From a virus, in IMG/VR virus record IMGVR_UViG_3300037189_002319, positions 1-28,825 of that record: a DNA stretch of 28,825 bases; one strand, 5' to 3'. Position numbers and translations under genes: made by a program. The notes below the pieces were generated by a model. It made no database searches. It had not been told where the DNA came from and was given only the letters and a program-made list of their open reading frames with translations. This document shows positions 1-28,825 of the stretch, in pieces. Each line of letters begins with the position of its first letter. Positions within the stretch are counted from its first letter, which is position 1.

Positions 1-38
1 CATCTAAAAATAAAAACTAAAAATGTTTACGAAAAGGC

Positions 39-67
39 TTGACTTTCCCCTGCTTATGCCTTATAAT
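39..67 (+). promoter_or_regulatory. Sigma70-type promoter, TTGACT-N17-TATAAT
   Basis: The -35 TTGACT is at 39-44 and the -10 TATAAT at 62-67, with a 17-base spacer. It drives the small gene starting at 131. The early leader carries ATCAACAAA, which recurs after the promoters at 360 and 1111. A TTACGA motif lies just upstream at 27-32. Confidence 0.8.
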
Positions 68-130
68 AGAAGTATCAACAAAAGTTGGTATTACAAGCAA
101 TACAAGCCCTTCGGGAGAAAAGAGTAACAA

Positions 131-292
131 ATGCCAGAAATCAAGGTAGGCGACCGCTACGAGACCAAGACTAACAAGTTTGTTGGTATCGTTCAGGAAA
201 TCGCACAGAACAAGAACGGCTCATTCCGTGTTCGTTTGGACATTGACGGAAAGCCACACTGGACTTCGGCTCAGGGAACTGTCCTAAACTAA
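131..292 (+). CDS. Small hypothetical protein, 53 aa
   Basis: Open frame with ATG at 131 and TAA at 290-292, preceded by a GAGAAAAGAG purine-rich ribosome-binding stretch. The product starts MPEIKVGDRYE and has a beta-rich, basic/acidic mixed composition (phrases such as GSFRVRLDIDGKPHW) suggestive of a small SH3-like or KOW-like barrel, but that is only an impression. It is alone between its own promoter at 39-67 and hairpins at 293-325, so it is an independent transcription unit. Function is not recognised. Confidence 0.7.
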   Translation: MPEIKVGDRYETKTNKFVGIVQEIAQNKNGSFRVRLDIDGKPHWTSAQGTVLN

Positions 293-325
293 GTCCGATT
301 TATCGGGCAGACCTGAGTATGTCTG
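293..325 (+). terminator. Two tandem hairpins after the 53-aa gene
   Basis: GTCCGA (293-298) pairs with TCGGGC (303-308) around a TTTA loop, and CAGAC (308-312) pairs with GTCTG (321-325). The run starts one base after the stop codon. There is no clear T-tract, so termination, RNA stabilisation or both are possible. Confidence 0.4.
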
Positions 326-359
326 GCAAAAATAACTGCTCACACCACAACCACGAAGT

Positions 360-388
360 GTATAAATGTCTGTGGTATCAGGTATAAT
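360..388 (+). promoter_or_regulatory. Promoter with conserved ATGTC spacer motif
   Basis: TATAAT lies at 383-388. The 17-base spacer 366-382 begins ATGTCTGTGGTA and matches the spacer found in eight other promoters of the window. The -35 position (GTATAA) is poor, which suggests the spacer motif contributes to activity. It precedes the gene at 430. Confidence 0.65.
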
Positions 389-429
389 GAATACATCAAC
401 AAATAACCCCTAACAAATAAGGAGATAAA

Positions 430-882
430 GTGGCAAGAGCCATTTCAGTAAAAATCCCAACCCACAAAGTCATTGAGATGATTGAGCAGAAGATTGCTCA
501 AATCAACGAAGACATTGCTACCTACCCTGCTCGCAAGGCTCAGTATGTAGCAGACCGACAGGCATACACCGAAAAGGTTGTTGCTGTTGTTGCTGACCTG
601 CTAACCAAGCGTGGTGCTGAGTTGCTATCTAGCGAAGACCAAGACAACAAGGTTGGCGTTAGCACTAACTACCGCAACGCTTTGGAACTTACCATTGGTA
701 AGGACTTGGTTGCTGGTTTGGAAAAGCCAACCGAGCCACAAGACCCAGAGCCAAAGGGCTACTACGGACAGCAGTATGGTTCTAAAAAGGCAGAGTTGGA
801 GAAGACCCTGCGTTTGCTCAAAATGAGTGAGCAGGAGACGATTACTTCGTCTGCTTACAACAGCGTTCTAGAACTGCTGTAA
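430..882 (+). CDS. Hypothetical alpha-helical protein, 150 aa
   Basis: GTG start at 430 with a strong AAGGAG site at 419-424. The predicted product is mostly helical: an N-terminal heptad-like stretch (about residues 11-60) rich in Glu, Lys, Ala and Val, then a Pro/Gly/Tyr-rich linker (about 100-117) and a short helical C-terminus. No catalytic motif is visible. It is a single-gene unit between the promoter at 360-388 and the terminator at 977-1025. Not recognised; a structural or DNA-binding role cannot be told from sequence alone. Confidence 0.8.
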   Translation: MARAISVKIPTHKVIEMIEQKIAQINEDIATYPARKAQYVADRQAYTEKVVAVVADLLTKRGAELLSSEDQDNKVGVSTNYRNALELTIGKDLVAGLEKPTEPQDPEPKGYYGQQYGSKKAELEKTLRLLKMSEQETITSSAYNSVLELL

Positions 883-976
883 AACGCAAACACCTAAGCA
901 AGTGTCTAAAAGGCTTCCAAAACCATTGGGCTGGTGTGGCAATGGGAAGGGTAAAAACTATGGCTACCAGATGAAG

Positions 977-1025
977 TCCCCCTGTGAAGTGTCTGGATAG
1001 ATGCTGGTTAGCAGGGGGATTTTTT
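977..1025 (+). terminator. Rho-independent terminator
   Basis: TCCCCCTG (977-984) pairs with CAGGGGGA (1012-1019) and is followed by six T (1020-1025). The loop is long and could hold a minor stem. It ends the 430-882 unit. Confidence 0.8.
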
Positions 1026-1027
1026 CG

Positions 1028-1047
1028 CTGCGCAGTTTTTTCTGCGC
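1028..1047 (+). repeat. CTGCGCAG palindrome and hairpin, copy 1
   Basis: The palindrome CTGCGCAG (1028-1035) overlaps a perfect hairpin: GCGCAG (1030-1035), six T, then CTGCGC (1042-1047). It follows the terminator at once. Further copies of CTGCGCAG follow operon ends at 2251, 3508 and 6350. Confidence 0.6.
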
Positions 1048-1110
1048 CCCCCACCACCTGCCCCAGTTTACGAAGACTAAAAATATTTCCAGAAATAATG
1101 CTAAATGGTA

Positions 1111-1139
1111 TTGACAATGTCGGTGGTATGCCTTATAAT
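1111..1139 (+). promoter_or_regulatory. Consensus promoter TTGACA-N17-TATAAT with ATGTCGGTGGTA spacer
   Basis: TTGACA at 1111-1116, TATAAT at 1134-1139, spacer beginning ATGTCGGTGGTA. Upstream are TTACGAAG (1068-1075) and the dyad TTTCCAGAAA (1086-1095), a block that recurs before the promoter at 3596. It drives the DUF932 gene. Confidence 0.85.
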
Positions 1140-1180
1140 GGTATTATCAACAAATAAATCACTAAGAGAAAGAGATACAA

Positions 1181-2197
1181 ATGGCTCACGAAATCGAAAT
1201 CGGTGCTAATGGCGAAGCCGCATTTGCTTCACTACGCCAACCAGCGTGGCACAATCTAGGCACTGTGTTTGAAGAGCAAGTCAATACAGCAGAGATGCTA
1301 AAACTTGCTCACCTTGACAACTGGAATGTTCGTCTTGAAGATGTAACCATTCCTGAAACCTTTGAGAGCGACAAGGCTTACTCATTCGTTACTCGCACTA
1401 ACCCTTTTGACACTACCAAGAATGATGTTCTCGGTGTTGTTGGTGAGCGTTATGTTCCACTACAAAACGAAGACCTATTTTCGTTTGGCGACAACTTGCT
1501 AGACGGTGGTGGTCGTTGGGAAACTGCTGGCTCAATCAAGGGTGGTCGTCAAGTATTCGGCTCTATCGCTCTTGCTGACAGCATTACCCTAGACCCTAAT
1601 GGTCGTGCTGACAAGATTGACAACTACCTTCTTATCAACACTAGCCACGACGGTTCTATCGCTATTCAGGCAAGCATTACGCCTGTTCGTGTAGTCTGTG
1701 CTAACACTCTCAACCTTGCTCTATCTTCATTCAAGGGTAAGAAAGCAGCGAAGCAGACTTTCAAAATCCGCCACACTTCAACTGCCGAAGGTAAAATCGC
1801 AGTTGCTCGTGAAGCACTAGGTCTTGCTAAGACTTACATTGACGAGTTTTCTTCTATGGCTAACGCTATGATTGAAAAGGAAATCACTAAGGCACAGTTT
1901 GACCAGATTGTTGCTCTTGCTTACCCTGCCCCTGAAAAAGACGCTAAGGGTTCATTCAAGAAATACGACAGCAAGATTGACCTGCTAAACGCAATCTACA
2001 TTGGACAGTTCAACGACACCATTGCTGGCACTGCTTGGGGTGCTTACAACGCATTGACCGAACGCCTAGACTGGCACAGGTCTGCTCGTGGTGGAAGCAA
2101 CGAAAGCATTTACGCTTCGGCTTCTGGTTTTGACCCTGTAATCAACGCAGAGAAGAACCGCTTGATGAAGGTGGTTCAGTCGGTTGTAATGGCGTAA
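1181..2197 (+). CDS. DUF932 phage/plasmid-like protein, 338 aa
   Basis: ATG at 1181, preceded by AAGAGAAAGAGA at 1164-1175. The N-terminus (AHEIEI, then RQPAWHNLGTVF at about residues 19-30) and the length fit the DUF932/TIGR03299 'phage/plasmid-like protein' family. The region around residues 90-200, including VGERYVPLQNEDLF and the following beta-rich stretch, also fits. The family is widespread on actinophages and plasmids, and its biochemical role is not settled; a link to replication or recombination is often suggested by context. It is a monocistronic unit with its own strong promoter and terminator, which suggests high expression. Confidence 0.85.
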   Translation: MAHEIEIGANGEAAFASLRQPAWHNLGTVFEEQVNTAEMLKLAHLDNWNVRLEDVTIPETFESDKAYSFVTRTNPFDTTKNDVLGVVGERYVPLQNEDLFSFGDNLLDGGGRWETAGSIKGGRQVFGSIALADSITLDPNGRADKIDNYLLINTSHDGSIAIQASITPVRVVCANTLNLALSSFKGKKAAKQTFKIRHTSTAEGKIAVAREALGLAKTYIDEFSSMANAMIEKEITKAQFDQIVALAYPAPEKDAKGSFKKYDSKIDLLNAIYIGQFNDTIAGTAWGAYNALTERLDWHRSARGGSNESIYASASGFDPVINAEKNRLMKVVQSVVMA

Positions 2198-2208
2198 GCC
2201 ATTCAACC

Positions 2209-2250
2209 CCTGCCCCTGTATTCCAGAAACGGAATATGGGGGTGGGATTT
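2209..2250 (+). terminator. Strong hairpin terminator after DUF932 gene
   Basis: Arms 2209-2224 and 2231-2246 form an uninterrupted 16-bp stem (some G-T pairs) around AGAAAC, followed by ATTT. The CTGCGCAG palindrome lies immediately after at 2251-2258. Confidence 0.75.
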
Positions 2251-2275
2251 CTGCGCAGATTTTCAAAACTGCCTA

Positions 2276-2304
2276 TTTACAATGTCGTAGGTATCCTGTA
2301 TAAT
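2276..2304 (+). promoter_or_regulatory. Promoter TTTACA-N17-TATAAT with ATGTCGTAGGTA spacer
   Basis: TTTACA at 2276-2281 and TATAAT at 2299-2304. The spacer begins ATGTCGTAGGTA and ends ATCCTG. It drives the operon 2336-3495. The leader carries AAGAGAAAGAGA at 2319-2330. Confidence 0.8.
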
Positions 2305-2335
2305 AGATACTATAACCCAAGAGAAAGAGAACCCT

Positions 2336-2761
2336 ATGTCCCAAGACCGCTATTCATCCAGAACCTTTGGCACTATCGTTCACGTCATTGACGTTGAGAA
2401 GGCTACCGAGTTTATTAGAAACCGCTTTGAGAACCCACAAGCAGACATAAAGGCAGAACGTATGGCTGTCGTAAATGGCAAGAATGGTTTGGCTACTGTT
2501 CTTGATGAAGGTGTTGGCTGGTTCGCAGATAAAGATGGTGGCATTCCTATCAACTATTGGGGTAAGAATGGTAGCGGTGGCTACATTGACGTTACCGCTG
2601 ACGAGTTGCGAACCCTAATCAGTGATGAAACTACTGACCTTGCTGACCACATTCGGGTATTTGGAGACCGCCTAGAAACTAACCTTTACGTCTGGCAACA
2701 GTATGCTAAGGGATACCCACAGGACAAAATGTCGCTGGTTGCTGGTATACTAGTAGCCTAA
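2336..2761 (+). CDS. Hypothetical protein, 141 aa
   Basis: ATG at 2336 after the AAGAGAAAGAGA leader. First gene of a six-gene operon of small proteins. The product is a mixed alpha/beta, slightly acidic protein with a Gly-rich middle (GVGWFADKDGGIPINYWG, about residues 58-75) and no visible catalytic motif, signal peptide or membrane segment. The 3' end of the reading frame contains a promoter (2723-2751) for the following gene, so its last codons carry a second signal. Not recognised. Confidence 0.8.
   Translation: MSQDRYSSRTFGTIVHVIDVEKATEFIRNRFENPQADIKAERMAVVNGKNGLATVLDEGVGWFADKDGGIPINYWGKNGSGGYIDVTADELRTLISDETTDLADHIRVFGDRLETNLYVWQQYAKGYPQDKMSLVAGILVA
2723..2751 (+). promoter_or_regulatory. 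Intragenic promoter with ATGTCGCTGGT spacer
   Basis: TATACT at 2746-2751, spacer 2729-2745 beginning ATGTCGCTGGTT, and a weak -35 (GACAAA). It lies inside the end of the 2336 gene, 25 bases before the next start, and matches the repeated promoter family. Confidence 0.55.
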
Positions 2762-2775
2762 GAGAAAGAGAAGCA

Positions 2776-3027
2776 ATGCGTAAATACAATGTAAAGGTTC
2801 AGGTAAACTACGAAGGCGACATCTACGCTAACAGCGAAGAAGAAGCAGAGCAAATGGCGTGGCATTCCTACTATGGTGATGACGCACCGATTACCTACGA
2901 CAGCGTAGAAGAGATTGTTGTTGATGAGTATGACCACTGCGAAACTTGCGACCACCCAGAAGATGAGTGCGAGTGTTGCGAAGAGTGTGGCAAACTCTAT
3001 GAAGATTGCGAGTGCGAAGATGCCTGA
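2776..3027 (+). CDS. Acidic protein with Cys-rich zinc-binding tail, 83 aa
   Basis: ATG at 2776 after AAGAGAAAGAGA (2760-2771). The N-terminal half has an alternating beta strand then an acidic helix (KYNVKVQVNYEGDIYA, then SEEEAEQMA). This resembles the small DpnD/PcfM-like fold and also the 4229 gene of this window. The C-terminal 30 residues hold ten cysteines in CxxC, CxCC and CxxC groupings within Glu/Asp-rich sequence, predicting a metal site. Function is unknown; an adaptor or nucleic-acid-mimic role is possible given the acidity. Confidence 0.75.
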   Translation: MRKYNVKVQVNYEGDIYANSEEEAEQMAWHSYYGDDAPITYDSVEEIVVDEYDHCETCDHPEDECECCEECGKLYEDCECEDA

Positions 3028-3145
3028 ACTTTACAAAATTAGACTTACAGATGAGTTTTACAACATCTATGAGTGTAAAGGCTGTGGTAAGCAATGGAAG
3101 TCTTACTACAAGAAGATAGGACACAAACAATGCCCAAGAAAGTAA
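3020..3145 (+). CDS. Small zinc-ribbon-like protein, 41 aa
   Basis: ATG at 3020 overlaps the previous stop by 8 bases (ATGCCTGA). The product is basic, with an early beta stretch (MPELYKIRLTDEF) and ECKGCGKQW plus a C-terminal HKQCPRK, giving a Cys-X2-Cys and His-X2-Cys pair typical of a minimal zinc finger. Its tight overlap with neighbours supports translation. No specific role recognised. Confidence 0.6.
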   Translation: MPELYKIRLTDEFYNIYECKGCGKQWKSYYKKIGHKQCPRK

Positions 3146-3228
3146 AATGTGAACACCATTTCATTTGTGATTATTGCATCGATTGTGGTGCTTATTATAT
3201 TTCTAAGCCAATAAAGGAGCAGCAGTGA
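3130..3228 (+). CDS. Mini zinc-binding peptide, 32 aa
   Basis: ATG at 3130 overlaps the previous stop by 16 bases. CEHHFICDYCIDCG (residues 7-20) supplies four Cys and two His in tight spacing, enough for one zinc site. Its last bases hold the AAGGAG site and the GTGA overlap for the next gene, consistent with translational coupling. Very short, so moderate confidence. Confidence 0.5.
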   Translation: MPKKVKCEHHFICDYCIDCGAYYISKPIKEQQ

Positions 3229-3368
3229 ACGAAGAGTTAGAAAACATGATTGCCGAACGTGAAGCAAGCATGGAGCGTATTTGGGAGATTGTGAAGACAT
3301 GGGACTATAAGACCTACCGCACGGCTCAACGAATGTTTGCCCCTGTTGATAGTGAAGATGAAGAGTGA
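3225..3368 (+). CDS. Hypothetical acidic helical protein, 47 aa
   Basis: GTG start at 3225 overlaps the preceding stop as GTGA and has AAGGAG five bases upstream. The product is largely helical with an acidic C-terminus (DSEDEE). No motif recognised. It belongs to the same operon of tiny overlapping genes. Confidence 0.6.
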   Translation: MNEELENMIAEREASMERIWEIVKTWDYKTYRTAQRMFAPVDSEDEE

Positions 3369-3495
3369 TACAGAAGTTGTCTTGGAACTCATTGACAGTT
3401 TCATGGCAATTCCAGGCGTGGACGAATTACCTACATCTACTATTCTAAACATGCTGAGACTGAGAATTGTTGACCCTTACTTCTATGAGAAGTAG
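3358..3495 (+). CDS. Hypothetical helical protein, 45 aa
   Basis: ATG at 3358 overlaps the previous stop by 11 bases. The product is helical and Leu/Ile-rich, ending YFYEK. The TAG stop lies inside the 3' arm of the terminator hairpin 3474-3498, so translation of the last codons would disturb the hairpin. Not recognised. Confidence 0.6.
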   Translation: MKSDTEVVLELIDSFMAIPGVDELPTSTILNMLRLRIVDPYFYEK

Positions 3496-3498
3496 GGG
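3474..3498 (+). terminator. Hairpin terminator overlapping a stop codon
   Basis: CCCTTACTTC (3474-3483) pairs over ten positions with GAAGTAGGGG (3489-3498) around TATGA. It is followed by CTTCAATTT and the CTGCGCAG palindrome at 3508-3515. Confidence 0.65.
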
Positions 3499-3595
3499 CT
3501 TCAATTTCTGCGCAGCCCAATTATTATGTAAAGTAACCATGCTAGACATTGTTCACCGATTACGAAGAGACTAAAAATTCCCAGAAAATTGGGTC

Positions 3596-3624
3596 TTTAC
3601 AATGTCGGTGGTAGGGTGTATAAT
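3596..3624 (+). promoter_or_regulatory. Promoter TTTACA-N17-TATAAT with ATGTCGGTGGTA spacer
   Basis: TTTACA at 3596-3601 and TATAAT at 3619-3624. The spacer begins ATGTCGGTGGTA, identical over 12 bases to the promoter at 1111. TTACGAAG (3560-3567) and TTCCCAGAAAA (3578-3588) precede it, as they do at 1111. Confidence 0.8.
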
Positions 3625-3656
3625 TGAAACCTAACCAAGAGAAAGAGATAACCCCT

Positions 3657-4190
3657 ATGCACGTTCTACAATGGGTAGCAGTTGAAGCAGACGACGAAGA
3701 GACTGCAGCAGACGAAGCCGAGAGCCTACTAAACCAGGCAATGGGTGACGGAGAAAACCCTTCCAGTTGGTATGACTGGTTTGTTGTTGGTGGTGGACGT
3801 TGGAACCAAATGCAAGACCCTTACCACAACTCTACTAACATGATTATCAGTTACGATAAAGACCCTGTTGGCTTCCGAGCAAAGATTGACAAGGCTATCG
3901 AATACCGTATTGAAGAATACAATCGCATGTATGCTGAAGTCAAGGAGCAGGACATTCTTAGCAAACTAGATAACTATGGTGGCGTAATGAGTTACGACCC
4001 TATGTTCTACTCGCTCAAGAACATGCTACGCTTTCAGAATGGTGACTGGTTTTACGACAGTGCCTTCTTTGACTTTACAGCCTGGTCTACCAACGCTACT
4101 CACATTCTTAGTAAGTTGGATAACCATGACCTAGTTACCCCGAAAACTGTATCAAAGTTTTTCCTTGTTCCTATTGACTTCCACTTCTAA
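3657..4190 (+). CDS. Hypothetical protein with GGGRW motif, 177 aa
   Basis: I place the start at ATG 3657, after AAGAGAAAGAGA (3637-3648); an in-frame TTG further upstream overlaps the -10 box and cannot be the start of this transcript. The N-terminus has a beta strand followed by an acidic helix (about residues 1-35), then YDWFVVGGGRWNQM at about 40-53. The rest is rich in Tyr, Asp and Phe. No catalytic motif is recognised. The last 17 bases of the gene begin a promoter for the next operon. Confidence 0.8.
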   Translation: MHVLQWVAVEADDEETAADEAESLLNQAMGDGENPSSWYDWFVVGGGRWNQMQDPYHNSTNMIISYDKDPVGFRAKIDKAIEYRIEEYNRMYAEVKEQDILSKLDNYGGVMSYDPMFYSLKNMLRFQNGDWFYDSAFFDFTAWSTNATHILSKLDNHDLVTPKTVSKFFLVPIDFHF

Positions 4191-4202
4191 ACCTGCTATA
4201 CT
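4174..4202 (+). promoter_or_regulatory. Promoter TTGACT-N17-TATACT
   Basis: TTGACT at 4174-4179 lies inside the end of the preceding gene and TATACT at 4197-4202 in the gap. It lacks the ATGTC spacer motif. The leader has TAGAGAAAGAGA at 4212-4223 before the start at 4229. Confidence 0.65.
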
Positions 4203-4228
4203 AGAATACCCTAGAGAAAGAGACCCCA

Positions 4229-4435
4229 ATGGCTACATTTGAAGTAAGCATTTCCTTCCACTTTGATACCACCTATGAAGTAGAAGCAGACAGTTACGAT
4301 GAAGCAGAAGAACTAGCAATGAACCTATCAGAAGAGTGGAAGCCCTACTCGTCTGACAAGGGCTACACTGACAGTTGGTATGCTGTAGATGTTGAAGCAG
4401 TAACCACTAATGATGAGTTGGATGAAGATGAGTAA
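4229..4435 (+). CDS. Small acidic alpha/beta protein, 68 aa
   Basis: ATG at 4229. The product begins with a beta strand (FEVSISFHFDTTYEVEA) followed by an acidic helix (SYDEAEELAMNL), the same pattern as the N-terminal half of the 2776 product, so the two may be distant paralogues. The C-terminus is strongly acidic (DELDEDE). First gene of the operon 4229-5559. Function unknown. Confidence 0.75.
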   Translation: MATFEVSISFHFDTTYEVEADSYDEAEELAMNLSEEWKPYSSDKGYTDSWYAVDVEAVTTNDELDEDE

Positions 4436-4616
4436 GTCTATCAAGATTGTTATGGAACTAGATTATAATCTAGATGACCTTCGCTTTATGGTTGGTGAAG
4501 ACTTTCCAGAAGAGCAATTCCGTGAGCGTGTGCTTGACTATGCAGAAGCAGACATTCACACCTACCTGCGTGACTTCGGTGTTGATGAATGGTGTTTGGT
4601 GATTGAGAATGACTAA
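4428..4616 (+). CDS. Hypothetical acidic protein, 62 aa
   Basis: ATG at 4428 is chosen because it overlaps the previous stop by 8 bases in the form ATG-NN-TAA, the same junction as the next two genes. In-frame ATG codons at 4410, 4413 and 4422 are alternatives. The product is a beta strand (SIKIVMELDYN) plus helices and is acidic. Not recognised. Confidence 0.65.
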   Translation: MSKSIKIVMELDYNLDDLRFMVGEDFPEEQFRERVLDYAEADIHTYLRDFGVDEWCLVIEND

Positions 4617-4851
4617 CGTTACCGAGCAAGAGTTTGATGAAGCAATAGACCTTCTCTATTCATTTGTAGAATCATTTCCTAACAATGACTCAGAAGACTT
4701 CTCCATGCAACTCACAGAACTGACTAACCTAGCCCACATGAAAGGCTGGCACGATGCAGTTACGATGGTATTAGATGTCGTAGGTGTGATGTATAATAGT
4801 AACCTGTATGACAACAAAACCCTAGAAGAATTGAGACAGCGAATTGTCTAA
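4609..4851 (+). CDS. Hypothetical acidic helical protein, 80 aa
   Basis: ATG at 4609 overlaps the preceding stop by 8 bases. The product is mostly helical and acidic (EQEFDEAIDLLYSFVESF and a C-terminal LEELRQRIV). The coding region carries a promoter of the repeated family at 4769-4797. No function recognised. Confidence 0.7.
   Translation: MTNVTEQEFDEAIDLLYSFVESFPNNDSEDFSMQLTELTNLAHMKGWHDAVTMVLDVVGVMYNSNLYDNKTLEELRQRIV
4769..4797 (+). promoter_or_regulatory. Intragenic promoter with ATGTCGTAGGT spacer
   Basis: TATAAT at 4792-4797; the spacer 4775-4791 begins ATGTCGTAGGTG. The -35 position (TATTAG) is weak. It lies in the 3' part of the 4609 gene and would give extra transcription of 4844-5559. 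Confidence 0.55.
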
Positions 4852-5200
4852 GACAATAACTAACCAAGAGTGGGAAGAGACCTATCTTCCTATGACTAAC
4901 CAGATAACTAATGACGGAATTGCCTACGAGACCTATGGTGATGAACTTGACTACGTCTCACAGCAGGACGAGCGGTTTGTCTGGACCGAGATGGATGGCG
5001 ACAACGGTGTGTACATCGTCAGTGGCTACCACTACGTCAATCGTATTCAATACTACATCACTAATAAGATGTGGACTGAAGACATTGAGATTGTCGTATG
5101 CGAGTACATTGATTGTGATTGCTATGACGGCGAAGTGGACCCTAAAAACAACTGCCATGAATGTGGTGGCACTGGAACTAAGACTGTGTGGGGTGACTAA
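4844..5200 (+). CDS. Hypothetical protein with DnaJ-like Cys cluster, 118 aa
   Basis: TTG start at 4844 overlaps the previous stop by 8 bases (TTG-TC-TAA), matching the two junctions before it; ATG at 4892 is an alternative. The C-terminus holds IDCDCYDG and CHECGGTG (about residues 88-111), a CxC plus CxxCxGxG arrangement like half of a DnaJ zinc repeat. The N-terminal part is acidic and Tyr-rich. Probably a zinc-binding protein of unknown role. Confidence 0.7.
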   Translation: MSKTITNQEWEETYLPMTNQITNDGIAYETYGDELDYVSQQDERFVWTEMDGDNGVYIVSGYHYVNRIQYYITNKMWTEDIEIVVCEYIDCDCYDGEVDPKNNCHECGGTGTKTVWGD

Positions 5201-5559
5201 TGGAAAAAGACTGGGACCTAAACATCTTCTTCAGAGAAGACTACAACGTTGAAACTGACGAGACTACATGGGACGACGTTATAACTATCAATCCTGTAGT
5301 TTATTCATGGGACGCTGAACGCTCTGATAACTGGTACACTGACATTCTGTTTACTACAACGTTTGCAGAAGCACGTTACCTTCGAAGCGTGTACCCTGAA
5401 AACGAGTACGGTATGGACTGGACAGACAGCCTACAGAACTTTCTGGAGATTGCTCCTCCACGTTTAGCCTCTCTGCTTGGGACCCTACCCAATGCATATG
5501 ACACTAATGAAATTAATAAACTTGGTGGGTTGAGAGCACTCCCTACCAATGACGGATAG
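5200..5559 (+). CDS. Hypothetical protein, 119 aa
   Basis: ATG at 5200 overlaps the previous stop (TAATG). The product is acidic and rich in Trp, Tyr and Asp in the first two thirds. The C-terminal third is Leu/Pro-rich. No motif recognised. It ends the operon and is followed by a hairpin at 5586-5623. Confidence 0.7.
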   Translation: MEKDWDLNIFFREDYNVETDETTWDDVITINPVVYSWDAERSDNWYTDILFTTTFAEARYLRSVYPENEYGMDWTDSLQNFLEIAPPRLASLLGTLPNAYDTNEINKLGGLRALPTNDG

Positions 5560-5585
5560 GTTAGGGGTTTCCGATTCCGTCACAT

Positions 5586-5623
5586 GTGGGGAGGGTGGGC
5601 AAATTAGTGCTTGCCTTCCCCAC
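5586..5623 (+). terminator. Large hairpin after the 4229-5559 operon
   Basis: GTGGGGAGG (from 5586) pairs with CCTTCCCCAC (to 5623), with an inner GGCAA/TTGCC stem. There is no T-run after it; the -35 of the next promoter lies in its 3' arm (5611-5616). Confidence 0.5.
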
Positions 5624-5639
5624 AACATTTTGGTATAAT
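5611..5639 (+). promoter_or_regulatory. Promoter TTGCCT-N17-TATAAT
   Basis: TTGCCT at 5611-5616 and TATAAT at 5634-5639. It has no ATGTC spacer motif. The leader has AAGAGAATAGAG at 5647-5658 before the GTG at 5663. Confidence 0.6.
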
Positions 5640-5662
5640 AGAACATAAGAGAATAGAGTAAA

Positions 5663-5863
5663 GTGAGTAAAACAAATGAAGAGAAGTTTGCTACTGTTGT
5701 AAGTAATCTTATTAGTGATTTGAGATTTGACTTAGACATAGCAGGAAAGTATTTAGCGTGGTATCTGCCCAATGTAGCATTTAGAAGGTTTATGCTGATA
5801 GCAGAAGCGGCTAAGGAAGAGCGAGAAGGAAAGAAACATGAGCGAGACAACATTAGAGAATAA
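5663..5863 (+). CDS. Hypothetical helical protein, 66 aa
   Basis: GTG start at 5663, five bases after the purine-rich AAGAGAATAGAG. The product is helical and has a charged, basic C-terminal third (EEREGKKHERD). It overlaps the next gene by 26 bases. Not recognised. Confidence 0.6.
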   Translation: MSKTNEEKFATVVSNLISDLRFDLDIAGKYLAWYLPNVAFRRFMLIAEAAKEEREGKKHERDNIRE

Positions 5864-6104
5864 GGCTAGTATCCTTGCCGAACTGTGGATGACTTACAGG
5901 GATGACGAGAACTTTACAGATTTTATTAGTTATAATGACATTGGGTTACCACTAGCCTATGTTGTATCATCTGGTATTGTGAAGACAACCGAGATGGCTA
6001 ATAAGTTTATTGATGAAACGTTCTCTCTGCTCCTAGCCAGTCTTGAAGTAGAAGATGAAGGCTTCGAAGAACTTGATGATGTATTTCTACAAGCACCACG
6101 CTAA
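5838..6104 (+). CDS. Hypothetical acidic protein, 88 aa
   Basis: ATG at 5838 inside the end of the previous gene. The product is acidic with a moderately hydrophobic middle (GLPLAYVVSSGIV, about residues 36-48) and a very acidic C-terminus (EVEDEGFEELDD). Not a clear membrane protein. The last codons form the -35 position of the next promoter. Confidence 0.65.
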   Translation: MSETTLENKASILAELWMTYRDDENFTDFISYNDIGLPLAYVVSSGIVKTTEMANKFIDETFSLLLASLEVEDEGFEELDDVFLQAPR

Positions 6105-6128
6105 AATGTCGGTGGGTAAGGGTATAAT
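6100..6128 (+). promoter_or_regulatory. Promoter with ATGTCGGTGGG spacer, leaderless start
   Basis: TATAAT at 6123-6128, spacer 6106-6122 beginning ATGTCGGTGGGT, and a poor -35 (GCTAAA). The ATG of the next gene begins seven bases after the -10, so the mRNA should be leaderless. Confidence 0.65.
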
Positions 6129-6134
6129 GTAACT

Positions 6135-6311
6135 ATGACTAATCAAGAAGTAACATACACAGTAACTCGCACAGCAGTAGAGTTGTGGGCTAATCGCACA
6201 TTCACAGACGAGCAGTGGGACAAACTGTCTCGCTCTATCTATGAGACAATGAACTACTTTGTTTGGGAAGACATGACCCAGAACCTAGACGAACTAGATG
6301 TGCTTGAATAG
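6135..6311 (+). CDS. Hypothetical protein, 58 aa, leaderless
   Basis: ATG at 6135 follows TATAAT after six bases, the leaderless geometry seen repeatedly in this window. TAG is at 6309-6311. The product is acidic and helical with three Trp (ELWANRTFTDEQW, DMTQNLDELD). No motif recognised. It is the last rightward gene before the convergence region and is followed by a hairpin and CTGCGCAG. Confidence 0.65.
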   Translation: MTNQEVTYTVTRTAVELWANRTFTDEQWDKLSRSIYETMNYFVWEDMTQNLDELDVLE

Positions 6312-6321
6312 ATAAATAGTT

Positions 6322-6349
6322 ATCCCCTTGCCACCAGGCATCGGGATTT
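6322..6349 (+). terminator. Hairpin terminator at end of rightward arm
   Basis: ATCCC..TGCC (6322-6332) pairs with GGCA..GGGAT (6337-6347), with a two-base internal mismatch, and is followed by TTTC. The perfect 14-base palindrome TTTCTGCGCAGAAA (6347-6360) comes next. Confidence 0.5.
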
Positions 6350-6537
6350 CTGCGCAGAAAATTATAACAATTTGGTAACACCTATTGACAAATCGCCAAA
6401 AGTGTGTATAGATGAAAATCCCAAATAGATTTGTTTGACATATCCCGATATTACGATGGTCGAAATTTTTCCAGGAAATCCATATTTGTTTAAATAAAGA
6501 TAACCCCATATTACGAACCCCAAAATATTTTTCCCGA

Positions 6538-6566
6538 AATATAATGTCAGTGGTATATGCTATATG
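6538..6566 (+). promoter_or_regulatory. Degenerate copy of the ATGTC promoter with no gene after it
   Basis: The spacer ATGTCAGTGGTATATGC (6544-6560) precedes TATATG (6561-6566); the -35 position is AATATA. No credible coding region follows, so any transcript would be non-coding and run into the hairpins at 6610 and toward the DnaA boxes. Confidence 0.4.
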
Positions 6567-6609
6567 TTTATACTATAGGTAATTCTCCTTTACGATGGTT
6601 GTTTAAATA

Positions 6610-6636
6610 CCCCCGAATGGGGGCTGGCTTTGCCAG
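6610..6636. repeat. Two adjacent GC hairpins
   Basis: CCCCC-GAAT-GGGGG (6610-6623) is followed directly by CTGGC-TTT-GCCAG (6624-6636). Both stems are perfect and stand out from the AT-rich surroundings. No T-tract follows. Confidence 0.6.
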
Positions 6637-6699
6637 GGTATTACGAAGCATGCCTGATATCCCTAGTAGAGATATAACACCTATTACGAACCCCTGTTT

Positions 6700-6800
6700 A
6701 TTTTTCCCATATTTATATATGTTTTTATTTATTTATTTAATTTATTATTGATAATCATTATCATTTATTAAATAAATTTAAATAAAATGTTACATTTATA
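6700..6800. other. Very AT-rich block, candidate unwinding element
   Basis: Nearly pure A/T with many TTTATTTAA and AAATAAATTT runs and the palindrome TGATAAT-C-ATTATCA at 6749-6763. It lies about 150-250 bases from the DnaA boxes. Confidence 0.5.
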
Positions 6801-6956
6801 TAACGATTTGGTCGCTATGGGAATATAACAATTTTATTACGATAGGGGGATTTGGGAAAATGATTACGAAGCCTGTTAATGATTTGCACTATTACACACT
6901 ATTCTTTCCAACATCCCTATCCTTAATGAAAACCATTATCAACAGTAATATTTATC

Positions 6957-7009
6957 TGTGGATAACTATGTGGATAACCTGTGGAAAACTTTAGTTTACT
7001 TGTGGATAA
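6957..7009. other. DnaA-box cluster, putative replication origin
   Basis: TGTGGATAA, the complement of the perfect DnaA box TTATCCACA, occurs at 6957-6965, 6969-6977 and 7001-7009, with the one-mismatch TGTGGAAAA at 6980-6988. Start-to-start spacings of 12, 11 and 21 bases are close to whole helical turns and all boxes point the same way. With the AT-rich block this is the usual form of a DnaA-dependent origin. No DnaA or replication initiator gene is in the window. Confidence 0.75.
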
Positions 7010-7077
7010 CTCTCTATTTTTGTGGGGTATCAAAGACAATGCCAAAGCCCCATAGCCATTTAGGCGTATTTCCTCTT

Positions 7078-7144
7078 ATCATCCAAACCTCTTTGGTTCT
7101 TATGAATTCAAGACTATATGGCTTCTTGGATGATATGAGCCTAT
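7078..7144. repeat. Inverted repeats near the leftward operon end
   Basis: ATCATCCAA (7078-7086) is the exact inverted repeat of TTGGATGAT (7136-7144). CCAAA/TTTGG lies inside it, and TATATGGCT versus AGCCTATA overlap the right arm. This may be a structured RNA, terminator or protein-binding site; there is no T-tract typical of a terminator. Confidence 0.4.
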
Positions 7145-7189
7145 ATCGTTTAAACTGTATTCTCATTAGGTGTATTCTTTCTACTAGGA

Positions 7190-7393
7190 TTACGAAGCAT
7201 CTTTTGTATGCCCCGAATTTTTAATAAGTGCAATTACTGAGGCTACTTTATCATTATAGTCCCAGATACTATGTGTAGTTGAATGCTCAAGACTTTCTAG
7301 CAATTTAACTATACGGTCTCGCTCCTCATTGACACCTGTTTTATAGGCATTGTCAATCGCAGCAAGAATATTTAGTCCTTCATCATGCATCAT
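7190..7393 (-). CDS. Hypothetical helical protein, 67 aa
   Basis: ATG at 7393 overlaps the stop of the adenosyltransferase gene as ATGA. The product is a helical protein resembling small actinophage proteins with a GVNEERDRIVKLLESL segment (residues 20-35). It ends the leftward operon 8850-7190; its TAA stop is part of a TTACGAAG copy. Function unknown. Confidence 0.7.
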   Translation of the reverse strand: MMHDEGLNILAAIDNAYKTGVNEERDRIVKLLESLEHSTTHSIWDYNDKVASVIALIKNSGHTKDAS

Positions 7394-7986
7394 TCTGCGT
7401 TACCTATATCCCTGAATCGCTTTGGTGGATGTTGTTCTCCACCTGGATTCCATAGTTCTTCATGCTCATTGTAGAACCTAGCCATTACGAACATTAGGTC
7501 TGATAGTCTATTTAGGTATTGTTTTACTAGAGGGTTTGTGAACCTGAATTCATCTACCGCCCATGCTCTACGCTCTGCCCTACGAACAATTGTTCTGGCA
7601 TTGTGGAACAGTGCTGATGTTTGATTGCCACCTGGCATTACGAAGGAGTTTAGCGGTTTTAGCGTTATATTATATAAATCAATATCTAATTCAAGATTCT
7701 TAACCATCTGCTCTGTTACTCGCAGTTTACCGTCATGCTCCTTTACGATGGGTGTGCATAGGTCTGCACCTACATCAAAGAGTTCATTCTGTAGCCTATG
7801 CAAAACACTGTGCCCATTCGACCCCATAGTGCCAAAAGCCATAATCATACCAATAGCAGAGTTTGCTTCATCTACTGTGGAATATGCTTCAATTAGTGGG
7901 TCAGTCTTAGATACCCTGGAATTATCTCCTAGAGCAGTTGTACCATCGTCACCAGTCTTGGTGTAGATTTTAGTTAGATGAACCAT
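7390..7986 (-). CDS. PduO-type cob(I)alamin adenosyltransferase, 198 aa
   Basis: Transfers the 5'-deoxyadenosyl group of ATP to cob(I)alamin to make adenosylcobalamin in the cytoplasm. Family hallmarks are visible. The ATP-binding N-terminus has TKTGDDGTTALG (residues 9-20), and EAYSTVDEANSAIG follows at 33-46. SFVMPGG lies at 114-120, VRRAERR at 134-140 and YLNRLSDLMF at 157-166. Length is normal and nothing appears missing, so an active enzyme is likely. ATG at 7986 has AAAGGAG four bases upstream. As an auxiliary metabolic gene it could feed a class II ribonucleotide reductase; none is in the window. Confidence 0.9.
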   Translation of the reverse strand: MVHLTKIYTKTGDDGTTALGDNSRVSKTDPLIEAYSTVDEANSAIGMIMAFGTMGSNGHSVLHRLQNELFDVGADLCTPIVKEHDGKLRVTEQMVKNLELDIDLYNITLKPLNSFVMPGGNQTSALFHNARTIVRRAERRAWAVDEFRFTNPLVKQYLNRLSDLMFVMARFYNEHEELWNPGGEQHPPKRFRDIGNAE

Positions 7987-8125
7987 ACTTCTCCTTTAGT
8001 AGAACAATCGCACCATACAAATTAATGCTGTGGTCTTCTTTTTGTAATTTTTCTAGAAAATGAATTATTTCATTTCCAGTTTGAATTTTAACTACATTTT
8101 CCAAATTAGTTAATAATCTATTCAT
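7970..8125 (-). CDS. Hypothetical protein, 51 aa
   Basis: ATG at 8125 overlaps the previous stop by 8 bases and TAA (7970-7972) lies 17 bases inside the adenosyltransferase gene. Its 3' end carries the AAAGGAG for that gene, suggesting translational coupling. The product is helical and Leu/Lys/Asn-rich. No motif recognised. Confidence 0.55.
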   Translation of the reverse strand: MNRLLTNLENVVKIQTGNEIIHFLEKLQKEDHSINLYGAIVLLKEKYGSSN

Positions 8126-8366
8126 GTCCATTGTTCCATCCAATCGGTTCTAGGTCAGGTTCGTGTTTCTTAATTGCTTCTATAATCTCTTTACGAGTGT
8201 ATGGTTCTTCTTTCAACCAGTTAACATCATGAACAAACTTATTTACCTTGTCCATAATCTGCTTGTGGCATTCTTCCATACCTGCTTCATAGCCATGTTC
8301 CCAACCAAGGTCGTAACCTTGTTGGATTAGGCGTAAACGCCATTTAAATATCTTAGGCAACTGCAT
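8118..8366 (-). CDS. Hypothetical protein, 82 aa
   Basis: ATG at 8366 is chosen for the GAGGA five bases upstream; ATG at 8378 and a TTG at 8384 are in frame. The product starts basic (PKIFKWRLRLIQQGYDLGWEHG) and becomes acidic. GYDLGWEHGYEAGMEECH resembles short motifs seen in small phage proteins, but no family is certain. It overlaps both neighbours. Confidence 0.65.
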   Translation of the reverse strand: MQLPKIFKWRLRLIQQGYDLGWEHGYEAGMEECHKQIMDKVNKFVHDVNWLKEEPYTRKEIIEAIKKHEPDLEPIGWNNGHE

Positions 8367-8850
8367 AATTTTCCTCATGTGCAACCCAATAATACTTACA
8401 AGGTTCTTTACGGTCAGGGCAACATGGGTTGCTTTTCGCTAACGCACTAAAGAATTCAAAGTAGTATGTTGGGTCTTTCTTGTATAGGTTCGCTTTGTGT
8501 GTAGTGGTAAGACGCTTCATCTTAACATCATCTTCATACCAAGCAGGGATTTCGAATCCCCAGTCAATTGCGTGGGTGTTAATAAGGTCTACAATGTTCT
8601 GCATGTTCTTATCGGTCTTAATGCCACGTTCATTTGCTTCTCTAACCATAGACATGGTGTAGTCAAGTAGTAGGTGTTCATAGCCACGCCACATCTTCAC
8701 GGCTGGATGGTTACGCCATCCTGCTCGTGGGTCTGGGTTGGATAGTACTTTTAGGATTTGGTAGCACTCTAGAATCTGCTTGTTAAGTCGCTTGCTGTCT
8801 AGTGCTTGTGCAGACTTGTCAAAGTCTTTGTAAGGTAAAAAGGTTTGCAT
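8353..8850 (-). CDS. Pyrimidine-dimer DNA glycosylase-related protein, 165 aa
   Basis: The N-terminus MQTFLPYKDFDKSAQALD, then SKRLNKQILECYQIL (about residues 19-33) and GWRNHPAVKMWRGYE (about 44-58), matches the bacterial family annotated as related to pyrimidine dimer DNA glycosylase (Pyr_excise). Family members resemble T4 endonuclease V in fold, but repair activity has not been generally shown. The C-terminus has extra Cys residues (CCPDRKEPCKYYW, about 143-155) of unknown purpose. ATG at 8850 with a GAGAGA site; the operon promoter is at 8882-8910. A role in DNA repair is inferred. Confidence 0.75.
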   Translation of the reverse strand: MQTFLPYKDFDKSAQALDSKRLNKQILECYQILKVLSNPDPRAGWRNHPAVKMWRGYEHLLLDYTMSMVREANERGIKTDKNMQNIVDLINTHAIDWGFEIPAWYEDDVKMKRLTTTHKANLYKKDPTYYFEFFSALAKSNPCCPDRKEPCKYYWVAHEENYAVA

Positions 8851-8881
8851 ACGTTCTCTCTCGTTTAATGGACCTTATATT

Positions 8882-8910
8882 ATTATACAGGATACTCGCT
8901 TGCTTGTCAA
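8882..8910 (-). promoter_or_regulatory. Consensus promoter TTGACA-N17-TATAAT, leftward
   Basis: On the minus strand TTGACA is 8910-8905 and TATAAT 8887-8882. The spacer ends GTATCCTG, like the promoter at 2276. It drives the operon 8850-7190. Confidence 0.85.
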
Positions 8911-8922
8911 GCGGATAGACCT

Positions 8923-9117
8923 CTATTCACCGCCGAACTTTTCGCCCGAACTTTGAATGAACTCTAGAATAGTTTGATATTGTATGAAGCCTAGCCCTGT
9001 ACGCTTTGCTTCGGCTGCTAAGAAATCAACGAAACGCTCACGCTCATTGATGATACCGATAAGGTATGAAGTGAGGTCAGTAACCCCTTGTGCATCTAAA
9101 TCTTTTAATTTTCCCAT
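8923..9117 (-). CDS. Hypothetical protein, 64 aa, leaderless
   Basis: ATG at 9117 lies six bases after a minus-strand TATAAT (9129-9124), so the transcript should start at the start codon. A longer in-frame extension upstream would cross its own promoter and is rejected. The product is helical (NERERFVDFLAAEAKR, about residues 24-39). Not recognised. It is divergent from the 9169 gene. Confidence 0.7.
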   Translation of the reverse strand: MGKLKDLDAQGVTDLTSYLIGIINERERFVDFLAAEAKRTGLGFIQYQTILEFIQSSGEKFGGE

Positions 9118-9123
9118 GTGTCC

Positions 9124-9152
9124 ATTATAAGGCATACAGAAGTCATTGTCAA
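9124..9152 (-). promoter_or_regulatory. Consensus leftward promoter TTGACA-N17-TATAAT
   Basis: Minus-strand TTGACA is 9152-9147 and TATAAT 9129-9124. The spacer starts ATGACTTCTGTATGCCT, sharing ATG and TATGCCT with the 1111 promoter. It overlaps the divergent promoter for 9169. Confidence 0.85.
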
Positions 9153-9156
9153 GTGC

Positions 9157-9162
9157 TATAAT
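9157..9162 (+). promoter_or_regulatory. -10 box for leaderless gene 9169
   Basis: TATAAT at 9157-9162, six bases before ATG 9169. The -35 position (about 9134-9139, ATACAG) is weak. It overlaps the divergent promoter, so the two likely compete. Confidence 0.6.
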
Positions 9163-9168
9163 ATAAAT

Positions 9169-9363
9169 ATGACAGACAAATATCGGTACATCATTTATCC
9201 AGAACGCATCTACGTTGTAGAGGTTGCTGGAGACTCTGTGGAGATTGAAGGACAAGACATTGTTAATATTATTCCAGATATCCTACGCAGAAAATACATT
9301 GAGGCTTGCTTTGGTTATGATGTTTTCCCATTTGACAAAACAGAAGAAAGTTTGGTAGAATAG
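9169..9363 (+). CDS. Hypothetical acidic protein, 64 aa, leaderless
   Basis: ATG at 9169 is set by the TATAAT six bases upstream; an earlier in-frame ATG lies upstream of the -10 box. The product is beta-rich then helical (YRYIIYPERIYVVEVAG, residues 5-21; DILRRKYIEACFGYD, about 37-51). Acidic overall. First of six overlapping rightward genes ending at 10069. Not recognised. Confidence 0.7.
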   Translation: MTDKYRYIIYPERIYVVEVAGDSVEIEGQDIVNIIPDILRRKYIEACFGYDVFPFDKTEESLVE

Positions 9364-9364
9364 T

Positions 9365-9478
9365 ATGGCTGCAAAGAAAACATCAACACGCAATAGCAAC
9401 CGCCAGAATGGCAAGGCTTCTAAGAAAAGCCCAAAGGTCTTTGACCCTGCAAAGCGTAGACTAGTAAAGGTAAACTAA
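9365..9478 (+). CDS. Very basic peptide, 37 aa
   Basis: ATG at 9365 follows the previous stop by one base. Of 37 residues, 13 are Lys or Arg, with many Ser and Asn (MAAKKTSTRNSNRQNGKASK), like an unstructured nucleic-acid-binding peptide. TAATG links it to the next gene. Function is not recognised; DNA or RNA compaction is a guess. Confidence 0.6.
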   Translation: MAAKKTSTRNSNRQNGKASKKSPKVFDPAKRRLVKVN

Positions 9479-9654
9479 TGGATAGAAAGACTCGTAGAGA
9501 TAACGAGCGTATTATCAATACAATTAAAAAGAAGGCTGTTAAGGATACTGAGGATTGGATTCTTAGTTTGTCTTCCCCACCAACCAGGGCAGAGTTATTG
9601 GCTTTCCAGGCTGGATATATTGCTGGCATGAACCGTGGGAATTACCGTGCGTGA
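9478..9654 (+). CDS. Hypothetical basic helical protein, 58 aa
   Basis: ATG at 9478 overlaps the previous TAA. The product has a basic N-terminal helix (RKTRRDNERIINTIKKKAVK, residues 3-22) and a second half PTRAELLAFQAGYIAGMNRG typical of small phage proteins. No known family assigned. Confidence 0.65.
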   Translation: MDRKTRRDNERIINTIKKKAVKDTEDWILSLSSPPTRAELLAFQAGYIAGMNRGNYRA

Positions 9655-9808
9655 TTTTAAGAACCCCTATTACGATGGTCCAGACTGTGTCTGTTGCCAT
9701 CACATTAAAGAGGATGCAATAAAAGAAATTATTAAGATGCTTGAGGAACAAGATTCTGTCTGTTCTGATTGGGTTATCGCTCTTATTGAAAAGGATATTG
9801 AAGTATGA
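9647..9808 (+). CDS. Small Cys/His protein, 53 aa
   Basis: GTG at 9647 overlaps the previous stop by 8 bases; GTG at 9651 is out of frame. CVCCHH (residues 14-19) and a later Cys give a possible metal site, followed by an acidic helix. A TTACGATGG motif copy lies within the coding region. ATGA couples it to the next gene. Not recognised. Confidence 0.55.
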   Translation: MRDFKNPYYDGPDCVCCHHIKEDAIKEIIKMLEEQDSVCSDWVIALIEKDIEV

Positions 9809-9924
9809 ATTGGGTAGAAATACTTTTTCTTATTGTTGGATTGCCAATCATTTTGTTATTGGCTTGGCTAGGTGACTCCAAGAGAGACATTTTGGATTGG
9901 TCTAACGACGAAGATGAGTTCTAA
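9805..9924 (+). CDS. Single-pass membrane micropeptide, 39 aa
   Basis: ATG at 9805 overlaps the previous stop as ATGA. Residues 4-22 (VEILFLIVGLPIILLLAWL) form one transmembrane segment, followed by an acidic tail (NDEDEF). Such small membrane proteins in phages can be holin partners, exclusion factors or regulators; nothing here decides between these. Confidence 0.65.
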   Translation: MNWVEILFLIVGLPIILLLAWLGDSKRDILDWSNDEDEF

Positions 9925-10069
9925 ATGCGGATGGTGTATGACTGGCAACCATGCCTCATGCAAACCTTCTATTACTTACCATGAGAAAACGTGGGTGTGT
10001 GACTGTCAGTGTCGTACTCAGGTTCATTCTGAGGATACTGCTCAAGACACTCATAGCAAAAGTGAGTAG
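9914..10069 (+). CDS. Small zinc-binding protein, 51 aa
   Basis: ATG at 9914 overlaps the previous gene by 11 bases. SSKCGWCMTGNHASC (residues 2-16) and CDCQC (about 29-33) form the pattern CxxC...GxHxxC...CxCxC, common in small actinophage zinc proteins. Its 3' end overlaps the convergent 9972-10199 gene by 98 bases. Confidence 0.7.
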   Translation: MSSKCGWCMTGNHASCKPSITYHEKTWVCDCQCRTQVHSEDTAQDTHSKSE

Positions 10070-10199
10070 GCTTAAAGTCAAATGGCTTAGGTATACCACC
10101 TAATACAAGTTTATCTTCTTTGGCTAGTTCTATCATTTCAAATGTGGGGAATCCGTAAACCACATCAACCATTGGATTATTACATAGGGGACAATTCAT
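9972..10199 (-). CDS. Zinc-ribbon protein, 75 aa, leaderless
   Basis: ATG at 10199 lies six bases after a minus-strand TATAAT (10211-10206), indicating a leaderless mRNA and a 75-residue product. CPLC (residues 3-6) and CYEC (about 49-52) make a zinc ribbon, with VVYGFPTFEMIELAKEDKLV and LGGIP between them. This layout resembles small actinobacterial zinc-ribbon proteins of unknown function. The 3' end lies antisense to the 9914 gene. Confidence 0.75.
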   Translation of the reverse strand: MNCPLCNNPMVDVVYGFPTFEMIELAKEDKLVLGGIPKPFDFKPTHFCYECLEQYPQNEPEYDTDSHTPTFSHGK

Positions 10200-10205
10200 A
10201 ATACT

Positions 10206-10234
10206 ATTATACACTACATCCTTTACAATGTCCA
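10206..10234 (-). promoter_or_regulatory. Leftward promoter TGGACA-N17-TATAAT
   Basis: Minus-strand TGGACA is 10234-10229 and TATAAT 10211-10206. It overlaps the rightward promoter 10222-10250 by 13 bases, so the divergent leaderless genes probably compete for polymerase. Confidence 0.7.
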
Positions 10235-10250
10235 GGGTCTCTGATATAAT
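10222..10250 (+). promoter_or_regulatory. Rightward promoter TTTACA-N17-TATAAT, ATGTCCAGGGT spacer
   Basis: TTTACA at 10222-10227 and TATAAT at 10245-10250. The spacer begins ATGTCCAGGG, a diverged member of the repeated family. The start codon at 10257 is six bases after the -10. Confidence 0.75.
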
Positions 10251-10256
10251 AGATAC

Positions 10257-10640
10257 ATGATTATTTGTGATATTGATGACACCATTCTACGAGCAGGGCA
10301 GTACCCTATCAAGAAAACTATTGACTACGTTAACTCTCTTAAGACTAGAGTAATTATCGTAACTGGCAGAGAACGCAAAGACCGTGCGGAGACCGAAGCC
10401 ATTCTAAAGAAGATTGGTATTAAGTATAACTCTCTTCTTATGAACCCTTATTCTTATAGAGATTCTAATAAGTGGAAGCGTGAGGCTGCTGCTAAGTTGC
10501 ATGACGCTACCCTGGCAATTGACGACAACGCTGGTGCTAGAAAGGCTTACGAAGCCGAAGGCATTAAGGCTATCCATCCTGATGATGTTCCAGACATGGA
10601 AAAGTTCTGGTCTGTATTTGAATCCAACAGCGGATTCTAA
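10257..10640 (+). CDS. HAD-superfamily phosphatase, 127 aa, leaderless
   Basis: CDIDDTI (residues 4-10) is HAD motif I with nucleophile D5 and acid D7. IVTGRER (34-40) is motif II. Lys at about 73-75 serves motif III, and LAIDDNAGAR (86-95) is motif IV with D89/D90. Length fits a small capless HAD phosphatase, like the phosphatase domain of T4 Pnkp or small 5'-nucleotidases. Substrate is unknown; a nucleotide or nucleic-acid 3'-phosphate is plausible. Start set by TATAAT six bases upstream. Confidence 0.85.
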   Translation: MIICDIDDTILRAGQYPIKKTIDYVNSLKTRVIIVTGRERKDRAETEAILKKIGIKYNSLLMNPYSYRDSNKWKREAAAKLHDATLAIDDNAGARKAYEAEGIKAIHPDDVPDMEKFWSVFESNSGF

Positions 10641-10647
10641 AGAGTAG

Positions 10648-10653
10648 TATAAT
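10648..10653 (+). promoter_or_regulatory. -10 box for leaderless gene 10660
   Basis: TATAAT at 10648-10653 lies six bases before ATG 10660. The -35 position (CAACAG, 10625-10630) is poor and lies inside the HAD gene. Confidence 0.55.
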
Positions 10654-10659
10654 TAAAGT

Positions 10660-10872
10660 ATGGAAAACATTCAAGATATTGAAGAACGAGTGGACGACTT
10701 GTACCACAAGATTGATGATATCCACGCTGAGTTATATTCACTTGGCGGAGAAGAAGAACGCTTTGAATTCTTTGAAAGACTCAGAGAACTTATTTCACTT
10801 AAAGAGCAAGAGGGCGACGAGGTCGCTGCAGCAGTCTTGGGTTGGGCTTATGAAAAACTAGGCGAAGTCTAG
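10660..10872 (+). CDS. Hypothetical acidic helical protein, 70 aa
   Basis: ATG at 10660 by leaderless geometry. The product is an acidic coiled-coil-like helix (IQDIEERVDDLYHKIDDIHA, residues 4-23) with a second helical half ending AAAVLGWAYEKLGEV. It ends four bases inside the convergent glycosyltransferase gene. Function unknown. Confidence 0.7.
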   Translation: MENIQDIEERVDDLYHKIDDIHAELYSLGGEEERFEFFERLRELISLKEQEGDEVAAAVLGWAYEKLGEV

Positions 10873-11552
10873 AGTTCCATCTTTTCTTGTTTAACTAAAG
10901 ATAACATTCTTTCTGGTGTAGATGCAGAATAGTATAGCCAGTAAAGTTGGATGTTTCTAATCTGATTATAATTGAATCCAGGGTCATGTATTTGAACCTC
11001 ATGTCCTAGACAATAAATATATCCATCATGCTTAACAAACTTACTACCCTTAATAACTGTGTGTGCTAATTCAAATGCTGAATCTTCTGCTCCCCATTGT
11101 ACAAACTTTTCATCCATACCGCCAAGACTCCACCATGTCTCTGGTGTGCATACCCAAATACCACCATTGGCTTCTGTATACAATGTATGTTTAAGTTGTT
11201 TAATATCTTTGCCAGCGTAGAACAACTCACTCATCTCTATATCAAAGTATTTACAAAGTCTGTATGGGTTATGTATCATGCCATCAGACTGGGCAGCATC
11301 TATGGCTTCTAGGAGCGAATTCAGTTCTGGTAGGGTATCTGCATCATTCAAAATTACAACGTCACAGAGAGCCTCCTGTGCCTTCCTGACCCCTAAATTA
11401 CGGCTACCAGAAGCAGACCAATATTCCCCTGGCTTATCGGCGTAAATGATTTCAATGTCTGGTAGATTAGTTTGATACCATTCAAGCACTGCCTGTAATG
11501 GTCTTAATCTACTTGGAGTTTCTCTCCAGGGAATAATCAATCCAATTTTCAT
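10869..11552 (-). CDS. GT-A fold glycosyltransferase (GT2/GT27-like), 227 aa
   Basis: Transfers a sugar from a nucleotide-sugar donor. The N-terminal GT-A fold is visible (MKIGLIIPWR, then SRNLGVRKA at about 50-58). The metal-binding DxD is DAD (residues 70-72), and the acceptor-side segment GGIWVCTPETWWSLGGMDE (130-148) is followed by WGAEDSAF, as in GT27 C-terminal domains. No signal peptide or membrane segment, so a cytoplasmic acceptor such as phage DNA, a virion protein or a lipid precursor is possible. Its ATG sits two bases from the 3' end of tRNA-Arg, so tRNA processing may free its mRNA 5' end. Confidence 0.85.
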   Translation of the reverse strand: MKIGLIIPWRETPSRLRPLQAVLEWYQTNLPDIEIIYADKPGEYWSASGSRNLGVRKAQEALCDVVILNDADTLPELNSLLEAIDAAQSDGMIHNPYRLCKYFDIEMSELFYAGKDIKQLKHTLYTEANGGIWVCTPETWWSLGGMDEKFVQWGAEDSAFELAHTVIKGSKFVKHDGYIYCLGHEVQIHDPGFNYNQIRNIQLYWLYYSASTPERMLSLVKQEKMEL

Positions 11553-11553
11553 G

Positions 11554-11626
11554 CCCCCTCGGCAAGAATCGAACTTGCGACTAAGAGATTAGAAGGCTCC
11601 TACTCTATCCACTGAGTTACGAGGGG
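11554..11626 (-). tRNA. tRNA-Arg (UCU)
   Basis: Minus strand cloverleaf of 73 bases: acceptor CCCCTCG/CGAGGGG, D stem ACTC/GAGT, anticodon loop CTTCTAA, T arm GCAAG-TTCGATT-CTTGC. One weak pair lies at the base of the anticodon stem. CCA is not encoded. It reads AGA codons and sits between methyltransferase and glycosyltransferase genes. Confidence 0.85.
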
Positions 11627-11632
11627 CAGTTG

Positions 11633-12145
11633 TTAAAACTTTGCTAAGAAAACTCCAACAACAGAATATTCATTATGGTCAACAATGTGGCTGAAAGACT
11701 CCAAGACTTCTTGTGTAGTCCAATCATCTTTAATATGTTCTTCATAAGGGTTGTTATGTTCATGACCCTGTGGACAATCAATAATAGGAATAGATATGAT
11801 TGCGTACCGTGCCTTTTTTGAAATCCTGTTCCACAACTCTAGGGCTTCTTCTTTGCTCATATGTTCTAGAATGTCTCCTAGAATAACCAAATCATAGTCC
11901 CAGTCTCCCCACTCACGAACATCCACGTTAAATACATTTTTATATTTATTTAATAATTCATATTCTTTAATATATGGTTCCCAAACCTCAATAGCATTTA
12001 GAAGTTTTGGAACAAAGTTATGCTTGCGGAAAAGCAATGAGTAAGTGCCAATGCCAGCACCAACATCTAAAACAGTTTGTGGATTGATTTTATTTTCAAT
12101 CCAATACATTGCAAGGTCTTTACCTTCTGGCATCGAACCTGGCAT
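11633..12145 (-). CDS. SAM-dependent methyltransferase, 170 aa
   Basis: Class I Rossmann methyltransferase. Motif I is VLDVGAGIGTYS (about residues 25-36), an acidic motif II region ends AIEVWEP, and YDLVILGDILEHMSKEEAL (about 84-102) is the motif IV/V region. ATG at 12145 overlaps the ThyX stop (TGATG). The substrate is not evident; adjacency to a glycosyltransferase and nucleotide genes suggests a small molecule or sugar, but this is inference. Shorter than DNA methyltransferases and lacking a DPPY-type motif. Confidence 0.8.
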   Translation of the reverse strand: MPGSMPEGKDLAMYWIENKINPQTVLDVGAGIGTYSLLFRKHNFVPKLLNAIEVWEPYIKEYELLNKYKNVFNVDVREWGDWDYDLVILGDILEHMSKEEALELWNRISKKARYAIISIPIIDCPQGHEHNNPYEEHIKDDWTTQEVLESFSHIVDHNEYSVVGVFLAKF

Positions 12146-12834
12146 CAGTTATGCAACGCCTTAAATGTTTCTGGGAATGCCTGATGTGCCAAATCCTTAA
12201 CAGCGATTGCATAGTCCTGGATTTCCTTCTGTGCATCATGCTCAAGCCTTTGGTCAAGGAATGTAAGAACACCCTGTAGAGATGTTGTCCATCGCCAGCG
12301 AACATACATACCATAAGCAGGTAGGAACAAACGTGCTAGTTCTGGTGCAATACCATCATCCATAGCCTCGTGATACCATGTAGTACCTTTAGCAATAATC
12401 TCTATTAGTTTATTTGTATATACATGACCAAGTGCATCATTGACTGGCTCTCCGCTACCCTGCTTGCTATTCTCAGGCTTGCTACGCCACTCGTCAACCT
12501 GTGGAACATAGAACTGTTCATCTTCCGTAATGTAACGACGTGAAGATTCATTCCAGCCATTCTGGTCGTCAACGTGTGTTGAACCTACAGCATACTTCCA
12601 CCACTGACGTGCCACAAACAATGGAGCATAAACTTCAAATGTTAGGGCAGCATGACGGAATGGTGAGGTGTGTCCCTCACGCAATAGAAACTTGATTAGT
12701 TTAGCATCACGGTCTTCAAATACGCCAGACTCTTTTGCATAAGATACACGAGCAGCATTTACAATTGAAAGGTCGTCTCCAAGCGTATCTACAAGACGCA
12801 CATAGCCTTCGTCAAGAACACTAATCTTATTCAT
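12145..12834 (-). CDS. thyX: Flavin-dependent thymidylate synthase ThyX, 229 aa
   Basis: Makes dTMP from dUMP using FAD, NAD(P)H and methylene-tetrahydrofolate. Family residues are seen in VNAARVSYAK (25-34), EGHTSPFRHAALTFEV (53-68), PLFVARQWWK (71-80) and NESSRRY (95-101). The usual RHRxxSxNExSxRY signature is changed: Lys-Tyr-Ala replaces Arg-His-Arg, and about eight extra residues sit before NESSRRY. ATG at 12834 is chosen for GGAG seven bases upstream; GTG 12840 and ATG 12837 are in frame. It pairs with the dCMP deaminase at 17692. Confidence 0.92.
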   Translation of the reverse strand: MNKISVLDEGYVRLVDTLGDDLSIVNAARVSYAKESGVFEDRDAKLIKFLLREGHTSPFRHAALTFEVYAPLFVARQWWKYAVGSTHVDDQNGWNESSRRYITEDEQFYVPQVDEWRSKPENSKQGSGEPVNDALGHVYTNKLIEIIAKGTTWYHEAMDDGIAPELARLFLPAYGMYVRWRWTTSLQGVLTFLDQRLEHDAQKEIQDYAIAVKDLAHQAFPETFKALHN

Positions 12835-13138
12835 CATCACTCTCCAGAATTGCTAATACGCTAACACTAAACATAGACAGGTAGTCTTCTCCCTCATGCT
12901 TAAATTTCATAACGCCACCTGGGTTATACATGACCTTGTCTCCAACCTTTACTTCCATTGGAACACGGACACCGCTACGCAGTTGTCTACCCTCGCCAAC
13001 TAGAACAACAGTGCCGATGTTCTTTGAGTCTTCATCATCACTATTGGACATTATTAATAGTCCACTTGATGATTTTTCTGGTTCGTTAGTTTTCTTTTCT
13101 TTTTTAATAATGATAATATCTTCTGGTGCTTTTAGCAT
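12827..13138 (-). CDS. GroES-like co-chaperonin, 103 aa
   Basis: Cpn10 fold: an N-terminal strand (MLKAPEDIIIIKK), a mobile-loop-like insert (about residues 14-32, Ser/Glu/Asp-rich with SSGLLIM), then GTVVLVGEGRQLRSG (42-56), VKVGDKVMYNPGG (64-76) and a final strand VSVLAIL. The order and length match GroES and the phage counterparts T4 gp31 and RB49 CocO. It could replace host GroES to fold capsid or other phage proteins with host GroEL. ATG at 13138 with AAAGGAG upstream; it overlaps ThyX. Confidence 0.8.
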   Translation of the reverse strand: MLKAPEDIIIIKKEKKTNEPEKSSSGLLIMSNSDDEDSKNIGTVVLVGEGRQLRSGVRVPMEVKVGDKVMYNPGGVMKFKHEGEDYLSMFSVSVLAILESDDE

Positions 13139-13141
13139 TAT

Positions 13142-13720
13142 TTACTCCTTTTCGAATGCTAGACGTGTAATTTCTTCTGATGCAAGTAGAACAGCGATAG
13201 GGGCAGCAGCAGTAATAGCCACACCAATCCAGCCACGATAGTCTGTGACATTGCCATTCCAATAGTTTAGCGTATGTGCTACGTTAGCAACAACTGACAT
13301 AGCAGCAAAGCCAGTTAGTCCTGCTAATGTTCGCCATGTACTTTCTCCACGAGCCTTAAACACCACAAGTGAAATGGTATAGGCAAGAATAGCAGCATCA
13401 ATAAAGAATGCTGGTAGCCATTGTAGGATTGTTGGTAGTCCTGTCCATGCAGATACCTCATAGATACCACTGAATGAAACCACGAATGATGAAATCATGA
13501 GGATGGTCACAAGTGCAACTGCTGTATATAGAACAGGCAGGGCATCTGGATTGATACGCTTAGACTTCTTTACTACCACTGGTGCTTCAACCACCATACT
13601 TGGAACTTTAGTAAAATTATCTACTGTATTCTTACTAATATCAGTATTAATTGTTTCTGGGAATTCAACTGGCTTATTGAAGTTACCGCCAGAGATATCC
13701 CATTCTGTTGGATTGCTCAT
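13142..13720 (-). CDS. DUF2637-type membrane protein, 192 aa
   Basis: A soluble N-terminal 50 residues precede four transmembrane segments at about 62-84, 98-118, 128-147 and 160-180. The spacing and phrases such as WLPAFFIDAAILAYT and VVANVAHTLNYW match actinobacterial DUF2637 proteins, often found beside plasmid transfer or replication genes. Leaderless ATG at 13720, six bases after TATACT. Role unknown. Confidence 0.75.
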   Translation of the reverse strand: MSNPTEWDISGGNFNKPVEFPETINTDISKNTVDNFTKVPSMVVEAPVVVKKSKRINPDALPVLYTAVALVTILMISSFVVSFSGIYEVSAWTGLPTILQWLPAFFIDAAILAYTISLVVFKARGESTWRTLAGLTGFAAMSVVANVAHTLNYWNGNVTDYRGWIGVAITAAAPIAVLLASEEITRLAFEKE

Positions 13721-13726
13721 ATATCT

Positions 13727-13757
13727 AGTATACCTTATTTATCCCAGTCACCGTCAA
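13727..13757 (-). promoter_or_regulatory. Leftward promoter with TATACT and TTGACG
   Basis: Minus-strand TATACT (13732-13727) is six bases before ATG 13720. TTGACG (13757-13752) lies 19 bases upstream of the -10, inside the preceding gene. Confidence 0.5.
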
Positions 13758-14022
13758 TAACCAACATTGCAATTAAAGCATAGTTAGCCATGTCAATGAA
13801 TGAGTCACGAAGACTTTCGTTCTCTGGTGTTGCTCCAGAATCAATAAGATTGTTAATTCTAGCCAACTTATCGTGCATACGGACACGCAAACCATTTAGT
13901 GGACCACCTGGACTACCAGAAATATTCTTTGGTCCATAGTCTTTGTGCTTACGAATAAGCAACTCTTCTGCTTCTGCATATGTTTTGGCTACCGCCTGTG
14001 TAAATTCTTTACTGATTTCCAT
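13735..14022 (-). CDS. DUF1599 / Nmad1-like protein, 95 aa
   Basis: Matches the DUF1599 pattern: KHKDYGPKNI (residues 25-34), GLRVRMHDKLARINNL (48-63), ESLRDSFIDMANYALIAM (about 69-86). Pfam names the family 'nucleotide modification associated domain 1' from its linkage with modified-base synthesis in phages. Enzymatic activity is not established by sequence. ATG at 14022 overlaps the previous stop (TAATG). It lies in the ThyX operon, consistent with pyrimidine metabolism. Confidence 0.8.
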   Translation of the reverse strand: MEISKEFTQAVAKTYAEAEELLIRKHKDYGPKNISGSPGGPLNGLRVRMHDKLARINNLIDSGATPENESLRDSFIDMANYALIAMLVIDGDWDK

Positions 14023-14192
14023 TAGTACTCCTCGTGTTCTACTCCGTGCTTGCTATCCACATACTTGTGAATCTTGCGAAGCGTTCTAGCCTTTGTGAAT
14101 CCATATACGACAAGTGCGAATACGGCATTCCAAAAGAATTCTGCAATTATATGGTCTATTCCAAAGACCACGTCAAATAGACTGTGTTCCAT
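14022..14192 (-). CDS. Single-pass membrane protein, 56 aa
   Basis: ATG at 14192 opens the leftward operon after a consensus promoter. A hydrophobic stretch (about residues 17-33, EFFWNAVFALVVYGF) is followed by a basic helix (TKARTLRKIHKY), suggesting an inward-facing positive tail. TAATG couples it to the next gene. Not recognised. Confidence 0.65.
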   Translation of the reverse strand: MEHSLFDVVFGIDHIIAEFFWNAVFALVVYGFTKARTLRKIHKYVDSKHGVEHEEY

Positions 14193-14216
14193 TATGCTCC
14201 AATGTTTTATATGTCT

Positions 14217-14245
14217 ATTTTACAGGAAAGGTACTTGATTGTCAA
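14217..14245 (-). promoter_or_regulatory. Leftward promoter TTGACA-N17-TAAAAT
   Basis: Minus-strand TTGACA is 14245-14240 and TAAAAT 14222-14217. The spacer ends TTTCCTG. It drives 14192 and downstream genes. Confidence 0.75.
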
Positions 14246-14248
14246 GCA

Positions 14249-14848
14249 TTACTTCTTGCGTAGAGAACTTAATTTGTGACCAACGACAGTATCGGTTGGC
14301 TTTCCATCTTGGTATACACGAATAGCAGCAGCAGGGTCTTCTGGTGTACCAGTAATTGTGAATGATGAATCTGGAACATTATATTTTCCATTACGAACAA
14401 TCTTAATAATTTTACCTGTTGCGTTACCGCCAGAAGAACCCCAAGTGACCATGTCACCAACGCCTACACCCTTAAGCATAATTGTTTCATCTCTGGAATA
14501 ATCTCTACCAAAGTCAGCAAAGATTTCTTTGTCCATTGCACGGTTTACGATAGCACGACTCCAAGAGAATCCAGCGTCTCCACCCCATGCAAGCCACATA
14601 ATGTATCCATTAGATGGGTTAGCCTGGTTGCCCCAGTCCTTGCCCTTCTTGTCTACTTCGTGACGAGAGAAGAATGAATACATACGCTTAACAGTATCAA
14701 GACTGAGAGATTCTCCAGATGCAAGTTGGTGAGCACGAGTCCAGCCTACGTTAGTTCCAGCACCATTAGCCTTGCCATCTTCCTTAAACTTAATAGCCTT
14801 ACGAGCAGCAGCAGCCATTGCTCCTGTTGGTTTATATGTATCAGCCAA
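14249..14848 (-). CDS. Phage protein with C-terminal TUDOR-like domain, 199 aa
   Basis: The N-terminal 95 residues (MADTYKPTGAMAAAARKAI, then TRAHQLASGESLSLDTVKRM and GGDAGFSW) are a domain found in phage head-assembly-associated and other actinophage proteins. The C-terminal part (about 128-199, VGDMVTWGSSGGNATGKII and AAIRVYQDGKPTDTVVGHKL) matches the hypervirulence-associated TUDOR domain (DUF2945). TTG start at 14848 is 11 bases after AAGGAG; ATG at codon 11 is an alternative. Precise role unknown. Confidence 0.7.
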   Translation of the reverse strand: MADTYKPTGAMAAAARKAIKFKEDGKANGAGTNVGWTRAHQLASGESLSLDTVKRMYSFFSRHEVDKKGKDWGNQANPSNGYIMWLAWGGDAGFSWSRAIVNRAMDKEIFADFGRDYSRDETIMLKGVGVGDMVTWGSSGGNATGKIIKIVRNGKYNVPDSSFTITGTPEDPAAAIRVYQDGKPTDTVVGHKLSSLRKK

Positions 14849-15260
14849 TTTTATTCACACTCCTTGGGTCAAATGCACCAGACCATAATGACTTCTGTGC
14901 CATCTCATAGCCTGTAGCGTCTTCCTGTGCCTCTTGCTCAGGTGTTTCATTCAGTTCATCCTCTGGAATTACCCAAAGTTTGCAAAGACCTTCTTCGTCA
15001 ATGCTTCCTTCTACTACCACACACTGTGCAGCCTCTTCGTTGTAGAAGATACAATTTTTACACATTACGCCCTCAGACTTAAATGGGTTCTTGCTACCAT
15101 CAAAATAGTGAGCACCATCTTTTTCAGAGCCTTGATTAAACATACCAAACTTAAGAACAATCTCAGCAGTATTTTCTGCCATCTCTTGTTGTCTTTCAGA
15201 CAATGATTCCCATTCAAACAATTCGTCTTCTGTTGGGTCCATAGTTAATTCATTATCCAT
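14841..15260 (-). CDS. Cys-rich protein, possibly metal or Fe-S binding, 139 aa
   Basis: The central region has VMCKNCIFYNEEAAQC (about residues 65-80) then GLCKLWVIPE, a four-Cys pattern seen in small actinophage proteins near head genes and reminiscent of high-potential iron-sulfur proteins. Both ends are acidic. ATG at 15260 overlaps the preceding stop (TAATG), coupling it to the 15260-15628 gene. No function known. Confidence 0.7.
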   Translation of the reverse strand: MDNELTMDPTEDELFEWESLSERQQEMAENTAEIVLKFGMFNQGSEKDGAHYFDGSKNPFKSEGVMCKNCIFYNEEAAQCVVVEGSIDEEGLCKLWVIPEDELNETPEQEAQEDATGYEMAQKSLWSGAFDPRSVNKIG

Positions 15261-15628
15261 TACGATACCCCCATGCTTCCGCCAGGTCCACCAGATGAAA
15301 ATGCTCCAGAAGCATCATTACCATCGCCACCGCTAACACGCTTACGCTTAGGCTTACGAATAACGCCCTTGCTTCTACGAGCAGCGGTAAGGCTCGTAGG
15401 ATATTTAATTCCTACTCCTGGATAGGTTGGATTTGCAGTTGATGAAGGATTTACTGCATTAGGACCGTCAGCCTTATTTGCGTCTGGCTCATTAATGTGA
15501 AGAGCAGCCAATTGTTTTCCAGCATCTTTTGCTGTTGGGTGGCATCCCATTACCTCACCAGTCGCAGTTTTAACTACAGGATATCCTGAGCAACCGTGAG
15601 TTCCTTTTTCTCCGAGTGAATATGGCAT
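15260..15628 (-). CDS. Phage protein with GCxG/GCHPT motif and disordered tail, 122 aa
   Basis: ATG at 15628 overlaps the Dps-like stop (TAATG) and has GGAG upstream; a longer in-frame extension to 15673 is less likely. The first 45 residues contain GTHGCSGYPVVK and GEVMGCHPTAKDAGKQLAAL, a domain common in actinophage proteins. The remaining part is Pro/Gly/Ser/Asn-rich with a basic patch (RRSKGVIRKPKRKR), probably disordered. Role unknown. Confidence 0.7.
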   Translation of the reverse strand: MPYSLGEKGTHGCSGYPVVKTATGEVMGCHPTAKDAGKQLAALHINEPDANKADGPNAVNPSSTANPTYPGVGIKYPTSLTAARRSKGVIRKPKRKRVSGGDGNDASGAFSSGGPGGSMGVS

Positions 15629-16083
15629 TAGTCTCCAATTGGCTTTAGCGAAGCCTTTAGTTGCCAGTTCCATTTCTGTAGGGCTGTCTGGCGGTCTGCA
15701 AAGAAGTTAGCAAGACCATTCTGTTTGGTCTGTGTTGCTAGGTCAAAGCCAACACCATAACTGGCAATAGCAATATCGAATGAAGCAACAAGGTCAGCAA
15801 TCATATTCATTGGGTCAGAAGATACTTCTGTTTCTGGGATTGTTGATAGTTCTGCAAAGCGTGAAAGTTTGAATGGAGCATAGGCATTTACATCAACCAT
15901 GCGAATCCACTCAGCAAAAGTGTCGATAGCACCATCTAGGTCTTCATAGATGTCGCCTAGTTTATCGTGCCATTGTGGGAAATCATCACCCTCTACGTTC
16001 CAGTGGTAGCCATGTGCCTTAAATTTAAGGGCTACTGCGTCTGCTGTGCAAGACTTGAGTAGAGTAATCAGTTGTTCATTCAT
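15628..16083 (-). CDS. dps: Dps/ferritin-like protein, 151 aa
   Basis: A four-helix ferritin-like protein. Helix A/B has KFKAHGYHWNVEGDDFPQWH (residues 21-40), then DKLGDIYEDLDGAIDTFAEWI (41-61), carrying the Dps ferroxidase His, Asp and Glu set at the subunit interface. A final helix is near 125-145. Dps proteins oxidise Fe(II) and bind or protect DNA. The Lys-rich N-terminal tail of many Dps proteins is absent, so direct DNA binding is uncertain. Leaderless start at 16083, seven bases after TATAAT; first gene of the 16083-14249 operon. Confidence 0.85.
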   Translation of the reverse strand: MNEQLITLLKSCTADAVALKFKAHGYHWNVEGDDFPQWHDKLGDIYEDLDGAIDTFAEWIRMVDVNAYAPFKLSRFAELSTIPETEVSSDPMNMIADLVASFDIAIASYGVGFDLATQTKQNGLANFFADRQTALQKWNWQLKASLKPIGD

Positions 16084-16090
16084 ACCTACT

Positions 16091-16096
16091 ATTATA
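16091..16096 (-). promoter_or_regulatory. -10 box for the Dps-like gene
   Basis: Minus-strand TATAAT (16096-16091) lies seven bases before the start. No good -35 is visible; the expected position overlaps the terminator of the upstream operon. Confidence 0.55.
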
Positions 16097-16114
16097 ACAT
16101 GTTTATAAACGAAA

Positions 16115-16140
16115 AGGGGCAATACCGAAGTATTACCCCT
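16115..16140 (-). terminator. Rho-independent terminator with TTCG tetraloop
   Basis: On the minus strand AGGGGTAATAC pairs over 11 positions with GTATTGCCCCT around TTCG, then TTTTCGTTT follows. It ends the 18798-16155 operon. Confidence 0.9.
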
Positions 16141-16154
16141 AATCATTATTTAAA

Positions 16155-16499
16155 TTACTTCTTTGGAGCAGCCTTCTTTGGGCTTACTGCTTGCTTTGCC
16201 TTGGCATCTGCAGCAACTGCCTTGATTACCTTGTCGATGGCTTCCTTGTTTTTCTCAAGGTATTCCTTTGGAATTACTGTTTCACCCTTTGGTAGGCGAG
16301 CAAGTACAACCTGCTCTGCTACACGACCGAAAGCAGGGTCCTTTGGATTGATGTAGCGAATTGCTACTGGCAGTAGACCTGCTGCTAGAGCCGATAGCAA
16401 CTGAACTGGGTCAGTTACACCTGCTAGATATAGGGCTACTGCTGCTGATAGAACACTTCGTGCATATGATGCAAGTGCTGCTTTTAGTTTTGCGTTCAT
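16155..16499 (-). CDS. Small membrane protein, holin candidate, 114 aa
   Basis: Two hydrophobic segments (about residues 12-27, SYARSVLSAAVALYLA, and 33-48, LLSALAAGLLPVAIRY) precede a Lys/Ala-rich tail ending AAPKK. Small size, two membrane segments and a charged C-terminus fit actinophage holins. It is not next to the endolysin, so holin status is a guess. ATG at 16499 with AAGGAG upstream; terminator at 16140. Confidence 0.6.
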   Translation of the reverse strand: MNAKLKAALASYARSVLSAAVALYLAGVTDPVQLLSALAAGLLPVAIRYINPKDPAFGRVAEQVVLARLPKGETVIPKEYLEKNKEAIDKVIKAVAADAKAKQAVSPKKAAPKK

Positions 16500-16519
16500 T
16501 TATTTCTCCTTGTTAATGC

Positions 16520-16960
16520 CTAGTTATTAGGCGTTTGGTTTTCCTGTGGCAATACTTCTTTTAGTTTGTCGTATGCTTTGGAAATTTTTTCTAGTGCTTC
16601 TGTGTGGGCTGTTTCACCTAGTACTGTACCATATGTTTTAGCCCACTCAAGCGTTGGTGCTATAGCACCATCAAATTCTGACAGTGCTGATTGCACCTCT
16701 TCGATATACTGGAAAGCCCAGTCACGAGAGTCTGATACAAACTTTAGAAATCCATCAGTCTGTTCCAGTTTAGCATTTTCGATATCTTGATACATTTGTT
16801 CTACCTTTTTTTGCAATAGCATCTTGTCTGCCATTGCTTGCATATATAGGTCAGACAAAGCCTTGAACAATGTCCTAATTTTAAAGAATCTATAAACAAG
16901 ATAAATAACCATTGAAAGCAATAATGCAACAATGATTGAATCAACCCAAGATAAAATCAT
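16520..16960 (-). CDS. Membrane-anchored coiled-coil protein, 146 aa
   Basis: Residues 7-24 (SIIVALLLSMVIYLVYRF) form one transmembrane segment followed by a basic KIRTLFK, then a long helical domain with heptad spacing (about 35-130). A segment YIEEVQSALSEFDGAIA resembles YIKDVKKALEDNGAIV of the next gene (16966), so they may be related. No function recognised. Confidence 0.65.
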   Translation of the reverse strand: MILSWVDSIIVALLLSMVIYLVYRFFKIRTLFKALSDLYMQAMADKMLLQKKVEQMYQDIENAKLEQTDGFLKFVSDSRDWAFQYIEEVQSALSEFDGAIAPTLEWAKTYGTVLGETAHTEALEKISKAYDKLKEVLPQENQTPNN

Positions 16961-16965
16961 TTGTC

Positions 16966-17199
16966 TTAGTCCTTCAATGCTTCACGAACAATATAAACAA
17001 TAGCCCCATTGTCTTCTAATGCTTTCTTTACATCCTTGATGTACTGAACAGCATCGTCAACTTGATGGTCAAGAAGACTCTCAATGTCCTCTGGGTCAAT
17101 TTGAATAGTTAGAAAGTCATTAGCATCTAGGATGGTTACACCAAAGTTTTCTGGTGGAACGATTGCCTTGAATGCCGTTGCCATTTCAACAGTATACAT
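16966..17199 (-). CDS. Hypothetical protein, 77 aa
   Basis: ATG at 17199 after AAGGAATAAA. The product is alpha/beta (MYTVEMATAFKAIV, then DAVQYIKDVKKALEDNGAIV at about 48-67). Its C-terminal half resembles part of the 16520 product. No family recognised. Confidence 0.65.
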   Translation of the reverse strand: MYTVEMATAFKAIVPPENFGVTILDANDFLTIQIDPEDIESLLDHQVDDAVQYIKDVKKALEDNGAIVYIVREALKD

Positions 17200-17200
17200 T

Positions 17201-17491
17201 TTATTCCTTATCTATTGTTAAATCAGACCAGGTGTCAGCCCAGGCTTGTTTTGATTTGTGTCTATTAAATTCTCTAGATATCTTTCCGTTATCCAGATAG
17301 ACTCCGCCCCATACACCTGTCTGTTTAGTTGATACCCCAACTGCGAAACATTGTCGCATAACAGGACAGGTAGAACAGAACTCATCTATATCTTTCCTTA
17401 ACTCAACGTCTTCTTCGTAGTCGTCAAAGAAAAGATTTGTGTCCCAACCATTACATTTGGCAGAATCTCTCCAATTTTTGTCATTTGGCAT
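17201..17491 (-). CDS. WhiB-type Fe-S transcription regulator, 96 aa
   Basis: Four cysteines bind a [4Fe-4S] cluster: C13, C39, C42 and C48, followed by the turn GVWGG (59-63) and a basic helix ending in SREFNRHKSK. WhiB-like (Wbl) proteins are restricted to Actinobacteria and their phages, where they bind sigma factor region 4 and change promoter choice; some phage versions, such as TM4 WhiB, act against the host. ATG at 17491 overlaps the previous gene. It is the strongest host-lineage marker and a candidate regulator of the repeated promoters. Confidence 0.92.
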   Translation of the reverse strand: MPNDKNWRDSAKCNGWDTNLFFDDYEEDVELRKDIDEFCSTCPVMRQCFAVGVSTKQTGVWGGVYLDNGKISREFNRHKSKQAWADTWSDLTIDKE

Positions 17492-17702
17492 TCTTCTTCA
17501 CCAACTTGGTTGGAATATCCCAACCGCTTTCGGTAATGTCAAAACGATTGACAGTGTGCCACTCATGCTTGATGAATGCTGCGTTTGGCTGCATCCATGC
17601 TGTTTGCGACTTCTTCGCCTCTAGCACAGTCCAACCATCCCATGATAGTGACTCATTGTTATCTACAATGGTCTCCATCTCTTCTAGTGATTTAATTAAC
17701 AT
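17481..17702 (-). CDS. Hypothetical protein, 73 aa
   Basis: ATG at 17702 with GGAG five bases upstream is preferred over the GTG at 17708. The product begins with a helix (LIKSLEEMETIVDN) then a Trp-rich stretch (SWDGWTVLEAKK, AAFIKHEWHTVNRFDI) and a basic end. Overlaps both neighbours by 11 bases. Not recognised. Confidence 0.65.
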   Translation of the reverse strand: MLIKSLEEMETIVDNNESLSWDGWTVLEAKKSQTAWMQPNAAFIKHEWHTVNRFDITESGWDIPTKLVKKNAK

Positions 17703-18060
17703 AATCACTCCCTGTATAGATTACTTTTTTGATTTGGGTCTCCTGAATGACCACGTTACATCGGTCACAGGGCTTGCTGTAGCGGTCTTCACCAAAGCGA
17801 TTAACTCTGGCAACATAAAGGACAGCACCCTTTACGTTCCATCCTGCATCCCTTATTGCATCAATCTCAGCATGTACAGAACAATGCTGCTTGATGTGTT
17901 CAGGTGATACAAAATCTGGATGGTTCCTATCCTTGTTAAAGCCAGTACCAATTACGCTACCGCCCTTAACAACAACTGCTCCATGCTTTTGCTTGGCATC
18001 AGATTTCTTTGCAAGATATCTAGCAACCGAAAGAAAAGCATTCTCTCTTTTACTCAACAT
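17692..18060 (-). CDS. Deoxycytidylate (dCMP) deaminase-like enzyme, 122 aa
   Basis: Zinc cytidine-deaminase fold. CSVHAEIDAI (residues 60-69) gives His63 and catalytic Glu65, and PCDRC (97-101) gives Cys98 and Cys101 as zinc ligands. GAVVVKGGSVIGTGFNK (27-43) is the nucleotide-binding strand region. Length is near small phage dCMP deaminases. The reaction makes dUMP, substrate for the ThyX at 12145-12834. Exact specificity (dCMP versus another cytidine) cannot be told by eye. Confidence 0.85.
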   Translation of the reverse strand: MLSKRENAFLSVARYLAKKSDAKQKHGAVVVKGGSVIGTGFNKDRNHPDFVSPEHIKQHCSVHAEIDAIRDAGWNVKGAVLYVARVNRFGEDRYSKPCDRCNVVIQETQIKKVIYTGSDYVN

Positions 18061-18410
18061 TAGTAGCGGTATACTCCGACTTCAACATCTTTGGCTTCAG
18101 CCAGGTCAACCAGTTCAGATAGAGACTCTTTTGGCTTACTAAAAAATAGAAAGTAATTAACCTTATTAATGTTATCTTTAATCCATGTAGGAGGAATTTT
18201 AACAAGTTTAATCTTTACATTGCGAGCCTTGAGGCTACGTTCACTAATATTTGTAAACTCTAATGCATAACGATTAATGTTGAGTGGACCAGCAGACATA
18301 ATTGTAAACTCTGTATCACTCTCTGGTAGGCTACGCAGAGCGTTACCAATACCCCTAAGAAAAACTTCATACTCATTGAAGTTCTTAGTTCCCTGAATTG
18401 CCACTATCAT
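18060..18410 (-). CDS. SLOG-like (DUF2493-type) protein, 116 aa
   Basis: MIVAIQGTKNFNEYEVFLRG (residues 1-20) resembles the strand-turn-helix that opens DUF2493/LOG Rossmannoid proteins, and IMSAGPLNINRYALEF (37-52) occupies the place of the nucleotide-binding loop. SLOG proteins bind or cleave nucleotides and often occur in conflict systems. ATG at 18410 overlaps the upstream membrane-protein gene by 26 bases. Assignment is by pattern only and catalytic residues are not certain. Confidence 0.5.
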   Translation of the reverse strand: MIVAIQGTKNFNEYEVFLRGIGNALRSLPESDTEFTIMSAGPLNINRYALEFTNISERSLKARNVKIKLVKIPPTWIKDNINKVNYFLFFSKPKESLSELVDLAEAKDVEVGVYRY

Positions 18411-18798
18411 TTGATAGTCCTTCCGTTAATCGTTCGACGACAAAAATCATCTTATCTAATTCTACCTTATCCATGTCCATCATGTCAACCTTTATTTTTG
18501 TTTCATAGTTTACATGACTACCATCAAAATCTGCCTTGTATACACAATTATCTTCAAGCCAGAAAGCATCATCATTAATAAAGATAATGCGAGTATACTG
18601 TGAGCGAAGGTGTTTTGATGCCTGAGATACCAGTGGAGACTTGGCATTGATAGGAATATAGTCTTTCACCAGTTCATTCTGACGGCTCTGACTAAAGTTT
18701 GTTTTTACAGTTTTGAAGTTATTCTTAGGATGATTAATCAATTTACTAACGATGTACATTGTAATTAACGTCACAACTGAACCTGCAAAGTATTCCAT
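18385..18798 (-). CDS. Membrane-anchored hypothetical protein, 137 aa
   Basis: An N-terminal hydrophobic segment (about residues 2-20, EYFAGSVVTLITMYIVSKL) followed by a soluble domain with RIIFINDDAFW and repeated Asp. The N-terminal segment could be an anchor or uncleaved signal. First gene of the leftward operon, ATG at 18798 preceded by AGGTGAT. Tight overlap with a SLOG-like gene suggests a two-component unit. Not recognised. Confidence 0.6.
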   Translation of the reverse strand: MEYFAGSVVTLITMYIVSKLINHPKNNFKTVKTNFSQSRQNELVKDYIPINAKSPLVSQASKHLRSQYTRIIFINDDAFWLEDNCVYKADFDGSHVNYETKIKVDMMDMDKVELDKMIFVVERLTEGLSNDSGNSGN

Positions 18799-18814
18799 TT
18801 AATCACCTATAGTT

Positions 18815-18843
18815 ATTATACTAGATTGTTTGGTCAAAGGCAA
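18815..18843 (-). promoter_or_regulatory. Leftward promoter TTGCCT-N17-TATAAT
   Basis: Minus-strand TATAAT is 18820-18815 and TTGCCT 18843-18838, inside the end of the glycosyltransferase gene. The same -35 word is used by the promoter at 5611. Confidence 0.65.
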
Positions 18844-19738
18844 GCCAGTTTTGTTTTGCCTTATCCCAAGTAAAATTGTCATGGATATCCTGTACTTGTT
18901 TAGTATAGTCGTATCCATGTTCTTTAACCATCTTGATAGCCTTAGTTAATTCTTCAGCGTATCTTTCTGGAGTTAGTTCGTTAAATGGAATCATCGTCCC
19001 ATGCCCCATAGAAGTTTCTGGCAATGCCCCCAGGTCTGTGTACACAGCGTAGCATCCAGCAGACAGTGCTTCCATTTGTGTTAGGCAAGAAGTTTCTGGG
19101 TATGTAGATGGATAAGCGTGGATATGAGCATCTGCAAAAAACTTATACAAAGTTTTGCGTGGAGTCTTTCCATAAAAGTTTACCCTTGGGTCATTGACTG
19201 CATCCAAATTATAAGAATGTGGTAAGTCTGGATAGAAGTCATTGAATATATTTAATTCAAAATCCTCAGTGATTAGTGGGATTGCTTTAAGAAGGATATC
19301 CATACCACGGTTAGCAGTAGAGGCATGAATGATTTTTACCTTATCAATCTTTTTAAACTTATCTGAATTTGGAATTACTGGCTCAATGGCATTTGGGATT
19401 ACTGCCACTTTATTTGGATTGATGTTGAGTTCTTTAGAGATTACTCCCTTTTCATATTCTGACACAGCAATAATCCTTTCTGTATTTTGACGTACTAATG
19501 TGCTATTTAAAATTCTACCAACTTGTGGAATAAATTGGCTAAGATTATTATGAATCCAAAAAATGTATTTGCTACCATCAGTGCCGATGGTTTTTAAATC
19601 TGGTAGGTGACCTGGAATAATTACGGCACAATAATTTGTAATGTTTGTCATTTCTGGTAAAACATTTTTAATAAAATTTCTAGCCATAGTTTCTGTACCA
19701 CCAAAGTGGTCTTCGCTATATTTAAAGGTTGGATGCAT
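18821..19738 (-). CDS. GT4-type (GT-B) glycosyltransferase, 305 aa
   Basis: GT-B fold retaining glycosyltransferase. The N-terminal domain has a GGTET motif near residue 14; VIPNAIEPV (about 113-121) marks the domain boundary. HIHAYPSTYPETSCLTQMEA followed by LSAGCYAVYTDLGALPE carries the donor-binding EX7E pattern near residues 217-225. Somewhat short for the family, so the N-terminal domain may be reduced. No transmembrane region. Acceptor unknown; with the second glycosyltransferase at 10869 it suggests surface or nucleic-acid modification. Confidence 0.85.
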   Translation of the reverse strand: MHPTFKYSEDHFGGTETMARNFIKNVLPEMTNITNYCAVIIPGHLPDLKTIGTDGSKYIFWIHNNLSQFIPQVGRILNSTLVRQNTERIIAVSEYEKGVISKELNINPNKVAVIPNAIEPVIPNSDKFKKIDKVKIIHASTANRGMDILLKAIPLITEDFELNIFNDFYPDLPHSYNLDAVNDPRVNFYGKTPRKTLYKFFADAHIHAYPSTYPETSCLTQMEALSAGCYAVYTDLGALPETSMGHGTMIPFNELTPERYAEELTKAIKMVKEHGYDYTKQVQDIHDNFTWDKAKQNWLAFDQTI

Positions 19739-19950
19739 TAGTCGTCACCCTGTAATCTGTTTTCAATGAGTCGTTCACGTTCATCTACAGTTTCAAATGC
19801 AAAGGCAGCCAACTTAGTTTCATTTTTTGTGTAGTGGTGTCCACAGAAATCAAGTGAGCCTGTCACGCCTGTAACACGGACATACGCTTGTGACCCACAT
19901 GAATCACAGCGGTCTTGTGCTGTTAGTACCCATTCTTTTGTTTCTACCAT
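19738..19950 (-). CDS. DUF7455-like zinc protein, 70 aa
   Basis: LTAQDRCDSCGSQAYVRV (residues 9-26) and DFCGHHYTKNE (34-44) match the short actinobacterial and phage DUF7455 family: a Cys-X2-Cys pair and a Cys-X-His-His pair form one zinc site. ATG at 19950 overlaps the previous stop (TAATG). The family has no settled role. Confidence 0.8.
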   Translation of the reverse strand: MVETKEWVLTAQDRCDSCGSQAYVRVTGVTGSLDFCGHHYTKNETKLAAFAFETVDERERLIENRLQGDD

Positions 19951-20126
19951 TACTTATCCGTTCTATAGAATCCGCTACCGTTGAAAGTTACTGCTCCTAT
20001 AGAGTATACCTTAGTTAAGGCAATTTTGCAAGTCTCGCATTCATATCCAGGGTCACTCTCGTTGACACTTCTAGATACTACTATTCTTTTGTCACATTGT
20101 GGACATTTATATTCATATGATGGCAT
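19950..20126 (-). CDS. FmdB-family zinc ribbon protein, 58 aa
   Basis: Start PSYEYKCPQCDKRI (residues 2-15) and GYECETCK (27-34) form the two Cys-X2-Cys knuckles of the FmdB regulatory zinc ribbon, and the ending TFNGSGFYRTD matches the family's C-terminus. ATG at 20126 has AGAAAGA upstream. Family members are small putative regulators of unknown mechanism. Confidence 0.85.
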   Translation of the reverse strand: MPSYEYKCPQCDKRIVVSRSVNESDPGYECETCKIALTKVYSIGAVTFNGSGFYRTDK

Positions 20127-20137
20127 GATATCTTTCT

Positions 20138-20174
20138 AAAAAGATGCTGGGGCTACCGTGCAGTAGCCACCAGC
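20138..20174 (-). terminator. Rho-independent terminator after endolysin
   Basis: On the minus strand GCTGG-T-GGCTAC pairs with GTAGCC-CCAGC around TGCACG (stem 20174-20146), followed by ATCTTTTTAG. One base is bulged. Confidence 0.85.
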
Positions 20175-20188
20175 AATCTTAATTTGTT

Positions 20189-21067
20189 TTAGAACTTACT
20201 CCAAGTTACTGGACCAACAATACCATCAGCAGTCAACTTGAGACGCTTCTGGAATGTTACAACTGCATTGTGAGTTGCTTGGTCAAAGATGCCAGTCTGT
20301 GCAACCTTTAGACGAGCCTGGATGTACTTAACGTTAGCACCCTTAGAACCTTTCTTAATGTTTGCAACAAACTTTGGCTTAATCAACTTAGGTGCAGTTG
20401 ATGTTGGAGTTGCTGGTGCAGGAGCAGGAACTACCACATTAGCAGGAACAATTGCTTCTCCAGCAACAATGTTAGCAGGTGCAACAGGTACTGTGGCAGC
20501 AACTACTGGCTTTGCAGCAACTGGATTTAGCAATGCCCAGTTAGGACGGAATACAGCAAACACAACTGAGTAGTTGCGTGGACGCTGTGCTACCTGTCCG
20601 CCATTTGAGCGTGAGCCATCTCCACGAGAAGTGTTACCTTCACGGCAGATTACTACCTTCTTCTTAGGGTCGTTCTTTAGAACAATACCTGTGTGGTCTG
20701 GGTCGTGGTTGTGGTCCCAGTCAAAGAAGATTACATCTCCAGGCTGTGCCTGTGCAACTGGAATTTTCTTCCAACCCTTCTTAGTCATGCCACGAATACC
20801 AGCCGAGCAACCAACGTAGCCCTTCGGTGTCTGAACCTTTTCAATCAACTTACCTGCTCCAGCCTTCTGGAAACAGTAAGATACGAACTCAGCACACCAT
20901 GCAGTGTGGTTGAGTCCCATGTAGCGACCAAAGATGTTATCTTTGTTCTTCTTGTCATCTTCGTACTTCATCTTTACGAAAACTTCTGCCACAGCAAGTA
21001 CCGCTTCTGGTGTGCCTGGCTTCAATCCCTTTTGTGCAACAATCGGGTGTAGGACGGTTTCAATCAT
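20189..21067 (-). CDS. Endolysin: CHAP peptidase plus peptidoglycan-binding domain, 292 aa
   Basis: Degrades host peptidoglycan at lysis. The CHAP domain (about residues 25-176) has the catalytic Cys58 in TAWCAEFVSYCF, His125 in PDHTGIVL and an acidic third residue in CREGNTS (Glu143). A Pro/Ala/Val-rich linker (180-230) leads to a PG_binding_1 domain (237-292: KKGSKGANVKYIQARL, LTADGIVGPVTWSKF). There is no signal peptide, so a holin is required. ATG at 21067 follows AAGGAG at 11 bases; a longer in-frame extension would run into the tRNA-Thr gene and is rejected. Confidence 0.9.
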   Translation of the reverse strand: MIETVLHPIVAQKGLKPGTPEAVLAVAEVFVKMKYEDDKKNKDNIFGRYMGLNHTAWCAEFVSYCFQKAGAGKLIEKVQTPKGYVGCSAGIRGMTKKGWKKIPVAQAQPGDVIFFDWDHNHDPDHTGIVLKNDPKKKVVICREGNTSRGDGSRSNGGQVAQRPRNYSVVFAVFRPNWALLNPVAAKPVVAATVPVAPANIVAGEAIVPANVVVPAPAPATPTSTAPKLIKPKFVANIKKGSKGANVKYIQARLKVAQTGIFDQATHNAVVTFQKRLKLTADGIVGPVTWSKF

Positions 21068-21095
21068 ATTAAAATCATCTCCTTCTATACTATTT

Positions 21096-21101
21096 ATTAT
21101 A
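21096..21101 (-). promoter_or_regulatory. Possible -10 box for endolysin
   Basis: Minus-strand TATAAT lies 28 bases before the endolysin start and just after the tRNA-Thr 3' end. The -35 would lie inside the tRNA and is poor, so read-through from the tRNA promoter may also matter. Confidence 0.45.
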
Positions 21102-21108
21102 GCATGTG

Positions 21109-21181
21109 AGCCACCTGTCAGAATCGAACTGACGACATCCATATTACAAGTATGGCACTCTACCGACTGAGTTAAGGTGGC
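21109..21181 (-). tRNA. tRNA-Thr (UGU)
   Basis: Minus-strand cloverleaf of 73 bases: acceptor GCCACCT/AGGTGGC, D stem ACTC/GAGT, anticodon stem CCATA/TATGG with loop CTTGTAA, T arm GTCAG-TTCGATT-CTGAC. CCA is not encoded. Confidence 0.93.
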
Positions 21182-21182
21182 A

Positions 21183-21239
21183 TGTCCCTTGCGATAGCAA
21201 CGAAATACTATCCGTAGTTACCAGAGTGACGAGGGACTA
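21183..21239 (-). ncRNA. Structured spacer RNA between tRNA-Asp and tRNA-Thr
   Basis: On the minus strand GTCCCT pairs with AGGGAC at the ends, and GATAG pairs with CTATC inside. An alternative GAGTGA/TCACTC stem overlaps the 5' part. It resembles a reduced tRNA but has no T arm, so it is probably released as a small RNA by tRNA processing. Speculative. Confidence 0.3.
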
Positions 21240-21250
21240 ATCACTCACAG

Positions 21251-21324
21251 CGTCTCTGATGGGACTTGAACCCACGACTTCCACCGTGACAGGGTGGCAC
21301 TCTAACCAACTGAGTTACAGAAAC
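21251..21324 (-). tRNA. tRNA-Asp (GUC)
   Basis: Minus-strand cloverleaf of 74 bases: acceptor GTTTCTG/CAGAGAC with one G-T pair, anticodon stem CCACC/GGTGG with loop CTGTCAC, T arm GTGGG-TTCAAGT-CCCAT. CCA is not encoded. Confidence 0.93.
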
Positions 21325-21325
21325 A

Positions 21326-21398
21326 TATGACCTTAAACTATCCGACACTGCAGATGCCATTGGATAGACCGCATCCGTATTGCTACGCCCGTAGGTCT
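21326..21398 (-). ncRNA. Structured spacer RNA between tRNA-Asn and tRNA-Asp
   Basis: On the minus strand GACCT pairs with AGGTC at the ends. Inside are CGTA-GCAA-TACG (a GNRA loop) and CTATCC/GGATAG. It has the form of a three-way junction and is not a tRNA. Probably a processed spacer; function unknown. Confidence 0.35.
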
Positions 21399-21401
21399 TT
21401 G

Positions 21402-21473
21402 CTGGTCACCCAGGACTCGAACCTGGAACATTTCGGTTAACAGCCGAACACTCTGCCATTGAGTTAGTGACCA
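21402..21473 (-). tRNA. tRNA-Asn (GUU)
   Basis: Minus-strand cloverleaf of 72 bases: acceptor TGGTCAC/GTGACCA, anticodon stem TTCGG/CCGAA with loop CTGTTAA, T arm CCAGG-TTCGAGT-CCTGG. First of the tRNA operon Asn-Asp-Thr. Confidence 0.93.
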
Positions 21474-21488
21474 ATGCTTTCTTCATCA

Positions 21489-21517
21489 AGTATACAGGAC
21501 AAAGAAAGACTTGTCAA
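21489..21517 (-). promoter_or_regulatory. Leftward promoter TTGACA-N17-TATACT for tRNA cluster
   Basis: Minus-strand TTGACA is 21517-21512 and TATACT 21494-21489; the spacer ends GTCCTG. The -10 ends 16 bases before the tRNA-Asn 5' end. Confidence 0.8.
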
Positions 21518-21521
21518 GAAC

Positions 21522-21713
21522 CTAAATAAGGAACTTGGTTACTGGGGCACAAGGGTCTCCGCCCTCTTCCCATTCTTTTTCTTCTTCTTCTGTCATGTAT
21601 GGGTCGCCATCATGTGTGTAGCAGAATGGTTCTGTAATCCAGCCCTTATCAATGCCGAATTGCATCCACTCCCAGACCTCTGTTTTGTCTGCAATGTTTT
21701 TCTTATTGAACAT
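21522..21713 (-). CDS. Small acidic phage protein, 63 aa
   Basis: ATG at 21713 after AGAGGG. VWEWMQFGIDKGWITEPFCY (residues 13-32) then THDGDPYMTEEEEKEWEEGG and PCAPV match a short conserved actinophage protein family of unknown function. Cys31 and Cys54 and His34 might form a metal site. It has its own promoter within an inverted repeat. Confidence 0.75.
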   Translation of the reverse strand: MFNKKNIADKTEVWEWMQFGIDKGWITEPFCYTHDGDPYMTEEEEKEWEEGGDPCAPVTKFLI

Positions 21714-21720
21714 ATAAAAC

Positions 21721-21769
21721 CCTCTCTAGGTTATGTATCTATTATACAGTACTAGAGAGGGCTTGTCAA
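21721..21769 (-). promoter_or_regulatory. Promoter TTGACA-N17-TATAAT flanked by inverted repeat
   Basis: Minus-strand TTGACA is 21769-21764 and TATAAT 21746-21741. Perfect 9-bp inverted repeats CCTCTCTAG (21721-21729) and CTAGAGAGG (21752-21760) flank the -10, start-to-start 31 bases apart. One arm lies in the promoter spacer and the other in the ribosome-binding site, suggesting an operator for a dimeric repressor. Confidence 0.65.
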
Positions 21770-21776
21770 CTATATG

Positions 21777-22013
21777 TTAGTCTTCGTTTGGAATGTTGTC
21801 CACGAAAGCCTGGTCAATTTCTTCTTCTGTAAGTTCGCCATCGTTGAGGTATCCACGAGCGAGGTCCTCAATTACGTTAGCAACACCCATAATACCAGCA
21901 AGCAGGGCTGCCTTCCAGGTTTCAATTCCGATGGCTGCACCAGCACCAACTGTTGCTAGGGCTGTAACAAGAAATAGAGCAAGCATACGCTTTGCAATTT
22001 TAAAATAATTCAT
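21777..22013 (-). CDS. Small membrane protein, holin candidate, 78 aa
   Basis: MNYFKIAKRMLALFLVTALATVGAGAAIGIETWKAALLAGIM has two hydrophobic segments (about residues 8-26 and 31-44), then an acidic soluble tail (DGELTEEEIDQAF). The layout fits a small class II-type phage holin. ATG at 22013 overlaps the previous stop (TAATG) and has GGAGGA upstream. Adjacent to a second two-segment membrane protein and near the endolysin. Confidence 0.65.
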   Translation of the reverse strand: MNYFKIAKRMLALFLVTALATVGAGAAIGIETWKAALLAGIMGVANVIEDLARGYLNDGELTEEEIDQAFVDNIPNED

Positions 22014-22192
22014 TAGTCTTCCTCCTTGTCTTTTGAATTTCTGAGTGGGTAAGTAATCATCCACACAACTGTTGTGCCAATGATTGCGTATCCTACAACT
22101 GTTTTGGCTGAACCCTCAAGAACTAGCCATGCTACGAACATGCCGAGGAGTGTCCAGGCTTGACCCAAGAGGTCATTTAAAAATTTCTTCAT
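22013..22192 (-). CDS. Two-segment membrane protein, 59 aa, holin partner candidate
   Basis: ATG at 22192 overlaps the preceding stop (TAATG); TAA at 22015-22013 overlaps the next start. Two hydrophobic segments (about residues 11-26, QAWTLLGMFVAWLVLE, and 31-48) and a charged tail RNSKDKEED. Paired with the 21777 protein it may form a holin/antiholin or pinholin set; not proved by sequence. Confidence 0.65.
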   Translation of the reverse strand: MKKFLNDLLGQAWTLLGMFVAWLVLEGSAKTVVGYAIIGTTVVWMITYPLRNSKDKEED

Positions 22193-23799
22193 TAGTCTTT
22201 CCTCCTTCTATATCCTGTGCTAGATGAACCACCCGATGGTGCTCCACCTGCTGATGGGGTTGCCATTAGTGCAGCACCTGTTGCTGCATTGACTGCTGCT
22301 CCAACAGCGACTACTGCTGTAACAACAATCTTTTTAGATTGTGTTCTTACTTTGGGAGACATGTCTGCACCAACATTTCCCATAAAGTTAATGGCAGCAA
22401 CGGTTGCTTCCAATCCTGGGATTGATTCTAATGATGGGTCAAGAACAATGTCATCTGCTTGGGCTGCTACGAATAGGGCTGTAAGGGCTTGTTCATATTC
22501 TGGTGAGCCTTGCTCTGAATTATTTAGAATTTCATTCGCTACCGTTTTTAATTCCTCTACCTGTGTTGGGGTCAGTGATTGAGGGTCTACGGTTTCTACG
22601 TTTACTGGTAACTCAGGTTGACTGGGTTCGGGGGTTGTTGTCGGGTCTGGTTCTGGTATCGGTTTAGAGACAGGTTCTTCTGGGACTTGAGTAGGTTCCG
22701 TGGTCTTCTCAGGTGTAGGTGTTGGCTCTTCGAAAGGTGGAATGGCGTTAAGTTCTTGTTGAGCGACACTCAAAGCCTCCTGTTTATTTGTTACATCTTG
22801 CGATGCTGTATCTATTGTACCAGGAATTTTAGATTGTTTATCTTGTAAGGCTAGTAGGTTTGCTGTTGCAATAGCAACCTCACCACTTGCTGAATTATAA
22901 TTTGTGGTAGCATCTGAAAGGATTGATTGCATGTCTTGTAATACAATTAATAATGATGGGTCTTTAGTTTTGACCACCTGTGGTTTTTCATTTTGCGAAA
23001 ACCAATCTGCTGGAACTGTATTCCATTCTCTGCTATTCATATATAGCAACTGGTTACAAGCACCTCCACCATATTCGTAGAACCATGCGTCAATTGGGTA
23101 AGACTTTCCACCCTCAAGTGTAATTGGTTGACTCCACCAGCCACCACAACCTTTAAGAACCCAGTTATCATTTACAACTGTGTCTCCAATAGTCATATAC
23201 CAGCCATCGTCAACTAAAGCATGAAATTCATAATCATCTGATGTTGGAACGGTGAGGAAGCCAGTATAGTGAATCATTACATAATCTCCACCGCAGCCTT
23301 CAATATCCCCACCGCCCCAATCTTTATCTATATTATCAACGGTAATTGTTTTACAGAATGTGTGTAGTGTTGCATCTCTTTCTGGGTAGTAATATTGTGA
23401 GTCGAATGTATAGATATCTGCTTGTAGACCTGGTATTGTAGGCTGTCCATTATCAATAGGGGTTTCGATTAGATTGTTATCATAGTTAGCCTGTGCTTGG
23501 TCTACCGCATTTTGTGCTACCTCCAGGGCATCTGCCTTTTGGTTCACAGTTGATTGCTTATTTTGCAAAACTTCGTTGGCATCTGATACTGCCTTATTTG
23601 TGTCTAACAATAGTTGTTGGGCTGCTGCAAGTTCGTCCTGAGCCTTCTGTAAGGCTTCCTGGGCAGCAGAAACTTTAGCCTGTGCAACCGAAATCAGAGC
23701 GTCATATTCTGCCTGGCTTTGAGCGAAAGCAGACTGAGCAAAAAATATAGGTGTGAAGGCTAGTAAAACAGTTAGTAAAAATCTTTGGGGTTTGTTAAT
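22192..23799 (-). CDS. Secreted coiled-coil PA14-domain protein, ATT start, 535 aa
   Basis: A signal peptide NKPQRFLLTVLLAF (residues 2-15) with AFA cleavage after about residue 26 is followed by an Ala/Gln coiled coil (28-110), a PA14 domain (about 123-268, Cys-rich, with GYVMIHYTGFLTV-like core and WFYEYGG), a second coiled coil, a Pro/Thr/Glu-rich linker, and a C-terminal hydrophobic segment (about 490-515) with a basic RRRKD tail. PA14 domains bind carbohydrates, so an outer-surface protein anchored in the membrane is likely. The only start that keeps the signal peptide is ATT at 23799, eight bases after GAGGAG; the first usual start is TTG at 23610. Confidence 0.75.
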   Translation of the reverse strand: MNKPQRFLLTVLLAFTPIFFAQSAFAQSQAEYDALISVAQAKVSAAQEALQKAQDELAAAQQLLLDTNKAVSDANEVLQNKQSTVNQKADALEVAQNAVDQAQANYDNNLIETPIDNGQPTIPGLQADIYTFDSQYYYPERDATLHTFCKTITVDNIDKDWGGGDIEGCGGDYVMIHYTGFLTVPTSDDYEFHALVDDGWYMTIGDTVVNDNWVLKGCGGWWSQPITLEGGKSYPIDAWFYEYGGGACNQLLYMNSREWNTVPADWFSQNEKPQVVKTKDPSLLIVLQDMQSILSDATTNYNSASGEVAIATANLLALQDKQSKIPGTIDTASQDVTNKQEALSVAQQELNAIPPFEEPTPTPEKTTEPTQVPEEPVSKPIPEPDPTTTPEPSQPELPVNVETVDPQSLTPTQVEELKTVANEILNNSEQGSPEYEQALTALFVAAQADDIVLDPSLESIPGLEATVAAINFMGNVGADMSPKVRTQSKKIVVTAVVAVGAAVNAATGAALMATPSAGGAPSGGSSSTGYRRRKD

Positions 23800-23813
23800 T
23801 TGTTTTTCTCCTC

Positions 23814-23829
23814 GTTGGAAGTTTCCAAC
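23814..23829. repeat. Palindrome GTTGGAA-GT-TTCCAAC in leader
   Basis: A perfect 7-bp inverted repeat with a 2-base centre. It lies just after the expected transcript start of the PA14 gene and immediately before its GAGGAG site. A hairpin or an operator is possible. Confidence 0.55.
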
Positions 23830-23835
23830 AAGACC

Positions 23836-23864
23836 ATTATACCATTATATTACGTTGATGTTAA
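23836..23864 (-). promoter_or_regulatory. Leftward promoter TTAACA-N17-TATAAT
   Basis: Minus-strand TATAAT is 23841-23836 and TTAACA 23864-23859, the latter inside the end of the terminase gene. It drives the PA14 and following membrane-protein genes. Confidence 0.7.
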
Positions 23865-25641
23865 ACTGTTTAAAGTATGAATCCAGGTCTTTTTGCTCTG
23901 GTCTATTCTTTTCTACAATGCTACGCTTATCCCATTCGTGCATTTCTTCAGTTTTCTTTCTGTCACGGAAGGTGTGGATTTCAACCATTTGATTTAAGTC
24001 TCTAGGTGTGTGAGAGATAGCACCAAAGATAGCACCACACACAGCATCCGCCAAGTCCTTAGAAGATTTGCGAGGGTGGTCAACACGGTTGCCCTTCATA
24101 ATCTTCAACTCTGTTAGTTCTTCAAATAGCAGGTCGATGGCTGGCATGGCTAGACGCTCTTCATAAACAAGCATAGCCATATCTTCATAGTGCTTCTTAG
24201 CAACAGAAACAGTCTCAGTCTTAATACCAACAGATTTCAATTCATTCTGAATATCGAACGATTGCCAGCGGTCAAAGGAAACCATTCCTAAATCAAAACC
24301 TAATCTGCGTAGATTCTGAATCCATTGTTTTACTTCCGAAAGGTTAACAGGACCTTCAATCTTTGGCTCCCAGTATACTACAGCATCTACCACTACGATA
24401 GGCATTACTTGTGCGTAGTCTTTAACTACCTGGACATTTACCCATTTTTCAACGTGAGCAATGGCAACAGCACACTTGTCGTGTCGCTGTGCAAGGTCAG
24501 CATGAACGAAGTATTTCTTGTCTGGGTCTGGCTTAAATGAATCCATAAAACTTTTATTGGTGTCAATTGGATTTACGACTGTCATGCAAGCACGAATTTT
24601 TTCTTGTTGTTTAAAGAATGCGTCGGACATGTAAGTTGGGACACAGGCAAAACGTTGCATGGCATCACCGAGGTCTGTATAGAATGCTAATTTGAAATCG
24701 TCAATCTTACGAGTAGGATTAACTACCCAGGTTGGTCGTTTAATTGCAAACATGCCTGGAAATTTATACGAGATGATTGTATCTTCATCCCATTCAATTT
24801 CTAAACTATTGCCCTCTGTTTCTTCTGGCAATTCTGGATTCATAATAAACTTGTGATGCTTCGTAACAACTTCTTTTTCTGCAATCACTGCGTCGTAACG
24901 CTGAGAGATAAAGTCTCCTGGATAACGTGGGAATGATAGAAGTGCTACTTTGCCCAGGTCTGGGAAACGAGAGTCTACAGAAGCACGGAAGGCTTTGTAA
25001 ATGTTATCTGCAGTTTTACCTTGGTCATTACCTGTTCCAACCTCTTGTGCGAAACCAGAAATCTCATCAAGAACTGCAAGGATAAGGTTTAGACCTTCAT
25101 GAGACTCACGCTCAGAGTGACCAGAGTAAACTGTTACAGCGTGGTCAAACTCAATGCTGTCTGCTTTTGCGTAGAACTTGCCAGCAAACCAGGGTGACTT
25201 TTCAATCTTGGTCTTGAAGCCCTTGAAGAAAACGTTCTTAGCCTGTTGTGCGTTGATAGCAATGTTGATGATATCGATAGCATCTCCAGATGGCTTACCA
25301 AAATAACGAGCAGGGTCTTTAAGACAAAGTAGTTTGTAAACTATATAGCAACATGCCACTGTAGAAACAAAGTCCTTACCAGAACCCTTGCCTAGTTGTA
25401 GAATAACTTCGTTCTTAGTATATTTATTGTAGTATCTACGACCTTCTGTTTCCCCCAGAATTTCAATGACTTCTTCTAGTTTGTAGATTTGGCTCATAGC
25501 CTCTACAATATCGTACTGAATTTGTGACAGTTGTGGTTGACCAAGATAGTCTTCACCCTCAACGAATGTCTTAACATCCACTGGCATCTCTTCAAAGACA
25601 CTACTTTTTAGTACGTCAAGGAACTCATTGAACATTGACAA
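23845..25641 (-). CDS. terL: Terminase large subunit, 598 aa
   Basis: Packages DNA into proheads. The ATPase domain has Walker A GKGSGKD (residues 84-90) and Walker B LILAVLDE (186-193). The RNase H-like nuclease domain has HADLAQRHDK (380-389, Asp382), VSFDRWQ (454-460, Asp457) and SSKDLADAV (526-534). Full length for a TerL. TTG at 25641 is nine bases after AGAGG; ATG at 25635 is the alternative. It overlaps the small-terminase stop, which confirms synteny. No portal gene follows it. Confidence 0.93.
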   Translation of the reverse strand: MSMFNEFLDVLKSSVFEEMPVDVKTFVEGEDYLGQPQLSQIQYDIVEAMSQIYKLEEVIEILGETEGRRYYNKYTKNEVILQLGKGSGKDFVSTVACCYIVYKLLCLKDPARYFGKPSGDAIDIINIAINAQQAKNVFFKGFKTKIEKSPWFAGKFYAKADSIEFDHAVTVYSGHSERESHEGLNLILAVLDEISGFAQEVGTGNDQGKTADNIYKAFRASVDSRFPDLGKVALLSFPRYPGDFISQRYDAVIAEKEVVTKHHKFIMNPELPEETEGNSLEIEWDEDTIISYKFPGMFAIKRPTWVVNPTRKIDDFKLAFYTDLGDAMQRFACVPTYMSDAFFKQQEKIRACMTVVNPIDTNKSFMDSFKPDPDKKYFVHADLAQRHDKCAVAIAHVEKWVNVQVVKDYAQVMPIVVVDAVVYWEPKIEGPVNLSEVKQWIQNLRRLGFDLGMVSFDRWQSFDIQNELKSVGIKTETVSVAKKHYEDMAMLVYEERLAMPAIDLLFEELTELKIMKGNRVDHPRKSSKDLADAVCGAIFGAISHTPRDLNQMVEIHTFRDRKKTEEMHEWDKRSIVEKNRPEQKDLDSYFKQFNINVI

Positions 25642-26158
25642 TTGTAATTACCTCTTGCTCTTTTGATACCTGCGAGAGCCTACGCATAATTTCGTCTCGT
25701 ACTTGCGGATACTCAGATGCAATATCCCTAAGAATACCAACAAGGATATCTTGCTTACGCTCAATCTCTAGCATTTCTTCTGCGAGTTCTTTGTTCTCAA
25801 GCAGACCAGCCTTCTGTAGCATATCAATACGAGTCTTCTCAAGGTCCATAACCAACTTGATACCTGCGGTTTTTGCTGTTAGGTTTGCTGTAGTAGTAGC
25901 ATCATCAATGACCTCGTATGCCTTTGAGATAAGTCTGCTGTAGTGCGTGTCTGCTCCCACCAGGGCTTCCTTAGCCCTAGCACGGATAGCAGCATTGTCA
26001 GAAGCCATTACACGCCATTGGTTAATGTGTGCTACAACTTTCTGTCTTGGTAGAGCAAGTTCTTTAGAGATGGCGGTTGGCTCTTCACCCTGGAGATATT
26101 TCTCTACAACCTTGTTCATCTCGTCAAGATGTTCTACCGTTAAGTCTTCAATCGACAC
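25625..26158 (-). CDS. terS: Probable terminase small subunit, 177 aa
   Basis: GTG start at 26158. The N-terminal 55 residues hold a helix-turn-helix (PTAISKELALPRQKVVAHINQW, about 27-48), followed by a long helical region and an acidic oligomerisation-like part. Small terminases bind the pac or cos site and load the large subunit. Called from the HTH, helical architecture and position directly upstream of terL; sequence identity was not tested. Confidence 0.7.
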   Translation of the reverse strand: MSIEDLTVEHLDEMNKVVEKYLQGEEPTAISKELALPRQKVVAHINQWRVMASDNAAIRARAKEALVGADTHYSRLISKAYEVIDDATTTANLTAKTAGIKLVMDLEKTRIDMLQKAGLLENKELAEEMLEIERKQDILVGILRDIASEYPQVRDEIMRRLSQVSKEQEVITIVNVQ

Positions 26159-26435
26159 GCTTCTTACGCTTTCCCCTGCGAGCAGGAATTCTCTTTACTC
26201 TCTCAATTGCAAATGAGCAGTACTGTCCTGACGTTGCTTTTTGCATTTCAAAGCAGTCAACCCATGTTGCACCAGTCTCAGTATTTGTAACAACACTATC
26301 AAACTTGAACTTGCGTCCATGTTCATCCTGTATCTTAATTATATCACCCTTGACAATTGTGAATGTGCCAATCTGTAGTTCATATACACGAGAAAATTTT
26401 GTTGGTGCTACTTTGGTTTTCTTGCGAGTAATCAT
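26148..26435 (-). CDS. Small basic hypothetical protein, 95 aa
   Basis: ATG at 26435 overlaps the lipoprotein stop by one base. The product has a beta-rich core (FTIVKGDIIKIQDEHGRKFK, about residues 25-44) like a small SH3-type barrel, and a basic C-terminus RIPARRGKRKKRVD, fitting nucleic-acid binding. Its gene overlaps the small terminase. Function unknown. Confidence 0.65.
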   Translation of the reverse strand: MITRKKTKVAPTKFSRVYELQIGTFTIVKGDIIKIQDEHGRKFKFDSVVTNTETGATWVDCFEMQKATSGQYCSFAIERVKRIPARRGKRKKRVD

Positions 26436-26911
26436 TAGTTAGGAAGCACCATCTTGTCGTCTACTGAAAATACTAGGGCTACCTGTTCTCCAGGATTGAT
26501 TGTCAGGTCAGCAATTCCCTTGTCAGCGAATGACCAGTCTTTACTAGGAGTCTTGATTAGCAATGCCCAGTATGCAAAATCTGCTGGCATGTCTGCACAC
26601 TTTTCGACATAACCTTTATGCTTGTCAGACTTGATTACATGAATTGCATCTGGCAAACCGTTTACACGACAAACAATTTGAAGACCGTACTTATCAGTCC
26701 CCTGGATTGCGTATCCAGCAAGATTGAAGGCAGTCATTGCTTCAATAGCAGAACCAGCCTGAACACAAGTCTGGGTTTTATCAGTCTTTAATGACTGAAA
26801 GTCAACAATAACAGTTACACAGTTGTCAGAACTGACTACATTCTGCTGTATGGCACAACCAGAGGTTGCTAGAGTAACACCCAGTGCTAGGGCAATTGCA
26901 ATCTTTTTCAT
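26435..26911 (-). CDS. Lipoprotein with DUF4430-like domain, 158 aa
   Basis: A signal peptide MKKIAIALALGVTLATSGC ends at a lipobox Cys19, so the protein should be a membrane lipoprotein outside the cytoplasm. The rest has strands and a GSAIEAMTAFNLAGYAI helix, then YWALLIKTPSKDWSFADKGI and NPGEQVALVFS, the pattern of DUF4430, a domain related to transcobalamin-type cobalamin-binding proteins. The cysteines at about 31, 49, 82 and 105 may form disulfides. Superinfection exclusion or ligand binding are possible; neither is proved. Confidence 0.7.
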   Translation of the reverse strand: MKKIAIALALGVTLATSGCAIQQNVVSSDNCVTVIVDFQSLKTDKTQTCVQAGSAIEAMTAFNLAGYAIQGTDKYGLQIVCRVNGLPDAIHVIKSDKHKGYVEKCADMPADFAYWALLIKTPSKDWSFADKGIADLTINPGEQVALVFSVDDKMVLPN

Positions 26912-27063
26912 CGTTTTGATTTCCTTAATCCGAACTTGGCAAGATAGACATAGATTGTCTCTACGCTAGTGCCACATTCCTTTGCTATATCTTGAGGCGT
27001 TTTCTTATCCATGTGGTAACGCTTTTTTAACCACGCTTCATTAGTATACAGTTTATTCGCCAT
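26908..27063 (-). CDS. Small helix-turn-helix protein, 51 aa
   Basis: ATG at 27063; TGA at 26910-26908 overlaps the lipoprotein ATG as ATGA. KTPQDIAKECGTSVETIYVY (residues 21-40) is a textbook helix-turn-helix, with a basic C-terminus GLRKSKR. Possibly a resolvase-type or sigma-region-4-like DNA-binding module. It may regulate the lipoprotein it is coupled to. Confidence 0.65.
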   Translation of the reverse strand: MANKLYTNEAWLKKRYHMDKKTPQDIAKECGTSVETIYVYLAKFGLRKSKR

Positions 27064-27067
27064 AATG

Positions 27068-27643
27068 TCAATACCCAAATGCCTTATCCCAATTTTTTAA
27101 AGCCCAGTGTCCAATTGCACAAGCATCTGCAACATCATCATCTTCTAATTGTTTATCATAATTAATATTAATAAAGTTGATAGTTCTTTGTTTGCGAACT
27201 TTGCGTTCTTCATTTTTAAACCATGATACAGATTTGCCTGGATTTTTCTTTTGAATCTCTGACTTTTCTTCTTTGGTTAGTTTTTTATTACCTATGTAGT
27301 TTTGCCATGTCATTGGAGATACTGAACCAATCTTTTTTACCCCAGACATTGAAGCAGCCCCAAGAAGTGCTCCCTGGACCATAGCCAGTTGTGCAGCAGT
27401 CTTAGGGCTGTTCATAAACACTGTATGTTCAATTATGATTGCTTCAAAATTAAAATTATCAAAGAAGGACTTTGTCTTCCTGGCAGCATCTATAATTTTA
27501 TCGTAGGTGGTTAGACCTGCAAAATTAATCTTGCCACAAGCAATAATTTTATTATCTTCAAAGATAGCAAATGCTAGGCTATTAGTACTAGCATCAATGG
27601 CACAGAACTGTTTTGGCTTATTAGTCAAATTCAATTTTACCAT
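27068..27643 (-). CDS. RuvC-fold Holliday junction resolvase, 191 aa
   Basis: RNase H-like fold with acidic residues in order: AIDASTNSLAFAIF (Asp17, 15-28), AIIIEHTVF (Glu72, 68-76) and EDDDVADACAIGHW (Asp170/Asp173 region, 167-180). This is the metal-binding triad/tetrad of RuvC-type resolvases, which cut four-way junctions in replicating phage DNA. ATG at 27643 with AGGGGA six bases upstream is preferred over TTG 27649. It overlaps the upstream zinc protein. Confidence 0.8.
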   Translation of the reverse strand: MVKLNLTNKPKQFCAIDASTNSLAFAIFEDNKIIACGKINFAGLTTYDKIIDAARKTKSFFDNFNFEAIIIEHTVFMNSPKTAAQLAMVQGALLGAASMSGVKKIGSVSPMTWQNYIGNKKLTKEEKSEIQKKNPGKSVSWFKNEERKVRKQRTINFININYDKQLEDDDVADACAIGHWALKNWDKAFGY

Positions 27644-27920
27644 TTGCAATCCCCTTAATTTGTTTTAAAATTTGATTGATATCATCAGGATTAGTCTCAC
27701 ACTTAATGCAGGTGTTGCTATCATTATAGATTGATAGTTGTTGTCCGCAAGATTTGCAAGGTCTATTTTTACCCTGACGTTTTTTAATCTTATCCTTTAT
27801 ATATTTTTCAGCAATCTTTTCTCTAGTTGCCGATTCCCTGCACACTGCAGAACAATATATTTGATAGGATAATTTAGTTTCAAATTGGTTATCGCACCAC
27901 TCACAGTGTTTGTTTTTCAT
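27621..27920 (-). CDS. Double zinc-ribbon protein, 99 aa
   Basis: CEWC (residues 6-9) with YCSAVC (18-23) form one zinc site and CKSC (55-58) with CIKC (71-74) a second, separated by a Lys-rich helix. A DNA-associated zinc protein is suggested by position between a Cas4-type nuclease and a resolvase. It overlaps both genes. No enzyme motif seen; HNH is not present. Confidence 0.7.
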   Translation of the reverse strand: MKNKHCEWCDNQFETKLSYQIYCSAVCRESATREKIAEKYIKDKIKKRQGKNRPCKSCGQQLSIYNDSNTCIKCETNPDDINQILKQIKGIANGKIEFD

Positions 27921-28710
27921 CTAAAGGCTCCAGAGAATTAATTTTTATCACTCCAGAACCAGCAGATGCACAGGCAGCCTGAATAGGACATGTCTTGCAA
28001 ATCTTTGAATTGCTACGATAGTTCTTCTCTGGCAGGGCTTTATCTTCCCATGCCTTGCGAACAGTACGCATCCATTCAAAAGTGTTCTCTACCCACTCAT
28101 ACATATACTGATTTAGTTCAACAGGGAAAATCAACAGTTCGTGATTGTTCTTGTTTTCATAAATCAGAATTGCTTTATTCTTATTCAGAATTTTCATGTA
28201 GATAAGCAACTGGACCATGTGACCCAGTTTAGGCTTACCTGCAGTTTTACGATACTCAAATCCCTCATTCGGCATTGTCTTGATTTCACCAAGCAATTGC
28301 GAGTCTTCCCAGTTGAGCATTACGTCACCATATCCAAAGATAGGTGGGTCATTGTAGGTCACTTTGAATTCTGAGTCAGCAAGCAACCCTGGGACATTTC
28401 CCATTGCTTCCTGAATACGTTCGTGTGACTTTGTGCCAGCAGTCATATTTGCACCGCCATAGGCATCTGCATTATCTACGAAGTTAGCACCTTCGAATGC
28501 TAGATACCAATAACGAGGACATTCTCCATGCGAGAATGCAATAGTGCTAGGTGCAAATGTTTTCTTGGTTTGAAACTTATCTACACGATTGATAGTATAG
28601 CCAGAGTTAATCTTTTCAATCAGTGCTTCCTTGTCAATGAATGATGGTTTCGAACTTGGATTCGAATCAATCTTTTTGAGCATTACTTGTTGCAATAAAC
28701 TTTTTGCCAT
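27901..28710 (-). CDS. Cas4-type PD-(D/E)XK nuclease with Fe-S cysteines, 269 aa
   Basis: A RecB/Cas4-like exonuclease. FGYGDVM gives Asp129, LLGEIKTM gives Glu142 and Lys144, and QLLIY (167-171) the QxxxY motif, all in the usual order; His96 precedes them. Cys64 (GECPRYWY) and the C-terminal Cys238, Cys241 and Cys247 (CKTCPIQAAC) form the Fe-S clamp. Likely acts in DNA end processing or recombination with the RuvC-like gene; no CRISPR array is present. Confidence 0.85.
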   Translation of the reverse strand: MAKSLLQQVMLKKIDSNPSSKPSFIDKEALIEKINSGYTINRVDKFQTKKTFAPSTIAFSHGECPRYWYLAFEGANFVDNADAYGGANMTAGTKSHERIQEAMGNVPGLLADSEFKVTYNDPPIFGYGDVMLNWEDSQLLGEIKTMPNEGFEYRKTAGKPKLGHMVQLLIYMKILNKNKAILIYENKNNHELLIFPVELNQYMYEWVENTFEWMRTVRKAWEDKALPEKNYRSNSKICKTCPIQAACASAGSGVIKINSLEPLDEKQTL

Positions 28711-28717
28711 AACGACA

Positions 28718-28825
28718 CTAGCGAGTAATATATTTAAGAGCCGAAACTAAGTTGTTGATTGACTCAGCAGCGGTGTAATAAATATTCTTCTTCGCTCTAT
28801 CTCCTTTATCTACATTGGTTAGCCA
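28718..28825 (-). CDS. C-terminal fragment of an unknown protein, cut by window edge
   Basis: Thirty-five residues and a TAG stop are visible; the gene continues beyond 28825. The fragment is helical (GDRAKKNIYYTAAESINNLV) and basic. The stop lies seven bases before the nuclease start, so it is probably in the same operon. Not recognised. Confidence 0.6.
   Translation of the reverse strand, partial: WLTNVDKGDRAKKNIYYTAAESINNLVSALKYITR

Follow-up and report, generated by a model that had tools for sequence, protein, structure and literature searches.

Early-region promoters of an actinophage fragment resemble the RecA-NDp/PafBC damage-response promoters of actinobacteria

In lambda-type induction, phages use the damage response of the host through LexA/RecA. 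The actinobacterial damage promoter that is independent of LexA/RecA reportedly follows the RecA-NDp consensus TGTCRGTG-N8-TAnnnT, as given by Gamulin in 2004. RecA-NDp promoters are now recognised as PafBC sites (PMC8223512, review; Mueller 2019, PMC6789036). PafBC is a WYL factor that is activated by ssDNA and fits itself between the DNA and domain 4 of sigma-A; PafB reads a motif at -26, the -35 box is dispensable, and without polymerase and ssDNA PafBC does not bind promoter DNA (Schilling 2025, PMC11804915). Among individual genes, S. coelicolor SCO6735 has been described as carrying a RecA-NDp promoter (PMC5087735). No report of phage use of PafBC was found in the open-access literature searched. 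PafBC promoters are themselves already known; what would be new is that a lineage of uncultured actinobacterial viruses runs its early genes from them, as the sequence comparisons below suggest.

Promoter anatomy in the window

The window, the whole 28,825-nt (28.8 kb) stretch of virus DNA analysed here, encodes TerL, ThyX and DUF932 proteins with 54-56%, ~70% and 54% identity, respectively, to those of Stanwilliamsviridae (Streptomyces BE-type phages), many of which encode WhiB, and judged by these identities it is probably a fragment of a related actinophage. Throughout, 'early' denotes a block of small rightward genes apart from the structural genes, a definition based on position and not on time. 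The candidate promoters, together with the genes and repeats referred to in the text, are as follows.

367..388, + strand: PafBC-type promoter TGTCTGTGG-N7-TATAAT, upstream of ORF 430-882; -35 absent (GTATAA, 2/6)
1111..1139, + strand: hybrid promoter TTGACA-A-TGTCGGTGG-N7-TATAAT, preceding the DUF932 gene
1181..2197, + strand: DUF932 gene (Pfam PF06067, 1.6e-51; 54% to Streptomyces BE-type phages), behind the 1118 element
2276..2304, + strand: hybrid promoter TTTACA-A-TGTCGTAGG-N7-TATAAT, upstream of ORF 2336-2761
2730..2751, + strand: PafBC-type promoter TGTCGCTGG-N7-TATACT, within the 3' end of ORF 2336-2761 and 25 nt before ORF 2776-3027
3596..3624, + strand: hybrid promoter TTTACA-A-TGTCGGTGG-N7-TATAAT, before ORF 3657-4190
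4776..4797, + strand: PafBC-type promoter TGTCGTAGG-N7-TATAAT, within the end of ORF 4609-4851 and before ORF 4844-5200
6107..6128, + strand: PafBC-type promoter TGTCGGTGG-N7-TATAAT, before ORF 6135-6311; top score (37.1), -35 absent
6545..6566, + strand: TGTCAGTGG-N7-TATATG, a weaker candidate, within the AT-rich stretch 6300-7190; it scores 18.1, more than any shuffle
7393-7986: full-length cobalamin adenosyltransferase gene (PF01923, 3.5e-57)
8356-8850: pyrimidine-dimer DNA glycosylase gene (PF03013, 3.7e-21)
10222..10250, + strand: hybrid promoter TTTACA-A-TGTCCAGGG-N7-TATAAT, followed at 7 nt by a HAD/polynucleotide-kinase-like phosphatase gene
10257-10637: polynucleotide-kinase-like phosphatase gene (phrog_415, 6.7e-16)
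17201..17491, - strand: WhiB gene (Pfam Whib, 5.8e-13)
27, 1068, 3560, 4760, 6451, 6511, 6590, 6641, 6684, 6837, 6864 and 7190: examples of TTACGA copies

The original prediction placed nine elements in this region, all rightward and each at a fixed distance from a TATAAT-like box. All nine are present and lie on the + strand; the box is found at eight, the exception being the site predicted at 6544 (6545..6566 here), where the -10 is only TATATG (4/6) and a clear gene behind the site is absent. As anticipated, the element is commoner than chance: TGTCnnnGG-N7-TAnnnT occurs eight times on the + strand of the window and never on the - strand, against 0.21 expected for both strands together, and TGTC-N12-TATAAT seven times against 0.09 expected. 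A matrix scan, which had been proposed as a check, was run with an independent matrix of 268 training sites, all from other phage contigs, with five near relatives left out to guard against circularity. Its nine best-ranked matches in the window were exactly the nine sites, all on the + strand, with scores of 17.1-37.1 compared with a maximum of 13.4 across 40 shuffled windows.

Judged by its letters and spacing, the window element is the actinobacterial RecA-NDp/PafBC motif and not a WhiB signature. The TGTCRGTG core is exact in four of nine sites and carries one to three changes in the remainder, with several sites differing at element positions 5-7 (e.g. TGTCGTAGG and TGTCCAGGG), and 8 nt separate TGTCRGTG from TAnnnT in eight of nine. 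The likeness to RecA-NDp/PafBC promoters of mycobacteria and streptomycetes extends to the TGTCRGTGG core, the 7 nt to TAnnnT, the apparently dispensable -35 and the non-palindromic element; the SCO6735 primer in PMC5087735 contains TGTCAGTGG-TGGCCCG-TACGGT adjoining the start codon, a gap also of 7 nt. Unlike those promoters, the phage sites form early-region arrays of as many as 25, have a near-perfect TATAAT, mostly precede genes of unknown function, are in some cases fused to a consensus -35 and, in the window, have no close SOS box.

Several -35 hexamers had been described as poor, and five of the nine indeed match at no more than 2/6 positions, which would be explained because a PafBC site removes the need for a -35 box. 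A good -35 is present at four of nine sites (TTGACA at 1111; TTTACA at 2276, 3596 and 10222), and these four promoters could be functional by their -35 alone. Leftward promoters with good TTGACA were also confirmed; they are plain (TTGACA-N17-TAnAAT, e.g. 8910, 9152, 14245, 21769) and the element is absent from them. The rightward block also holds two promoters of plain sigma-70 type, which point rightward and start at 39 and 4174.

Two known regulatory systems were rejected as sources of the element. For LexA control, the SOS box TCGAACANNTGTTCGA had two matches with three mismatches in the window versus 0.96 expected, neither of them at the nine sites. The mycobacteriophage L5 stoperator has a CCACC half; here, ATGTCGGTGG takes the place of that half after TTGACA.

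The 6-mer TTACGA is strongly strand-biased in the window (33 copies on + versus 5 on -; ~9 expected per strand), and copies are clustered in 6300-7190, an AT-rich stretch with few genes between the rightward and leftward blocks that may be a replication origin. In other phages, TTACGA outnumbers every other 6-mer upstream of PafBC-type sites, usually lying 30-50 nt ahead of TGTC, and its density is 0.85 per kb in early loci versus 0.14 in late loci. The DNA repair genes of the phage (8356-8850 and 10257-10637) adjoin damage-type promoters. The full-length cobalamin adenosyltransferase gene is unusual phage cargo, and a search with it did not indicate a host clade.

Distribution among other phages

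In the collection scan, TGTCGGTGG-N7-TATAAT was found in at least 120 stretches, compared with 37 for the reversed motif, all 37 of them single; within 120 such stretches, which were chosen by the motif, the loose form numbered 468 against 5 for the control. An unbiased set of 58 phage loci (456 kb), fetched by DUF932 protein query and not by motif, held 291 motifs versus 1 reversed control, with 284 on the gene strand and 7 on the other, and the strict form occurred 157 times versus 0 for the control. The arrays are restricted to early regions. Terminase (TerL) loci were at background (10 versus 3 control, strict 0:0, in 80 loci totalling 609 kb), and in whole records of 55-112 kb the strict sites, as many as 25, shared a single strand and formed a cluster in one region.

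The logo built from 324 array sites of other phages reads AAAA-TGTC-(G 0.69/A 0.24)-G-T-GG-N7-TATAAT, in which the free positions resolve to the published RGTGG form, the sequence before TGTC is A-rich and an A peak lies 7 nt after the -10 box. A -35 consensus is absent from the logo, 26 of the 324 sites having a -35 of at least 5/6, and start codons are mostly found 20-50 nt downstream of the elements. Individual promoters are conserved as well. The architecture and start-codon distance of the DUF932 promoter in the window recur in loci found by protein, and the hybrid form TTGACA-A-TGTCGGTGG-N7-TATAAT is also found at DUF932 promoters of several relatives. Of 45 homologues of ORF 430-882, all in loci chosen by motif, 28 had the motif no more than 300 nt upstream.

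Some relatives have an nnACC second half or few sites. TGTCnnACC-N7-TATAAT stands at orthologous early promoters of some of them (69 gene-strand sites, 0 on the opposite strand), including L382, the locus with the closest DUF932 (95% identical), and a shift of PafBC site preference is possible. A separate sequence, GGCGTGTC, has a density in early loci of other phages (such as L004 and L009) that is ~24 times that in terminase loci; it is absent from the window. A phage-encoded WYL factor was sought in 49 virus records, of which many are fragments, and none was found.

Element arrays were absent from the three Stanwilliamsviridae genomes scanned (Samisti12, Comrade and Tomas), and no site was found in the 131.8 kb of Rhodococcus phage Grayson. 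Low GC was rejected as the source of the arrays, given that Grayson has 41-42% GC and yet no site. PafBC is reportedly a general feature of actinobacteria, and, given this generality, the lack of arrays in cultured Streptomyces and Rhodococcus relatives counts against the PafBC reading. So do the changes at element positions 5-7 in several window sites, the nnACC form or scarcity of sites in some relatives, and the good -35 of four window promoters.

PafB-PafC and recA in proxy hosts

Small genomes of actinobacteria that carry actinorhodopsin and have 41-51% GC served as proxies for the likely hosts. WYL proteins were encoded in 34/34 proxy genomes, with a tandem pair ~950 bp apart in nearly all; typically, a genome has PafB, PafC and a single further WYL domain, which lies in a far longer (>700 aa) frame. 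The tandem pair of locus L372 matches PafB and PafC of solved structure (E 1e-30 to 1e-40), and the PafB of locus L371 matches the solved PafB structure (E 2e-30). FKBP-like and TrmI-like genes, named by eye, precede both pairs.

The strict motif is enriched in proxy hosts (57 versus 9 for the reversed form). Upstream of recA and dnaE2-like genes, it adjoins the SOS box TCGAACAnnTGTTCGA, with spacing as in the phage; these gene names were taken from translations by eye, and recA was confirmed by search. Across 30 proxy-host recA loci, TGTCAGTGG is present in most element carriers, TGTCAGTGC in 3, TGTCAGCCC in 2 and TGTCGGGCC in 1, and a recognisable element is missing at about a third. The second half at host recA varies between GTGG, GTGC, GCCC and GGCC, a GTGG-to-CCC split similar to the nnACC divergence of the phages. 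A coevolved PafB recognition helix was rejected as the cause of the GTGG/GTGC/GCCC/nnACC classes, as the RMFERDK(D/N)(D/E)LR segment is identical across them; another contact, PafC or tolerance may account for the split. In proxy hosts without a clear PafBC site (L531, L535-L537, L544-L549), GGCGTGTC lies just upstream of the recA SOS box. A pattern scan of genome contigs returned mostly chance matches from unrelated phyla.

Proposed mechanism and alternative explanations

We consider it very probable that these nine elements serve the early genes as promoters of the RecA-NDp/PafBC type, and that host PafBC drives the early genes in response to ssDNA arising upon infection. This ssDNA would come from phage replication or from breakdown of the host chromosome and would render PafBC active, raising early transcription. 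The host PafB-PafC heterodimer, loaded with ssDNA, would read TGTCRGTGG at about -26 and be wedged between sigma-A domain 4 and DNA, so that the housekeeping polymerase could start from TATAAT with or without a -35. At the hybrid promoters (TTGACA/TTTACA), basal sigma-A firing could come first, followed by a PafBC boost. We infer binding of PafBC to the phage sites and the triggering role of infection ssDNA, and likewise the timing of expression, the benefit to the phage and which host it infects. The earlier ideas that the element can replace the -35 through an activator, and that it tags a group of phage (early) genes, are retained in this proposal. The notion of a purely phage-made regulon is not, given that the element is the host RecA-NDp/PafBC motif, occurs at proxy-host recA and is accompanied by PafB-PafC in the proxy hosts.

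The original prediction also named WhiB as a natural candidate for the activator. A phage protein, either WhiB (17201-17491) or a factor from the missing part of the genome, would in that case bind sigma-A region 4 and read the element. WhiB is encoded in the window and common in cultured relatives, and the record is a fragment, so further regulators may lie outside; however, the element occurs with equal spacing at host recA, and arrays are lacking in Samisti12, Comrade and Tomas. That Grayson encodes WhiB (gp202) yet has no site argues against WhiB as the regulator. We know of no WhiB recognition of TGTCRGTGG, and we regard control by a phage protein as very unlikely. Still less probable is that these are ordinary sigma-A promoters with a spacer conserved by another host factor or by DNA shape, without PafBC. 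The absence of a -35 from five of nine window sites and from most array sites speaks against this, as does the resolution of the free positions to exactly RGTGG, even though both the -35 and the -10 are good at the hybrid sites and plain TTGACA promoters occur in the same block. Proxy hosts also offer few other WYL candidates, because they typically have only PafB, PafC and the one >700 aa frame.

We give least credence of all to the sites being decoys that draw PafBC off host repair genes and weaken the host damage response. With up to 25 sites per phage, many copies would be present once the phage had replicated, but PafBC requires polymerase and ssDNA to bind promoter DNA (PMC11804915), and the sites retain a -10, an initiation-like A and a start-codon distance of 20-50 nt, all of which would be needless for decoys.

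Early-gene control by host PafBC would resemble the LexA/RecA-using phages in that a host damage sensor controls phage genes. Unlike in those phages, control would be exerted by PafBC activation and not by relief from LexA, SOS boxes being at chance level in the window, and it would act on early genes in a relative of apparently lytic phages. With more reserve, we favour the broader view that a widespread lineage of virulent phages infecting low-GC actinobacteria has most of its early genes under host PafBC, serving as a sensor of infection or replication with no repressor or phage activator, and that phage groups, and likewise host recA promoters, have come to differ in the second half of the element. 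If this is true, the host could not easily silence the phage promoters without loss of its own DNA-repair response, and the phage arrays would represent hundreds of natural PafBC promoters, showing what PafBC reads. Infection of dominant freshwater actinobacteria would then be tied to DNA damage such as that from sunlight.
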